The notes beneath the pieces are model-generated. The model was given only the letters and a program-made list of their open reading frames with translations, did not search any database and was not told the origin of the DNA. The position numbers and the translations under genes were made by a program. A stretch of 64,000 nt of DNA, from positions 186,001-250,000 of the forward strand of contig NZ_AUGV01000004.1 in NCBI RefSeq assembly GCF_000422845.1, written 5' to 3'. The stretch's first letter is position 1. Each line of letters opens with the position of its first letter. Of the stretch, positions 1 to 64,000 are shown piece after piece. Source of the DNA: Oceanobacter kriegii DSM 6294 (GTDB taxonomy: Bacteria > Pseudomonadota > Gammaproteobacteria > Pseudomonadales > Oceanobacteraceae).

Positions 1-74
1 CCCAGAGCCATAAGCTGACTGGACATCAGAGTACTTCCTACCAGTAGCATGGCGGTTGCAAACAGGCGCTTCAT
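1..74 (-). CDS. fimV: FimV-like protein, N-terminal fragment (runs off the window)
   Basis: Only the first 24 codons are inside the window. They read as a signal peptide: MKR, a hydrophobic stretch, then a cleavage-like region ending in MALG. In the FimV family the mature protein starts with a conserved ALGLGE-type sequence directly after the signal peptide, and fimV lies immediately downstream of asd in Pseudomonas-type genomes, which is the position seen here. FimV is a peptidoglycan-binding inner-membrane hub protein needed for type IV pilus function and polar organisation. The identification rests on synteny plus a few residues, so it is an inference; the rest of the gene would confirm it through a LysM domain and an acidic repeat region. 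Confidence 0.55.
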   Translation of the reverse strand, partial: MKRLFATAMLLVGSTLMSSQLMAL

Positions 75-280
75 TGGTGCTTCCTTGGTGTCACGAATTG
101 GCTAACAAGCTCGGTTTTCCGAGTATTCCGGATCGGCCCGGAACGATGCACTATTTCGAGTGTTCAAAAATCACGCGTAAGTATTAAGTATAAAAAGTTC
201 CGGTGCAATGTTTTGCACGGTTAAGTAACTATAAAAGTGATATGTAATAAGGGTTTATGAAAGTTTCAGGAAGGGAAATA

Positions 281-305
281 TGAAAAAGCGGGCCGAAGCC
301 CGCTT
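281..305 (-). terminator. Rho-independent terminator after asd
   Basis: Eight-base-pair stem (AAGCGGGC / GCCCGCTT) with a four-base loop. On the minus strand it is followed by a run of five T. It lies just past the asd stop codon and separates asd from the FimV-like gene. Confidence 0.8.
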
Positions 306-318
306 GTAAAATAAATTT

Positions 319-1437
319 CTATGAACGGTTTAACAAAATACGCAACATGCGGCGCAGAGGCTCAGCGGCACCCCACAACAGCTGGTCGCCAACCGTAAAG
401 GCAGAAATATATTCAGGACCCATATTCAGCTTACGAATACGGCCAACCGGAATAGACAAGGTGCCGGTCACTTTCGCTGGGGTCAGTTCCTGCATGGTGA
501 TATCACGATCGTTCGGAATCACTTTAACCCAATCGTTATGCTGAGCCAGGATGGTTTCGATTTCTTCAACCGAAATATCCTTGTTCAGTTTGATGGTCAT
601 TGCCTGACTGTGACAACGCATGGCACCAACACGAACACACAAGCCGTCTACCGGAATCTGATCGTCGGAACGACCCAGAATCTTGTTGGCTTCTACCTGC
701 GCCTTCCACTCTTCACGGCTCTGGCCAGACTCAAGCTGGGAGTCGATGTAAGGAATCAGGCTGCCTGCCAGAGGTACGCCAAACTGGGCTTTCGGGTAGT
801 CATCACTGTTGATGAAATCCGCCACCTGACGATCAATTTCCAGAATTGCAGAAGCAGGATCGTCCAGTTTGTCTTTAACATTGGCGTGTACCGCACCCAT
901 CTGGCTGATCAGTTCACGCATGTGACGGGCACCGGAGCCGGAAGCGGCCTGATAGGTTTGCGGAGCAACCCACTCCACCAGACCTTTTTCGAACAAACCG
1001 CCCAATGCCATCAGCATCAGGGATACTGTGCAGTTACCACCAACGTAGGTTTTAACACCGGCATCCAGACCAGCGTCAATCACGTCTGCGTTGACCGGGT
1101 CCAGTACGATGATGGCGTTATCATCCATGCGCAGGGAAGATGCAGCGTCAATCCAGTAGCCCTGCCAGCCCGCTTCACGCAGCTTGCCGTAGACTTCCTT
1201 GGTGTAGTCACCACCCTGACAGGTAATAATCACGTCTTGCGCGGACAATGCTTCAATATCAAAAGCATCTTCCAGCAAACCACAATCCTTACCGCCAAAC
1301 TGTGGCGCTGCCTGCCCTTTCTGGGAGGTAGTAAAGAAAGTCGGCTCGATCAGAGCAAAATCACCTTCGGCTTCCATACGCTGCATCAGCACGGAACCTA
1401 CCATGCCACGCCAGCCAACCAGACCTGTTTTCAACAT
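319..1437 (-). CDS. asd: Aspartate-semialdehyde dehydrogenase
   Basis: Reduces L-aspartyl-4-phosphate with NADPH to aspartate-4-semialdehyde, the branch-point intermediate for lysine/diaminopimelate, threonine and methionine. The 372 residues match the usual length of the gammaproteobacterial enzyme. The N-terminal [13 protein letters not shown] is the NADP-binding glycine-rich loop, and GGNCTVSL around residues 134-140 carries the catalytic cysteine (C136). The [11 protein letters not shown] segment is also typical. It follows leuCDB on the same strand but has terminator-like hairpins on both sides, so it is probably transcribed at least partly on its own. An AAGG motif precedes the ATG. No oddities. 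Confidence 0.97.
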
Positions 1438-1500
1438 ACGTCGTTTACCTTGTTCTTTGTAATTGCCGCCCGCTTTGCGCTCTCACCGCTACAGACGACA

Positions 1501-1524
1501 AAAAACCGCGCAGAGCGCGGTTTT
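1501..1524 (-). terminator. Terminator between leuB and asd
   Basis: GC-rich stem CCGCGC / GCGCGG with a three-base loop, flanked by A5 on the left and T4 on the right, so it could act in either direction. It lies between the leuB stop and the asd start. Confidence 0.75.
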
Positions 1525-1548
1525 GTTCAAAATTGCGTTATAACCGTA

Positions 1549-2625
1549 TCAAAGTGCGGCTACAACTGCATCACCCATTTCGGTAGTGGATACTTTCTGC
1601 ATGCCGTCGGAGTAGATATCCGCGGTACGCAGGTTGCTGTCCAGCACCTTGCTGACCGCTGCTTCAATCGCGTCAGCCGCTTCGTTCTGGCCAAGGCTGT
1701 AACGCAGCATCATGGCAGCAGACAGGATGGTCGCCAGTGGGTTGGCAATGCCCTGACCTGCGATATCTGGCGCAGAGCCATGACATGGCTCGTACATGCC
1801 CTTGTTGTCCTTATCCAGAGACGCAGAAGGCAGCATACCAATAGAGCCAGTCAGCATCGCAGCTGCATCGGACAGGATATCGCCGAACATATTGCCGGTT
1901 ACGATAACGTCAAACTGTTTCGGTGCACGAACCAGCTGCATGGCAGCGTTGTCCACGTACATGTGAGACAGCTCAACCTCCGGGTATTCCTTGCTCAGTT
2001 CTTCCATGATTTCGCGCCACAGCACGGTCACTTCCAGAACGTTGGCCTTGTCGACAGAGCACAGCTTCTTGTTGCGCTTCATGGCCGCTTCAAACGCTAC
2101 ACGACCAATTCGACGGATCTCGGATTCGTTGTACACGTAGGTGTTGTAGCCTTCGCGCTCGCCGTTTTCCAGGGTACGAATGCCACGTGGCTTACCGAAG
2201 TAAATACCACCGGTCAGTTCGCGTACGATGAGGATATCCAGACCGGAAACCACTTCAGGCTTGAGGGTAGATGCATCTGCGAGCTGCGGGTACAGAATGG
2301 CCGGACGCAGGTTACCGAACAGTTCCAGCTTGGAACGGATATCCAGCAAACCTTGCTCAGGACGCTTGGAACGGTCGTCCAGTTTGTCCCACTTAGGGCC
2401 GCCAACAGCACCCAGCAGGATGGCATCAGCCGCCTTGGCTTTTTGCAGGCTTTCTTCTGGCAACGGGAAACCGGTTGCATCAAATGCAGTACCACCAACC
2501 AGACCGTGGTCAATGGTCAGATCCAGAGAGAACTTGTCGTTAACGGTGTTCAGAACCTTAACGGCTTCTGCCACGATTTCCGGGCCAATACCATCGCCCG
2601 GCAAAACCAATACGTTTTTGCTCAT
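1549..2625 (-). CDS. leuB: 3-isopropylmalate dehydrogenase
   Basis: NAD-dependent oxidative decarboxylation of 3-isopropylmalate to 2-oxoisocaproate, the third step of leucine synthesis. The protein begins [17 protein letters not shown], the standard family start. An in-frame start 13 codons upstream (2664) would add residues that the family lacks and would start inside the hairpin, so 2625 is preferred, giving 358 aa. The signature [12 protein letters not shown] metal/substrate segment and the [13 protein letters not shown] active-site loop are present. It lies downstream of leuD and is separated from it by a terminator-like hairpin. Confidence 0.96.
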
Positions 2626-2640
2626 GTTTTTTATCCTGTA

Positions 2641-2670
2641 AAAAAGCCCGCTGACCGGAATCATCGGGCT
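2641..2670 (-). terminator. Terminator-like hairpin inside the leu operon, leuD-leuB spacer
   Basis: On the minus strand AGCCCG pairs with CGGGCT, with a further TGA/TCA pairing inside the loop, followed directly by six T. It sits between the leuD stop and the leuB start and should reduce read-through into leuB. Confidence 0.6.
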
Positions 2671-2702
2671 GAACCAAATTCAATTAACCGATCGGTATGC
2701 GA

Positions 2703-3350
2703 TCAGGCACCGGCGTTAAACAACCAGGGCGCAGATTGCTGACGCTTTTCTTCGTACGCACGAATGTCGTCGGCGTCCTGCAGCGTAAGACCAATATCAT
2801 CCAGACCGTTCAGCAAGCAGTGCTTGCGGAATGGGTCAACATCAAAGGCAATGTCCTGACCGTCTGGCGTCAGAATGACCTGCTTATCCAGATCAACCGT
2901 CAACTGGTAGCCTTCGGAAGATTCAACCGCCTTGAACAAACCGTCCACCACACTTTCCGGCAGAATGATCGGCAACAGACCGTTTTTAAAGCAGTTGTTG
3001 AAGAAAATATCGGCAAAGCTTGGGGCAATCACGGCACGGAAACCGAAATCTTCCAGCGCCCACGGGGCGTGTTCACGGGAAGAGCCACAGCCGAAGTTTT
3101 CACGAGCCAGCAGCACAGAAGCACCTGCATAGCGCGGCTGATTCAGCACAAAATCCGGGTTCAGCGGACGACCGGAGTTATCGGCGTCTGGCTTACCTTC
3201 GTCCAGGTAACGCAGTTCATCAAACAGGTTCGGGCCAAAGCCGGAACGCTTGATCGACTTCAGGAACTGCTTTGGAATGATCATATCAGTATCGATGTTT
3301 GGACGATCCATTGGCGCCACCACACCGGTATGTACGGTAAATGCTCTCAT
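2703..3350 (-). CDS. leuD: 3-isopropylmalate dehydratase small subunit
   Basis: Small subunit of isopropylmalate isomerase, which forms a heterodimer with LeuC and converts 2-isopropylmalate to 3-isopropylmalate. At 215 aa it has the normal length of the proteobacterial form. The segment [13 protein letters not shown] and the [14 protein letters not shown] swivel-domain motif, which binds the substrate side chain, are clear. It starts 11 bases after the leuC stop, so the two are co-transcribed and made in equal amounts. Confidence 0.97.
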
Positions 3351-3361
3351 GTGTTGGCTCC

Positions 3362-4780
3362 TCAGAATTCGCGTACGTCGACAAAATGACCGGCAATCGC
3401 TGCCGCGGCTGCCATGGCTGGACTCACCAAATGAGTACGGCCTCCATAGCCCTGACGACCTTCAAAGTTACGGTTGGAGGTAGAGGCACAATGCTCACCG
3501 GCACCCAGCTTGTCGGCATTCATGGCCAGACACATGGAGCAACCTGGCTCACGCCACTCAAAACCGGCCTCCAGGAAAATCTTGTCCAAACCTTCAGACT
3601 CGGCTTGCTCTTTCACCAGACCAGAACCTGGTACAACCATGGCCTGCTTGATGGTGCCAGCCACTTTACGACCTTTGGCCACTTCTGCGGCCTGACGCAA
3701 GTCTTCAATACGGCTGTTGGTGCACGAACCGATGAAAACGCGGTCCAGTTGAATGTCGGTGATTTTCTGGCCAGCAGTCAGGCCCATGTACTCATAAGCA
3801 CGGGTGAAGGCGGAACGCTCAACGTCGTCCTTGGCATCTTCCAGAGCAGGAACCGTACCGTCGATGGTGGTTACCATTTCCGGAGACGTCCCCCAGGTCA
3901 CCTGAGGCTTGATTTCTTCGGCCTTGATTTCTACCACTTTGTCGAACACGGCGTCTTCGTCAGACACCAGCTCTTTCCAGGCAGCAACCGCCATGTCCCA
4001 CTGATCATCTTTTGGCGCGAATGGACGGCCCTTGACGTATTCAGCGGTGATGTCGTCAAACGCCACCATGCCCACACGAGCACCGGCTTCGATCGCCATG
4101 TTACACATGGACATACGGCCTTCCATGCTCATGGAGCGAATGGCAGAACCACCAAATTCCATCGCATAGCCAGTACCGCCAGCGGTACCGATCACGCCAG
4201 TGACGTGCAGAACCACGTCTTTACCCGTGATGGCAGGACCCAGCTCACCGTCGACCTTGATCAACAGGTTTTTCATCTTGCGCTGAATCAGACACTGGGT
4301 TGCCAGCACGTGCTCAACTTCGGACGTACCGATACCATGGGCCAGAGCCGCAACCGCACCATGGGTAGCCGTGTGGGAGTCACCACAGACGATGGTCATG
4401 CCCGGCAAGGTAGCACCCTGCTCCGGGCCAACTACGTGCACGATACCCTGACGCTTGTCTTTCATATCGAACTGGGTAATGCCGAAGGCGTTACAGTTAT
4501 CGTCCAGGGTTTTCACCTGAATACGGGAAACCGGGTCCTGAATACCATCGATACCACCAGCACGCTCAGAGGCGTCGGTGGACACGTTGTGGTCCGGAGT
4601 AGCCAGGTTGGCAGTCAGGCGCCATGGCTGACGACCCGCAATGCGCAGGCCTTCAAAGGCTTGTGGAGACGTTACTTCGTGCAGCAACTGACGATCGATG
4701 TAAATCAACGCAGTACCGTCATCACGTTCTTTCACGACGTGTTGTTCCCACAACTTGTCGTACAGGGTTTTGCCAGCCAT
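3362..4780 (-). CDS. leuC: 3-isopropylmalate dehydratase large subunit
   Basis: Catalytic [4Fe-4S] subunit of isopropylmalate isomerase in leucine synthesis. The 472-residue protein has the cluster cysteines in GSCTNSR and EPGCSMC, and the conserved [12 protein letters not shown] and [12 protein letters not shown] segments. An AAGGAG ribosome site lies eight bases before the ATG. It heads leuC-leuD-leuB and is divergent from a LysR-type regulator whose candidate operator lies in the shared spacer. No leucine-rich leader peptide is visible upstream, so attenuation by leucine codons is not supported. Confidence 0.97.
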
Positions 4781-4928
4781 GGAGGGCTCCTTGAATCTCT
4801 CGTTGTACTGCCGCAGCAGTCATCAAACACCACGGATGCTTTGGCTTGTCTCGGCGACCTGAACGCCACCGAAATACTCAGCGCATCTCTTACCTTGCTT
4901 ATGCTACGCCTTTCATTGTGCAACACAA

Positions 4929-4965
4929 ATTCATATTTTTTCTGAATTGCATTCCTTTAAGGAAT
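4929..4965. promoter_or_regulatory. Candidate LysR-type operator in the leuC / LysR divergent spacer
   Basis: The 280-base spacer 4781-5060 holds a perfect palindrome ATTCCTTTAAGGAAT at 4951-4965, which fits the T-N11-A LysR box, and next to it ATTCA...TGAAT (4929-4933 / 4943-4947). Paired dyads in the spacer between a LysR gene and its divergent target are the usual arrangement for this family. Binding is inferred. Confidence 0.5.
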
Positions 4966-5060
4966 AGAGCAACAATACCCGCGGGCCATGACAGCGCAGC
5001 GATACCACCATCCATTGCGAGCCGCCCCAATTCCCTATAAGGCCTGACAGGAGAAGCGTT

Positions 5061-5936
5061 ATGGACAGCCAACAATTGAAAGCGTTTCTGGCAGTGGTTG
5101 AGCATGGCTCGTTTTCCGAAGCCGCTGAGCAGTTATTCTTGACACAGTCGGCCGTATCGAAGCGCATCCAGACCCTAGAACAACAGCTCGACACCCAACT
5201 GTTTGAACGCCACAACCGCTCCGTCAGTCTGTCGGAGTCCGGCGAGCTCCTTCTACCTCGGGCCAAGCACATCTTGCAGCTGATGGACGACACCCAACTG
5301 CAACTGACCAACCTCAGCGGCAGCGTTACCGGCGTACTGTCCATGGCAACCAGCCATCATATTGGCCTGCACCGGTTGCCGCCCTTTCTGAAAGACTTTG
5401 CCCGTCGCTACCCGCAAGCACGGCTGGATTTACAATTCCTGGGCTCCGAAGATGCCTACCGGGCCGTTGAACAGCGTAGCGTAGAACTGGCACTGACCAC
5501 CCTCGATAGCAACGCCAGCGAGCAACTGCAAAGCTGGCCGCTGTGGCAAGACGAACTGCATTTTGTCGTCAGCCGCGAACACCCGCTGGCCAACCGCATC
5601 AGGACCAGCCTGGCAGACTTGAGCCAATGGCCAGCGATCCTGCCCGAGAAAGACACCATCACCTATCGACTGGTCGAGCAGCAGTTTATTGAGGGTGGCC
5701 AAAAGCTTCATACCAGCATGCCCACCAACTATCTGGAAACCATCAAGATGATGGTCAGTGTCGGGCTGGGCTGGTCGGTGTTACCGCCATCGATGATCGA
5801 TGACCAATTGATTGTGCTCGACTGCGACCAACCACCACTTACCCGCGAACTCGGCATTATCCATCTGCGCAACCGCCCTCAAAGCAACGCCGCCAACGCC
5901 ATGATGGCACTCTTGAAATCGACCCCGGATATTTGA
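5061..5936 (+). CDS. LysR-family transcriptional regulator
   Basis: A 291-residue regulator. Residues 1-60 form the winged helix-turn-helix (LKAFLAVVEHGSFSEAAEQL, then SAVSKRIQTLEQQL), and residues 90-290 form the periplasmic-binding-protein-like effector domain. The start is supported by CAGGAG nine bases before the ATG. It is divergent from leuC, the same arrangement as in pseudomonads, which suggests control of leuCDB and autoregulation. The inducer is not evident; 2-isopropylmalate is a guess based on pathway position. Confidence 0.9.
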   Translation: MDSQQLKAFLAVVEHGSFSEAAEQLFLTQSAVSKRIQTLEQQLDTQLFERHNRSVSLSESGELLLPRAKHILQLMDDTQLQLTNLSGSVTGVLSMATSHHIGLHRLPPFLKDFARRYPQARLDLQFLGSEDAYRAVEQRSVELALTTLDSNASEQLQSWPLWQDELHFVVSREHPLANRIRTSLADLSQWPAILPEKDTITYRLVEQQFIEGGQKLHTSMPTNYLETIKMMVSVGLGWSVLPPSMIDDQLIVLDCDQPPLTRELGIIHLRNRPQSNAANAMMALLKSTPDI

Positions 5937-6004
5937 CGTACAGCATAGTCCGCTGCAGCCAAGCGGCGTATTCTGAAGTTATCTATTCAACGGGAGGACT
6001 CGCC

Positions 6005-6931
6005 ATGATGGACATCAACCACATTCTTGTTGTGCTGGATTCCGACCACCCGGAACAGATTGCCCTCGACAAGGCAATCTGGCTGGCCAGTGTCGTTGAC
6101 GCCGACATTACCTTGCTGACGTCGGTCTACGAGCCCTACTGTGGCGATGAGTCGGCGCTGGATAACGACACCGTCAAACAAATCCGTCAGGCAAGACTGG
6201 CCTCTACCCAGCGTTGGATCGACAGCTTCCTGCCCGAAGTAAGCCCCGATGTTCGTAAGGTCAGCACCCGAGTGCTGTGGCACAAGCATTTGCACAATGC
6301 GGTACTGGAAGTCACCCACCAGCAGGACTTTGACCTGGTGATCAAGGGCACCCTGCCCCACTCCGTACTGGATCGCATTTTCACTCATACCGACTGGAAT
6401 CTGATGCGCCACTGCCCAGCGCCCGTGCTACTGGTAAAAAGCCCCGCCCCATGGAAGCACAATCGTCTGTTGGCATCGGTGGATGCTACGACCACAGACG
6501 AAGGCCATCAGCTGATCAATGACAACATCCTGTCCTATGCCGAGCATCTGGCTGACCACTTCGAAACCGATTTGCACCTGGTGAATGCCTACCCACAAAT
6601 CTCTGTGGCCTTTGCCATGGTGCCGGAAGTCACCGCACCGGATGACATTCAGGACTACATCACCGAGCAGCATCAGACCGCTTGTGAAGCGTTGGGTCGT
6701 AAGTACAACGTCAATGCAGACCATCTGCACGTTATGGAAGGTGAACCAGACGCCGTGGTCGCCAAAGTCGCTGCCAATATAGAAGCCGACGTTGTTGTTG
6801 TAGGCACCGTCGCCCGCTGTGGCGTTGCCGGGGTTTTGATCGGCAACACCGCAGAGCAACTGGTTGATGAAGTGCACTGTGACGTGCTGGTGGTAAAACC
6901 ACTGGATGGCGTAAAACCGGAAGAAGACTGA
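6005..6931 (+). CDS. Tandem-domain universal stress protein (UspE type)
   Basis: Two Usp domains in one 308-residue chain: residues 1-145 (INHILVVLDSDHP...) and 150-300 (HNRLLASVDATT...), the second ending in VVGTVARCGVAGVLIGNTAEQLVDEVHCDVLVV. That contains the G-x2-G-x9-G(S/N) nucleotide loop in the form GVAGVLIGNTAE. The start at 6005 is chosen because GGGAGGA precedes it by six bases; the longer reading frame from 5933 overlaps the LysR gene end and has no ribosome site. Such proteins bind ATP and support survival under stress; the exact role is unknown. Confidence 0.9.
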   Translation: MMDINHILVVLDSDHPEQIALDKAIWLASVVDADITLLTSVYEPYCGDESALDNDTVKQIRQARLASTQRWIDSFLPEVSPDVRKVSTRVLWHKHLHNAVLEVTHQQDFDLVIKGTLPHSVLDRIFTHTDWNLMRHCPAPVLLVKSPAPWKHNRLLASVDATTTDEGHQLINDNILSYAEHLADHFETDLHLVNAYPQISVAFAMVPEVTAPDDIQDYITEQHQTACEALGRKYNVNADHLHVMEGEPDAVVAKVAANIEADVVVVGTVARCGVAGVLIGNTAEQLVDEVHCDVLVVKPLDGVKPEED

Positions 6932-7024
6932 ACTTGCGCAGACCGGGGGATACGGCTGGCTATGAAACTGGCCAGCCGGTCATTCCGTTGCGACTCCAGC
7001 GTCCAGTAACAGAAAACCGCAGGC

Positions 7025-7052
7025 AAAAAAAAGCCGAGCTAAAAACTCGGCT
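7025..7052 (-). terminator. Terminator after the acyl-CoA synthetase gene
   Basis: Stem AGCCGAG (7032-7038) / CTCGGCT (7046-7052) with a seven-base loop; on the minus strand it is followed by an uninterrupted T run. It lies about 110 bases past the stop codon of the synthetase gene and also separates it from the convergent Usp gene. Confidence 0.8.
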
Positions 7053-7159
7053 GAATATCATGAAAGAGAGCGGGAGTCTGGAAACTGATGATGATCTCCA
7101 AACATATCTGTTTGAGTGACCGCTCTCGAATTGGTTCGAAATATTTTTCACACTTACGT

Positions 7160-9046
7160 TTATTTGCGAATACCCTTCTCTGACAGGATCTGCTCAATCT
7201 CTGACAGACAGGCTGGATCATCAATGGTTGATGGCGTGTTGTACTCTTCGCCATTGGCAATATTGCGAAGTATCTTGCGCAGAATCTTGCCAGAACGGGT
7301 TTTCGGCAAACGCTTGACCACCACCGCACTCTTGAAGCTGGCAACCGCGCCGATCTTTTCGCGTACCTGCTGAACCAGCTGCTGCTGTAAGGCCTCTTCA
7401 TCAACATCGACACCGTCTTTTAGCAGCACCAACCCCAGCGGCTCTTCCCCCTTCAACTCGCTGGACTGGCCAATCACGGCACATTCGGCAACTGCCTCAT
7501 GAGCCGCAACCACTTCCTCCATCTCGCCGGTCGACAAACGGTGCCCTGCCACGTTGATGATGTCGTCGGTACGGCCCAAAACGAACAGGTAGTTGTCATC
7601 ATCCAGATAACCGCCATCACCACTGACGTAGTAGCCGTCAAACGTCCCCAGATAACCGGATACGAAGCGATCATGGTCGCCCCAGATGGTCGGCAGACAG
7701 CCCGGCGGCAACGGCAATTTGATGGCGATGCTGCCTTGTTGGTTGGCTCCTACCGGCTGACCGCGGCCATCCAGTACCTGAACATTAAAACCCGGTGACG
7801 GTCGCGTCACCGAACCGGCTTTCACCGCTACCGGCCCCAGACCAACGTGATTACCCGCAATCGCCCAACCGGTTTCAGTTTGCCACCAGTGGTCAACAAC
7901 CGGACGCTGTATATGCTCAACGACCCAGTCGTAGGTGGGTGGATCGAGTCGCTCGCCGGCCATAAAAATCGTCTTCAATTGGCTGAGGTCGTACTGTTTG
8001 GCCAACAAGCATTGCGGATCTTCCTTACGCACCGCCCTGAACGCCGTTGGCGCCGCAAACAGACCTTTCACGCCATATTCTTCACACACTCGCCAGAAAG
8101 CCCCGGCATCCGGAGTACGAACCGGCTTGCCTTCGTAAAATACGGTTGTGCAGCCCGCCAGCAGCGGCCCATAGACAATATAGGAATGGCCCACTACCCA
8201 ACCGACATCGGAGGCAGCCCAGAACACATCGGCAACGCCCATGTCGTAAACTGCTTCCATGCTGTATTTCATCGCCACCGCATGGCCGCCGTTATCACGC
8301 ACCACGCCCTTGGGTTTGCCAGTTGTGCCAGAGGTATAGAGGATATAGAGCGGGTCGGTTGCACCCACCGGCGTACAGTCGGCCGGTTCCGCCTTGGCGA
8401 TGGCGTCATGCCAGTCGGTATCACGGTCGCCCAGTGAACAGCGGCTCATGTCCCGCTGCAAGATGATGCAGCCATCCGGCTTATGCGCAGCCAGCTCAAT
8501 GGCTTCATCCAGGATCGGCTTGTATTCAATGACCCGATCAATCTCGATGCCACAGGACGCTGACAGAATCAGTTTGGGTGTTGCATCGTCAATTCGGGTT
8601 GCCAGCTCGCTGGCAGCAAAACCACCAAACACCACTGAGTGAATCGCTCCCAGACGGGCACAAGCCAGCATGGCGATGGCCGCTTCCGGCACCATTGGCA
8701 TGTAAATCACCACCCGATCGCCTTTCTCAACACCACGGGCTTTCAAGGCCCCGGCAAAGCGCGCAACTTCGGCGGTCAATTCACGGTAGCTGTAACTGCG
8801 CCGGGTGTCGGTCACTGGCGAATCGTAGATCAGTGCGGTTTGATCCCCTCGCCCCTGCAAGACGTGGTAATCCAGCGCCAGATAGGCGGTGTTCAATTCG
8901 CCATCGGCGTACCAGCGGTCAATGCCGTTGGCGTCTTTGGACAAAATGGTTTCTGGTTCCTTGAACCATTGAACACGGTTGGCTTGCTCTCTCCAGAATG
9001 CTTCAGGGTTGGCAATGGATGACTGATATTGTTGTTGGTATGTCAT
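7160..9046 (-). CDS. prpE: Propionyl-CoA synthetase (acetyl-CoA synthetase family)
   Basis: AMP-forming acyl-CoA ligase of 628 residues. The adenylate loop YTSGTTGKPKGVVRDNGGH, the SGDGGY motif and the C-terminal PKTRSGKILRKILR with the adenylation lysine are intact. The RDNGGHAVA and GPVAVKAGSVTRPSPG segments are those of the propionate/PrpE branch rather than acetate Acs. It activates propionate (possibly also acetate) to the CoA ester with ATP. GAGGGGA precedes the ATG. No methylcitrate-cycle genes are next to it, so its metabolic partner genes must be elsewhere. The family is clear; substrate preference is inferred from sequence character only. Confidence 0.88.
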   Translation of the reverse strand: MTYQQQYQSSIANPEAFWREQANRVQWFKEPETILSKDANGIDRWYADGELNTAYLALDYHVLQGRGDQTALIYDSPVTDTRRSYSYRELTAEVARFAGALKARGVEKGDRVVIYMPMVPEAAIAMLACARLGAIHSVVFGGFAASELATRIDDATPKLILSASCGIEIDRVIEYKPILDEAIELAAHKPDGCIILQRDMSRCSLGDRDTDWHDAIAKAEPADCTPVGATDPLYILYTSGTTGKPKGVVRDNGGHAVAMKYSMEAVYDMGVADVFWAASDVGWVVGHSYIVYGPLLAGCTTVFYEGKPVRTPDAGAFWRVCEEYGVKGLFAAPTAFRAVRKEDPQCLLAKQYDLSQLKTIFMAGERLDPPTYDWVVEHIQRPVVDHWWQTETGWAIAGNHVGLGPVAVKAGSVTRPSPGFNVQVLDGRGQPVGANQQGSIAIKLPLPPGCLPTIWGDHDRFVSGYLGTFDGYYVSGDGGYLDDDNYLFVLGRTDDIINVAGHRLSTGEMEEVVAAHEAVAECAVIGQSSELKGEEPLGLVLLKDGVDVDEEALQQQLVQQVREKIGAVASFKSAVVVKRLPKTRSGKILRKILRNIANGEEYNTPSTIDDPACLSEIEQILSEKGIRK

Positions 9047-9183
9047 GATCGTCCCCTCAAGATGACGCTAAAACCTTAGTCTTCGCGAGGGATAGCAACC
9101 ATTCGACGTTGGGTGATCAAACCTTGGTCTATCAATACTTTAGTGCGCGACAATACGGGACAAGGACTGGCCAGAAGTGAGCC

Positions 9184-9214
9184 CGACTCCCGACTCCCGA
9201 CTCCCGACTCCCGA
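9184..9214. repeat. Short tandem repeat, four copies of a 7-base unit
   Basis: The 7-mer GACTCCC is repeated head to tail in the spacer between sucD and prpE. The copy number of such tracts often varies between strains. No function is visible. Confidence 0.7.
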
Positions 9215-9227
9215 CAACCCTAAAACA

Positions 9228-9254
9228 AAAAAACCCGCGACAAGCGCGGGTTTT
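9228..9254 (-). terminator. Terminator after sucD
   Basis: Stem AAACCCGCG / CGCGGGTTT with a five-base loop and a T run on the minus strand; the A-rich opposite side could allow it to work in both directions. It ends the sdh-suc gene block. Confidence 0.85.
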
Positions 9255-9279
9255 TCAAAGATCAGATCAGCGGTAAAAC

Positions 9280-10152
9280 TTACCAGCCAGTCTTTTCCTT
9301 CAGAGCTGCACCGATGTCAGCCAGGCTGCGAACGGTGGTTACGCCAGCGTCGTTCAGAGCGGCGAACTTCTCGTCAGCAGTACCTTTACCACCGGAGATG
9401 ATGGCGCCAGCGTGGCCCATACGCTTACCAGCAGGAGCAGTAACACCAGCGATGTAGGAAACTACAGGCTTGGTTACGTTTTCCTTGATGAAGGCAGCAG
9501 CTTCTTCTTCAGCGGTACCACCGATTTCACCAATCATAACGATGGCTTCAGTCGCTGGATCTTCCTGGAACAATTTCAGGATGTCGATGAAGTTGGAGCC
9601 CGGGATTGGGTCACCACCGATACCAACACAGGTAGACTGGCCGAAACCGTAGTCAGTAGTCTGCTTAACGGCTTCGTAAGTCAGAGTACCGGAACGGGAT
9701 ACGATGCCCACTTTACCTGGCAGGTGGATGTGACCTGGCATGATGCCGATCTTGCATTCGCCTGGGGTGATAACGCCTGGGCAGTTAGGGCCGATCAGGG
9801 TAACACCCAGCTCGTCACACTTAACTTTGGCATCCAGCATGTCCAGAGTAGGAATACCTTCAGTGATACAAACGATCAGTTTGATACCGCCGTTGGCCGC
9901 TTCCAGGATGGAATCCTTACAGAAAGGCGCTGGAACGTAGATAACGGATGCTTCAGCACCAGTTGCTTCAACAGCTTCAGCAACGGTGTTGAATACTGGC
10001 AGACCCAGGTGAGTCTGACCGCCTTTACCCGGAGTTACACCACCAACCATTTTGGTGCCGTATGCGATGGCTTGTTCAGAGTGGAAAGTACCCTGAGCAC
10101 CAGTGAAACCCTGACAGATAACCTTGGTGTCTTTGTTGATAAGAATGCTCAT
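9280..10152 (-). CDS. sucD: Succinyl-CoA ligase subunit alpha
   Basis: Alpha subunit of succinyl-CoA synthetase, which makes succinate plus ATP or GTP from succinyl-CoA. The 290 residues start [21 protein letters not shown], the CoA-binding Rossmann part. [17 protein letters not shown] near residues 245-260 holds the histidine that is phosphorylated during the reaction. It follows sucC by nine bases, as in other gammaproteobacteria. Confidence 0.98.
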
Positions 10153-10161
10153 GATATCCCC

Positions 10162-11328
10162 TTATTCGCCAGCAGCTGCTGCAACAACTTTCTTGGCAGC
10201 GCCTGCCAGGTCGGTGTCGGCAATGATGTTCAGACCAGATTCAGACAGAACCTTGGTGCCCAGTTCAGCGTTGTTACCCTGCAGACGAACAACAACAGGA
10301 ACTTCAACACCCACTTCCTTAACAGCGCCGATAACGCCTTCTGCGATCATGTCACAACGTACGATACCGCCGAAGATGTTGATGAATACGGCTTTAACAG
10401 CGTCGTCGGACAGAATGATCTTGAACGCTTCAACAACGCGTTCCTTGGTAGCGCCGCCACCAACGTCCAGGAAGTTTGCAGGGTTACCACCGTGCAGCTT
10501 CACGATATCCATGGTACCCATGGCCAGACCAGCACCGTTAACCATGCAGCCGATGTCACCATCCAGCGCTACGTAGTTCAGTTCCCACTGAGCAGCGTGA
10601 GCTTCACGAGCATCTTCCTGGGAAGGATCGTGCATCTCTTGCAGGTCTTTGTGACGGTAAACAGCGTTGCTGTCGATACCGATCTTGGCGTCCAGACAGT
10701 GCAGGTTACCTTCTGGAGTGATTACCAGCGGGTTGATTTCCAGCAGCGCCAGGTCTTTGTCCTGGAACAGTTTCGCCAGACCCATGAAGATCTTGGTGAA
10801 CTGCTTGATCTGGTCACCTTGCAGACCCAGCTTGAAAGCCAGATCGCGAGCCTGGTATGGCTGAGCGCCAACCAGTGGATCAACAGTTGCTTTCAGAATC
10901 TTTTCTGGAGTTTCTTCAGCAACTTTCTCGATCTCAACACCACCTTCAGTAGAGGCCATGAAGACGATACGACGAGTGGAACGGTCAACAACCGCACCCA
11001 GATACAGTTCCTGATCAATATCAGTGCAGCTCTCAACCAGAATACGGCTTACAGGCTGGCCTTTTTCGTCAGTCTGGTAAGTAACCAGGTTTTTGCCCAG
11101 CCACTGCTCAGCAAATGCCTTGATTTCTTCTTTGGAGTCAACCAGCTTAACGCCACCTGCCTTACCACGGCCACCGGCGTGCACCTGGGCTTTAACAACC
11201 CACTTGTCACCACCGATTTCGTCAGCCGCTGCTGCCGCTTCTTCTGCAGTCTTGGCTGCCACACCCTTGGATACTGGCAGACCGTACTGAGCAAAAAGCT
11301 GTTTACCCTGATATTCGTGAAGGTTCAT
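10162..11328 (-). CDS. sucC: Succinyl-CoA ligase (ADP-forming) subunit beta
   Basis: Beta subunit of succinyl-CoA synthetase with an ATP-grasp fold, 388 residues. [22 protein letters not shown] is the family start. [17 protein letters not shown] binds the nucleotide, and [11 protein letters not shown] is the contact region for the phosphohistidine. It is the first gene of sucCD and is preceded by a 150-base spacer with an lpdA terminator-like hairpin, so it may have its own promoter. A GGACG ribosome site lies before the ATG. Confidence 0.98.
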
Positions 11329-11439
11329 CGCTTTCGTCCTGTTTCTTTTGTTTGTCGAGGATTACCCGACAGCCTGTGTTAACTGAACAACCTTTATGGG
11401 GTACGCAAAAAACACTCTGCGTTGAAGTTCAGCAATATA

Positions 11440-11464
11440 AGCAAAGGCCCGGTCTAGCCGGGCC
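11440..11464 (-). terminator. GC-rich hairpin after lpdA
   Basis: Stem GGCCCGG / CCGGGCC with a five-base loop right behind the lpdA stop; on the minus strand a short T-rich stretch follows. It probably makes sucCD expression partly independent of sucAB-lpdA. Confidence 0.6.
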
Positions 11465-11481
11465 ATTGTTTTTATCGGATC

Positions 11482-12930
<1,449 letters not shown>

Positions 12931-12942
12931 TTAAAAGTCCGA

Positions 12943-14142
12943 TTAAACGTCCAGCAGCATACGTGCAGGGTCTTCCAGCAGGTCCTTGATGGTTACCAGG
13001 AACTGAACCGCTTCCTTACCATCGATCATGCGGTGATCGTATGACAATGCCAGATACATCATTGGCAGGATCTCAACCTTGCCATTCACCGCCATAGGAC
13101 GCTCCTGAATCTTGTGCATACCCATAATTGCGGTCTGCGGTGGGTTCAGGATTGGGGTAGACATCAGGGAACCGAACACACCACCGTTGGTGATAGTGAA
13201 GGTACCGCCCTGCATGTCTTCCATGCCCAACTTGCCATCACGGCCACGTTTGGCGAAGTCACCAATAGTGCCTTCGATTTCAGCCAGGCCCATGCTGTCG
13301 GTATCGCGCAGAACAGGAACAACCAGACCCCGGTCGGTAGATACGGCAACACCGATATCCTGATAACCGTGGTAAACCATGTCGTTACCGTCGATAGACG
13401 CGTTAACTGCTGGGAAACGCTTGAGCGCTTCAGTGGCAGCTTTAACGAAGAAAGACATGAAGCCCAGCTTGACGCCATGTACTTTTTCGAACTGCTCTTT
13501 ATAGGTTTTACGCAGTTCCATTACTGGCTTCATGTTGACTTCGTTGTACGTAGTCAGCATGGCTGCGTTTTGTTGTGCATCCACCAGGCGCTTGGCGATG
13601 GTGGCGCGCAGACGAGTCATTGGGACGCGTTTTTCAACGCGCTCGCCTGCTGGAACGGCAGCAACAGGTGCTGCGGCAGGAGCCGGAGCAGCCGCTGGCT
13701 TGGCGCCGTTCTTGATATGGTTCTGTACATCTTCCTTGGTCACGCGACCGCCTTTGCCAGTGCCTTTGACTGCAGACAGGGCAACACCCTTCTCTTCAGC
13801 CAGCTTGCGAGCAGCCGGATTAACCAGGGAATCATCATCAGACGCAGCTGGTGCGGCTTCGGCAGCCGGTGCAGCTTCAGCGGCAGGCGCTGCAGCAGCA
13901 ACGTCGCCTTCAACAAATACAGCCAGAACTTCGTCGCTCAGGACAACGTCGTCAGCGTTTTTGAAGATTTCTTTCAGGGTGCCGTTAGCAGGAGCCACAA
14001 CTTCCAACACAACCTTGTCGGTTTCAATATCAACCAGCAGTTCATCACGTTCTACTGGTTCACCTGGCTGCTTGTGCCAGGTAGCGACGGTACCGTCTGC
14101 AACGGACTCAGGAAAAGTCGGGGCCTTGATTTCGATGCTCAT
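12943..14142 (-). CDS. sucB: Dihydrolipoyllysine succinyltransferase (E2o)
   Basis: Core of the 2-oxoglutarate dehydrogenase complex. Residues 1-77 form one lipoyl domain with the lipoylated lysine in ETDKVVLEV. Residues 85-105 are an Ala/Pro/Glu-rich linker, residues 107-145 the E1/E3-binding domain ([13 protein letters not shown]...), followed by a second Ala/Pro linker. The 230-residue catalytic domain ends with the active-site histidine in [16 protein letters not shown]. At 399 aa with a single lipoyl domain it is typical of E2o rather than pyruvate dehydrogenase E2. Confidence 0.97.
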
Positions 14143-14168
14143 TATTTTTTCCTTAGGTGTTCCTGCTA

Positions 14169-17006
14169 TTAGCCCTGAATGTCCAGAGCGTCTGTGATGT
14201 ATTCTTCAAGCTGCTGCAAGTGCAGAGCCATGTAACCAGCGGCCGGAGATGCTGCTGCCGCGCGGCCTGCGTATTGCAGCTCCACGTCGAGGCCGACGGA
14301 GCTGATTGCACGCTCCATGTAATGGTTGCTGCTGTACCAGGCACCCATGTTTTTCGGCTCTTCCTGTACCCAGTAGATCTCTTTCAGGTTGGTGTACTTG
14401 GCCAACTCTGCTTCAAGATCGTCGTGTGGGAACGGATACAGCTGTTCAATACGAACGATGGCGATGTCATTGATTTCTTCGGCACGACGACGTTCCAACA
14501 GATCGTAGTAGACCTTGCCGGAACACATCAGTACACGGCGTACTGCTGCCGGATCCAGATCATCCTGCTCACTGATCACGGTCTGGAAGCTGCCTTCAGC
14601 CAGTTCTTCCAGGGTGCTGGTAGCCAGCTTGTGACGCAGCAAGCTCTTAGGTGACATAACCACCATTGGCTTACGCAGTGGACGAATCACCTGACGACGC
14701 AGCATGTGGTACACCTGAGCCGGTGTGGAAGGAACACAGATTTGTACGTTGTGTTCAGCACACAGTTGCAGGTAACGCTCCAGGCGAGCAGAAGAGTGCT
14801 CAGGGCCCTGACCTTCATAGCCGTGTGGCAGCAACATGGTCAGACCACACAGGCGGCCCCACTTGCTTTCACCGGAGGAAATGAACTGGTCGAATACCAC
14901 CTGGGCACCGTTGGCGAAATCACCAAACTGGGCTTCCCAGATCACCAGCGCGTTTGGCGTGGTGGTGGCGTAACCGTATTCAAATGCCAGTACCGCTTCT
15001 TCAGACAGCAGCGAGTCGTAGATGGCCACGTCTGGCTGGTCTTCTTTCAGATTGGCCAGAGGCACGAATGTGCTGGCGTCTTTCTGGTTGTGCAGTACCG
15101 CATGACGGTGAGAGAAGGTACCACGACCCACATCCTGACCGGTCAGACGGACCTGGTGACCTTCGTCGACCAGAGTGGCGTATGCCATGGTCTCGGCGAA
15201 GCCCCAGTTGATTGGCGTCGCACCGGCAGCCATGCGGCCACGGTCTTCCAGAATCTTGCCAACCTGACGCTGAATCGCGAAACCTTCTGGAGTTTCCAGC
15301 AGTTTGTTAGCCAGTTCCTGCAGACGGCCCAGATCGAAGGTGGTGTCTGCCTTGGCAGTCCAGCCGTGACCCAGGTAAGGGGTCCAGTCGACGAACATTT
15401 CAGAGTTTGGCTCTTTCACCAGACTCTTCACAACGTGCTGACCGGCATCCAGAGCACTACGGTACTCTTCTTCCAGCGCCTTGACGCCTTCCGCAGAGAT
15501 TGCACCCTCTTCTACCAGCTTGGCAGCGTATTGCTCACGAGTGGTCTTTTGCTTCTTGATCTGAGCGTACATCAGCGGCTGGGTGCCGGATGGCTCATCT
15601 GCTTCGTTGTGACCACGACGACGGTAACAAACCAGGTCGATCACAACGTCTTTCTTGAACTCGCGACGGTAGTCAGCAGCCACCTGGGCTACAAACAGAA
15701 CCGCTTCAGGATCATCGCCATTCACATGCAGGATTGGCGCTTCGATCATTTTCGCAACGTCAGTACAGTATTCGGTAGAACGCACATCAACACGCTTGGA
15801 GGTGGTAAAACCTACCTGGTTGTTGATCACGACACGAACGGTACCGCCAGTCTTGTAAGCACGAGTCTGGGACATCTGGAAGGTTTCCATCACCACGCCC
15901 TGACCTGCGAATGCAGAGTCACCGTGCAGGGTGATTGGTACAACCTTCTCGCCAGTGTTGTCTTCACGACGATCCTGACGGGCGCGCACAGAACCCTCAA
16001 CCACTGGAGACACAATTTCCAGGTGGGACGGGTTAAATGCCATGGCCAGGTGCACTTCGCCGCCAGAGGTCATCACGTTGGAAGAGAAACCCTGGTGGTA
16101 CTTCACGTCGCCGTGGTGCTTGTATTCCGCCTTGCCATCGAATTCGTCGAACAAATCAGAAGGCTTTTTACCCAGGGTGTTGATCAGGGTATTCAGACGA
16201 CCACGGTGGGCCATACCGATGACGATTTCCTTGGCGCCGTAGGAACCAAAGCGCTGGATCAGTTCGTCCATCAGTGGAATCAGGGACTCACCGCCTTCCA
16301 GACCGAAACGCTTGACGCCCGGGTAACGGGAACCCAGATATTTTTCCAGACCTTCAGCTGCGGTCAGACGCTCCAGCAGGTGCATTTTGACGTCGCCACT
16401 GAATTTCGGATGAGAGCGGGCACTCTCCAGACGCTGTTGGAACCAACGCTGTTCTGCGGTGTTCACGATGTGCATGAACTCAGCACCAATCGTTCCGCAG
16501 TAGGTGGCTTCCAGCGCATCAATGATTTCTTTCAGCGTCGCTTCTTCCTGACCGATGAACAGGGTGCCACATTGGAAGGTGGTATCCAGATCAGCTTTGG
16601 AGAGGCCATGGAAGTGGAGGTCGAGATCAGGAACAGACTCACGAGCCATCAAGTTAAGTGGGTCCAGCTTGGCCTGTTGGTGACCGCGGCCGCGGTAGGC
16701 ATTAATCAGCTGGAGAACCTGCACCTGTTTGCGCTCATGTTCGGTGCTGACACTGCTGGCCGCTACCGGACGGGCACGATGCTGGTTTTTGGAAATGAGC
16801 AGAAACTGTTCACGAATCGGCTTATGGGGAGTGTCGACGGTAACGCTTTCGTCGGCTCGCGGGAGTTGGTCAAAATAGCTGCGCCATTTCTCGGAAACCT
16901 CACTAGGATCCCGGAGATAGGCTTCATAGAGCTCTTCTATGTAAGCAAGACTTCCACCATCAAGATGGGAGGTGCTCCATAGCTGCTCCATTGTCTGCTC
17001 GTGCAT
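14169..17006 (-). CDS. sucA: 2-oxoglutarate dehydrogenase E1 component
   Basis: Thiamine-diphosphate-dependent decarboxylase of 2-oxoglutarate that passes the succinyl group to SucB. The 945 residues start with the conserved [26 protein letters not shown] region. They contain [33 protein letters not shown] (ThDP/Mg site), and [23 protein letters not shown] in the C-terminal domain. Two start codons five residues apart exist; the upstream one (17006) has an AGGG site nine bases away. A 281-base spacer separates it from sdhB, so it may have an extra promoter. Confidence 0.97.
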
Positions 17007-17250
17007 GTACGATCACCCTGTTCCTGAAATATTGGGGACGATCACCCACAGAGATGGCTGCGCCGACTCTAGCAATGCGAGGCAAGTAGAGGGCCGACTG
17101 GTTAAGTCGCAAGGCCTCTGAGGTGAAACAGGAATACCCTGTTGATCCCTCAATGTCGTTTTTTACTTATGTACACGCGCCTTGTAAGCGCGAGGTTGCG
17201 CGATTTTTTACGAAAACGAGCTGTGTGTCCAGCCCACTTACGTCTATACA

Positions 17251-17273
17251 GAACCCCTGAAACACAGGGGTTC
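17251..17273 (-). terminator. Strong hairpin in the sdhB-sucA spacer
   Basis: Perfect nine-base-pair stem GAACCCCTG / CAGGGGTTC with a five-base loop, 14 bases past the sdhB stop. The T content after it on the minus strand is modest, so it may be a weak terminator or an RNA-stabilising or processing structure. Confidence 0.5.
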
Positions 17274-17287
17274 CGATAGTTTGCAGA

Positions 17288-17998
17288 TTAAATCTGCTGA
17301 TTCAACAGCATATTACGAATATGGCCGATTGCCCTTGTCGGATTCAGACCTTTAGGACAAACGTTCACACAGTTCATAATGCCGCGGCAACGGAACACAC
17401 TGAATGGATCAGACAGATCCGTCAGACGCTCTGCTGTGGTGGTGTCACGGCTGTCCGCCAGGAAGCGGTAAGCCTGCAACAGACCGGATGGGCCGACGAA
17501 CTTGTCAGGGTTCCACCAGAATGAAGGACACGCGGTCGAACAACATGCACACAGGATACACTCGTACAGGCCATCCAGCTTCTCACGGTCTTCAGGAGAC
17601 TGCAGACGCTCAATAGCAGGTGCTGGCGTATCGTTCTGCAAGTACGGTTTGATGCGCTCGTACTGCTTGTAGAACATGGACATATCAATGACCAGGTCAC
17701 GGATCACTGGCATGCCAGGCAGAGGACGCAGCACCAGTTTGTCCATTTTGCCCTTGGTGGCTTCAGAGATCGGAGTGATACAGGCCAGGCCGTTCTTGCC
17801 GTTGATGTTCATACCGTCAGAGCCACAAACACCCTCACGGCAGGAACGACGGTAAGCAAAACCGGTATCCTGTTCTTTCACCAGAGCCAGAACATCCAGA
17901 ACCATCACATCTTTACCACCAGGGATATCGATGTTGTAGTCCTGCATGTATGGCGCAGAATCCTTCTCTGGGTTGTAGCGATAGACACTTACTAACAT
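17288..17998 (-). CDS. sdhB: Succinate dehydrogenase iron-sulfur subunit
   Basis: Carries electrons from SdhA to the membrane quinone site through three Fe-S clusters. In 236 residues the [2Fe-2S] cysteines are in CREGVCGSDGMNINGKNGLAC, and those for the [4Fe-4S] and [3Fe-4S] clusters are in CILCACCSTACPSFWWNP and CRGIMNCVNVCPKGLNP. It is the last gene of sdhCDAB and follows sdhA by 13 bases. Confidence 0.98.
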   Translation of the reverse strand: MLVSVYRYNPEKDSAPYMQDYNIDIPGGKDVMVLDVLALVKEQDTGFAYRRSCREGVCGSDGMNINGKNGLACITPISEATKGKMDKLVLRPLPGMPVIRDLVIDMSMFYKQYERIKPYLQNDTPAPAIERLQSPEDREKLDGLYECILCACCSTACPSFWWNPDKFVGPSGLLQAYRFLADSRDTTTAERLTDLSDPFSVFRCRGIMNCVNVCPKGLNPTRAIGHIRNMLLNQQI

Positions 17999-18011
17999 TG
18001 CATACCTCCCA

Positions 18012-19784
18012 TTAATAGGTACGGATTTTCGGTGGGAACGCTTCGACAGTCTTCGGAGCGAAGTTTACAGCGCGCTTGCCAACAGACTTGGTCTGAGGGA
18101 AGTACAGAGAGTGGCACAGCCAGTTCTCGTCATCACGCTCAGTGTAGTCATTACGGGCATGAGCACCACGGGACTCCTTACGCTCTACCGCCGCAACCGC
18201 TGTTGCGTAGGCAGTTTCAAACAGGTTGTCCAGTTCCAGTGCTTCAATACGTGCTGTGTTGAACGCACCGCTCTTGTCGTCCAGAACCGTGTTCTTAACG
18301 CGCTCGCCGATTTCGTCCAGCATCTTCAGACCCTTCTCCATGGAAGGACCTTCACGGAATACACCGAAATAGAGCTGCATGGTCTTCTGCAGTTCCGCAC
18401 GAACGTCAGCAACACTCTCACCAGTGGAGCTGTTATTCAGACGGTTCAGACGGGACATGGCGCGATCGATGTCTTCCTGAGACACCTCAGCACCTTCGAA
18501 ACCGTCTTTGAAGCTCTGTTCAACCTGCAGACCAACGGCACGACCGAATACCACCAGGTCGAGCAGTGAGTTACCACCCAGACGGTTGGCGCCGTGTACC
18601 GATACACAAGCGATCTCACCAGCAGCGTACAGGCCATCAACCACCTGATCGTTGCCTTCTGCATCAACAGTCAGCGCCTGACCACCGATATTGGTCGGAA
18701 CACCACCCATCATGTAGTGACAGGTTGGAACAACCGGAATTGGCACTTTCACAGGGTCCGCGTGAGCGAAGGTACGGGACAGTTCCAGAATACCTGGCAG
18801 CTTGGCGTTAAGGGTTTCTTCACCCAGGTGATCCAGCTTCAGGAATACGTGGTCACCGTTTTCACCACAGCCACGGCCTTCCAGAATTTCCAGAACCATG
18901 GAACGGGCAACAACGTCACGACCCGCAAGGTCTTTGGCGTTTGGAGCGTAACGCTCCATGAAACGTTCGCCGTCCTTGTTGATGAGGTAACCACCCTCAC
19001 CACGACAGCCTTCAGTAACCAGTACACCCGCGCCGGCGATACCGGTTGGGTGGAACTGCCACATTTCCATATCCTGCATTGGAACACCGGCACGCAGTGC
19101 CATACCCACACCGTCACCGGTGTTGATCAATGCGTTGGTAGTGGACTGGTAGATACGACCCGCACCACCAGTAGCCAGTACGGTTGCCTTGGCTTTGATG
19201 TATACGGTTTCACCAGTCTCGATGCAGATAGCAATAACGCCCGCTACCTGACCCTTGGCGTTTTTCACCAGATCAACGGCGTACCATTCGTTCAGGAAGG
19301 TAGTACCGCCTTTCAGGTTACCCTGATACAGGGCGTGCAGCAGCGCGTGACCGGTACGGTCAGCAGCAGCACAGGTACGAGCGGCCTGGCCACCCTTACC
19401 GAAATCCTTGGACTGACCACCGAAAGGACGCTGGTAGATACGGCCGTTTTCGAAACGGGAGAATGGCAGACCCATGTGCTCCAGTTCGAATACAGCCTGA
19501 GGACCTACGGAACACATGTATTCGATAGCGTCCTGGTCACCGATGTAATCGGAACCCTTAACGGTATCGTACATGTGCCAACGCCAATCATCGTTCGGAT
19601 CAGCAGACGCGATCGCACAGGTAATACCGCCCTGGGCGGATACTGTGTGGGAACGGGTCGGGAATACTTTGGTCACACAAGCGGTTTTGATGCCGGCTTC
19701 GGTCAACTGCAGCGCTGCACGCATACCAGCACCGCCACCACCAATTACGATGGCATCAAAGGACAATGTTCTGATAGATGACAT
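18012..19784 (-). CDS. sdhA: Succinate dehydrogenase flavoprotein subunit
   Basis: Catalytic subunit that oxidises succinate to fumarate. The 590 residues hold the FAD-binding [17 protein letters not shown] near the N-terminus, the histidine used for covalent FAD attachment in [12 protein letters not shown], and the active-site region with [11 protein letters not shown] and the C-terminal [14 protein letters not shown]. It has the normal length and follows sdhD directly. Confidence 0.98.
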
Positions 19785-19787
19785 AAC

Positions 19788-20135
19788 TTACACGCTCCAG
19801 AGGATATCGATACCCCAAACGAGGTAAACAAACAGAAAACCTGCACACACCAACTGGAATACGGTACGAACGCCAGCGTTTTTCAGGTAGTCAGTTGAGA
19901 TGGTCCACATGCCTACCCAGGCGTGGGCACAAATCGAAATCAGAGCAGCCAGACTGAATACTTTCATCCAGGTCTGGGAGAACAGGCCCTGCCACTGGCC
20001 GTAGGTCAGATCCGGCGTTGCCACCAGAAAGCCCACCAGGAACAGAGTGTAAAGGGCAAGAACGACAGCAGTCAGGCGCTGGACGATCCAATCATACAGG
20101 CCACTGCGGCCCAGGTTTGTGACACTTGTTACCAT
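19788..20135 (-). CDS. sdhD: Succinate dehydrogenase membrane anchor subunit
   Basis: A 115-residue protein with three transmembrane helices that, with SdhC, holds heme b and the ubiquinone site. It starts MVTSVTNLGRSGLYDWIVQRLTAV, the family start, with CAGGAG upstream. A TTG two codons earlier is possible but less likely. The gene overlaps the end of sdhC by a few bases, indicating translational coupling. The conserved histidine for heme ligation lies in CAHAWVGMW, and the D-Y of the quinone region follows. Confidence 0.95.
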   Translation of the reverse strand: MVTSVTNLGRSGLYDWIVQRLTAVVLALYTLFLVGFLVATPDLTYGQWQGLFSQTWMKVFSLAALISICAHAWVGMWTISTDYLKNAGVRTVFQLVCAGFLFVYLVWGIDILWSV

Positions 20136-20503
20136 ACCCAAACTCCTGCCAGTACGATTACAACTACGCCCAGTACCAGAGTAATCATGGCACCAGTACG
20201 TCCGCTTTCTTTGGTTTCACCAATTCCCATGTCCATCAACAGGTGTTTGATACCTGCCACAAAGTGGTAACCAAGGGCGGAAACAATGCCCCAGGTGATG
20301 AACTTGACCAATCCATTATCAAAAGCACTCATCAGGCTTTCGAAGCCTTGTTCAGATTCCAGCGAGGTCGCAAGTGCAGTCAGCATGAAGGCAACAGCGA
20401 AAAACAGGATGAAACCGGAGATACGGTGAATAATGGACGCTTTGGCGGGAAGTGGGAGCTCAATAGTAGAAAGATCTAGGTTTGTAGGTCTATTGCTATT
20501 CAC
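20129..20503 (-). CDS. sdhC: Succinate dehydrogenase cytochrome b556 subunit
   Basis: A 124-residue membrane protein with three helices. The start is a GTG: the translated VNSNRPTNLDLSTIELPLPAKASIIHRISG aligns with the known N-terminal pattern RPVNLDL...SILHRISG, so the unusual start codon is supported by family conservation. The heme histidine lies in the HFVAGIKHLLMD segment. It is the first gene of the sdh operon, about 110 bases downstream of a strong -10 box. Confidence 0.95.
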   Translation of the reverse strand: MNSNRPTNLDLSTIELPLPAKASIIHRISGFILFFAVAFMLTALATSLESEQGFESLMSAFDNGLVKFITWGIVSALGYHFVAGIKHLLMDMGIGETKESGRTGAMITLVLGVVVIVLAGVWVW

Positions 20504-20621
20504 GGCTCTTTACACTCTCTTATGGGCTTGTTCTGCCGTCTGACGCAGCAGGGCAAGCGCGGGCTCAAGAAGACGACCGTAGTCGTGTACAAGGTTTGCA
20601 CAAGTTTTACGGCCGCGACAA

Positions 20622-20650
20622 ATTATAGTCACGCACCGACCCTTTTACAA
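20622..20650 (-). promoter_or_regulatory. sdhC (sdh-suc block) promoter
   Basis: On the minus strand TTGTAA and a perfect TATAAT are spaced by 17 bases, giving a predicted start near 20614. It lies in the 372-base spacer 20504-20875, back to back with the gltA promoter, so the two TCA-cycle units share a control region. Confidence 0.7.
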
Positions 20651-20781
20651 ACACTTCAGACACCCTGAAACCGCTTCTCTACTACTATCGTATAAATAGA
20701 CTGGATTTATGAATGCCAATGTTTCCGGGAATACACGGATATATGCCACAATGAACAACATATATGCTCGGAGGTCAGTAA

Positions 20782-20809
20782 TTGACAAAGCTGCTTCAGA
20801 ACCTATAGT
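20782..20809 (+). promoter_or_regulatory. gltA promoter
   Basis: A consensus TTGACA at 20782-20787 and TATAGT at 20804-20809 with 16-base spacing. The predicted start near 20816 gives a 60-base leader before the gltA ATG, which has an AGGAGG ribosome site. Confidence 0.75.
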
Positions 20810-20875
20810 AAACGCCCTTAATTAGAGGTAACGCCTTAATAATTGGGCTTAATTTGAACAGCAGGAGGCCTATCC

Positions 20876-22153
20876 ATGGCTGACAAAAAAGCAATACTAA
20901 CAGTCGACGGCATCGAAGAATCCCTGGAACTCCCGGTGTATGAAGGCACCCTGGGACAGGACGTAGTCGATGTTCGTAGCCTGACTGGCAAAGGCCTGTT
21001 TACTTATGATCCCGGCTTCGTTTCCACTGCGGCAACCGAATCCAAGATCACCTATATCGACGGCGCCAAGGGTGTATTGCTGCACCGCGGCTACCCGATT
21101 GAACAGCTGGCAGAGAAATCCGACTACCTGGAAACCTGCTACCTGTTGCTGCACGGCGAACTGCCAACCGCAGAACAGAAGGCTACATTTGTAAGCACCA
21201 TCAAGAACCACACCATGGTTCATGAGCAGCTGAGCCACTTCTTCAACGGTTTCCGTCGTGACGCACACCCAATGGCCATCATGTGTGGTGTTGTGGGCGC
21301 CTTGTCCGCGTTCTACCACGACTCACTGGACATTCACGATGAAAACCACCGTGTCATCTCCGCTCACCGTCTGATTGCCAAGATGCCTACTCTGGCCGCC
21401 ATGGTTTACAAGTACTCCATTGGCCAGCCATTCATGTACCCACGCAATGACCTGAGCTACGGCGAAAACTTCCTTCACATGATGTTCAACACCCCATGTG
21501 AAGAGAAAGAAATCAGCCCGGTTCTGGCCAAGGCAATGGATCGCATCTTCCTGTTGCACGCCGACCACGAACAGAACGCTTCCACGTCTACCGTTCGTCT
21601 GGCTGGCTCTACCGGTGCCAACCCGTTCGCCTGTATTGCCGCAGGTATTGCCGCCCTGTGGGGTCCTGCTCACGGTGGTGCTAACGAAGCCGTACTGGTG
21701 ATGCTGAACGAGATTGGTGACGAATCCAACATCGACAAGTTCATCGCCAAAGCCAAGGACAAGGACGATCCGTTCCGCCTGATGGGCTTCGGTCACCGTG
21801 TTTACAAGAACTTCGACCCACGCGCCAAGGTTATGAAGCAGACCTGCGACGAAGTTCTGGCTGAACTGGGCATGGAAAACGATCCACTGCTGAAGATCGC
21901 CATGAAACTGGAAAAAATTGCGACAGAAGACGAGTACTTCGTTAAACGCGGCCTGTACCCGAACGTCGATTTCTACTCCGGTATCATCCTGAAAGCCATC
22001 GGTATCCCGACCGAGCTGTTCACCGTGATCTTTGCTACCGGCCGTACTCCAGGCTGGATTGCACACTGGAATGAAATGATCAGCGGCGACTACCGCATCG
22101 GCCGTCCACGCCAGCTGTACACCGGTCACACCAAGCGTGACTACCCGGGCTAA
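20876..22153 (+). CDS. gltA: Citrate synthase (hexameric type)
   Basis: Condenses oxaloacetate and acetyl-CoA to citrate. The 425 residues match the type II NADH-sensitive hexameric form of gram-negative bacteria. The catalytic residues are in [15 protein letters not shown] (His), [11 protein letters not shown] (His) and PNVDFYSGI (Asp), and [15 protein letters not shown] is conserved. It is divergent from sdhC, with a readable promoter. Confidence 0.98.
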
Positions 22154-22166
22154 TATCCGGTAATAA

Positions 22167-22198
22167 ATAAAAAAGCCGCTATTCAGCGGCTTTTTTAT
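22167..22198 (+). terminator. Terminator after gltA
   Basis: AAAAGCCGCT / AGCGGCTTTT stem with the four-base loop ATTC, followed by a T run, 13 bases after the stop codon. Confidence 0.9.
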
Positions 22199-22482
22199 TG
22201 CCCCAGGAAAACATATCCAGGCAAATCAAAAACAAATACCCGGCGCATTTTATGAATATCCACCGAGGTTATATTCAAAATAAACACAGAATATATTTAT
22301 CCTTTAGTCATATATTTTTGATCGCAAAACAACCAATGTCCACATTGGCGCAATTCACAAAACACACCCTCCAATATGCCGAACCTCATATCCCGCTAAC
22401 GTAAATGTGTCGCATTCCACCCAAAATAAATAAGCCATAAAATGAATCACAATGCCTTTCAGACACCTAACAAGGAGGCCAC

Positions 22483-22659
22483 CTGACTCAACAATTTGAC
22501 TATCTGCAGCCAGAACCTCCAGCCATGCCTGACCACACCACTCGCCCCTTCGATCTGCCAGCCTGCAACAAGCCCAAAGAACCTGCATTTACCCCCAACG
22601 TCAGAGGCACAAAAAATAACGCCAAAACACAGCAAAAACAGCCAGTTGATCTAGAGTAA
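22483..22659 (+). CDS. Possible small gene with a CTG start (58 codons), unknown
   Basis: An AAGGAGG ribosome site at 22472-22478 is followed four bases later by CTG and an open frame of 58 codons, ending TAA 28 bases before the CheZ-like gene. The product would start (M/L)TQQFDYLQPEPP and be Pro-, Lys- and Gln-rich with no membrane segment. The ideal ribosome site has no other start codon at a fitting distance: an in-frame ATG lies 14 codons inside. CTG starts are rare, so this could instead be a decayed gene or chance. The rest of the 22200-22680 spacer is AT-rich with nothing recognisable. Confidence 0.3.
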   Translation: MTQQFDYLQPEPPAMPDHTTRPFDLPACNKPKEPAFTPNVRGTKNNAKTQQKQPVDLE

Positions 22660-22687
22660 AAAGATAGCTTCAGCCAGGATTTTTACC

Positions 22688-23290
22688 ATGACCAACGATC
22701 GCCACAGCATTGCAGGACAAGCACACCCTGAAAATCAGGAGATGGACTGGAGCCAGGTTGGAGAAACCATGGCCATGCTGGCACTGGCGGTCGCCCAAAT
22801 AGAGACCTCTCTTAACGAAGGGGGCCAATCCATCGACAAGCTCTCCACCAACTTCACCGCCATGGCAGACAACACCCGCCGCATTCTGCAGATTACTGAA
22901 ACAGAATCGAACCAGATCGAAGAACCTGCCGCCAGCACCATCAAAAGCGAGATCCATCAGATCGCCTCGCAGGTGAATCAGGAGATTCAGGAATCCATCA
23001 TTGCCTTTCAATTCTACGATCGCCTCAGCCAACGCCTGGATCACGTATCCCACAGCCTGGAACAAGTCGGACACCTGATGGCCGACAGCGGCGAGCGCTA
23101 CCAACCAAACTCATGGAAAGCGCTACAACTGAAGATCAAAGGTTTTTACACCATGGAAGCTGAGCGCATCATGTTTGAACACATTATGGCAGGTCACAGC
23201 GTGAGCCAGGCATTGGAAATCTACCGCCACCATTTCGAACAGAGCGCCAACGATGACTTTGGCACCGAGGACGAAATCGAGCTGTTCTAA
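22688..23290 (+). CDS. Small helical protein with a CheZ-like D-x3-Q motif
   Basis: A 200-residue, mostly alpha-helical, acidic soluble protein. The segment IIAFQFYDRLSQRLDHVSHSL (residues 104-124) resembles the phosphatase helix of CheZ, whose catalytic pair is Asp-x3-Gln; here D111 and Q115 have the right spacing. CheZ dephosphorylates CheY-P to reset the flagellar motor. There is no clear C-terminal CheY-binding peptide of the E. coli kind, although the chain ends in an acidic DDFGTEDEIELF. A cheV gene lies 1 kb away, which supports a chemotaxis-related role. Alternatively it could be a helical chemotaxis accessory protein without catalysis. Homology to CheZ is inference from one motif. 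Confidence 0.6.
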   Translation: MTNDRHSIAGQAHPENQEMDWSQVGETMAMLALAVAQIETSLNEGGQSIDKLSTNFTAMADNTRRILQITETESNQIEEPAASTIKSEIHQIASQVNQEIQESIIAFQFYDRLSQRLDHVSHSLEQVGHLMADSGERYQPNSWKALQLKIKGFYTMEAERIMFEHIMAGHSVSQALEIYRHHFEQSANDDFGTEDEIELF

Positions 23291-23321
23291 AGTCCCTTGC
23301 ACCCACATATTTCTGACCAGC

Positions 23322-23353
23322 AAACAAAAACGGGAAGCGCAGTGCTTCCCGTT
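23322..23353 (-). terminator. Terminator after the MOSC gene
   Basis: AACGGGAAGC / GCTTCCCGTT stem with a five-base loop and a T5 run on the minus strand, located between two convergent genes. Confidence 0.8.
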
Positions 23354-23400
23354 CGATAAACTTCATTGCCAGCCGATCAATCAAGCCGACAGCAAAGTTC

Positions 23401-24255
23401 TTATTTCACCGCGCTAAACACCATCCCCACCTGCAATGCATCGATGCTACGCACAACGGCATTCTGACCAAATACAATCCCCTTATCAGACAGGCACAGT
23501 GCCTTCAACGCTGCTACAACGTCCGGCTGTTTCTCAAGCGAGTCGATATCACGCGTCGGAATCACACACCGGGTACAAGGCTTCAGGCACAACAAGGCAG
23601 CATCGGACTGCTCACCATCCACAACGTCCATGCGGCGCCAATCAAGCTCAGCAAAAGCGGCATCCCCAGCCACCACAACATTGGGACGAAAACGCAACAT
23701 ATCGATGGTTAAACCCGCCTCTGATGACAACGCCGCCAAAGACTCTTCCGTGCACACCAACAAAGGAAACCCATCCGCAAAAGCCACGAGGTCTTGCTCC
23801 GCTGCTCGCTCAGGGTCTACCTGCCGATCAATATTTGCCGGCATATACACCAACCGCGCGTCGCGTCCCAGCACAGTCGTTAGCCAATCACCCACTTCAT
23901 CACCACAATCCAGCGCCGAAACCTCATCCCCCCAGACCGTCACCTGACGCGACTGCCAAGACGACTGCTGATTCAAGTCGATATCACAAGCGCCATAACT
24001 GGAATTAGCAGTGGAACCGGTAGCAGAGAGAGGGCCAGCCAGAGATAACCTTAACCCATTTTCCAGCAACTCGGTTTGAATATGAGCCATCAAGGGTAGT
24101 TGGCGCTGGGTCAGGAACTTGCCTTCGGGCGAGACAACCATAAAGCGACGATCGTGCAGAGGGCCCTGTCGATCAAATTCAATGCGATCAACTTCAATTC
24201 CAGCACAGGATTTAACCGGATAAATAAACAGGCGGGTGACAGTGAGATCAGTCAA
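23401..24255 (-). CDS. MOSC domain protein with N-terminal beta-barrel (YcbX-like)
   Basis: The 284 residues comprise the MOSC N-terminal barrel domain at 1-110 (RLFIYPVKSCAGIEVDRIEFDRQGPLHDRRFMVV) and the C-terminal MOSC domain at 130-280. The latter contains KPCTRCVIPTRDID with the cysteine expected to bind molybdenum cofactor sulfur. Related proteins (YcbX, mARC) reduce N-hydroxylated compounds with Moco. It lacks the C-terminal ferredoxin domain of full YcbX, so it would need a separate electron donor. The start is TTG: no nearer ATG preserves the barrel domain. Its GGAG ribosome site lies inside a hairpin arm (see the 24262-24295 entry). It is downstream of cheV on the same strand. Confidence 0.88.
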   Translation of the reverse strand: MTDLTVTRLFIYPVKSCAGIEVDRIEFDRQGPLHDRRFMVVSPEGKFLTQRQLPLMAHIQTELLENGLRLSLAGPLSATGSTANSSYGACDIDLNQQSSWQSRQVTVWGDEVSALDCGDEVGDWLTTVLGRDARLVYMPANIDRQVDPERAAEQDLVAFADGFPLLVCTEESLAALSSEAGLTIDMLRFRPNVVVAGDAAFAELDWRRMDVVDGEQSDAALLCLKPCTRCVIPTRDIDSLEKQPDVVAALKALCLSDKGIVFGQNAVVRSIDALQVGMVFSAVK

Positions 24256-24261
24256 GGGAGA

Positions 24262-24295
24262 CTCCAGCTTCCACAGGAATTAGTCGAAGCTGGAG
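24262..24295 (-). promoter_or_regulatory. Hairpin covering the ribosome site of the MOSC gene
   Basis: Perfect nine-base inverted repeat CTCCAGCTT / AAGCTGGAG with a 16-base spacer. In the minus-strand transcript the downstream arm contains the GGAG that lies six bases before the TTG start of the MOSC gene. If folded it would block ribosome access, or it may serve as the 3' hairpin of the cheV message. Confidence 0.5.
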
Positions 24296-24340
24296 CTTAG
24301 CGGTTTTGGCGCTGTAAGACCAAACCGTGAAAACGAACAA

Positions 24341-25276
24341 TTAGCCCATGAAGCGCTTACGCAACAGACTTTGCACTTCGGTGGCCATTTGGTGCGGAGC
24401 AAATTTCGACAGGAAGCCATCACAACCCACTTTTTGCACCATCGCCTTGTTGAAATTACCTGACAGCGAGGTGTGCAACACGATGATCAGCTCTTTCAGC
24501 ACAGGGTCCCTTCGCACTTCGGTCGTGAGCATGTAACCGTCCATTTCCGGCATTTCAGCATCGGTGATGATCATGGCAATGTCATTATCGATGTCCATGC
24601 CAGACTCCTTCCAGTGCATCAGCTGATGATAAGCCTCAAGACCGTTACTGGCCTCAACAATCTCCAGACCCATTGGAGTGAGTACTTGCTTCATCTGCCC
24701 CAGAGCCACTTTGGAATCGTCGACGATGAGGATCTTTTTACCGCGAATCACCGCCAGCAAGTCGTTTTCGTAAATATCATCGGAAAGCTGGGTATCGTAT
24801 GGATTGATTTCTGCCAACACTTTCTCAACATCAATCACTTCCACAATTTTCTCATCGATACGGGTAATGGCTGTCAGATAATGCTGACGCCCTGCCCCAC
24901 CAGGCGGCGGCAGGATTTCATTCCAGTTCATATTCACAATACGATCGACACCACCCACCAGAAACGCCTGAACCGTCATGTTGTATTCCGTCACAATGAT
25001 AGTGGCGTCGACATCATCCACCTTCAAAGGCCCCATCTGGATGGCCTGACGCAAATCCACCACTGGCACGGTCTGGCCACGCAGGTGAGTGACACCGCGA
25101 ACCACAGGATGGCAGTCTGGCAGTGCCGTCAACTTGGGAAGCCGCATCACCTCCTGCACCTTGAAGACATTGATGGCGAAGTGTTGCCGACCACCGAGAT
25201 GGAACAGCAGAATCTCGAGGCGATTCTGGCCAACCAATTTGGTTCTGGCATCAACACTGCTCAGTACGCCGCTCAT
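24341..25276 (-). CDS. cheV: Chemotaxis coupling protein CheV (CheW-receiver fusion)
   Basis: A 311-residue protein with a CheW-like domain at residues 15-165 (LEILLFHLGGRQHFAINVFKVQEVMRLP) and a CheY-like receiver at 180-305 (KKILIVDDSKVALGQMKQVL, with the phospho-acceptor Asp in AMIITDAEMPEMDGYML). CheV couples receptors to CheA and is thought to act as a phosphate sink or adaptation factor. The start at 25276 is chosen by a GGAG six bases upstream; the longer frame from 25354 adds 26 residues unlike the family. No cheA or receptor gene is adjacent. Confidence 0.95.
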   Translation of the reverse strand: MSGVLSSVDARTKLVGQNRLEILLFHLGGRQHFAINVFKVQEVMRLPKLTALPDCHPVVRGVTHLRGQTVPVVDLRQAIQMGPLKVDDVDATIIVTEYNMTVQAFLVGGVDRIVNMNWNEILPPPGGAGRQHYLTAITRIDEKIVEVIDVEKVLAEINPYDTQLSDDIYENDLLAVIRGKKILIVDDSKVALGQMKQVLTPMGLEIVEASNGLEAYHQLMHWKESGMDIDNDIAMIITDAEMPEMDGYMLTTEVRRDPVLKELIIVLHTSLSGNFNKAMVQKVGCDGFLSKFAPHQMATEVQSLLRKRFMG

Positions 25277-25608
25277 AAAAAGCTCCAGCTGTAGACTCTT
25301 ATAAAAGGTGTATGTATTCCCCCTGCACTGCACATCCCACCCGGGGTGGTGCATGTGTCATTTGCCGTCATTGGCGTTTTCGAGCAGCAATTCACAACCT
25401 GATAGCGCATAAGACGCACTTCGAGGTCGGCCATTACGCCCAAAGCCAGTTACAATCGGGCACCGCGGAAGCCAGCATCCGCTCAGGATCATGCAGGTTT
25501 AAATAGATACTCCCTGAAGTGTAGACAACCCCGAGCAAACTGCATGAGTCGGCTACACTCTAATTTACCAGCGGGCCAAACGGCCGCTTTGCAGTTCAGG
25601 ATGAGAGA

Positions 25609-26838
25609 ATGATTGATAGCCAGGTCCCCCTGTTGGCGCGCCAGCCGATACTCGACAAGCATCAGAAAACCGTCGGCTATGAGCTACTCAGCAGACCCGT
25701 GCCCAACGCCACTCCTGACTGGCAGGATTCTCACGGCGACCAGGCAACCAGCGAAGTCATCATCAATGCCTTTAACGATCTCGGCATCGAAAACGTCACG
25801 GGTGGCCTGCCCGCGTTTGTGAATTTCACCCAATACTGGCTGGAGAACCCACCAATCCTTGGCTGCAAGTACGTCGTTGCAGAGCTGCTGGAACACCTTG
25901 AGTTGACCGACACCCAGGCCGACCACATTCGTAACCTGCGTGAACAAGGGTTCCAGATCGCCCTCGACGACTTCACCGGCGGCACCATTCCCGCAGCCAT
26001 TCTGGAATTGGTCGACATCATCAAGGTAGACCTGATGGCACTGGACAACATAGAGCAGCTGCGCGACATCATGGCCGCCAACCAGCGCCCCGGCTTAAAG
26101 TGGCTGGCCGAGAAAGTCGAAACCCGCGAGGAATTCGAGTTTTGCACCCAGTCCGGTTGCGACCTGTTCCAGGGTTTCTTCTTTGCCAAACCCGACGTGA
26201 TGTACGGCAAGAAGATTCCCGACAACAAACTCACGGTACTGAAGCTATTGCGGGTACTGAACAACCCGGACAGCGAAGTCGACGAACTGACCCGAGTGAT
26301 TCAGGCCGACCCTCAAATCAGCTCGCGTATCTTGCAAATGGTTAACGCACCCGCGTTTGCCCCTGCCAGTGAAATCACGTCCATCACCCGTGCCGTGATG
26401 ACCATGGGGCTGGATCGCCTCAAGTCCTGGTCCAATATGCTGGCGCTTGGCCAGCTGGACGACAAGCCCGTCGCCTTGCAGGAACAAGCCGTCACCCGCG
26501 CCTGCCTCGCCCGCCAATTGGCCGAACTGTGGCCAGACATGGACAAGGAAACCGCATTCACCGTTGGGCTGTTTTCGTTACTGGACGCCTTTGTCGACGT
26601 GCCATTAAAAGTGCTGTGCGAGAAACTGCACCTGCCTGCCATGATCAGCGAAGCGCTGCTCAACAACAGTGGTGAGTTAGGAGAAATGTTGAATGTGATC
26701 ACCCGTCTGGAACAGGCGGACTGGTCATCACTGGACTGGGCCGCACTGGAACAGCGAGGCCTCAGCTCACAGGAAGTTTCGCTGGCCTACTATGACGCCC
26801 TGATTGATGCCCGCGACCTGATCAGTTCGCAGCAATAA
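25609..26838 (+). CDS. EAL-HDOD signalling protein (YuxH/CdgJ-like)
   Basis: The 409 residues comprise an EAL domain at 1-195 and an HDOD domain at 200-390. In the EAL part the E of YELL, the N of VNFT, the E of VAELLE, the paired D of LDDFTGG, the K of IIKVD, the E of LAEKVE and the Q of DLFQGF are kept, although the surrounding motifs differ from canonical EAL/DDFGTG/EGVE. Cyclic-di-GMP hydrolysis cannot be excluded. HDOD domains are HD-like but non-catalytic protein-interaction modules. CdgJ-type proteins affect motility and biofilm, and the neighbouring cheV gene fits that theme. The 332-base spacer before it (25277-25608) holds the divergent promoters, but I see no clear motif there. Confidence 0.9.
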   Translation: MIDSQVPLLARQPILDKHQKTVGYELLSRPVPNATPDWQDSHGDQATSEVIINAFNDLGIENVTGGLPAFVNFTQYWLENPPILGCKYVVAELLEHLELTDTQADHIRNLREQGFQIALDDFTGGTIPAAILELVDIIKVDLMALDNIEQLRDIMAANQRPGLKWLAEKVETREEFEFCTQSGCDLFQGFFFAKPDVMYGKKIPDNKLTVLKLLRVLNNPDSEVDELTRVIQADPQISSRILQMVNAPAFAPASEITSITRAVMTMGLDRLKSWSNMLALGQLDDKPVALQEQAVTRACLARQLAELWPDMDKETAFTVGLFSLLDAFVDVPLKVLCEKLHLPAMISEALLNNSGELGEMLNVITRLEQADWSSLDWAALEQRGLSSQEVSLAYYDALIDARDLISSQQ

Positions 26839-27904
26839 CGTCTGTGCGACCCAACCGTGTGAGCAATTGCTCACACACGCGTGCCGGACTGATTTCCTGA
26901 TAGCAAGGCGGTTCCACCTCGCCCTCACCCGGGTTCAGACACTTGCGCGACAGGCACGGTGCGCAGTGGTATTCACTCGCCAGCACTTCCATTTCAGGCC
27001 CCAGCGCTCCTGTCAGACTGCTATCCGTTGAGCCATAAATGGCCACTGCCGGAACCTCCAGCGCTGCTGCGACATGACACAAGCCGGTATCCACACCTAC
27101 AATGGCTTCAGCGTATGCCAACCAGGCCGTCAATTCGTTGAGGCCCATTTTCGGCAGTACATCGGCCCCTTCAATGCCTTCGGCAATTCGAATCGCACGC
27201 TCGTGCTCTTCGTCATTACCCCACGGCAACACCACCTTACGCCCTTGATCGACAGCCTGCTGCGCCAGAGTTTTCCAGTAGCTTTCCGGCCACAACTTGG
27301 TAACCCAGGTTGTCCCGTGCAAAAACAGCCAATAATTGCCCTCAATGTTCGGACGCTGCCAACGGCTACGATCAACGCCATAGCTGAATTCAAGCTCTTC
27401 GCATTGGTAATCGAACACCTTGCCAAACAAGTCACGCAACCGATGAATGGCATGTCGCCCTTTGGCTACCGGATACTTCTGTCCATAGGCCAGCGCCGCT
27501 AACGATTCCCGCGCACTGTGTTTATCCAATCCGGCCTTGCGTTGCTTATCGGTTTTCACCAACGACGTGATCATGGCACTTTTCAGCAACCCTTGGGCGT
27601 CCAGCACCAGGTCATATTGTTCACCATTGAGCTGCTGGCGAAACTCGGCAATTTCCGCCCGGTGTTTGGCACTGAACAGCTGCTTGCGCCAACGTCGCCA
27701 GGCAACCGGAATCACCTTTCGCACCGCCGGGTGCCAGGCCGGGATCGCCGCAAAACCTTCTTCTACCACCCAGTCCACGGTTAGCCCCGGCACACTGCGC
27801 CAGGCATCTTCCAGTGCCGGCAAGGTATGAAACACATCCCCCAGCGAAGAAGTTTTAATCAACAAGACTTTAAAAGAAGGAGTTTCTGAAGCGACCACAA
27901 GCAT
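26822..27904 (-). CDS. waaC: Lipopolysaccharide heptosyltransferase I
   Basis: GT9-family enzyme (360 aa) that adds the first L-glycero-D-manno-heptose to Kdo of the LPS inner core. The N-terminal KVLLIKTSSLGDVFHTLPAL is the hallmark of the family; LVLDAQGLLKSAMIT and VVGVDTGLCHVAAAL-like VGVDTGLCHVAAALEVP follow, the latter in the ADP-heptose site. It overlaps the convergent EAL-HDOD gene by 17 bases, so no terminator fits between them. It faces away from the flippase-like gene. Confidence 0.94.
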   Translation of the reverse strand: MLVVASETPSFKVLLIKTSSLGDVFHTLPALEDAWRSVPGLTVDWVVEEGFAAIPAWHPAVRKVIPVAWRRWRKQLFSAKHRAEIAEFRQQLNGEQYDLVLDAQGLLKSAMITSLVKTDKQRKAGLDKHSARESLAALAYGQKYPVAKGRHAIHRLRDLFGKVFDYQCEELEFSYGVDRSRWQRPNIEGNYWLFLHGTTWVTKLWPESYWKTLAQQAVDQGRKVVLPWGNDEEHERAIRIAEGIEGADVLPKMGLNELTAWLAYAEAIVGVDTGLCHVAAALEVPAVAIYGSTDSSLTGALGPEMEVLASEYHCAPCLSRKCLNPGEGEVEPPCYQEISPARVCEQLLTRLGRTDVIAAN

Positions 27905-28041
27905 GTATCCGGTTTTTGTTAGCGCGGACGTTACCCAAGCCTGACCATGGATGCAACGCTTGACTTTAAACGGTACGAGGGCAAGTATCCGCAGCCGTTC
28001 CCTTCAACTGTGACTGCGGTCATTCTGGTCTTGAGAGCCCA

Positions 28042-28968
28042 ATGCTGATATCCTGGAAATTCTGGCTGAGCCTGCTGATTTTCATCGCCTTTATTGTCCT
28101 TGTTGAACAAAGCTACGGCTGGTCTGCTGTCCTGCTGAGCTGGCAGTCCATTGCGCCACAAGCCTTGCTGGCCGCGGTTGCCCTGATGGCCGCCAGCTAC
28201 CTGTTACGAGCCGCACGCTTCTATGACTTTTTTCATCAGTATTGCCGGGGGCATTTCTGGCAACTGACCCGCGTCACCGTCATTCACAATTTTCTGAACA
28301 ACATGCTGCCAATGCGCAGTGGTGAGGTCAGCTTCCCTCTATTAATGAAGCAACAGTTTGATTGCCCGGCCCGTCACTCAGCCCCGGCACTGCTGTGGCT
28401 GCGACTGCTCGACCTGTACGCCTTGATTGTGCTGTCGGTATGGACCCTGAAGAGCCAACTGGCGCAATTGACCGGCCTGACGGAAAACGTAATCTGGACA
28501 CTGCAAATCCTGCTGCTGGCCTGCCCGCTTGTCATTCTGCCGCTGCAAAACCTGATCATCGGATGGCTGGAGAACCACAACTCCGGCAAGCTGAACAAGA
28601 TTGCCGACCTGATGGCAGCTCTGCCACGCTCCCCATGGCCCTTTATTCGTGCCTTTGGCTGGACCTTGTTCAACTGGTCCTTGAAGGTGGCGGTTTACGC
28701 TTGGTTATTGCAGCAGTTCATCGGCATTCCTTTCAATCATGCCTGGGTTGGCGCAAGCACCGGTGAGCTGAGCTCGGTGCTGCCTATTCACGGTGTTGCC
28801 GGTGCTGGCACCTACGAAGCCGGGGTCGTCGCGGGACTGGTACTGTGGGCCACCGATGCCAAAGCCGCCCTGGCCGGTGCGGTCAACCTGCATCTGTTTG
28901 TACTCGGCTGCACCTTGTTGCTGACCACCCTGATGACGGTTCTGATTCCCCGACGCCCGAAACCTTAA
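28042..28968 (+). CDS. Flippase-like integral membrane protein (UPF0104/YbhN, LPG synthase TM family)
   Basis: A 308-residue protein with about seven to eight transmembrane helices. The motif LRAARFYDFFH...HNFLNNMLPMRSGEVSFPLLM is typical of the AglD/YbhN/MprF membrane region, where the R-x-G-E segment is conserved. The family is linked to transport of isoprenoid- or phospholipid-linked molecules across the membrane. Downstream genes encode a GT2, an ArnT-like GT39 and a PAP2 phosphatase, so it probably acts in the same lipid-linked sugar pathway. The substrate is unknown. Confidence 0.85.
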   Translation: MLISWKFWLSLLIFIAFIVLVEQSYGWSAVLLSWQSIAPQALLAAVALMAASYLLRAARFYDFFHQYCRGHFWQLTRVTVIHNFLNNMLPMRSGEVSFPLLMKQQFDCPARHSAPALLWLRLLDLYALIVLSVWTLKSQLAQLTGLTENVIWTLQILLLACPLVILPLQNLIIGWLENHNSGKLNKIADLMAALPRSPWPFIRAFGWTLFNWSLKVAVYAWLLQQFIGIPFNHAWVGASTGELSSVLPIHGVAGAGTYEAGVVAGLVLWATDAKAALAGAVNLHLFVLGCTLLLTTLMTVLIPRRPKP

Positions 28969-29054
28969 CCGCCCTGGAACCTTCATCGCCCCGAAAGATC
29001 CATTAGCGGCACCGCTGCAACATTGCGTCAGTTTTAACGCTGCACGCTTTTGGG

Positions 29055-29060
29055 TATTAT
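29055..29060 (+). promoter_or_regulatory. Candidate -10 box for the GT2-GT39-PAP2 genes
   Basis: TATTAT with a weak -35 (TTTAAC, 16 bases upstream). A start near 29067 would leave too short a leader for the ATG at 29077 and supports the GTG start at 29101. Confidence 0.35.
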
Positions 29061-29100
29061 CCAGCGCGTTTCCTATATGATTTTTCAGAGTGGTATCCCT

Positions 29101-30177
29101 GTGACAGAGAACACCAAGCCGTCCTTGTCGATTGTTATTCCGATGTTCAATGAAATCGACAACGTCGGCCCAATGATTTCCCGCGTGCATGAAGCCCTGG
29201 ACGACTACCAAGGTCCATGGGAACTGCTGGTCGTTGACGACGGCAGTACCGATGGCACGCCACAGGCGCTGCGTCGCCAATCTGAAGAACGCGGCAGTCA
29301 TGTTCGTGTGGTTGAGCTGCGTCGCAACTTCGGCCAAACCGCGGCCATGCAGGCGGGTATCGATGAAGCCCGTGGTGAACTGATCGCGACACTGGATGGC
29401 GACCTGCAAAACGATCCAAAAGACATTCCTCGCATGGTCGACCACCTGATCGAGAAAGACCTCGACCTGTTGACCGGCTGGCGTAAAAACCGCAAGGACG
29501 ACCTGGTAATGCGCAAGATTCCTTCGCGCATTGCCAACCGCCTGATTGGCAAGATCACCGGCGTACGCATCAACGACTACGGCTGCTCCCTGAAGGTATA
29601 CCGCTCCTCGGTTATCAAGCAGGTACGCCTGTACGGTGAAATGCACCGCTTTATTCCGGCCTGGGTGGCTGCGGTTGTACCACCAAGCCGCATTGGCGAG
29701 ATCGTGGTTGACCACCATGCGCGTACCGCAGGCACCTCCAAGTACGGCATTTCCCGCACCTTCCGGGTTATTCTGGATTTGCTGTCGGTCTACTTCTTCA
29801 TGCGTTACCGCGCCCGTCCTGGTCACTTTTTTGGCATGATCGGCCTGACCATGGGTTCTATTGGCTCCTTGCTGATGGTGTACCTGGCCTTTGTGAAGTT
29901 TATTCTGGGTGAAGATATTGGCGGCCGACCGCTGTTCCTGATCGCAGTGGTGTGTGTCATTGCGGCGCTGCAATTCCTGACCACCGGCGTGATGTCTGAA
30001 CTTATTTCACGTACCTATTTCGAATCGTCGGCCCGCCAACAGCAATACGTGATCTACCACCGCGAAGGTGAGCCAACAGCCGATGCCGATTGGGCGAACG
30101 GGAATGGTCCGAGTTCTACATTGAAAGACGAATTCAACGACGAAGCCAACAAAGACGCCCCAACCTCCGCGAGCTGA
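29101..30177 (+). CDS. Membrane-bound glycosyltransferase family 2 (ArnC/GtrB/DPM1 type)
   Basis: A 358-residue protein. Residues 5-230 form the GT-A domain: SIVIPMFNEIDNV, VVDDGSTDGT and ATLDGDLQNDPKDIP carry the nucleotide-sugar and metal-binding aspartates. Residues 240-320 hold two transmembrane helices. Such enzymes load a sugar from a nucleotide donor onto undecaprenyl phosphate at the inner leaflet. The next gene is an ArnT-like transferase that would use the product in the periplasm. The start is uncertain: GTG 29101 is preferred, ATG 29077 is possible. Arn pathway genes such as arnA, arnB and arnD are not nearby, so the sugar need not be L-Ara4N. Confidence 0.9.
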   Translation: MTENTKPSLSIVIPMFNEIDNVGPMISRVHEALDDYQGPWELLVVDDGSTDGTPQALRRQSEERGSHVRVVELRRNFGQTAAMQAGIDEARGELIATLDGDLQNDPKDIPRMVDHLIEKDLDLLTGWRKNRKDDLVMRKIPSRIANRLIGKITGVRINDYGCSLKVYRSSVIKQVRLYGEMHRFIPAWVAAVVPPSRIGEIVVDHHARTAGTSKYGISRTFRVILDLLSVYFFMRYRARPGHFFGMIGLTMGSIGSLLMVYLAFVKFILGEDIGGRPLFLIAVVCVIAALQFLTTGVMSELISRTYFESSARQQQYVIYHREGEPTADADWANGNGPSSTLKDEFNDEANKDAPTSAS

Positions 30178-30183
30178 TACCCA

Positions 30184-31803
30184 ATGCGATTGCCCCTTCC
30201 AGCAGCCATGCCTTTTTGGCTGCTGCCCCTCATCGTGGTGCTGTTTTCATTGAACATGGGCGGCTACCTGCTGTTTGACCATGATGAAGGCGCCTTCAGT
30301 GAAGCCACCCGCGGCATGTTCGAGCGTGGCGATTTTATTACCACCTGGCTAAACGACCGGGTGCGTTTTGACAAACCCATCCTGATTTACTGGCTACAGG
30401 GCGTTTCCATGTCCCTGTTTGGCACCGAAGTGTGGGCATTCCGCTTGCCGTCGGTGCTGGCTGGCATCATCTGGTCGATGGCCACGTTCGTATTCGCACG
30501 TCACTACCTCAGCCGCGATACCGGCGTCGCTGCGGCGATGATCTGCGCCAGCGCATTGGGCATTAATGTTATTTCCCACGTAGCGACCGCCGATGCACTG
30601 CTGAATTCGGTACTGGCCTGCACCCTGCTGTTGATGTATCACCACAGTCGGCTGAGCCTGCGCGACCCTCGTGCCGGTAAAGGTGTGCTGTATGCGGTGT
30701 ACGCTTTGATGGGCATTGGCGTACTGACCAAAGGTCCGGTGGCGGTTGCCATTCCGGGTGCCGTGGCGGTGATTTTCTATCTTTGGAACGGTCAGCGTGA
30801 GGCCCTGTTGCGTGCCTTGTTCTTCGTACCAGGCTGGGTACTGTTTTTGGCCATCGCCGCACCATGGTATGTGCTGGAGTACATGGCTCAGGGGCAGGAT
30901 TTTATTAACGGCTTTTTCCTCAAGCACAACGTCAATCGCTTTAACAACGCGATGGAAGGCCACGGCGGCTCGTTGTTCTTCTACCCGCTGGTCTTACCGT
31001 TTGTTCTTGCCCCCTTTGGTCCACTGTTGCTGCGCATGCTGCCAAGCATCAAGAGTGTTACCTCTGATCCGCTGAATCGTTTCCTGTGGATCTGGTTCCT
31101 GTTTGTGCTGGTGTTGTTCAGCGCCGCCAGCACCAAGCTGCCGCATTACATTCTGTACGGCTGCACCCCACTGGTGTTGCTGATGGCCCGTCATCGCTTT
31201 GCTCTCAAGCGCCGTTGGCTGGTCGCTATTCTGCCTGCCCTGTTCTTTGCACTGTTTGCGATCTTTCCGCTGCTGTTGCCGACCATCAAGGCTAGCCTCA
31301 CCAACCCGATCGAAATTGCCACGGCAGAACGTGCTTCTCACTACATTAATACTGCCTTTGCCATCAAGGCTGCGGTGCTGGGTCTGATCGCGGTTGGCTT
31401 TATTCTGTGGCGCAAACTGGCCATCTGGAAAGGGCTGTTTCTGGCGGGTATTTGTCAGGCCATTTTCACCTGGTATGTGTTTGCTCCGGCCTTCAGCGAA
31501 GCCCAGCAGCGCCCTATTTATAACGCCGCCATGTTTGCCCGCGAGCACAATCTGCCTGTAACCACCCTGTCGATTGATACTCCGAGCTTTAACGTTTACC
31601 TCGACAAGGTCACCCCTCGACGCTCAGACCTGCCCGCTGGCCGGGTTGGTTTTGGCCGCGAAGACCGTATCGACAATCTGTCCCAATACAATGTGCTGTT
31701 TCACGAAGGACCGATTATGTTGATTCAATGGCCCGATAGCCCGGCGATGAACCCAACCGATGCTGACCAAACACACCCAACAGGAGCCCCTGATGCGCAC
31801 TGA
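30184..31803 (+). CDS. ArnT-like glycosyltransferase (GT39/PMT family, membrane)
   Basis: A 539-residue polytopic protein with about 11-12 helices. The first periplasmic loop has the acidic FDHDEGAFSEATRGM motif, comparable to the catalytic DE region of ArnT/PMT proteins, followed by FDKPILIYWLQ. It would transfer a sugar from undecaprenyl phosphate to lipid A or another envelope acceptor. It begins six bases after the GT2 stop, so they form an operon. It overlaps the next gene by 11 bases. The acceptor and sugar cannot be told from sequence. Confidence 0.88.
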   Translation: MRLPLPAAMPFWLLPLIVVLFSLNMGGYLLFDHDEGAFSEATRGMFERGDFITTWLNDRVRFDKPILIYWLQGVSMSLFGTEVWAFRLPSVLAGIIWSMATFVFARHYLSRDTGVAAAMICASALGINVISHVATADALLNSVLACTLLLMYHHSRLSLRDPRAGKGVLYAVYALMGIGVLTKGPVAVAIPGAVAVIFYLWNGQREALLRALFFVPGWVLFLAIAAPWYVLEYMAQGQDFINGFFLKHNVNRFNNAMEGHGGSLFFYPLVLPFVLAPFGPLLLRMLPSIKSVTSDPLNRFLWIWFLFVLVLFSAASTKLPHYILYGCTPLVLLMARHRFALKRRWLVAILPALFFALFAIFPLLLPTIKASLTNPIEIATAERASHYINTAFAIKAAVLGLIAVGFILWRKLAIWKGLFLAGICQAIFTWYVFAPAFSEAQQRPIYNAAMFAREHNLPVTTLSIDTPSFNVYLDKVTPRRSDLPAGRVGFGREDRIDNLSQYNVLFHEGPIMLIQWPDSPAMNPTDADQTHPTGAPDAH

Positions 31804-32587
31804 TCGCCTGACACTTGGCCCACAACAGGTCCCTCTGCTGGTTGCCGCCTTGCTGTTATTGGCCATGGCACTGGTGGTGTCGCTAAGCGACACCAATGCC
31901 GCCATTTTTCTGCTGCTGAACCAGGATGCCAGTGTGTTGCCAGATGGCTTCTGGGCCAACATGACCTTCACCGCCGACACCCTGTTCGGCGTTTGTTTGC
32001 TGCTGCTGGTCGCAGGCTTCCGCCCCCAGATTCTGGCGCCTTCGCTGGTACTGCTGATTATTGGCACTCTTTATGTGCAGGGCGGCAAAGCCTTCTTTGA
32101 TGCCCTGCGACCGGCCGCTGTGCTGGTGCCTGACAGCTTTCACATCATTGGCCCCACACTCACCCGCCACAGCTTTCCGTCTGGCCACTCCTTCACGGCA
32201 CTGAGTTGCTGGACACTGGTCATGCTGGCCATTTCACCACGTTGGCTGCTGCCACTGCTGGCCTTTGCCCTGCTGGCAGCATTCAGCCGTATCGCGGTGG
32301 GTGCCCACTGGCCACTGGACGTTCTGGTCGGCTCGGCTGGCGGCATCATCATTGCCTGGCTGTCGGTGTGGATTTGCCAGCACTTCGAATGGCCCAACAA
32401 GCCGGGCGTGATCCTGTTTACCGCCACTATTCTGTCATTGGCGGCTATTTATACGCCGTTCCACAACGACCCATACCCGTGCACCGGTTTGCTGGCCTCC
32501 GTTATTGCCATTTGCGCACTGATCAACAGTGCACGTGGCTTCTGGATTCCGGTCTTCAAGCGCGTCAAAACCGCGCCTTCGATCTGA
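31793..32587 (+). CDS. PAP2-family membrane phosphatase
   Basis: A 264-residue protein with six predicted helices. The three phosphatase motifs are complete: K99-x6-R106-P107, P129-S-G-H132 and S165-R-x5-H172-x3-D176. The start at 31793 follows CAGGAG by seven bases. Members dephosphorylate undecaprenyl diphosphate, phosphatidylglycerol phosphate or lipid A. Operon position after GT2 and ArnT-like genes points to recycling of undecaprenyl (pyro)phosphate or lipid A dephosphorylation, which is inferred. Confidence 0.9.
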   Translation: MRTDRLTLGPQQVPLLVAALLLLAMALVVSLSDTNAAIFLLLNQDASVLPDGFWANMTFTADTLFGVCLLLLVAGFRPQILAPSLVLLIIGTLYVQGGKAFFDALRPAAVLVPDSFHIIGPTLTRHSFPSGHSFTALSCWTLVMLAISPRWLLPLLAFALLAAFSRIAVGAHWPLDVLVGSAGGIIIAWLSVWICQHFEWPNKPGVILFTATILSLAAIYTPFHNDPYPCTGLLASVIAICALINSARGFWIPVFKRVKTAPSI

Positions 32588-32703
32588 TCTCGAACAAAAA
32601 CCGACCAGTTTCATGCCAATTACAGCAGATAAACGCTGACTGGCGTGATCTGTGTCGGGCTTTTTGAGTCGCGATTGACGATTCTCAGTTAAGAATATTT
32701 TTC

Positions 32704-32731
32704 TTTATCCATTTTTGCCGCCTGCTATATA
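32704..32731 (+). promoter_or_regulatory. Candidate fabB promoter
   Basis: TTTATC at 32704-32709 and TATATA at 32726-32731 with a 16-base spacer give a start near 32738 and a leader of about 120 bases before the fabB ATG. Confidence 0.5.
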
Positions 32732-32798
32732 GTGGACGGCGATTTTCAGTATTTTGAGCTTTTTCAGGGCTCATTACTTATTTTTGAAACATTAATTC

Positions 32799-32825
32799 AA
32801 CGCGACGGTCGTACGATGTCGCGTT
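32799..32825 (+). promoter_or_regulatory. Inverted repeat in the fabB leader
   Basis: AACGCGAC (32799-32806) and GTCGCGTT (32818-32825) form a perfect eight-base inverted repeat around an 11-base spacer containing the palindrome TCGTACGA. It ends 33 bases before the fabB start. It could be a repressor operator for fatty-acid regulation or an RNA hairpin; which one is not decidable here. Confidence 0.6.
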
Positions 32826-32858
32826 TCAGTCACTTAGAACAAGTTCAGAGATCTAGTT

Positions 32859-34070
32859 ATGCGTCGAGTAGTGGTTACAGGTATAGGGATCGTTGGTTGC
32901 CTGGGCAACAATAAGGAAGAAGTACTGTCCTCGTTGCGCGAACAGCGCTCCGGTATCCAATTCATTCCTGAGTACGCTGAGATCGGTATGCGCAGCCACG
33001 TTGCTGGCCGTCCGAAAATCGACGTGAGTGAACACATCGATCGTAAAATGATGCGCTTCATGGGCGACTCTGCTGCTTACTCCTACTTGTCATTGAAAGA
33101 AGCCATTGCCGACGCTGGTCTGACTGACGAAATGGTCAGCAACCCACGTTCCGGCATCATCACCGGTTCCGGCGGCGCCTCAACCAGCGACATCGTTGAG
33201 TCTGTCGACATCCTGCGTGAAAAAGGCGTCAAGCGCGTTGGTCCATACCGTGTAACCCGCACCATGGGTTCCACAACCTCCGCCAACCTGGCAACTGCCT
33301 TCAAGATCAAGGGCACCAACTACTCCATGACCTCCGCTTGTGCGACCAGCGCACACTGTATTGGTCACGGTGCCGAGCTGATTCAATTTGGCAAGCAAGA
33401 CATCATTTTTGCCGGCGGCGGTGAAGAAGAGCATTGGGCACTGTCCATGCAGTTCGACGCCATGGGCGCACTGTCTACCAAGAACAACGACAACCCAGCC
33501 ACCGCTTCCCGTGCCTACGATGCTAACCGTGACGGTTTTGTAATCGCTGGCGGCGGCGCGATGGTTGTACTGGAAGAATACGAGCACGCAGTAGCCCGTG
33601 GCGCCACCATCTACGGTGAGCTGGTTGGCTACGGTGCCACTTCCGACGGCGCCGACATGGTAGCCCCTTCCGGTGAAGGTGCAGTTCGCTGCATGCAGAT
33701 TGCCATGGCAGAAGCCGGCAACCCGGAAATCAACTACCTGAACACTCATGGTACTTCCACTCCAGCAGGCGACATCACCGAACTGAAAGCCGTAGCCCAG
33801 GCCTTTGATGGCAAGGTGCCACCGTTCAGCTCTACCAAGTCCCTGTCCGGTCACTCTCTGGGTGCCGCGGGCGTGCAAGAAGCCATTTACTGCTTGCTGA
33901 TGATGAAACACGGTTTCATCACCGGTAGTGCCAACATCACTGAAGTGGATGAAGGCGCTGCTGAGTACGATCTGGTTCAAGAGAACCGTGAAGCTGAGCT
34001 GAAGTACGTTATGTCCAACAGCTTCGGCTTCGGTGGCACCAACGCCACACTGATTTTCAAGGCTGTCTAA
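32859..34070 (+). CDS. fabB: 3-oxoacyl-[ACP] synthase I (KAS I)
   Basis: A 403-residue condensing enzyme of type II fatty acid synthesis, which extends acyl-ACP with malonyl-ACP and is needed for unsaturated fatty acids. The catalytic triad is Cys162 (SACATSAHC), His297 ([11 protein letters not shown]) and His332 ([12 protein letters not shown], with K327). Overall sequence and the [11 protein letters not shown] end match FabB rather than FabF. Unlike the common fabA-fabB pair, no fabA is next to it; instead a giant carboxylase gene follows. Confidence 0.95.
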
Positions 34071-34078
34071 TCAGCAGC

Positions 34079-34111
34079 CAGGGGCAAGGGAAACCCGATC
34101 CTTGCTCCCTG
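34079..34111 (+). other. Hairpin between fabB and the carboxylase gene
   Basis: CAGGGGCAAGG pairs with CCTTGCTCCCTG (one bulge) around a ten-base loop, nine bases after the fabB stop. No T run follows. A second, smaller hairpin (TTGGTTTGGC / GCCAACCAA, about 34165-34190) comes next. They may set the ratio of the two proteins without full termination. Confidence 0.5.
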
Positions 34112-34227
34112 ACTTACCAGGCCTGCGACGGCAACTGAAAACATCGGTTGCCCAGCGGGCATGATTGGTTTGGCGGTATGCCAACCAACCTGGTCCGACG
34201 ATCGGCACATTACGGAATTAACCCAAC

Positions 34228-37200
34228 ATGTCTGAACAAATTTCCAAACAAGTAGACCAGCTCTTTCAAATTGCCGAACAGCTATCGGCAGACTTCTCCC
34301 TGTTCCCTGAGTATGAAGACAACGCTGTTGACCAAACCGTAAAAGGTCTGGTTGCGCCTGACACCTGTGACACCGAATTGGCGCGTCTGAAAACCCTGAA
34401 CATCGACGAATACATCGAACAGGTGGTTGCTCCTTCTGAAAGCAACAGCCGTGAAGGCGCCAAGAGCGTCGTCAAGCACCTGATCCTGCGTACCATCACT
34501 GAAGTTGAAGACGGCCCTCTGTACGCCTGTGAAGCCGACATGGACTTCAACGGCAAGGTACGTCGCGTTGCCTTCATCTGTCAGAACCGCGAAACCGCCA
34601 ACGGCGTTTGGGGCCCTCAGCACCACAACCGTGCGGCTCAGCTGGTTCGTGGCTACGCCCAACGCTCCATGCCAATCGTTACCTTCATCGACACGCCTGG
34701 AGCGGACGCCGGTGAAGTTGCCAACGCCGGCAACCAGGCGCACAGCATTTCCCACCTGATTACCGAGATGGCCAACAACGACGTGCCAACTCTGGGTATT
34801 ATCTGGGGTGCAGGTTACTCCGGCGGTGCCATTCCACTGGCCACCACCAACATCCTGCTGACCGTGCGCGACGGTATTTTCAACACCATTCAGCCACAGG
34901 GTCTGGCGAGCATTGCCCGCAAGTACAACCTGTCCTGGCAGGAATGTGCCAAGTACGTGGGTGTATCCGGTTACGAACTGCGTAAAGCCGGCATCATCGA
35001 TGGCATCATCGACTACGCCCCGACCGACGCTGACGAAAAGCGTTTCAACCTGCACCAGGCCGTGGTTTCCGGTATTCAGTCCATCGAAGGCAGCGCCGTC
35101 GAGTTCGCCAAGAACAACGAATACATGCTGGACCACTACAAGACCTCGGTTGAGCGTTTCCTGAAGCCGTCTGACAAACTGCAAAACCTGCAGAAAGGCG
35201 CTAACTTCTTCGTAGCAGAAAGCCCGACTGAACACGTTAACCTGTTTGGTCTGACGTACCGTTACACCCGTTACCTGACCCTGCGTCGTCGAATTCACTC
35301 CAGCACCGTTGAAAACTACGGCCGTCTGGCTGAGAAAGAGATTCCGGAAGGTCAGCTGCAACAGCGTCAACAAGCCGAATCCAAGCGCAAGTTCCAGAAC
35401 TGGCTGCAAGCGCCTGAGAAAATCGTTTACGACGACACGCTGCACAAGAGCTGGAAGAACTTCTGGAGCAAGTACGAAGACCGCGACGAAAGCCGTGGCA
35501 CCATCGCACGTCTGTTCCTGGGTGAACCAAAGAACAACTACCTGAAAGCCAAGCAAGAGCTGTGCTTTAACCTGGGTCTGTACCTGTTCAACCGCTGGAA
35601 GTCCGACGCACCGGTTAACTTCAACGGTCTGTTGAACTACCTGGAAGACTACAAGCAGAGCCGCTTCCTGCTACGCGCTGCTGACGTTCTGGATACCCAG
35701 TCCGTTGCCCAGTTCATCGAAAACAACGCCCACCCACTGGCGGCGTACATTCGTGAACAACTGCCTCACGATGTTCATCAGGAACTGACCCAGGGCATGG
35801 AAAAAGAGAAGTCCAAAGGCGCTCTGAAGCAGACCATCGCGTCCGCCCTGAACATCGTCCTGAAAGGCGCTCTGGTTCCTGAAGCCATTCGTTCCGAGCT
35901 GAAGCTGTCTTCCCGTACCGAAGCATTGGCCAACAGCACCGACGCGGCGACCATCGAAGCCAACCGTCGTATTCTGGAAGAGTCTCTGGCGCCGTACATC
36001 CAGTTCCGTCAGGAAAACATCCAGAACCCACAGCATCCGGACATCACCATTCTGGACGCCATTCTGCATGATGAACTGCGTCTGGAATTCACCCAGGTGT
36101 GTCACAACATGCTGGTGTTCGGCAAGATGTACGACAACTTCATCAGCAACCTGGTGAACGTTGCCAAGGAAGCCAACGAGAGCCGCGCGCTGTCGCTGGA
36201 AAGCCTGAAAGCACTGTTGGAAAAATCCCTCGCCGAAGCGACTTCTGGCGACACCTACACCGAGCAAGAGAAGGAATCCTTCAACTACTGGTTGAGCTAC
36301 TTCTGCAAGAGCGGTCAGCGTGGTGCCTTCCTGAAGTCCGTTGAAGAATGGAAGAAGCTGGCGTTCCCACGTCTGTCTGACACCCTGTTCGTGGTGATCA
36401 CCTTCATTCTGGAAAAACTGCTGCCGGAATACTATTCCGCCGAGCAACAGGGCAAGGCCTACAACGGTCGCATCAACCCGGTAACCATTGGTCGTCGTAA
36501 AGACTTCTGGAACCGTCTGACCATGGCCTACCACGACTTGCTGATCCAGCAGGTTCTGGACGACACCAAGCGTCAGAAGAAGACCTCCGCCAATGCCATC
36601 ATTGAGCGCTTCTTCAGCGATTTCCAGGAAACCAACGCCAACCTGATGTCGGCTGACCCGGTTCAATTCCCAGGCTTCCGTAGCTCCATCGAAGGCGCTC
36701 TGAAGAAAGACGTCAAGCCATGTGGTGTGATCACCGGTATCGGTACCATCAAGATTGGTGAGCGCGAACAGCAAGTCGGTGCGCTGGTATCCAACCTGGA
36801 CTTCCAGGCCGGTGCCTTCGATATGGCTTCTGCCGAGAAATTCTGCAAGCTGATGGTGGAGTGTGCCAAGCTGCACCTGCCAATCGTTTGTTTCGTTTCT
36901 TCCGGTGGTATGCAAACCAAAGAAGGTGCTGCGGCACTGTTCTCCATGGCGGTAACCAACGACCGTATCACCCGTTTTGTTCGTGACAACGAACTGCCAA
37001 TGGTGATCTTCGGCTTCGGTGACTGTACTGGTGGTGCGCAGGCGTCCTTCGTGACTCACCCGCTGGCGCAGACCTACTACTTCTCCGGTACCAACATGCC
37101 GTTCGCCGGTCAGATTGTTGTGCCTAGCTACCTGCCAAGCACCAGCACCCTGTCCAACTACCTGTCTGTTTCTCCGAAGTCCATGGACGGTCTGGTGGCC

Positions 37201-39108
37201 CACCCGTTCTTCGACGATATGGACGACCGTCTGCGCGCCATCGACCCTGACATGCCAACCGCACGTCACACCGTTGATGACGTTCTGGATCGTGTTCTGC
37301 AAGGTTACGTGACTGCCGAGCGTCTGATTCCGGACACTGGCAAAGGCGCCAACAGCGACAAGGTATTCGGTCCTGTCGACAAGGTGCTGGTACACGCCCG
37401 TGGTTGTACTGCCGTGAAACTGATCCGCAAGGCTCAGGAAAACGACATCAAGGTGGTTCTGGTTCAGTCCGACCCGGACATGAACTCCGTTCCAGTGGAC
37501 ATGCTTGGCCCTGAAGACCGTGTGATTTGTATCGGTGGTAACACTCCGGATGAATCCTACCTGAACGCCAAGTCCGTGCTGCGTGTTGCGCACCACGAAA
37601 ACGTCAAAGCCCTGCACCCGGGCATCGGCTTCCTGTCTGAAAGCAGCCAGTTCGCCGCTCTGTGTGGCAACCACGACATCAACTTCATTGGCCCTGCTGT
37701 TTCCTCCATGGAAACCATGGGTAACAAGTCCAACGCGATTAACACCGCGATGCGCGTTGAAGTTCCGGTTGTCCCAGGCTCTCACGGCATTCTGACCAGC
37801 TCTGCCAACGCAGCGGCGGTTGCAGAAGAAATCGGTTACCCGGTACTGCTGAAAGCCGTACACGGTGGTGGTGGTAAAGGCATCCAGGTGGTTCACTCTG
37901 CCGACAAGATGCACACCCTGTTCCACCAGATCTCTACGGAAGCCAAGGCGGCCTTCGGTAACGGCGACGTGTACCTGGAGAAGTTTGTCACTTCCCTGCG
38001 TCACATCGAAGTACAGGTACTGCGTGACAAGCACGGCAACACCAAGATTCTGGGTCTGCGTGACTGTTCCGTACAGCGTAACAACCAGAAGCTGTTCGAA
38101 GAATCCGGCTCCACCATGCTGCCGCGTGAACTGGAACAGCTGTCCTACGACTACGCCACCAAGCTGGCCGACGCCGTGGACTACTTCGGTGCCGGTACCG
38201 TTGAATTCATTTTCGACCTCGATGCCAACACCATCTACTTCATGGAAATGAACACCCGTCTGCAGGTAGAACACCCTGTAACGGAATGGGTATCCGGTAT
38301 TGATATCGTATCCACCCAGTTCAAGATCGCGGAAGGCGAATCCATTGCTGACCTGACGCCGAAGCAGAACGGTTACGCCATTGAAGTACGTATCAACGCC
38401 GAGAAGCCGGTAATCAAGGGTGACGAGCTGCAGTTCGTTCCTACTCCGGGCAAGATCCGCGAATGCGTACTGCCGGAAGAAGATTACATCGATCTGATTT
38501 CCATGGCCGCTGCCGGTAAGGAAGTATCACCGTTCTACGACAGCATGATCGTCCAGATCATCTGTTACGGTAAGGACCGTGAAGACACTGTAGCCAAGCT
38601 GCGTGAATACCTGAGCCGCGTGAAGATCACCGGCGTGTGCACCAACATCCCGACCGCCATGCGCATTCTGGATGATGAAGTGTTCAAGAACGGTGTTTAC
38701 GACACTGGCTACCTGCCGAAATTCCTGGATCGCACCGACCTCAATGCCCTGATCAAGGACGTTGAAGAAGCCGCCGATCTGGCCGCTGACGCAGTAGATG
38801 CTTCTGAACTGAAGATTGAAGGTTCTGACGAACTGAAAGTTCTGTCTCCAACCACGTCTATCTTCTACGGCTCATCTTCTCCAAGCGAACCTGCGTTCGT
38901 GAAAGAAGGCGACATCATCGACGTTGAGCAGACCCTGTGTCTGATGGAAGCGATGAAGATGTTCACGCCGCTGAGCCTGAAGCAGTTCAACCGTGCTGGT
39001 GCCGAACTGTACCCGGCAGGCCAGAAGTTCAAGGTCACTCGTATCATGAACGCCGATGGCCAACAGGTGAACCAGGGCGACCTGCTGTTCGTTGTGAAAC
39101 CGGTTTAA
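34228..39108 (+). CDS. Single-chain biotin-dependent acyl-CoA carboxylase, CT-alpha/CT-beta/BC/BCCP
   Basis: A 1626-residue protein with all four acetyl-CoA carboxylase activities in one chain. Residues 60-270 are AccA-like (MPIVTFIDTPGADAG at 148-162, WGAGYSGGA at 193-201). Residues 350-800 are a helical linker I do not recognise. Residues 805-1020 are AccD-like (SSGGM at 891-895, GDCTGGA at 931-937) without the four-cysteine zinc finger. Residues 1045-1490 are biotin carboxylase (GGGGKG at 1213-1218, MNTRLQVEHPVTE near 1341-1353). The C-terminus is a biotin carrier with MEAMKM, biotin on K1577. It would carboxylate acetyl-CoA to malonyl-CoA; another acyl-CoA is possible. It follows fabB. 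The ribosome site is weak. Domain order differs from eukaryotic ACC (BC-BCCP-CT). Confidence 0.88.
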   Translation: MSEQISKQVDQLFQIAEQLSADFSLFPEYEDNAVDQTVKGLVAPDTCDTELARLKTLNIDEYIEQVVAPSESNSREGAKSVVKHLILRTITEVEDGPLYACEADMDFNGKVRRVAFICQNRETANGVWGPQHHNRAAQLVRGYAQRSMPIVTFIDTPGADAGEVANAGNQAHSISHLITEMANNDVPTLGIIWGAGYSGGAIPLATTNILLTVRDGIFNTIQPQGLASIARKYNLSWQECAKYVGVSGYELRKAGIIDGIIDYAPTDADEKRFNLHQAVVSGIQSIEGSAVEFAKNNEYMLDHYKTSVERFLKPSDKLQNLQKGANFFVAESPTEHVNLFGLTYRYTRYLTLRRRIHSSTVENYGRLAEKEIPEGQLQQRQQAESKRKFQNWLQAPEKIVYDDTLHKSWKNFWSKYEDRDESRGTIARLFLGEPKNNYLKAKQELCFNLGLYLFNRWKSDAPVNFNGLLNYLEDYKQSRFLLRAADVLDTQSVAQFIENNAHPLAAYIREQLPHDVHQELTQGMEKEKSKGALKQTIASALNIVLKGALVPEAIRSELKLSSRTEALANSTDAATIEANRRILEESLAPYIQFRQENIQNPQHPDITILDAILHDELRLEFTQVCHNMLVFGKMYDNFISNLVNVAKEANESRALSLESLKALLEKSLAEATSGDTYTEQEKESFNYWLSYFCKSGQRGAFLKSVEEWKKLAFPRLSDTLFVVITFILEKLLPEYYSAEQQGKAYNGRINPVTIGRRKDFWNRLTMAYHDLLIQQVLDDTKRQKKTSANAIIERFFSDFQETNANLMSADPVQFPGFRSSIEGALKKDVKPCGVITGIGTIKIGEREQQVGALVSNLDFQAGAFDMASAEKFCKLMVECAKLHLPIVCFVSSGGMQTKEGAAALFSMAVTNDRITRFVRDNELPMVIFGFGDCTGGAQASFVTHPLAQTYYFSGTNMPFAGQIVVPSYLPSTSTLSNYLSVSPKSMDGLVAHPFFDDMDDRLRAIDPDMPTARHTVDDVLDRVLQGYVTAERLIPDTGKGANSDKVFGPVDKVLVHARGCTAVKLIRKAQENDIKVVLVQSDPDMNSVPVDMLGPEDRVICIGGNTPDESYLNAKSVLRVAHHENVKALHPGIGFLSESSQFAALCGNHDINFIGPAVSSMETMGNKSNAINTAMRVEVPVVPGSHGILTSSANAAAVAEEIGYPVLLKAVHGGGGKGIQVVHSADKMHTLFHQISTEAKAAFGNGDVYLEKFVTSLRHIEVQVLRDKHGNTKILGLRDCSVQRNNQKLFEESGSTMLPRELEQLSYDYATKLADAVDYFGAGTVEFIFDLDANTIYFMEMNTRLQVEHPVTEWVSGIDIVSTQFKIAEGESIADLTPKQNGYAIEVRINAEKPVIKGDELQFVPTPGKIRECVLPEEDYIDLISMAAAGKEVSPFYDSMIVQIICYGKDREDTVAKLREYLSRVKITGVCTNIPTAMRILDDEVFKNGVYDTGYLPKFLDRTDLNALIKDVEEAADLAADAVDASELKIEGSDELKVLSPTTSIFYGSSSPSEPAFVKEGDIIDVEQTLCLMEAMKMFTPLSLKQFNRAGAELYPAGQKFKVTRIMNADGQQVNQGDLLFVVKPV

Positions 39109-39130
39109 TCCCGGTTTTCACTGCCTGACA

Positions 39131-39163
39131 AAAACCGGAGTGGTTCGCCACTCCGGTTTTTTT
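39131..39163 (+). terminator. Terminator after the carboxylase gene
   Basis: Thirteen-base-pair stem AAAACCGGAGTGG / CCACTCCGGTTTT with a TTCG tetraloop and a following T run. It is the strongest terminator in the window and ends the fabB-carboxylase unit. Confidence 0.93.
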
Positions 39164-39210
39164 ATGCCTGCCGTCCGGGAATCTGTCATTCAGGAATCTG
39201 CCACCGATAT

Positions 39211-39255
39211 ACCTGCACTGCACAAACCTGCACTGCACAAACCTGCAAGACACAA
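39211..39255. repeat. Three tandem copies of a 15-base unit
   Basis: ACCTGCACTGCACAA occurs twice exactly and a third time with three changes, between two convergent terminators. No function is visible. Confidence 0.75.
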
Positions 39256-39290
39256 AAAAGCCCGATGCATCTTTCGATGCACCGGGCTTT
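39253..39290 (-). terminator. Terminator after the porin gene
   Basis: Long stem AAGCCCGATGCATC / GATGCACCGGGCTT with one G-T pair, followed on the minus strand by a T run. Confidence 0.85.
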
Positions 39291-39315
39291 GGCTATCCTG
39301 CGGATTGGCTATCGC

Positions 39316-40434
39316 TTAGAAGCTGTAGCCCAGACCCAGGTTGTAACCGGTCGCGTTCAGATCGCCATCCTTGTTCTGACGGAAGTAGTCCGCTTTCAGG
39401 GCAACGGTTTCGCTCAACCAGTAGTTAACACCGACGTCTTGCTGGGTGTAATCGGTACCCAGATCGGCGTCAGCCTGGTTGTCCCAACGGCTGTAACGGT
39501 AGAACGCACCCACATCGCCGACGCGGTAGGAAGGCTCGATGTACAGACCTTTCTGGGAAGTGGCGCCTTCGCCTTTGGCCAGACCCTGATCTTCAACAGC
39601 GTCAGACAGGGACCAGCTGGCGTACAGGGCACGCAGACCGAAGCCGTCTTTCTGGTAAGCGGCGTGCGCTTCAACCAGAGTACCGTTCACTTCTTCAGTA
39701 CCCGCGCCTTGCAGCATGTCGTCCTGGCGTTGCAGGGTTGCACCCAGCTCCAGACCGGCAATGGCGGTGTAACGAATACGTGCGGTGTAAGCAGCCTTGT
39801 TGGCAGGTGCTTCAGCGACCTTCTTACGGCCCTTACGGATGGTACCGTCGGAAGTGCTCAGGCCAGAGTGCATGGCCACATCTACTGCCAAGCCTGGAGC
39901 CAGACGAGAGGTCAACATAACACCACCTTCCCACCAGGTCGTTGGGATGATGTTTTTCTCTACGTTGTTACGCTCAACACCGTAGAAGGTATCTGGTTCG
40001 TGGGTTTCGTTCAGCAGGCCAACCGGCATCAGGAACATACCCATTTTGACAGAGTTGTTGGCGTTCAGATCGTGCTCGATGAAAGCCTGTTCCAGCTCAA
40101 CTTCACCTGGCTTACCGTCACCGGCCAGGCTGTGTTCCAGCTCCAGCTCAGCGAAGAAACGCGTGGTGTCGTTGAATTCCTTACCCAGGAACAATACGAA
40201 GCGGTGGTAGTCGATTTCGTTGTCGGTACCGTTATTCAGGTTTAGGTGGATTTCACCGTAACCACCCAGGCTCACACCGCTGTGAGCGCTTTCCTTGCTT
40301 TCCACCATGTCGGCAACGGCATTCAGTTGCTCACGCAGATCGGCGATTTCTGCTTTCAGTTCAGCATTGGTTTCAGCCATAACCGTGGAAGAAGCAGCCA
40401 TTGCAATGGCAGCTGCCAGCATCGAACGTTTCAT
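39316..40434 (-). CDS. Outer-membrane porin (possibly OprO/OprP-like)
   Basis: A 372-residue protein with a signal peptide at 1-20 (MKRSMLAAAIAMAASSTVMA), a short coiled coil at 22-50 (NAELKAEIADLREQLNAVADMVESK), then alternating beta strands that end GYNLGLGYSF with the terminal Phe recognised by the BAM machinery. The N-terminal coiled coil before the barrel is a feature of trimeric porins in marine gammaproteobacteria. The YGEIHLNLNN...FELELEHS-like strands recall phosphate-selective porins, but selectivity cannot be judged. It is monocistronic. Confidence 0.85.
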   Translation of the reverse strand: MKRSMLAAAIAMAASSTVMAETNAELKAEIADLREQLNAVADMVESKESAHSGVSLGGYGEIHLNLNNGTDNEIDYHRFVLFLGKEFNDTTRFFAELELEHSLAGDGKPGEVELEQAFIEHDLNANNSVKMGMFLMPVGLLNETHEPDTFYGVERNNVEKNIIPTTWWEGGVMLTSRLAPGLAVDVAMHSGLSTSDGTIRKGRKKVAEAPANKAAYTARIRYTAIAGLELGATLQRQDDMLQGAGTEEVNGTLVEAHAAYQKDGFGLRALYASWSLSDAVEDQGLAKGEGATSQKGLYIEPSYRVGDVGAFYRYSRWDNQADADLGTDYTQQDVGVNYWLSETVALKADYFRQNKDGDLNATGYNLGLGYSF

Positions 40435-40584
40435 GATTTTCCTAACTCTTGTTGTTGTGTGTCAAAAACGTCAGGAAAGGTAATGCAAATGAGAAGGCAC
40501 CTCAATGGCATTCTGGTACTAATTTGTAATAATTTCGTACCTGATAGCACTTATTTAACACACCGAAAACCAGTGTCCACAAAT

Positions 40585-40615
40585 AAAAACGCCCGACCAG
40601 TTGGTCAGGCGTTTT
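40585..40615 (-). terminator. Terminator after the DUF748 gene
   Basis: AAAACGCC...GGCGTTTT stem of about 14 base pairs with one mismatch and a following T run on the minus strand, 22 bases after the stop codon. Confidence 0.85.
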
Positions 40616-40636
40616 CAGCGGGCAGTGGTACTGGCG

Positions 40637-43600
40637 TTAGAAACCCATCTCTACCCGGGAGTCCTTGCCTTGCTCGGGCGAACAGACAGTAATTCGACGG
40701 GACAAGGACTTGTCCTTGTCGTCCTTGAACTGCGACAACCAGTCCTTAACGTTTTCACCGCGTTGAATGCCAAGACCGAACCATTGATCTCCCATGGCGG
40801 CCGCTTCTTCCTTACTGACGAACGGACACACTTGCAGCTCCAGCGCCGTCTTTTTCTTCATGGTGGAGACAACTTTTTGCAGGTAATCCGTTTGTTCAGA
40901 GGTCAGATCTGACTGTTGTGGCTGATATTTCAGCGGCTCCAGTCGAATGGCAAACAGGGTATCGGACGCCATAGAGCCCAGGCTGATCAGCGCACCGTAA
41001 GGCTGAAACGCTTGCTGCAAGTAATACAGGGTGGCGGTACGCACCGCGGTTTTGGTCACCTGTTGCAGAATGTCGTTGATGCCGATACCCGGGTCGTTGA
41101 TCGGACCGTCGATCGGGATATCAATTTTGAGGTTGTTGTTATCGTCTTTCAGTACCGACAACACGGTTTCAACCGGCATCGAAATTTGCTTGCTGACGCG
41201 GTCAATCCGCTTCTGGTTGGCTGGTTCAAACTTGCTGTTTTGCAGTCGCAGCGTCGCCTTGCCGTCCATCTGTCCCGCCACCACATCAACATTCGACTTC
41301 AACTGCAGCATGCCCTTTTGCACCTTGTAGCCAATCGCCTGAGACACATAAGGACTGAACGGTGGCAAGTTCATCTGACTGATGGAGAAGTTGAAATTGC
41401 CTTCAGGCAAACCGCCACTCAACCCCACTTTGGCATCCAGTTTGATGTCGTTGTATTTGTCGAGGCCCGCCAACACACTCACCGGTACACGGCTCTCCGG
41501 ATTGCCCAACAGCTCATTGCTGTCGACCTGGCCCACGGTGAAGGTACGCAGTTGCAGAGAGCTGCGATGATTTGGCTGAATCGCCTGATCTTCAAACTCA
41601 ATACGGCTATCGATGGCCGTGCCTGCGTTTTCAGTCAGCAGCTCAACCCCATCCACCCGAATCAGGATTGGCAAGGTTGGATTTACCGTCGGCGCGACGG
41701 GCCCTTCTGAGCTGCCCGTGCCGCCATTATTGGCTTTGGCACCGGCATCCGAGGCCACCGGCGTACCGGCAATGCGGCCGTCCTGCAAGCGCACCAGATT
41801 CATCTTCAAACCGGCAAACGTCTGTATCCCGGTGGTGAAGGCATCGCCATCGAAATAGGGCTTCGGAATCACATAGCTGGCCAGGCTCAGCAAAGGCCCC
41901 TTGTTTTTGACTGCTTCTGTTTCGCCGTCCGGGAATTGCGCCACCAGATTGCTCAGGGTTATCCGTTCAGCAGACTGGATATGACGGTCAGCGCTGATGC
42001 CCTCCACCGCCAGACTATCGAACGACAGCGGTGGCTGACCTTCTGCACGGCCCGAGAAGTGTTCAAAGACAACGTCGCCCACCAGCTGCGGCTGGCGACG
42101 CCAATCACGCAGCTGACCGTACCAGCGGAAGTTCAACGGTTGCAGCAGGGCCACGGATTGAGGCTCTTCGACTTCCAGACGCTGAACATCCAGACTACCG
42201 TTCAATTCAATCGGCAGATTCTGGGCGCTGTCGATCACCCCCAGATTCATGGCATCCGAAGTGATGTGCGCCACAATGCCAGACTGACGATAGCCGATGT
42301 CCAGCTGTTGAACATCCACTCCTTCGAGATGAAATTCCGGCAAGCCACCCGGACCAGTACCACGACGAGACTGGCTTGCTTGCGGGCTTACTTGTGTAGC
42401 TGTTTGTGTTGCTACGGAACTACGCTCAGCGGACTCACTGACACCCGTTTCACTGGAGTCAGTACCTCCGTTAACAGAATCCTGGGCATCCGCTGTATTG
42501 ACCGATGCAATCACAAACGGCAGTTGATTCAGACGCTCGTCTTCCAATCGGGCATCAATCTTCAGACCCTTGATGGTTTGCTTGCCCAGTTGCAGCATCT
42601 GACCGTCGAACAGCGCCCGATCAAGCTGGTATTGCTCCAGCACAAACAGGTCTCGCGCCACCTGACGAGCGTTAGGAGAGGTAATATGCAGACCGGTCAA
42701 ATTCACCTCGGCGGATGCCTGTTGTGACGCACTGGCCTCGATACCCTCCACCGAAAACTGATCGAATCCCAGCTCGATAGCATCCAGAGCCCGCAATTCC
42801 AGCCTTCCCAGTGTCAGGTCGCCTGCCACTCCCGGCGTGCTGTTCCACTGGGTAACGCGGCCAGACCAATCAACCTGAAACGGCTGTTCTAACGTCAGCT
42901 TCAACTCGGTATCGGCCGCCAGCGACTGCTGCAAGGTATCAACCAAGGCTTGTTGGTTGAGGCTGGTCAGAAGTTGGTCATCAAGCGCCAGGGATTCCAG
43001 CGCCACCGAGGTAGTCACATCAAATGACGCGGGGTTCTCGCTGTCGAAATTCGCCAGCGACAACTGTTTCAGGGTGGCCTTGCTACTCAGGCCTGGCTGC
43101 TGCCAGTTCAGGTTCCAGTCCGACAACGTCAGGTCATTGACCATTACCCGCCATGGCTCGCTTGGGCTGGTGGCGCCTGCAGTTGTTGTAGACGTCGCCT
43201 GCTGTTCCAGCGGCAATTCCAGACCCGCAAGGTGCAAAGTGCTATCGGCCATACTGGCTTGCAGTGTTAAGCCAGACACCGATACGCCTTCAATCTCGAT
43301 GGTGCGGTCCTTGAGCAGGCCGGTATTCACATCCAACGTCAGAGACTGCAATGAGGTTTGGTCGCCATCCTTACCCGGGTGATCCAGCACAATGCCATTC
43401 AGCGCCAGCGTGCCGGACCACAGTGACAGCTGCCAGTCCGCCAGTTGCAACTGGTACTCGTCACCCTGCTCGGCGTACCAGTTCTTCAACCAGGAAATCG
43501 CCAACGGCGGTGCCACGTAACGCACCAGCGGAACCAGAATGATCAATAACAGCAGCAACACCAGCACGGTGCGGCCCAGCCAGAACAGGATGCCGCGTGG

Positions 43601-43711
43601 CGGCTTGCCACCCGGTACCGGTGCTGAAGACTGTGATGTTGAGTGAGTCCTGGTTTCACGGGACGCTACCAGCGGTTCGTTGATATCCGAATCGTCACGT
43701 TGGGAGGTCAT
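40637..43711 (-). CDS. DUF748 / AsmA-like inner-membrane anchored protein
   Basis: A 1024-residue protein. Residues 1-42 are a polar cytoplasmic tail, residues 43-66 one transmembrane helix (WLGRTVLVLLLLLIILVPLV). The rest is a periplasmic chain rich in beta strands, with LADWQLSLWSGTLALNGIVL typical of AsmA/DUF748 proteins. A Ser/Thr/Gln-rich linker lies near residues 405-450. The C-terminal 80 residues, with CPFVSKEEAAAMGDQ, form a separate domain. Related AsmA-like proteins are thought to bridge the periplasm and carry phospholipids to the outer membrane. GGGAGG precedes the ATG. Function is inferred from the family. Confidence 0.82.
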   Translation of the reverse strand: MTSQRDDSDINEPLVASRETRTHSTSQSSAPVPGGKPPRGILFWLGRTVLVLLLLLIILVPLVRYVAPPLAISWLKNWYAEQGDEYQLQLADWQLSLWSGTLALNGIVLDHPGKDGDQTSLQSLTLDVNTGLLKDRTIEIEGVSVSGLTLQASMADSTLHLAGLELPLEQQATSTTTAGATSPSEPWRVMVNDLTLSDWNLNWQQPGLSSKATLKQLSLANFDSENPASFDVTTSVALESLALDDQLLTSLNQQALVDTLQQSLAADTELKLTLEQPFQVDWSGRVTQWNSTPGVAGDLTLGRLELRALDAIELGFDQFSVEGIEASASQQASAEVNLTGLHITSPNARQVARDLFVLEQYQLDRALFDGQMLQLGKQTIKGLKIDARLEDERLNQLPFVIASVNTADAQDSVNGGTDSSETGVSESAERSSVATQTATQVSPQASQSRRGTGPGGLPEFHLEGVDVQQLDIGYRQSGIVAHITSDAMNLGVIDSAQNLPIELNGSLDVQRLEVEEPQSVALLQPLNFRWYGQLRDWRRQPQLVGDVVFEHFSGRAEGQPPLSFDSLAVEGISADRHIQSAERITLSNLVAQFPDGETEAVKNKGPLLSLASYVIPKPYFDGDAFTTGIQTFAGLKMNLVRLQDGRIAGTPVASDAGAKANNGGTGSSEGPVAPTVNPTLPILIRVDGVELLTENAGTAIDSRIEFEDQAIQPNHRSSLQLRTFTVGQVDSNELLGNPESRVPVSVLAGLDKYNDIKLDAKVGLSGGLPEGNFNFSISQMNLPPFSPYVSQAIGYKVQKGMLQLKSNVDVVAGQMDGKATLRLQNSKFEPANQKRIDRVSKQISMPVETVLSVLKDDNNNLKIDIPIDGPINDPGIGINDILQQVTKTAVRTATLYYLQQAFQPYGALISLGSMASDTLFAIRLEPLKYQPQQSDLTSEQTDYLQKVVSTMKKKTALELQVCPFVSKEEAAAMGDQWFGLGIQRGENVKDWLSQFKDDKDKSLSRRITVCSPEQGKDSRVEMGF

Positions 43712-43814
43712 GCAAACTCCGCATGTAAATATAAACAGTTAAATAAAATGCCCTGTCGTTCAGAGCCAGAACAGGACTTTTCCAAAGGGTAAATATGTCG
43801 GTTTTTGGCTGCAC

Positions 43815-46169
43815 TCACCGATCTGACGCCCACAAAGCGTCACGCAAGCCACTGGCTCGCACTACCCGGCTCTTTAAACCGATATGCCAAACTTCGGGCT
43901 GGGTCAGTAACACAAAGCGTTCCTTGGCTCGGGTGATCGCGGTGTAAATCAGCTCTCGGGTGATCACTGGCTGCCATTGCTCTGGCAACAGCAACATTAC
44001 CTGTTGAAACTCCGATCCCTGACTTTTATGGACTGTCATAACGAAAGAAGTTTCATGGCTGGGCAGTCGGCTGGGCAATAAAAAGCGAATTCCGCCTTCC
44101 CGTGCCTCAAAGGCCACCCGCAATTCTCCGCTGGTATCACGCACCACCACACCGATATCGCCGTTGTAGAGGCCGAGGTCGTAATCGTTACGGGTAATCA
44201 TAATCGGGCGCCCTGCGTACCAGACGCTGTCTGACGCCCGATTTAGAAGCCCTTGTCGCGTCAGCAGTTGCTCAACATGGCGATTCAGATTCTCCACGCC
44301 AAATGGCCCTTGTCGCACCGCCACCAGCGCCTGAAACTCGGCAAACGCCGCCAGCGCCTCGGCCCCTGCCTGTTCCTGCTCCTGCATCGAACGCGGCGCT
44401 GCAACGGCAATGCGGCTGCAATAGTAGCGATGACCGTCCAGCAAGTCCGTTTCCCAGTCACACAGTTGCGACGCATCGCGAGGCATGGCGCCTTGATCAT
44501 CATGCAAACGCAGCGACAACGCCTGAGGGTGACGACCGAACAGCTGCAAGGCAATACTGGAGCGCCCCTGATTCACCGCACTGGCCAGCTGGCCAATACC
44601 ACTGTCGGCGGTAAAACGGCGTGACACTTTCAGTTCGGCAACGGCATTGGCCATATTAAATGCTGGCTGGTCGACGACATCTGTACTGGTTGCAGCACCG
44701 CTCATCACCGACGCAATGGGATCTGAATTTGAGGGAGGAAACTCCGTTGGCGCGGAATCCGGGACAAGGTCAGCGCTTGCAAACAGGTCTGCTGTTTCGA
44801 ACGGCTGTAAGTGATCAGCGGAATCATCAGATACCCAACCGTTGTCTTCTCTGCTCTCTGTACTGTTCTCGAAAGTCGCCCCAGCACTGGTATTGGCAGG
44901 CAACTGCTGGCCGCACAATGCGCTAATCCGGGCGGCAAACTGCGCATCGGGCCAGCACTGGTTACCGGCATTACACAGATCTGCCAACACACTGCCGGCT
45001 TCCACCGAGGCTAATTGGTCCCGGTCGCCCAGCAAAATCAACCGCGCTGAAGCCGGAGTTGCCGCCACCAACTGATACATCATGGCAAGGTCAATCATCG
45101 AGGATTCATCAACCACAATGCAGTCATACGGTAAGGTTTGCTGTTCGCCGTAGCGGAAACCATCAGGTCGCCAGCCCAACAAACGATGAAGGGTAAAACT
45201 GGTATCCGGGATGGCGTCAGCATGAGCAACATCCCCACGCTCACGGGCAGCACGAATCGACTCGGTCATGCGGGCAGCGGCTTTTCCTGTCGGAGCCGCC
45301 AGGGCAATTCGAAGATCCGGTTCGGCGCTCAGCAAAGCCGCCAGCAAGCGCGTAACCGTGTGGGTTTTGCCTGTTCCCGGGCCACCTGTAATCACACAAA
45401 AACGCTGCAAACAGGCCGTTGCAGCGGCCACTGCTTGCCAGTCGGTCCGCTCCATTAGCCCCGCACTGGCGGGCACAGCCTGCGGCGGAAACAGGTCTGC
45501 AAATACCGGCGCCATGGCTGTCATATTCAGCTCGACCGGCAAAGCCAGTCGCTGGCGAATCTGCTGTTCGAGACCGTGCTGATAAAAGAAATAACGCGCC
45601 AGATACAAGCGTGGCTGCGGCCAGGTTTCCAGCACCAGCGGTTGGCCCTGATAAGCCGCCGTAACAGCATCCGGGCCAGCGGCGGTGCTGTTAAACACCG
45701 CCGGATGTTGCTCCAGCCAGCCTTGCCATTGCTGTGGTGTCGGCCAAAGCATATTCAGCGCGGCTATGGCGGACGGAACCTGACCAGAATTCGCGCTGGA
45801 AGTAGAGCTGGCCGCATCGACGTACAAGCCCTGCGGCAAAATGTCTTTCAGGGGGGACGTTGCCAGCGGCAGGCACACTTGTCCTCGCCCCAAGGCCCAG
45901 GATACCAAAAGCCCGGCCACTACCATTGCGGCATCCTGATCCTGGCAATTGTTATGAGCATTCCGGCTTTGCTGAGCTTCCTGACTTCTATTGTCAGGGC
46001 CGGACGACTGCGACTGATACAGAAACAGCTGTCTGGCCACTTGCCAGTCGATTTCCCGCAGCCGGTCGCTTTCCTGCAATGCCTGCCAGAGTGCCGCCAT
46101 GGCACTCTGTTTCATGCTGATTTGCAGCCCATCGGTTTGCGGATGACGAGTTGATCCTTGAGACATCAT
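43815..46169 (-). CDS. recD: Exodeoxyribonuclease V subunit alpha (RecD)
   Basis: 5'-3' helicase of the RecBCD double-strand-break repair complex. The 784 residues contain Walker A GGPGTGKTHT (K268) and VDESSMIDLAM, and end with the helicase motif MTVHKSQGSEF and YTAITRAK. E. coli RecD is 608 residues; much of the excess is a low-complexity acidic, Ser-rich insertion near residues 415-505 that splits the helicase core. The ATG overlaps the recB stop by one base (TAATG), so translation is coupled. It is last in recC-recB-recD. Confidence 0.95.
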   Translation of the reverse strand: MMSQGSTRHPQTDGLQISMKQSAMAALWQALQESDRLREIDWQVARQLFLYQSQSSGPDNRSQEAQQSRNAHNNCQDQDAAMVVAGLLVSWALGRGQVCLPLATSPLKDILPQGLYVDAASSTSSANSGQVPSAIAALNMLWPTPQQWQGWLEQHPAVFNSTAAGPDAVTAAYQGQPLVLETWPQPRLYLARYFFYQHGLEQQIRQRLALPVELNMTAMAPVFADLFPPQAVPASAGLMERTDWQAVAAATACLQRFCVITGGPGTGKTHTVTRLLAALLSAEPDLRIALAAPTGKAAARMTESIRAARERGDVAHADAIPDTSFTLHRLLGWRPDGFRYGEQQTLPYDCIVVDESSMIDLAMMYQLVAATPASARLILLGDRDQLASVEAGSVLADLCNAGNQCWPDAQFAARISALCGQQLPANTSAGATFENSTESREDNGWVSDDSADHLQPFETADLFASADLVPDSAPTEFPPSNSDPIASVMSGAATSTDVVDQPAFNMANAVAELKVSRRFTADSGIGQLASAVNQGRSSIALQLFGRHPQALSLRLHDDQGAMPRDASQLCDWETDLLDGHRYYCSRIAVAAPRSMQEQEQAGAEALAAFAEFQALVAVRQGPFGVENLNRHVEQLLTRQGLLNRASDSVWYAGRPIMITRNDYDLGLYNGDIGVVVRDTSGELRVAFEAREGGIRFLLPSRLPSHETSFVMTVHKSQGSEFQQVMLLLPEQWQPVITRELIYTAITRAKERFVLLTQPEVWHIGLKSRVVRASGLRDALWASDR

Positions 46170-49100
46170 TAGAAAGGTAACTCCCCTTGCTGACTGGAGT
46201 TCGTGCCGGAGTTCATGCTGAGGTTCGTACTAGAACCAGAGTTCATGCCAGAATCCAGACCAGTCGCTTTGCCCTCCACGGATTCCGTGGCAGGCAAACG
46301 CAACATGCCTCGCTGCCAACGGGCCAAATCGTGCGGGTCAATCGGGCTGAACCACACTCCCGACTGCGAATCACAGCCTGGCTGCATCCCCCGCAGGAAC
46401 AGATAGAACACACCACCCAAATGTTGCGCTGGGGAATAATCCGGAACCCGGTGACGCAGGAACTGATCCAACGCCAGACTGTAAATACGAGCCTGCAAAT
46501 CGTAGTAATGTGCAGCCATTGCCTGATCCAGCGCTTCACCCAGATAATCTTCCGGGTTGTCGCCCAGATAATTCGACTTGTAGTCCAACAGGTAGTAACG
46601 GCCGTCAACACAGAAAATCAGGTCGATAAAGCCTTTCAGGTAGCCATCCAGTGGCCGGAATTGCAGTTTGGGGCGTTGCATATCGGCGCTACGGCTGTCA
46701 CGCAGCAAGGCATTCAGGCCATCGGCGAACAGATTGCCGACGGGCAGGCAGAACTCCATTTCATCCAGTCGCTGACGACTATCGAGCTGGTGCAGTTGGA
46801 TGTCGCCGCTTAGCGGCGTGGTCACCACATGCTGCAACCAATCTGACAGCTGTTCGATTGCCTGGTGCTCTTCAATCGGGATCTCAGACGCTTCGTCAGC
46901 GTCAGAGGGCGCAATGGCCAACACGTCGTCCAGCAAGCCGAAGTGGCGCAATGCTTTCGGCAATACATCCCGTTGCAGCGCCTTGTTGTCGGTAAAATTC
47001 CAGTGTTCAAAAATGCTGTGCAAACAGGTACCGGCCTGAGAGCCACGCGGGAATTGCATGGCCAGATGTTGCACAAAGGCCTGTTGCCTAGCTGCCCGTT
47101 GGGCTTCAGCGGCCAGTTCGGCATTAGCCTCTGTCAGGTTGTTGCCAGCACCGCTCATGCTCTCGCCGCCAGGAATCACTCCTGCAGTGCCAGCAACTGG
47201 CAACCCGGCATTCAGCATACCTCTGGCTTGCTGCCAGCCATTGCCTTCGTCTTGTCGCAGACCACCTTCCTGGGATTCTTCCAGACCCTGCTCGTTGGCC
47301 ACATCCTGCTGGCTCAAGGCGGTGAAACTGGAAACCCGCCAGCGGCGATCTATCTTGCGGGTAAAGTCAGCCGCTTGCAGCTGGGCATTGTCGCCCAGCT
47401 GTTCGGCGTATGCGCCTGAAAAAGCTGCTTCGTCTGGCTGCAGCTCAGGTGCCGGGCCAAGATACAAGCTGTCATCAGACAATTCAGCCAGCCCTTGCCA
47501 GCCTCGCTGCTGTATTTGCAATAACTCGCCAAGGGCCGACGACTGCAACACCGGCGGTGGATTTTTCGCACGACCGCCGACATTCGCCTTCGACAACCAC
47601 ACAAAGCAGCCCTGTTTCGGCCGGGTCAGTGCCACGTACAACAGACGCATGTATTCAGCCCGTTTGTCGCGGGCCGCCAGATCGCGTTCATCCCGACCGG
47701 CATCCAGGTTAAGAATCACCTGCTCGCCGTCAAAATAGCGCACGTCTTCAACGTTATTCAGCTTGGTCAGGTCTGCCCAGACAAACGGCAGGAACACCAA
47801 CGGGTATTCCAAACCCTTGGATTTGTGAATGGTGACAATCGACACCAGATTGGCGTCCGACTCCAGCCGCAACTGGGCGTCTTCGCCGGATTCATTGGCG
47901 TCCAGCACCCGCTCACGGAACCAGCGCAACAAGGCTTGCTGCCCTTTCAAACGACGGCTGATCTGCTGCAACAACTCGCCCAAATGCAGCAAGTTGGTCA
48001 GCGTGCGTTCACCATCCGCCTGATGGCGAATGCGGGCGGCACGATCGTCCCGGGCCATCCAGTCCAGAATGGCAGCCATAATGCCGTTACGGTTCCAGCG
48101 TTCGTGGTAGTGATGCATCCACTCCAACTGACGTTCCAGCTCGCGTTCGTTCACTTGCAACTGGTAAATCTGGTGAACGCTAAAACCGTGCAAGCGGGTT
48201 GCCAGTGCATTGCGTAGCAAACGCTCGTCAGCCGGTTCCGCCACCGCGCTAAGCCAGTTCAGCAGCTCGACCGCAGTGGTCGATTTGAACACCGACTCCC
48301 GCGACAGCAGCACCGCTGCGATGCCTCGTTGCGCCAGCGCATCACGCATCATTTGCGCCTGGGCATTGGTTCGTACCAACACCGCCATGTCCCGCGCCTG
48401 AGCTGTCTGCTCACCCAACTGCGCCGCCCCGGCCAGCATGCGCTGAATGCTGTCGGCACAGTCTTCAGCACAGCGGCGTACACCGGCTTCCCGGGTTTCT
48501 TCTTCCGCCTCGGCATCAGAGGGCAGCCAGAATTGCAGTGGTGCAGCCGCCTCGCCGTTCAGTCGCAAAGCAGCATCGTCATGTTTACCAGCGGCGTTTA
48601 CCGGAAAGAAAGGAATATCGTCATCAAACACAAATGGCGACGGGTGCTCATCGAACAGCCGATTCACAGCGCCAATCATGCGACTGTGACTGCGCCAGTT
48701 GGTATCCAGCGTAAAAATACGCTCTGGCGGCATCTGTCGACGGGCCTGAATGTAGGTAAAAATATCCGCCCCACGGAAGGCATAAATCGCCTGTTTGGGG
48801 TCACCAATGGCGGTCAGGCCACAGGCGGGTGCTGACTCAGCGCCATCCTCTGTATCAGCAGCCGTGGCATAAATGGTCTGGAAGATCCGATACTGCATCG
48901 GATCGGTATCCTGAAATTCATCAATCAGAGCAACCGGATACAAGGTTCGGATTTGCTGCGCCAGTGCGGAACCTTGAGCCCCTTGCAAGGCACTGTCCAG
49001 CAGCCGCAACAGGTCATCTGGCGACAAGGCACCGGCTTGCTCCAGCAGCTGGAAGTAGCGGGTTTTCACCTCATCAAACCAGGCTTTGGGCAGGGTTTTC

Positions 49101-50116
49101 AGTAACTGGTGCTGATACTGCTGCAATGGTTCCAGTGCACTGAGCAGCACGTCCATCGCATCGAAGAAATCGTGCTCTGGCGTGGTTTTGCCTTTGCTGG
49201 TTTTGACACTCAACTGGCGAGCGGTAAAGTTCTCGGCCTTGGCTGGCACCTTGAGTGAAAAGCCGCCATCAAACCAGCGTTGCAGGTCTTTCAGCCAACC
49301 AGGTATAGAAGCCGGTTTATAGCTGTTGTTGTTCAGCTGTTTGGTGGTGGCCGCTTCCAACAGCAAGTCGCCGATGCTTTGCCAGCCACTCGCCTGAGCC
49401 GCCGCCAGTGCTTTCTCGAACGCCTGTTCGGCTTCACGGGAGTCCGGTGCTTCGGCCGCAGGCACCGGTGGGACAAACACCGTATCCGGGCGCGAGAACC
49501 AGCCCCGAATCTTGCTCATCAGTTCGTCCGGCGACGGAAACACCGAACGGTACACCAGCACATCGGTACGCTCTGCCCGATACATGTGCTGACGCCACAC
49601 ATCTTCACAGGCCTGCTTCAGCCAGCTGGCGGTATCCATCTCCAGATCAGCGCTGAACATCACCCCACTGTCGAAGGCAAACTGCTTCAGCATGCGCTGA
49701 CAAAAACCGTGAATGGTGTAAATGCTGGCGTCGTCCATCGCCGACAGGTTGGCCTGCAAGCTGTCGATCTGCTGTTGCAGCTGCTCGTCCGACCAGTCCA
49801 GCTGTTGTAACCAACTGGCCAGCAGCCCGTCTGTTAATGGCAGACCGGCTTGCTGACGCAGCAGGTCTTCCAGATTGCCGCGCAGGCGCTCACGAATTCG
49901 GCCACGCAGTTCTTCCGTGGCGGCCTTGGTAAAGGTCACCACCAGAATCTGATCACAACCCAACGGCGGCAAACCGGTGTTATGTCCCAGACTCAAACGA
50001 CTGTACAGGCTGGCAATGGTAAAGGTTTTGCCGGTGCCCGCACTGGCTTCAATCAGCGATTGGCCGGTAAGCGGAAAAGTGGAAACATCCAGTGGAATGG
50101 CATTCATGGAGGTCAT
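46169..50116 (-). CDS. recB: Exodeoxyribonuclease V subunit beta (RecB)
   Basis: 3'-5' helicase and the only nuclease of RecBCD. The 1315 residues start with Walker A IEASAGTGKTFTIAS (K30). UvrD-type motifs include VALIDEFQDTDPMQYRIF, IGDPKQAIYAFRGAD and TIHKSKGLEYPLVFLPF. The C-terminal nuclease has the metal site LLDYKSNYLGD (D1178, K1180). It is about 135 residues longer than E. coli RecB. The extra length is a Gln/Gly/Ala-rich linker near 930-1005 and a Ser/Asn/Gly-rich tail at 1287-1315. Its start overlaps the recC stop (ATGA). Confidence 0.96.
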   Translation of the reverse strand: MTSMNAIPLDVSTFPLTGQSLIEASAGTGKTFTIASLYSRLSLGHNTGLPPLGCDQILVVTFTKAATEELRGRIRERLRGNLEDLLRQQAGLPLTDGLLASWLQQLDWSDEQLQQQIDSLQANLSAMDDASIYTIHGFCQRMLKQFAFDSGVMFSADLEMDTASWLKQACEDVWRQHMYRAERTDVLVYRSVFPSPDELMSKIRGWFSRPDTVFVPPVPAAEAPDSREAEQAFEKALAAAQASGWQSIGDLLLEAATTKQLNNNSYKPASIPGWLKDLQRWFDGGFSLKVPAKAENFTARQLSVKTSKGKTTPEHDFFDAMDVLLSALEPLQQYQHQLLKTLPKAWFDEVKTRYFQLLEQAGALSPDDLLRLLDSALQGAQGSALAQQIRTLYPVALIDEFQDTDPMQYRIFQTIYATAADTEDGAESAPACGLTAIGDPKQAIYAFRGADIFTYIQARRQMPPERIFTLDTNWRSHSRMIGAVNRLFDEHPSPFVFDDDIPFFPVNAAGKHDDAALRLNGEAAAPLQFWLPSDAEAEEETREAGVRRCAEDCADSIQRMLAGAAQLGEQTAQARDMAVLVRTNAQAQMMRDALAQRGIAAVLLSRESVFKSTTAVELLNWLSAVAEPADERLLRNALATRLHGFSVHQIYQLQVNERELERQLEWMHHYHERWNRNGIMAAILDWMARDDRAARIRHQADGERTLTNLLHLGELLQQISRRLKGQQALLRWFRERVLDANESGEDAQLRLESDANLVSIVTIHKSKGLEYPLVFLPFVWADLTKLNNVEDVRYFDGEQVILNLDAGRDERDLAARDKRAEYMRLLYVALTRPKQGCFVWLSKANVGGRAKNPPPVLQSSALGELLQIQQRGWQGLAELSDDSLYLGPAPELQPDEAAFSGAYAEQLGDNAQLQAADFTRKIDRRWRVSSFTALSQQDVANEQGLEESQEGGLRQDEGNGWQQARGMLNAGLPVAGTAGVIPGGESMSGAGNNLTEANAELAAEAQRAARQQAFVQHLAMQFPRGSQAGTCLHSIFEHWNFTDNKALQRDVLPKALRHFGLLDDVLAIAPSDADEASEIPIEEHQAIEQLSDWLQHVVTTPLSGDIQLHQLDSRQRLDEMEFCLPVGNLFADGLNALLRDSRSADMQRPKLQFRPLDGYLKGFIDLIFCVDGRYYLLDYKSNYLGDNPEDYLGEALDQAMAAHYYDLQARIYSLALDQFLRHRVPDYSPAQHLGGVFYLFLRGMQPGCDSQSGVWFSPIDPHDLARWQRGMLRLPATESVEGKATGLDSGMNSGSSTNLSMNSGTNSSQQGELPF

Positions 50117-53100
50117 ACTCCCTCCTGAGCCGCATCGGCGCGTGTTGTGTATTTCATCAAGGACGACATCAGGTGGTTATGACGGCTGACCCAGTGTTGC
50201 AGGTAGTCCGGTTTCAGCAGTGACTCCAATAATTCCGGCCGACAGCGTTGCAGTTCAGCCCCTTGCAACTCGCCAAAGTCGCTGGCCAATGCTTGCCTAA
50301 CAAGGGTTAGCCATTCTTCGATCGCTTGTTGGTGTTCGCTGTCATCGTCGTTGGAACCGGCTGCGACGGCAGCAAGATCCACATCCGGCGTTTGTGACAG
50401 CAGGCTGAACAGCAAATCGGGGAGCAAGTCACCGGCCATCAGCCAGCTTTGCATCAGGTATTCGACCATTTCCAGCAACAGCGCCTGGCTTTGCTCTGGT
50501 TCAGGACAGCCCAGCTGGTATTCACATACCTCGCCGCTCTTGCGGTCCCCCAATCCCAGATAGCTGAGGTTGCTGACCTCACCGTCGGAGGCGAGATTGG
50601 CTAACAACAGTTCGGCCCAGGCATCCAGCAGATGACTGCCGCGCACGCTACCGCTGCGCCATCGAACGAGTGTTTTACCGGCCGTCATCGCCAGACTCTC
50701 GCCACTGATGGTCAGCTGTTCGTTGGCACTCAAGCGCTCATGGTTGCCGAACAAGGCCCGTACAGACGCAGGCAGTGGCAGTTCCACACGCCAGGAAGTA
50801 GCCTCGCCGACTTGAGGCTGTAGCTGCCGAATTCGCTGAACCAGGGGTTGCACCTCGGCTATGGCATCTTCAAGAGCCAGTTCTCCCAGCACATTGACGG
50901 GTAGCTGGCCGAGCGATTGCAGTCGCTGTAAACGCTTAAGACTATCGGGCTGCAAGCCGCAATCGGTTCCCGAGTCAGCGGCTACCTGAGCGATTTCCAG
51001 CCCGACTTCTTCATCGCGAAACAGATACTGCTCCAGCGTATCCAGCCGGAACGGTTCCTCGGTACGCTCTTCCTGCCAACGCGGTTGCAGGTCGATGCGC
51101 AAACGACGTTTGAGGAAGAACGTAGCACTGCTTTTCAACGCCGATTGAATGTCGCTCAGCTCCAGCTGCAAGGCCGACTGTGGATCGTCTTGCCACTCTT
51201 CCGGTATCGGCAAGGGTTTGGCAATAAACCGTTCAGGTTCAACTTGCATGGGGGCTGAAGCCACGGCGGCCCACAACGGGTGATAGCTTTGAATCGTGCG
51301 AGAGGGAATCTTGCTGTTCTCTTTAGTGCTGTCTTGGATCGTATTGTCCCAGGCCACATTGTCTTGAGCCGCATTGTCTGGAGAGCGCGGCAAGTACAGC
51401 TGCGGATTAAACGGCTGCAAAGGCAGCTCTTCCTGCAACCACTGACGCATCCACTGGCGGCTATCGGCATGAGCCGCTGGCTGCCAGTCCGACAGGCAAT
51501 AACCATCACACAAGTAGTCGGTTAGTTCGCTGACCAATACCGAAGGCTGTTGTTCGTTATTCTCGCGCACACCGCGACCACGGTAGCTGATATAGAGTTT
51601 GTCCTGCGCCGAGCTGACGGCTTCCAGAAACAGGTAACGGTCGTCGTCCCGACGGGAACGGTCTCCCTGACGACGCTTACCCGCCATGATCAGATCAAAC
51701 CCGACCGGCGTCACCTTACGGGGATAGTCGGCGTCGTTCATGCCCAGCATGCACACCACCCGAAACGGGATCGAACGCATCGGCATCAGGGTACAGAAGT
51801 TAACTGGCCCGGCCAGAAAACGTTGCCAACCGCCCTGCTGACCCAGTTCATTCACAAACCAGGCGCGTACCACACGAATCGACAGTTGCTGTTCACCGCC
51901 TTGCTCGTCGTTCACCAAACCACCCAGTTCCAGCTCTTGTTGCCAGCTCTGAATGGCATCCCGTATTTGTTGCAGGGAATTCTGTTGACGTTGCTGTTCG
52001 TAAGCGGATACCTGATCGGCGCGACTGAAGTCTGAAGTAAACAACTGCCGGGTGAGTTCGGACACCCGTTCGATCCATTGCAGCGCAGTCGCCGGTTTGG
52101 CCAGCGCCTGCTGCCAGTACTCCAGCGCATCAATCAATGCCAGCAACTTGCCGAGTAATTCCGCGCTGCTGCCTTCTACCGCCGAAACCGGCCAGTCACC
52201 CTGCCAGCCAGGCACCATGGAGCTGGACGGCAGGGTTTCCGGAATCATCAGCCCCAGCAACAACTGACGCAATCCCTTACGCCAGCTGTTTTGTTCAAAA
52301 CCGGGCACGCCCAAACCGTTCCGTTGCTGGCGATCCAGCCCCCAGCGCACATTGGCTCGCTGCAGCCATTCCTTGATGGTGTCGAGATCGGATTCGGCAA
52401 TGCCAAATTGCAAACGAATGGCCGGTACTTCCAGCCAGTCCTGTACTTCGGTCACCGTCATGCGGCTGTCTGGCAGCGCCAGCAAGGCCAAAAACGTGTC
52501 TAGCAACGGGTTTTCTGCCACCAGCGATTGGTCGGCAATGGCCCACGGGATATAGAGACTGTTGGCTTTTCGACTGACGTCGGCGCTGGCAAATACGGCA
52601 TCAATGTAGGGTGCATAGGCATCAATGTCCGGCACCATCACAACGATGTCGCGAGGCTGCAAGGTCGGGTCATCAGCCAGCCAATTCAGTAGCTGGTCCT
52701 GCAAGCGCTGCACTTCCCGCAGCGGACTGTGAGCCGAGACAATACGAATGCTGTCGTCGCTTGCCTCAACCGCTTGTTTGAAATCACTGCTGTCTAACGC
52801 TTGCTCGGTAAAGGCCAGCTGCTGGCGGTCTTGCAGTTCAAGAATGTCGGCTTGCAGGTGCTGCAACAGGTTACGCTGGGGCTGCGGTTGAGGATCTACC
52901 CAGGCTTCAACGTCGAGCTCTAATTCGGTGTCGTGTACCATGGTCAGGAAGTCCCGTCCGAGCTGCCCCCAACTGGCCAACAAGGGATTACCCCGCTCCA
53001 GATAAGCGGCAGATTCTGGCGACTGGCGCAGAATCCGTGCCCGGCGTTTGTCGTCGACAATGTCGCCCCAGAAATTTCGACACGGGTTCAAGAGGAAAAA

Positions 53101-53832
53101 ATGCACCTCAATGCGTTCAGAAATGGCATTCAAGACTTGCCAGTAACTGCCTGGCAACGCGGCAATACCAAACACAAACAAACGCTTGGGCAAACCCTTC
53201 AGGCGCTCCGGGTGCTGCCTGACCAAATCGGCCAGTTGTTCCATCAAGCGAGCACGGTGATCAAGGCTGTGCCCCAACTCACGACTGCGCTCCACCAGCG
53301 CCCGCCACACCACCGGCTGCCACGGGTGCAGGGAGATGTCGGCGCCCTCAATCTCGTCCTGCTGGTTCTCCCATGCCAATAACCAGTCGGGGCGATAAAC
53401 CAGATATTGGTCGAACACGTCGGCGATGGTTTGTGACAACTGAAAACAGCGCAGTCCTTGCGGGTCGTCATCGAGATAGTGAGCAATGGCCGCACACGGG
53501 TGATCCGGGTTATCGCGGGCGGCTTCAATCAATTCCGGCAACAAGGTCATGAGCTTCCAGGTCATGAACGGCTTGTCGAAATGAGAGCGCTCCGGCAAAT
53601 CCGGGCGAAGCTGGTTAAATACTTTCCAGACAAAGCTGAACGGCAGTGGAAAATCGACTTGAGCCGATACCCCAAGACCATCGGCGATGTTCAGTTTAAG
53701 CCAATGGGCCATGCCCTGACTCTGCACCAGTATCGCTTCCTGCTCGAACGGCGACGGAGGGTTGTGCTTCATCAAAGACAACAAAATGCCTTTCAGAACA
53801 TCGAGGTCGTTGGAGTGGTAAAACTTGATCAT
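50113..53832 (-). CDS. recC: Exodeoxyribonuclease V subunit gamma (RecC)
   Basis: Chi-recognition and scaffolding subunit with inactivated helicase and nuclease folds. The protein of 1239 residues begins MIKFYHSNDLDVLKGILL, matching the MLRVYHSNRLDVLE start known for RecC; a start eight codons earlier is possible but unlikely. FEQEAILVQSQGMAHWLKL and DFPLPFSFVWKVFNQL are typical. It leads the operon; the ptrA gene found between recC and recB in enterobacteria is missing. An AGGGA site precedes the start. Confidence 0.96.
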   Translation of the reverse strand: MIKFYHSNDLDVLKGILLSLMKHNPPSPFEQEAILVQSQGMAHWLKLNIADGLGVSAQVDFPLPFSFVWKVFNQLRPDLPERSHFDKPFMTWKLMTLLPELIEAARDNPDHPCAAIAHYLDDDPQGLRCFQLSQTIADVFDQYLVYRPDWLLAWENQQDEIEGADISLHPWQPVVWRALVERSRELGHSLDHRARLMEQLADLVRQHPERLKGLPKRLFVFGIAALPGSYWQVLNAISERIEVHFFLLNPCRNFWGDIVDDKRRARILRQSPESAAYLERGNPLLASWGQLGRDFLTMVHDTELELDVEAWVDPQPQPQRNLLQHLQADILELQDRQQLAFTEQALDSSDFKQAVEASDDSIRIVSAHSPLREVQRLQDQLLNWLADDPTLQPRDIVVMVPDIDAYAPYIDAVFASADVSRKANSLYIPWAIADQSLVAENPLLDTFLALLALPDSRMTVTEVQDWLEVPAIRLQFGIAESDLDTIKEWLQRANVRWGLDRQQRNGLGVPGFEQNSWRKGLRQLLLGLMIPETLPSSSMVPGWQGDWPVSAVEGSSAELLGKLLALIDALEYWQQALAKPATALQWIERVSELTRQLFTSDFSRADQVSAYEQQRQQNSLQQIRDAIQSWQQELELGGLVNDEQGGEQQLSIRVVRAWFVNELGQQGGWQRFLAGPVNFCTLMPMRSIPFRVVCMLGMNDADYPRKVTPVGFDLIMAGKRRQGDRSRRDDDRYLFLEAVSSAQDKLYISYRGRGVRENNEQQPSVLVSELTDYLCDGYCLSDWQPAAHADSRQWMRQWLQEELPLQPFNPQLYLPRSPDNAAQDNVAWDNTIQDSTKENSKIPSRTIQSYHPLWAAVASAPMQVEPERFIAKPLPIPEEWQDDPQSALQLELSDIQSALKSSATFFLKRRLRIDLQPRWQEERTEEPFRLDTLEQYLFRDEEVGLEIAQVAADSGTDCGLQPDSLKRLQRLQSLGQLPVNVLGELALEDAIAEVQPLVQRIRQLQPQVGEATSWRVELPLPASVRALFGNHERLSANEQLTISGESLAMTAGKTLVRWRSGSVRGSHLLDAWAELLLANLASDGEVSNLSYLGLGDRKSGEVCEYQLGCPEPEQSQALLLEMVEYLMQSWLMAGDLLPDLLFSLLSQTPDVDLAAVAAGSNDDDSEHQQAIEEWLTLVRQALASDFGELQGAELQRCRPELLESLLKPDYLQHWVSRHNHLMSSLMKYTTRADAAQEGV

Positions 53833-54031
53833 GCCGTCCCTGAGCCCAGTGGGCATTGCAATAACACCGGGGCCAGCCTGAATACCCCGCTGCTCGCGCA
53901 GCGTTATTCAGATCAGTCCCCTAAGCAGAATGTGACGAGTTTAACAGTGTGATGGCCAGAATACTCTGCGATTGGCGATGACTGTTAGTTGGCTCAGTAG
54001 CGACTGATTCGCAGCTACTTTCTAATCCACC

Positions 54032-54064
54032 CCAATCCCCCGCCAATCCCCCGCCAATCCACCC
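54032..54064. repeat. Three tandem copies of an 11-base unit upstream of the 2H-like gene
   Basis: CCAATCCCCCG is repeated twice exactly and once with changes inside the 420-base spacer 53833-54252. The 11-base period equals about one helical turn. The rest of the spacer holds nothing else I recognise. Confidence 0.65.
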
Positions 54065-54252
54065 GCCACTGGCGGATTTGTCATTCCCTTACGGTCGTTA
54101 TGTTGTGATTCAGGCCAATTTTTATGCAAGTTGCTGCTTTTTAAGTCTGTACAAAAGTACCATCCCGTCCGATGATTTATTCGACCAAGGTCGAACATCA
54201 AACATAAACGACCACCACTCCACTCAGGACGAGATCAGCGCGAGGGACAGGT

Positions 54253-54939
54253 ATGCACAGCAGTCTGGATACATTGTTTGAAAAACAGCAGAGTATTTAT
54301 CTGAACGCATTCAAGCACCCCATGGCGCAGCAGGAGTTGCAGTTAACCGGTGCCGATCGGCCGTTCGAGGCCGGCATGCTGGTGGTGTTGAAATACCCGC
54401 CGGAGCTAACCGAGCGACTGCACCAGGCCAGCCTGGCCGTCGCCAGCACTATCCCCGCCCTGACCTACGCCCCCGAGGCGCTGTACACGACGGTTGCCGT
54501 CGGTCCCAAGCTGCACGATTTAACAGATCACGAAGCCAGCAAAAGCGAGCTGCAATTCAGCAGCTGGTTCTTTGAAGAAGGGCTTGCCCTTGGCCAGTCG
54601 CTCACCGAGCGCATCCAGATTACCTTCACCGAATGGCTCTACAACAGCAACACTCTGATTGCTGCCAGCAAAGCCAACCAGCATTTTTGGCAGCTGGCCG
54701 ACCAGTTGGTATCGAGCGCCAATAAACGCAGTATTCGCAGTGCCATGCCCTGGGGAAGCCACGTCACGGTGTCGCGCTTTTTGGCCGACAAAACCCCGGC
54801 GTCGGTGATGCGCGAGCCGCTGTCCCAATTGCCCGGTTTGCCAACCAAAGCCATCACCCCGCAGGGACTCGAGCTGGTGCATTACGAGTGCGACAGCCAC
54901 GGTTTTCGGCTGCGCAACCGCGATTTCTGGAACTCCTGA
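54253..54939 (+). CDS. 2H-phosphoesterase-like protein with a degenerate first motif
   Basis: A 228-residue soluble protein. WGSHVTVSRFL (H170-V-T172) looks like the second H-x-T motif of the LigT/2H phosphoesterase superfamily. At the place of the first, ALYTTVAVGP has Y78 where the catalytic histidine is expected. 2H enzymes hydrolyse or ligate 2',3'-cyclic RNA ends or related nucleotides; with one histidine lost this protein may bind rather than cleave. GAGGGA lies before the ATG. It stands alone between recC and a thioesterase gene. The assignment is tentative. Confidence 0.5.
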   Translation: MHSSLDTLFEKQQSIYLNAFKHPMAQQELQLTGADRPFEAGMLVVLKYPPELTERLHQASLAVASTIPALTYAPEALYTTVAVGPKLHDLTDHEASKSELQFSSWFFEEGLALGQSLTERIQITFTEWLYNSNTLIAASKANQHFWQLADQLVSSANKRSIRSAMPWGSHVTVSRFLADKTPASVMREPLSQLPGLPTKAITPQGLELVHYECDSHGFRLRNRDFWNS

Positions 54940-55165
54940 ACGGCACCCGGGTTTCTATCAGGCATTGAACCGCCCCTGAATGAACAGCCGTTCCGATAGC
55001 TGGCCCCGAAAGATTGGGTTATATTGCGCCAAACGCGACAGGCAGGTTTTCCCGCTACTGTCGCACCCAACCGGAAACCAATATCCGGCGATCTATCTTG
55101 AGCACACACTGAGAGCAGCCTCTCCGAGAGCGATCTCACCGAGAGCAACCAGACCGAGAAAATCT

Positions 55166-55591
55166 ATGAACGAAACCACCCGCGGCCGTCTGACCACCCG
55201 CACCATTGCCATGCCCAGCGATACCAACCCGGCCGGAGATATTTTCGGCGGCTGGGTACTGTCCCAAATGGACATTGCTGCCGGAATTTGCGCCGGCCAA
55301 CGCGCCCAGGGCCGAGTTGTCACCGTGGCTGTCGACAGCATGAGCTTCATTCGCGCGGTTAAAGTGGGTGACATTCTGGGGGTCTACACCGAAGTTGCCC
55401 AGGTCGGTCGCACCTCGATGCAAATCCATGTGGAAGCCTGGGTCCGTCGTGGCCGTATTGGTCACCGTGAAAAAGTGACCGAAGCCCTGTTCAAATTTGT
55501 ATCCATTGATGACGAGGGCGTTCCAACGCCAATTCCGGCCGAAGATGAGCTGCCGCAGTACGTGCTGAACAACAATAACTGCGAGTTCTGA
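55166..55591 (+). CDS. Acyl-CoA thioesterase, hotdog fold (YciA-like)
   Basis: A 141-residue single hotdog domain. The catalytic motif PSDTNPAGDIFGGWVLSQMD holds the general-base Asp and the helix that binds the thioester, and VTVAVDSMSFIRAVKVGDIL is the typical second half. It hydrolyses acyl-CoA esters and may control CoA pools. The start is chosen at MNETTRGRL; the longer frame from 54980 reads through repetitive upstream sequence. The ribosome site is weak. Confidence 0.9.
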   Translation: MNETTRGRLTTRTIAMPSDTNPAGDIFGGWVLSQMDIAAGICAGQRAQGRVVTVAVDSMSFIRAVKVGDILGVYTEVAQVGRTSMQIHVEAWVRRGRIGHREKVTEALFKFVSIDDEGVPTPIPAEDELPQYVLNNNNCEF

Positions 55592-55667
55592 TCAACGGAT
55601 TCTGACCAGTAGCGCCAACGCATCAACCGGTGCGTTGGCCTTCTTGTTCTCTGCTCTATCCGTAGCC

Positions 55668-55703
55668 GCTTTGCCCACTTTCGCTGCTTTGCCCACTTTC
55701 GCT
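55668..55703. repeat. Two tandem copies of an 18-base unit
   Basis: GCTTTGCCCACTTTCGCT occurs twice head to tail in the 311-base spacer 55592-55902 between the thioesterase and trhO. The rest of the spacer shows no gene that I can support. Confidence 0.7.
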
Positions 55704-55902
55704 ACTTTCCACCCCTCAGTCCTTACCCGCCAATCTCTGTCTGCCGCAACCGATAGCGGCGTTTTACTGCTCTGTATTTTTCGGCGATGAGCCCGGTTTG
55801 GGGTTTTGCAGTGGTTTTTGTATACTCCGCGCCCTCTTTTGACCTGTATCAACCCACTACCATCAAACGCACCGGTTTTACGTTCCGGGAAAGCGAGGAA
55901 AT

Positions 55903-56925
55903 ATGACTCAAAATACCGCTAATCCGTCTGCTGCACAGCGCGAACAAATCGTTGTTTGCGCCATGTACAAATTTGTCACACTGGACAATTTTGAAGCGCT
56001 GCGCCAACCACTGCTGGATACCATGCTGGCGCTCGACGTTAAAGGCACCTTGTTGCTGGCTAACGAAGGCATCAATGGCACCGTTGCCGGTACCCGCGCA
56101 GGCATCGACGGTTTGCTGGACTACTTGCGCAAGGACGAGCGCCTGGCCGATATCGGCTACAAGGAATCCTACGACGACGAACAGCCGTTCTACCGCACCA
56201 AGGTCAAGCTGAAGAAAGAGATCGTCACCATGGGCGTGGAAGGCATTGATCCAAAGCGCGTCGTAGGCACCTACGTTAAGCCGAAAGACTGGAACGCGCT
56301 GATTTCAGACCCGGATGTGGTACTGGTGGATACCCGCAACGATTACGAAGTGGGCATTGGCACGTTCAAGGGCGCCATCGACCCGAACACCAAAACCTTC
56401 CGTGAGTTTCCACAGTACGTGAAGGAAAACCTTGATCCGCAGAAGAACAAGAAAGTCGCCATGTTCTGTACCGGCGGTATCCGTTGTGAAAAATCCACCG
56501 CGTACCTGAAAGAACAGGGCTTCGACGAGGTCTACCACCTCGAGGGCGGCATTCTGAAATACCTGGAAGAAGTTCCGGAAGAAGAAACCCTGTGGGAAGG
56601 CGAATGCTTTGTGTTTGACAACCGGGTGACCGTTAACCACAAGCTGGAAAAAGGCGAATACGACCAGTGCCACGCCTGTCGTCGCCCGATTACCGAAGAA
56701 GACAAGCAATCCGAGCACTACGCTCAGGGCATCAGCTGTCATCATTGCATCGACGAATACTCCGAAGAACAGCGTGAGCGTTTCCGCCAGCGCGAACAGC
56801 AGATGCAATTGGCACGGGAGCGTGGTGAAGACCACCTGGGTAACGACTTGCAGGACGTGATTCAGAAGCGTCGGGCGGAAAAGAAGGCTTTCAAGGAAGC
56901 TCAGCGCAAAGCTGACGCCAAGTGA
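55903..56925 (+). CDS. trhO: tRNA uridine(34) hydroxylase TrhO (rhodanese family, YceA/UPF0176)
   Basis: A 340-residue protein. Residues 15-115 form the N-terminal acylphosphatase-like domain ([21 protein letters not shown]), and residues 130-230 a rhodanese domain with the catalytic cysteine C189 in [12 protein letters not shown]. After that comes a Cys-rich region (CHACRRPI...CHHCIDEY) that may bind zinc, and a charged helical tail. TrhO makes 5-hydroxyuridine at tRNA position 34 with oxygen, an early step to cmo5U/mo5U. GAGGAA precedes the ATG. It is monocistronic with a strong terminator. Confidence 0.95.
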
Positions 56926-56988
56926 TCTGATCTACAGCTGAAAACGAATCACGCCGAAAACCGATCACTCTTAAAACCGCCCCTAAAC

Positions 56989-57027
56989 AAAAGGCGCAAC
57001 AGTTCTCTGTTGCGCCTTTTGTTTTTC
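56989..57027 (+). terminator. Terminator after trhO
   Basis: AAAAGGCGCAACA / TGTTGCGCCTTTT stem with a six-base loop and a T-rich tail; the A-rich side may also end the convergent small gene. Confidence 0.93.
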
Positions 57028-57057
57028 TTTAGCTGTTGAAATGAGCAGCTGACTGCT

Positions 57058-57312
57058 TCAGTTCAACTGGTGCGCCAGATCGTTCAACCGAGCGCGTGTC
57101 TGCTGCGCCTTGGCATTGGCTTTTTGCCAATGAGGCACATGGCTTTCGGTATCGTGCAGAATCTCTTCGAATTCATGGTCCAGTTGATGCAGCTGCTGCT
57201 CCAGCGGGCCATGCACCACATCGAGAACCTCGTGCACTTGCTGCAACTCACGGGCGAGCGCCTGGCACGTCAGCTTGAAAACTTCTTCCTGACTCATTTG
57301 CATCAATTCCAT
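57058..57312 (-). CDS. Small coiled-coil protein, unknown
   Basis: An 84-residue, fully helical, His/Gln/Glu-rich chain with heptad-like spacing and no cysteines or membrane helix. I do not recognise it. It is judged real because AGGAGGTGACC, a near-perfect ribosome site, precedes the ATG by six bases and the gene sits between a terminator and a 250-base spacer. It lies downstream of and on the same strand as the VWA/MoxR pair but 250 bases away, so co-transcription is uncertain. Confidence 0.7.
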   Translation of the reverse strand: MELMQMSQEEVFKLTCQALARELQQVHEVLDVVHGPLEQQLHQLDHEFEEILHDTESHVPHWQKANAKAQQTRARLNDLAHQLN

Positions 57313-57564
57313 CGGTCACCTCCTGACATCACTTGCATCGCTGCTGCAAACGGGTAGAGATTGCCTTACGAAAAGGCACGGACAATTCGATACTATCCAG
57401 TTGCGACCACAGGAACCGTGAACTGTTTCAGAATTAATGACTGACTGTTTTTTAATCGGCCAGACACCTGACAATGCCGTCAAAGCAATCCGACGGCATG
57501 TGTCGCGCTCAATGAAGATGACAAAGCGGCAGCGTTTTCTCAAAGCGCGGCGGGTTATTCAAAG

Positions 57565-58746
57565 CTAGCGCTGTAACTCACGAATGGCCTGGGTAAGGCC
57601 GTCGACCGTCAGCGGATACATACGGTCTTCCATCAGCTGGCGAATCATGCCCAATGACCCACCCGGCCCCCACCAATGGTGCGGTGTCGGGTTCAGCCAG
57701 GCGACGTGGGGGAACTGGTCGGTCACGCGCTGTAACCACACGGCACCCGCCTCCTCGTTGTAGTGCTCAACACTGCCACCAACATGAGTCACTTCGTAGG
57801 GTGCCATGGTGGCGTCCCCCACAAAGATGATTTTGTAATCGGGGCCGTATTTATGCAGCACGTCCCAGGTGTTGAGGCGTTCCTGATAGCGGCGGTGGTT
57901 GTCCTTCCAGACAAACTCGTACAAGCAATTATGAAAGTAGAAGCACTCCATGTGCTTGAACTCCGCCCGTGCAGCCGAGAACAGCTCCTCACAGGCTTTG
58001 ACGTGTTCATCCATCGAACCGCCAATGTCGAAAAACAACAGCACCTTGACGGCATTGTGGCGCTCAGGCACCAGCTTCAAATCCAGATATCCGGCATTGC
58101 GGGCGGTAGAGCGAATGGTGTCATCCAGGTCGAGCTGATCCGCAGCGCCCTGGCGGGCAAACTGCCGCAAACGTCGCAGCGCCACCTTGATATTACGAAT
58201 GCCCAGTTCGACGTTGTCGTCGAGGTTGCGGTAATTGCGCTGTTCCCACACCTTCACCGCCTTTTTATGGCGGCTATGGCCCTGCTCAATACGAATGCCT
58301 TCGGGATTGTAGCCATGAGCCCCAAAGGGTGAAGTGCCTCCGGTACCAATGTTTTTGCTGCCGCCCTGATGGCGCTTGGTCTGATTTTCCAGCCGCTCGC
58401 GCAAGGCTTCCATGATTTTCTCAAGGCTGCCCAATCCTTCTATCTCGGCTTTTTCAGCCTCCGACAGAATTTTCTCTACTTCCTTGCGCAGCCAGTCTTC
58501 CGGCAGGTTCAGTTCTTCGAGCTTGCCCTGCCAGCTTTCAAGGCCGGCAAAGTAAGCGGCGAACGCACGGTCAAAACGGTCGAAGTATTTCTCATCCTTG
58601 ACCAGACACACCCGGGTTAACTGATAGAACTGTTCCTGATCCGCGAACGCCAGGTTTTGCTTGAGGGCATTGATCAAATCCAGATATTCCCGGATAGAGA
58701 CCGGCACACCGGCAGCGCGGACGATTTGAAAGAAATCAATCAACAT
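57565..58746 (-). CDS. VWA domain protein (CoxE-like) paired with MoxR
   Basis: A 393-residue protein. Residues 1-125 are helical, residues 126-165 a Gly-rich linker, and residues 230-390 a von Willebrand A domain. The metal site motif reads D240-I-G-G-S244 where D-x-S-x-S is canonical, so one serine is a glycine; later metal-site residues (FVGDATMAPYE) are present. MoxR/VWA pairs act as chaperone-like machines that insert cofactors or remodel partner complexes. It starts 17 bases after the MoxR stop. The client protein is unknown. Confidence 0.88.
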   Translation of the reverse strand: MLIDFFQIVRAAGVPVSIREYLDLINALKQNLAFADQEQFYQLTRVCLVKDEKYFDRFDRAFAAYFAGLESWQGKLEELNLPEDWLRKEVEKILSEAEKAEIEGLGSLEKIMEALRERLENQTKRHQGGSKNIGTGGTSPFGAHGYNPEGIRIEQGHSRHKKAVKVWEQRNYRNLDDNVELGIRNIKVALRRLRQFARQGAADQLDLDDTIRSTARNAGYLDLKLVPERHNAVKVLLFFDIGGSMDEHVKACEELFSAARAEFKHMECFYFHNCLYEFVWKDNHRRYQERLNTWDVLHKYGPDYKIIFVGDATMAPYEVTHVGGSVEHYNEEAGAVWLQRVTDQFPHVAWLNPTPHHWWGPGGSLGMIRQLMEDRMYPLTVDGLTQAIRELQR

Positions 58747-58763
58747 AGCAACAAGCCCCGGCG

Positions 58764-59609
58764 TTAACCGCGACGACGACTCATAAAGGCCAGTTTTTCC
58801 AGCAGCATAACGTCTTGTTCATTTTTGATCAGAGCGCCATGCAACGGTGGAATGGCGTCGGTGCCCTTTTTACCCTGCAAGGCGTCCAGACCAATGTCAT
58901 CGGCCATCAGCAGTTTCAGCCAATCGATCATTTCCGAGGTGGACGGCTTTTTCTTCAGGCCCGGCACTTTGCGCAGATCGAAGAAGACCTCCAGCGCGGC
59001 ACTGACCAGTTCCTGCTTGATGTTATCGAAATGCACGTCGACGATTTTTTGCAGGGTATCGCGGTCCGGAAAATCGATGTAATGGAAGAAGCAACGACGC
59101 AGGAACGCATCCGGCAGCTCTTTTTCGTTGTTACTGGTAATCAGAATGATGGGACGATGCCTGGCCACCACCCGTTCGCTGGTTTCGTAAACAAAGAACT
59201 CCATCTTGTCGAGCTCCAGCAACAGGTCGTTGGGGAACTCGATGTCGGCCTTGTCAATTTCATCAATCAGCAGTACCACCGGCTTATCAGCCTCAAAGGC
59301 CTGCCAGAGTTTGCCCTTATTGATGTAATTGCTGATGTCGTTTACGCCTTCCACACCCAGCTGAGAGTCTCGCAGGCGTGATACCGCATCGTACTCATAC
59401 AAGCCCTGGTGAGCGCGGGTGGTGCTTTTGATGTGCCACTGAATCAGGTCGGTATCCAGCGCACTGGCCAATTGCTCTGCCAGCATGGTTTTGCCCGTAC
59501 CAGGCTCACCTTTAAGCAACAGCGGTTTTTGCAATGTGATGGCGGCATTCACAGCCATTTGAAGTTCAGGAGTGGCAATGTAGTCGTCAGTACCGGTAAA
59601 GCGAGCCAT
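58764..59609 (-). CDS. MoxR-family AAA+ ATPase
   Basis: A 281-residue AAA+ ATPase with Walker A GEPGTGKTML, Walker B VVLLIDEIDKAD, sensor ITSNNEKELPDAFLRRC and the arginine finger region. MoxR ATPases work with VWA proteins encoded next to them, as here. A tandem PHO-box-like array lies about 240 bases upstream on the same strand, which suggests possible phosphate control. Confidence 0.93.
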   Translation of the reverse strand: MARFTGTDDYIATPELQMAVNAAITLQKPLLLKGEPGTGKTMLAEQLASALDTDLIQWHIKSTTRAHQGLYEYDAVSRLRDSQLGVEGVNDISNYINKGKLWQAFEADKPVVLLIDEIDKADIEFPNDLLLELDKMEFFVYETSERVVARHRPIILITSNNEKELPDAFLRRCFFHYIDFPDRDTLQKIVDVHFDNIKQELVSAALEVFFDLRKVPGLKKKPSTSEMIDWLKLLMADDIGLDALQGKKGTDAIPPLHGALIKNEQDVMLLEKLAFMSRRRG

Positions 59610-59848
59610 AGCAGTGTCCGAGTGATAAGTGGGTGTTGCTGGTCAGGTGTCGCCACACAGTATAAAAGCATCGGCTCTTAACAGAAACACTCATATTCCA
59701 GCTTGGAAATAAAATAGAGCGCGGCTCATTGGCTACCTATTGAGTGATGACAAGAAACTGAACTGTCAGTTTTGGCAACGTTTATGTACCATCGCGCTGC
59801 CGATGAGATCTTCATCACAAAAGCTCAAATTAGAGCCAAAATTGAAAT

Positions 59849-59877
59849 ATTTCAGTTTTATGAAGACTTTATGACAG
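59849..59877 (-). promoter_or_regulatory. Tandem PHO-box-like array facing the MoxR operon
   Basis: On the minus strand CTGTCAT, TCTTCAT and CTGAAAT are separated by four-base AT-rich spacers (AAAG, AAAA), giving the exact 11-base period of PhoB sites. A TCTAAT -10-like hexamer lies 14 bases downstream at 59834-59829. The first unit is perfect, the others are degenerate. Confidence 0.5.
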
Positions 59878-59889
59878 TCAAAGCTGTCG

Positions 59890-59907
59890 CTGTAACAAAA
59901 CTGTAAT
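59890..59907 (+). promoter_or_regulatory. PHO box upstream of the Na+/phosphate symporter
   Basis: CTGTAACAAAACTGTAAT matches the E. coli PHO box in 15 of 18 positions, with two direct seven-base repeats and a four-base AT spacer. It lies 60 bases before the symporter ATG. PhoB activation under phosphate starvation fits the gene's function. No clean -10 box is seen after it. Confidence 0.75.
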
Positions 59908-59967
59908 ATTTCTCGGAGACCATCCGCGCACTTTATTTCAGACCTTCAATCTACGAGTAATTTCGTT

Positions 59968-61140
59968 ATGAATGAAACTACAGCAACTGCAGCGTCCGTC
60001 GCTGTTGAGCAAACACCCAAGGCGAACTGGATCAACTGGCTGAAAATTGCCGGCCTGGTGTATTTGCTGCTGGTCGCCGTATCTACCATTGGTAGTGGTT
60101 TTAAATTGGCGTCTGGCGACCATGCCAAGGAATTGTTTGAGTTTGCCAGCAACCCGTTGACTGGCTTGATTGTCGGTACTGTTGCTACTGCCCTGATTCA
60201 ATCCTCCAGTACGGTTACTTCGATCATTGTTGGTCTGGTTGCCGGTGGCCTGCCGGTACAAATTGCCATTCCGATGATCATGGGCGCCAACATTGGCACC
60301 ACCATCACCAACACCATCGTGAGCCTGGGCCACGTACGTCAGGGCGCTGAATTCCGCCGCGCATTCTCTGCGGCCACTGTGCATGACTTCTTCAACCTGC
60401 TGGCAGTGATGATTTTCCTGCCGCTGGAAATCATGTTCGGCTTCCTTGAAAAAATCGGTGCGTCGGTATCCTCCATGCTGGTGGGCGCTGACTCCATGTC
60501 GATGAAAGGTCTGAACTTCATCAAGCCACTGGTTAAGCCACCGGTGAGCTTTATTAAAGGCCACTCCGAATCGCTGATGGGCGACACCGCTGGCGGTATC
60601 GTCATGGTGGTTCTGGGCATCGCCCTGATCTTTGTCGTCATCACACTGATCGGCAAGCTGCTGAAAGCCCTGCTGGTGGGTAAAGCGAAAGAAATCCTTC
60701 ACTCTGCCGTTGGTCGTGGCCCGGTTTCCGGCATTGCATCCGGCACCCTGATTACTGTTCTGGTTCAATCCAGCTCCACCACCACCAGCCTGATCGTGCC
60801 GTTGGCCGGCAGCGGTGTGTTCACCCTGCGTCAGATTTTCCCGTTCACCCTGGGCGCCAACATTGGTACCACGGTAACGGCCTTGCTGGCTGCCACAGCG
60901 GTAACAGGCCCGAACGCAGTATTCGCCCTGCAAGTGGCCCTGGTGCACCTGACCTTTAACCTGATGTCTGTGGTATTTATTTACAGCATCCCGTTCTTGC
61001 GTAATATTCCATTGTTCGCTGCAGAAAAACTGGCTGACGCTGCGGTTGAAAACAAGCTGTACGCAGGCGGCTACATTCTGCTGGTGTTCTTCATTGCCCC
61101 ACTGGTGCTGATTGGCGGCAGTCAGGCGCTGGGTCTGTAA
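59968..61140 (+). CDS. Na+/phosphate cotransporter family protein (NptA/PhoT-like)
   Basis: A 390-residue membrane protein with two inverted repeats, each holding the signature QSSSTVTS / QSSSTTTS and GANIGTTITN / GANIGTTVTA motifs that form the phosphate and sodium sites. Residues 17-390 contain about eight helices. It takes up phosphate with sodium. It lacks the C-terminal PhoU-like domain found in the longer YjbB type. A PHO box precedes it and a small helical protein gene follows by 11 bases in the same operon. Confidence 0.93.
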   Translation: MNETTATAASVAVEQTPKANWINWLKIAGLVYLLLVAVSTIGSGFKLASGDHAKELFEFASNPLTGLIVGTVATALIQSSSTVTSIIVGLVAGGLPVQIAIPMIMGANIGTTITNTIVSLGHVRQGAEFRRAFSAATVHDFFNLLAVMIFLPLEIMFGFLEKIGASVSSMLVGADSMSMKGLNFIKPLVKPPVSFIKGHSESLMGDTAGGIVMVVLGIALIFVVITLIGKLLKALLVGKAKEILHSAVGRGPVSGIASGTLITVLVQSSSTTTSLIVPLAGSGVFTLRQIFPFTLGANIGTTVTALLAATAVTGPNAVFALQVALVHLTFNLMSVVFIYSIPFLRNIPLFAAEKLADAAVENKLYAGGYILLVFFIAPLVLIGGSQALGL

Positions 61141-61151
61141 GGAGTAGGTCC

Positions 61152-61370
61152 ATGTACGAAAGCAAAGCTGAACTGGAAAACAAGATCGCCAACCTGGAAG
61201 CCCGCTTGGTTGATCTGAAAGATCGTCTGGCTCGTATCGAGCAGACAGAACAACACGATGCAGTGGAACATGTCGATGAGTACATGGAAGTGCTGGATCG
61301 TGAATTTGCCAGCTTGCGTGAATACTGGCCGGTGGCTCTGCAAGAACTGCAAAAGCTGTTCAAGAAGTAA
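61152..61370 (+). CDS. Small coiled-coil protein in the phosphate symporter operon
   Basis: A 72-residue, highly charged protein. Residues 3-36 (ESKAELENKIANLEARLVDLKDRLARIE) are a clear coiled coil and residues 40-72 a second helix. It is not a family I can name; its N-terminal helix resembles SlyX-type coiled coils in character only. GGAG precedes the ATG, and the gene starts 11 bases after the symporter stop and ends at a shared terminator, so the two are co-transcribed. Confidence 0.8.
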   Translation: MYESKAELENKIANLEARLVDLKDRLARIEQTEQHDAVEHVDEYMEVLDREFASLREYWPVALQELQKLFKK

Positions 61371-61402
61371 CAGAGCCGGTTTCAGAGTCTTCTGAAACAG
61401 AC

Positions 61403-61434
61403 AAAAACGCCCGCTATGTAGCGGGCGTTTTTGT
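61403..61434 (+). terminator. Bidirectional terminator after the symporter operon
   Basis: AAAAACGCCCGCT / AGCGGGCGTTTTT stem with the loop ATGT. T-rich sequence on both strands lets it serve the convergent MscS gene too. Confidence 0.93.
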
Positions 61435-61478
61435 GTCTGCTGTATGACTTAATAGAACCTGGTAATCAGCCAGAGCCC

Positions 61479-62804
61479 CTAACGGCCATTCGAGCCACTG
61501 CCGTCGCCATTACTCTCCCCACCTGAATCACCGTTCTCTGTGGCCACGTCCTGTTGCTGACTGGCATACGCCATCGCCTGCTTCTGACGGTCGCTCAGGG
61601 CTTCTGGTTTTGGTTCTGATTTTGACTCTGGTATCGGCCCTGGCTTTGATTCGGCACCAGATTCAGATTCAGACTCAGCCGCAGCCGCAGCCGCTGAAGG
61701 CTTACGGGACTGCATCAAGGTATCGAGATCCACCTGCTCCTGAGAAAGGTTCAGAGCCCGAATTGGATACGGAATGGTGATGCCCTCTTCGCCGTAACGA
61801 CGGTGCAGCTTTTTCACAAATTCCGACTTCAGTACAAAGCTGTCAGCGTATTCCAGCGCCCGCAGCACCACGGTGAAATTGATGCTGGAGTCGCCAAAGG
61901 TGTGGTACATCACCATGGGTTCAAACTCCGATTGGCCACCGTCGGTGTCTTTCAAAATGGCTCTGGCAACCTCCAGGGTTACCTGTTCAACGTGCTCCAG
62001 GTCAGAGTCGTAGTGCACCCCTACTTCCACCAGCACCGACAGTTCCTTCGCCGGGTAGTCGTAGTTCAGGACCTTGGATTCCGAGATTCGGCTGTTAGGC
62101 AGCACCACGGTGTTGTTCTGCAGCATTTTCACCCAGGTCGAACGCCAGCCGATTTTTTGCACATAGCCCATTTCGCCGGATTCCAGCTGAATAAAGTCAC
62201 CCACCTTGAACGGCTTGTCGACCAGCAGTTGAACCCCGGAGAAAAAGTTTTCCAGCGTCGGTTGTAACGCCAGCGCAACAGCCAACGAGGTGATCCCCAG
62301 TGAGGCAATAATGGGGGTGACAGAAATACCCAGCGTCCCCAGCAGCACCAATAAACCAAGGCCAAATATGAGCCCTCGAACCAGCCCCCGCGCCAACCCC
62401 TGACTGTTGTACAAAATCGGCGAACGACGGGTGTAATGATCCAGCGTGCCAACCGAGAGCCGGTCGAAAAAGACGATAATGGCGAACACCAGCAGGATTT
62501 TGGCAATCACGCTGGCAATCAAATCGAAGTTCTTGCCGCTGAGGTCAAAGTGCTCGAACAGGCGTTCCAGCACCACCAGATGAAAACCAATAATCACAAT
62601 GGTTAATGGCAAACCCAGTGCCCGCATAAACAGCGAATCAAAGAACCATTTGGTCTTATCGGTGACTTTTGCCAGACGCGCCAGCAACAGGGTTTTCAGT
62701 CCCAGAAACACCATCAAAGACGCCAATGAGATACCCGAGGCAATGGCCCAGGTGGGCAGATTCAGTTCCGCCATGTAACTGGCCAGCTGGTCCAGTCCTT
62801 CCAT
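61479..62804 (-). CDS. MscS-family mechanosensitive ion channel
   Basis: A 441-residue protein. Four hydrophobic segments lie between residues 15 and 130, then the pore helix and beta domain: GISVTPIIASLGITSLAVALALQPTLENFFSG followed by DKPFKVGDFIQL and VVLPNSRI. The channel opens on membrane tension to release solutes. Residues 375-441 form an unusual Ser/Glu/Pro/Gly-rich, probably disordered cytoplasmic tail (SESESGAESKPGP...GDGSGSNGR). It is convergent with the phosphate symporter operon. The spacer to the DctP gene holds a hairpin. Confidence 0.93.
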   Translation of the reverse strand: MEGLDQLASYMAELNLPTWAIASGISLASLMVFLGLKTLLLARLAKVTDKTKWFFDSLFMRALGLPLTIVIIGFHLVVLERLFEHFDLSGKNFDLIASVIAKILLVFAIIVFFDRLSVGTLDHYTRRSPILYNSQGLARGLVRGLIFGLGLLVLLGTLGISVTPIIASLGITSLAVALALQPTLENFFSGVQLLVDKPFKVGDFIQLESGEMGYVQKIGWRSTWVKMLQNNTVVLPNSRISESKVLNYDYPAKELSVLVEVGVHYDSDLEHVEQVTLEVARAILKDTDGGQSEFEPMVMYHTFGDSSINFTVVLRALEYADSFVLKSEFVKKLHRRYGEEGITIPYPIRALNLSQEQVDLDTLMQSRKPSAAAAAAESESESGAESKPGPIPESKSEPKPEALSDRQKQAMAYASQQQDVATENGDSGGESNGDGSGSNGR

Positions 62805-62892
62805 ATCAGACTCCGGTTGGAAGTGAGTTCACGCTTCAGAGAGTCGTTGCAGGCAGGATTGTTCAACCGGATTGTGGTGTTTGTGAGGTGCA

Positions 62893-62923
62893 GATGCCCC
62901 GGGTCTTCAGTCCCGGGCATCTC
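62893..62923. other. Hairpin between the DctP gene and the MscS gene
   Basis: AGATGCCCCGGG pairs with CCCGGGCATCT with one bulged base and a short loop. There is no T run on either side, so it may be a weak terminator or an RNA-stabilising element behind dctP. Confidence 0.5.
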
Positions 62924-62952
62924 AGAAGGGTTGCTAATGCAGGTCTGGCTGA

Positions 62953-63936
62953 TTACTGGTTATACGACTTGGCTGCCAGAATCAGGTCCGGGCCAATTTC
63001 ATTGGCAAACTGTTGCCATACCGGCGCCATCGCCAGTTCCCACGCGGCGCGTTGCTGATCACTCAGGGTCACAATTTCGCTGTGGCCAAAGTCAATCACC
63101 GACTGGCGATTCTCGTCGTTATTGGCCGCAGCCACCTGATTACCAAAGGCAATGGCTTCCGCCATGATCTGGTCCAGTTCAACCCGAATGTCCGCTGGCA
63201 GGTTCTGCCAGAATTCCGCAGAGGTAATCACCATGTAGTCCAGCAAACCGTGGTTGCTTTCGGTGATGTACTTCTGGTGGCGATGCAGGTGGGCACTGTA
63301 AATGTTCGACCAGGTGTTTTCCTGACCATTCACCTTGCCACGCGCCAGCATATTGAAGACATCCGGGAAGGCGGCTTTCACCCCTTCCGCACCCAGCACT
63401 TCAAACTGCGCCTTGATCACTTCAGAAGACATGATGCGAAAACGTTTGCCATTGGCGTCTTCCGGAACCCGCAGCGGGTCATTGGCCGACATTTGTTTCA
63501 TGCCGTTATGCAGGTAGCCCAAGCCCAGTACACCTTGGTCAACCGTGGCCTGCAGCAGCGCCTTACCCTGCGGGGAATTCTGGAAGCGGTCTACTGCGGC
63601 CATGTCCTTGAACAGGAACGGCAGATCGAACACCTGCAGTTTTGGCGTCAGACGCTTGAGCTTGGACAATGCCGGGGCAGCCAGTTCCAGCTTGCCTTCC
63701 TGCAACGCAGACACCACTTCGGAGTCCAGGTACATCAGTGAACGGGGGTAAATTTTGACTTCCACACGCCCTTTCAGGCGTTCTTCCACCAGTTTTTTGA
63801 AGTGTTTGGCCATCTGGCCCTTTGGCGCTTTGCCAGACACTGTGTGGGAAAAGCGAATCTGGATGGGATCAGCGTGTACCGTGGCGGCACACAGAGAGAC
63901 AATAACCGACGTCAGCACGGCAATAGCCAGCTTCAT
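62953..63936 (-). CDS. TRAP transporter solute receptor, DctP family
   Basis: A 327-residue periplasmic receptor. Residues 1-22 are a signal peptide (MKLAIAVLTSVIVSLCAATVHA), the rest a DctP fold: IRFSHTVSGKAPKGQMAKHFKKLVEERLKGRVEVKIYP near the N-terminus. The middle contains GKRFRIMSSEVIKAQFEVLGA with the arginine that usually binds a carboxylate, and VNGQENTWSNI. It would deliver a C4-dicarboxylate or other organic acid to a DctQM permease. No dctQ or dctM is on the downstream side inside the window; they may be elsewhere. AGGAG precedes the ATG. Confidence 0.93.
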   Translation of the reverse strand: MKLAIAVLTSVIVSLCAATVHADPIQIRFSHTVSGKAPKGQMAKHFKKLVEERLKGRVEVKIYPRSLMYLDSEVVSALQEGKLELAAPALSKLKRLTPKLQVFDLPFLFKDMAAVDRFQNSPQGKALLQATVDQGVLGLGYLHNGMKQMSANDPLRVPEDANGKRFRIMSSEVIKAQFEVLGAEGVKAAFPDVFNMLARGKVNGQENTWSNIYSAHLHRHQKYITESNHGLLDYMVITSAEFWQNLPADIRVELDQIMAEAIAFGNQVAAANNDENRQSVIDFGHSEIVTLSDQQRAAWELAMAPVWQQFANEIGPDLILAAKSYNQ

Positions 63937-64000
63937 AGGAGACTCCTGATTATTATTAGAATTATTTTATGATCAAGGGACCCTCTGAATAACTCTGCAC

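Follow-up and report, generated by a model that had tools for sequence, protein, structure and literature searches.

In Shewanella oneidensis, the AccABCD homologues are replaced by a single-chain protein, AccS (SO_0840, 1517 aa), and one extra AccB homologue, SO_0511, is given in the corresponding table (PMC4793157). The literature on this enzyme goes back to 2016 or earlier (PMC4793157), and its genetics was reported in 2024 in an article which describes a biotinylated band running near 170 kDa, a domain order unlike that of eukaryotic acetyl-CoA carboxylase (ACC), and AccR as the regulator of accS (PMC11602165). According to the same source, the accR mutant underproduces AccS and its growth defect is cured by accS or by co-expression of E. 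coli accA, accD and accBC (PMC11602165). The names Oceanobacter, Thalassolituus and Oleispira are absent from the main text of that article. Structural entries are available as 9kkm and 9w4a, both under the name “Acetyl-CoA carboxylase multifunctional enzyme AccADCB” (1517 aa), and the Foldseek table gives 9kkm as the S. oneidensis holoenzyme dimer, mutant E1238A, released 2025-11-19; our literature search found no structure paper describing these entries. The literal string “accADCB” also occurs in PMC9803151, where it belongs to a Berkiella gene list in which no fused gene is shown, and this candidate was rejected.

Here, we analysed a stretch of 64,000 nucleotides from Oceanobacter kriegii DSM 6294, referred to as the window, which encodes a carboxylase at 34228-39108 on the + strand. 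A phmmer search against the PDB retrieved 9kkm and 9w4a, and residues 9-478 and 601-1626 of the window protein align to residues 16-485 and 492-1515 of 9kkm. The gene product is thus a relative of S. oneidensis AccS and, judging from the sequences, most likely its orthologue. The initial annotation knew of no characterised enzyme with this architecture; in view of 9kkm/9w4a and of the published AccS (PMC4793157, PMC11602165), the idea of an undescribed arrangement was dropped.

Domain layout and active-site residues

The open reading frame starts with ATG and encodes 1626 aa with no internal stop. Pfam, NCBIfam and alignments with the E. coli subunits agree on the AccS/AccADCB order, CT-alpha, CT-beta, BC and BCCP within one chain, as had been read from the sequence at first. 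The CT-alpha domain (AccA-like, residues 1-290, 34228-35097, +) contains the Pfam ACCA match (124-280) and aligns with E. coli AccA at 126-261, while Pfam Carboxyl_trans matches the protein twice, most strongly at 113-207. The CT-beta domain (AccD-like, residues about 791-1045, 36598-37362, +) aligns with E. coli AccD at 859-941 and is matched by TIGR00515 (accD) at 798-942 with 45.1 bits, far under the cut-off of 317.45. AccD carries a CxxC-type zinc finger. When cysteine positions were checked, no Cys-x-x-Cys pair was found in residues 280-1050, so that this CT-beta lacks the AccD zinc finger, in agreement with the initial annotation. The biotin carboxylase domain (AccC-like, residues 1050-1497, 37375-38718, +) comprises Biotin_carb_N (1050-1161), CPSase_L_D2 (1167-1373) and Biotin_carb_C (1386-1497), and aligns with E. 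coli AccC at 1050-1500 (39% identity over 454 alignment columns). Finally, the BCCP domain (AccB-like, residues about 1538-1626, 38839-39105, +) is matched by Biotin_lipoyl (1540-1583), TIGR00531 (1525-1624) and E. coli AccB (1538-1599). Its AMKM motif holds the biotin lysine, K1577, near the C-terminus, exactly at the position first assigned to it.

The reading frame is retained in relatives as distant as 41% identity, which places the fused ORF far beyond chance. Across an alignment of 24 sequences, the lysine K1577 never varies, and there is little variation in the GYSGGA, SSGGMQTKEG and GDCTGGAQASF stretches. By alignment, the window BC domain keeps the equivalents of K116, K159, H209, E211, K238, E276, E288, N290, R292, Q294, V295, E296 and R338, which we take to be the key residues of E. 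coli BC. Going by part of the alignment, the residue mutated in 9kkm, E1238, should match window E1348, i.e. E. coli E296. At the position of E. coli H236, the window protein has an asparagine, N1286 (38083-38085), which is shared by 90% or more of the 24 AccS-type sequences in the alignment. Taken by itself, the replacement of H236 could be in line with an inactive or decaying fusion. We give this reading a practically negligible probability: the frame is open, catalytic residues are kept across distant genera, and the genome has no accA, accD or accB over the family cut-offs that could take over.

The central linker and its extra segment

The two CT halves are joined by a central linker of some 500 residues (about 291-790, 35098-36597, +), somewhat longer than the 450 residues first estimated; the initial annotation rightly reported a linker there, and a Pfam search of residues 300-800 gave zero matches. 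Its description as having no recognisable fold has to be revised. AlphaFold2 predicts residues 285-835 to be helical (mean pLDDT 75.9, pTM 0.63), and the predicted fold matches 9kkm with a Z-score of 30.8 (rmsd 3.8, 285 residues), the next row having a Z-score of 4.8. A profile built from the linkers of 24 homologues has 9kkm as its only confident match (E 3.1e-191), the other hit being at E 0.014. On the grounds of this profile and of the predicted model, the window linker is homologous to the helical linker that joins the CT halves in 9kkm. Superposed on 9kkm as one rigid body, the whole linker model fits poorly (Foldseek TM 0.48, rmsd 16.7), so that the relative placement of its parts is unreliable; a second structure prediction covering residues 1-1045 has a mean pLDDT of 73.5. 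At the sequence level, the linker profile did not match eukaryotic or actinobacterial homomeric ACC, and eukaryotic ACC is not among the 50 structural matches listed for the linker model, a listing that leaves a relation possible.

Within the linker, residues about 479-600 (35662-36027, +) form an extra helical segment with no counterpart in 9kkm, amounting to about 116 additional residues. In the 24-sequence alignment, the window protein, G054 and the closer relatives of the window protein have 120-124 residues in this region, and G060 has 99; in the short-form relatives, namely the Shewanella-like group (g328), G564, G220, g174, G798 and G039, the segment is absent and the region is reduced to 6-11 residues. 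In a FastTree tree (midpoint rooting, two internal supports below 0.4), long and short linker forms are not cleanly split, and gain and loss of the segment are indistinguishable on such a mixed topology. It is possible, though rather unlikely in our view, that this helical module, gained or ancestral, adds a regulatory or docking role missing in the Shewanella enzyme, for example a contact with partners in fatty acid synthesis such as FabB, encoded next door. The segment sets the window protein apart from the solved enzyme in a definite way that can be tested and, together with the fabB gene found upstream, it is a new detail brought by this locus.

Gene neighbourhood of the fused gene

Directly upstream of the carboxylase gene and in the same direction lies fabB (32859-34070, +), which encodes beta-ketoacyl-ACP synthase I (NCBIfam NF005935, over cut-off) and ends 157 bases ahead of the carboxylase start codon. 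We counted this linkage in 41 loci, each of at least 9 kb and holding the fused gene. In 23 of them, the gene immediately before the fused gene, and co-oriented with it, is a fabB homologue; in L085 the homologue is one gene farther off, and it was not seen in the other 17, among which L081 offers only about 900 bases upstream. In the Shewanella-type loci (L105-L108), a divergent 303-residue gene lies 120-143 bp from the fused gene, an arrangement which is the layout reported for accR/accS (PMC11602165). Its LysR domains were confirmed by Pfam in L105 and L106, and the copies in L106 and in the genome of L108 share 82% identity; the fused protein of L106 matches 9kkm over its full length. No divergent accR stands beside the window gene, where fabB occupies the upstream side. 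A search of 11 genomes for the Shewanella-type LysR protein gave, in the window's own genome, a best match of 40% identity, encoded on another contig. In L083 (G016), a LysR-type gene at 2022-2918 is found immediately 3′ of the fused gene and resembles the second LysR gene that PMC11602165 mentions.

Between 32500 and 34600, no promoter-like site was found against 1.2 expected, and there are five terminator-like sites, one of them in the fabB-carboxylase gap, against 2.2 (sd 1.5) expected; both counts are weak evidence either way. Downstream, neither of the + strand ORFs 39265-40245 and 40246-40692 is matched by Pfam or NCBIfam. A minus-strand ORF (39316-40434), with a weak porin match in Pfam and none in NCBIfam, overlaps the first of them and part of the second. 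Just upstream of fabB, the region 29050-32587 encodes an ArnC-like glycosyltransferase, an ArnT-like PMT_2 protein and a PAP2 protein, and is retained in many relatives. Farther downstream, recD is found at 43815-46169 (over the TIGR01447 cut-off), and the two large minus-strand ORFs adjoining it may be recB and recC.

Carboxylase gene content, proposed function and comparison with known enzymes

Model searches of the window's own genome, a draft assembly of 36 contigs that is 99.8% complete, gave nothing over the family cut-offs for accA, accD or accB (BCCP). The window gene is thus most likely the sole acetyl-CoA carboxylase of the strain, replacing the four-gene enzyme, even though a lost accA or accD is conceivable in a draft of 36 contigs. 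A biotin ligase gene is present. We also noted, on C1, a 1209-residue frame with a biotin/lipoyl domain.

The initial annotation had considered a second, possibly differently regulated malonyl-CoA source in the event that accABCD were also present, and two loci bear on a separately regulated ACC beside a normal AccABCD. On C9 (L087), a gene pair matched by the CT families corresponds to the beta and gamma subunits of malonate decarboxylase, each over its own cut-off. On C20, a free biotin carboxylase passes NF005525 and NF006367, two models named “acetyl-CoA carboxylase biotin carboxylase subunit”, and scores 623.8 bits with TIGR00514 (accC), just under the cut-off of 626.5; its gene overlaps the start of an oadA/pycB-like gene, a neighbour which suggests that it would rather be a subunit of a two-subunit pyruvate carboxylase. 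While the names of these two models and the coexistence of both kinds of enzyme in some relatives (see below) speak for a second ACC, the lack of accA, accD and accB over the cut-offs and the identity of the C9 pair led us to drop redundancy in this genome, and we regard it as extremely unlikely. The malonate decarboxylase genes of L087 are of the biotin-independent type, with mdcA near those for beta and gamma.

This gene content was compared across 55 related genomes, own genome included. The fused protein is found in 35 of them (the copy of G049 is cut by contig ends) and canonical genes in 22, with accD over cut-off in 22 and accA in 21, the accA copy of G045 being cut at a contig end. Fused protein only is the case in 31 genomes, canonical accA/accD only in 18, both in four (G023, G027, G031 and G039) and neither in two (G028 and G032, which are 81% and 71% complete). 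The Fisher p for this distribution is 8e-9, a value that is uncorrected for the relatedness of the genomes and is therefore descriptive. Within the window's own family (n = 34), 29 genomes have the fused protein only, three have both and two have neither, which leaves an ACC with the AccS domain order as the sole ACC candidate for 29 of the 34 genomes. The family has Oceanobacter, Thalassolituus and Oleispira among its named relatives. When 10 further genomes with the fused protein (class and phylum samples and the genome of L046) were searched for accA, it was found only in G220. With G220 and 4 of the 55 relatives having both, the fused enzyme is not the sole ACC in some lineages. G023, G027, G031, G039 and G220 are possible replacement intermediates, and the fused-only, canonical-only and mixed genomes together provide natural cases for the replacement of an essential multi-subunit enzyme.

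Outside this set, the linker query matched 6 of 369 genomes sampled from the class and 6 of 398 from the phylum, the own genome in each case and all of them inside the class; these counts are lower bounds, since the query may miss linkers that have diverged as far as that of G039 (24% identity). Oceanobacter mangrovi (93% identity), Thalassolituus, Bacterioplanes and Oleispira are among the named relatives. Two candidates were rejected: L051, at first sight a remote relative, which has separate ORFs of 546 and 826 residues in a row instead of a single chain and probably encodes an ordinary two-subunit carboxylase, and L050, where only the BC domain is matched. In L038, the frame break coincides with a run of N in the assembly.

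Altogether, we consider it very probable that the window gene encodes an AccS-type homodimeric single-chain ACC which takes the place of AccABCD and supplies the malonyl-CoA used in type II fatty acid synthesis. A single-chain carboxylase acting mainly on another acyl-CoA (propionyl-CoA or longer) is very unlikely. Indeed, the CT halves and BCCP resemble AccA, AccD and AccB, fabB adjoins the gene, 31 of the 55 relatives have the fused gene without accA/accD, and the S. oneidensis mutant that underproduces AccS is relieved of its growth defect when it expresses the E. coli acc genes (PMC11602165). By homology with the Shewanella enzyme, the acetyl-CoA carboxylase of the window would be a dimer operating through a swinging-domain cycle. 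Its BC domain would use ATP and bicarbonate to carboxylate the biotin on K1577, the BCCP domain would ferry carboxybiotin to the CT-alpha/CT-beta active site, and acetyl-CoA would be converted there to malonyl-CoA; the helical linker may serve as a scaffold that holds both CT halves together with BC and BCCP as one particle.

Compared with E. coli ACC, each of whose four subunits aligns to its counterpart domain, the window enzyme differs by being one chain instead of the product of separate genes and by lacking the zinc finger of AccD. In homomeric ACC of the eukaryotic type, BC comes first and BC-BCCP lies ahead of CT; the window protein does not follow this order, as its CT halves come first. 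It nevertheless resembles the eukaryotic and actinobacterial homomeric enzymes (e.g. SACE_4237), which likewise combine BC, BCCP and CT with a non-catalytic central region in one polypeptide (PMC6491548). The closest likeness is to S. oneidensis AccS, with the same order of CT-alpha, linker, CT-beta, BC and BCCP, homology in both halves of the chain and a matching linker fold. The two differ in length (1626 aa against 1517 aa), mainly through the extra linker residues, and in the gene upstream, fabB in the window against a divergent accR in Shewanella-type loci. The AccS type is a known and uncommon type of enzyme, of which the window protein is an ordinary member that extends the known range.
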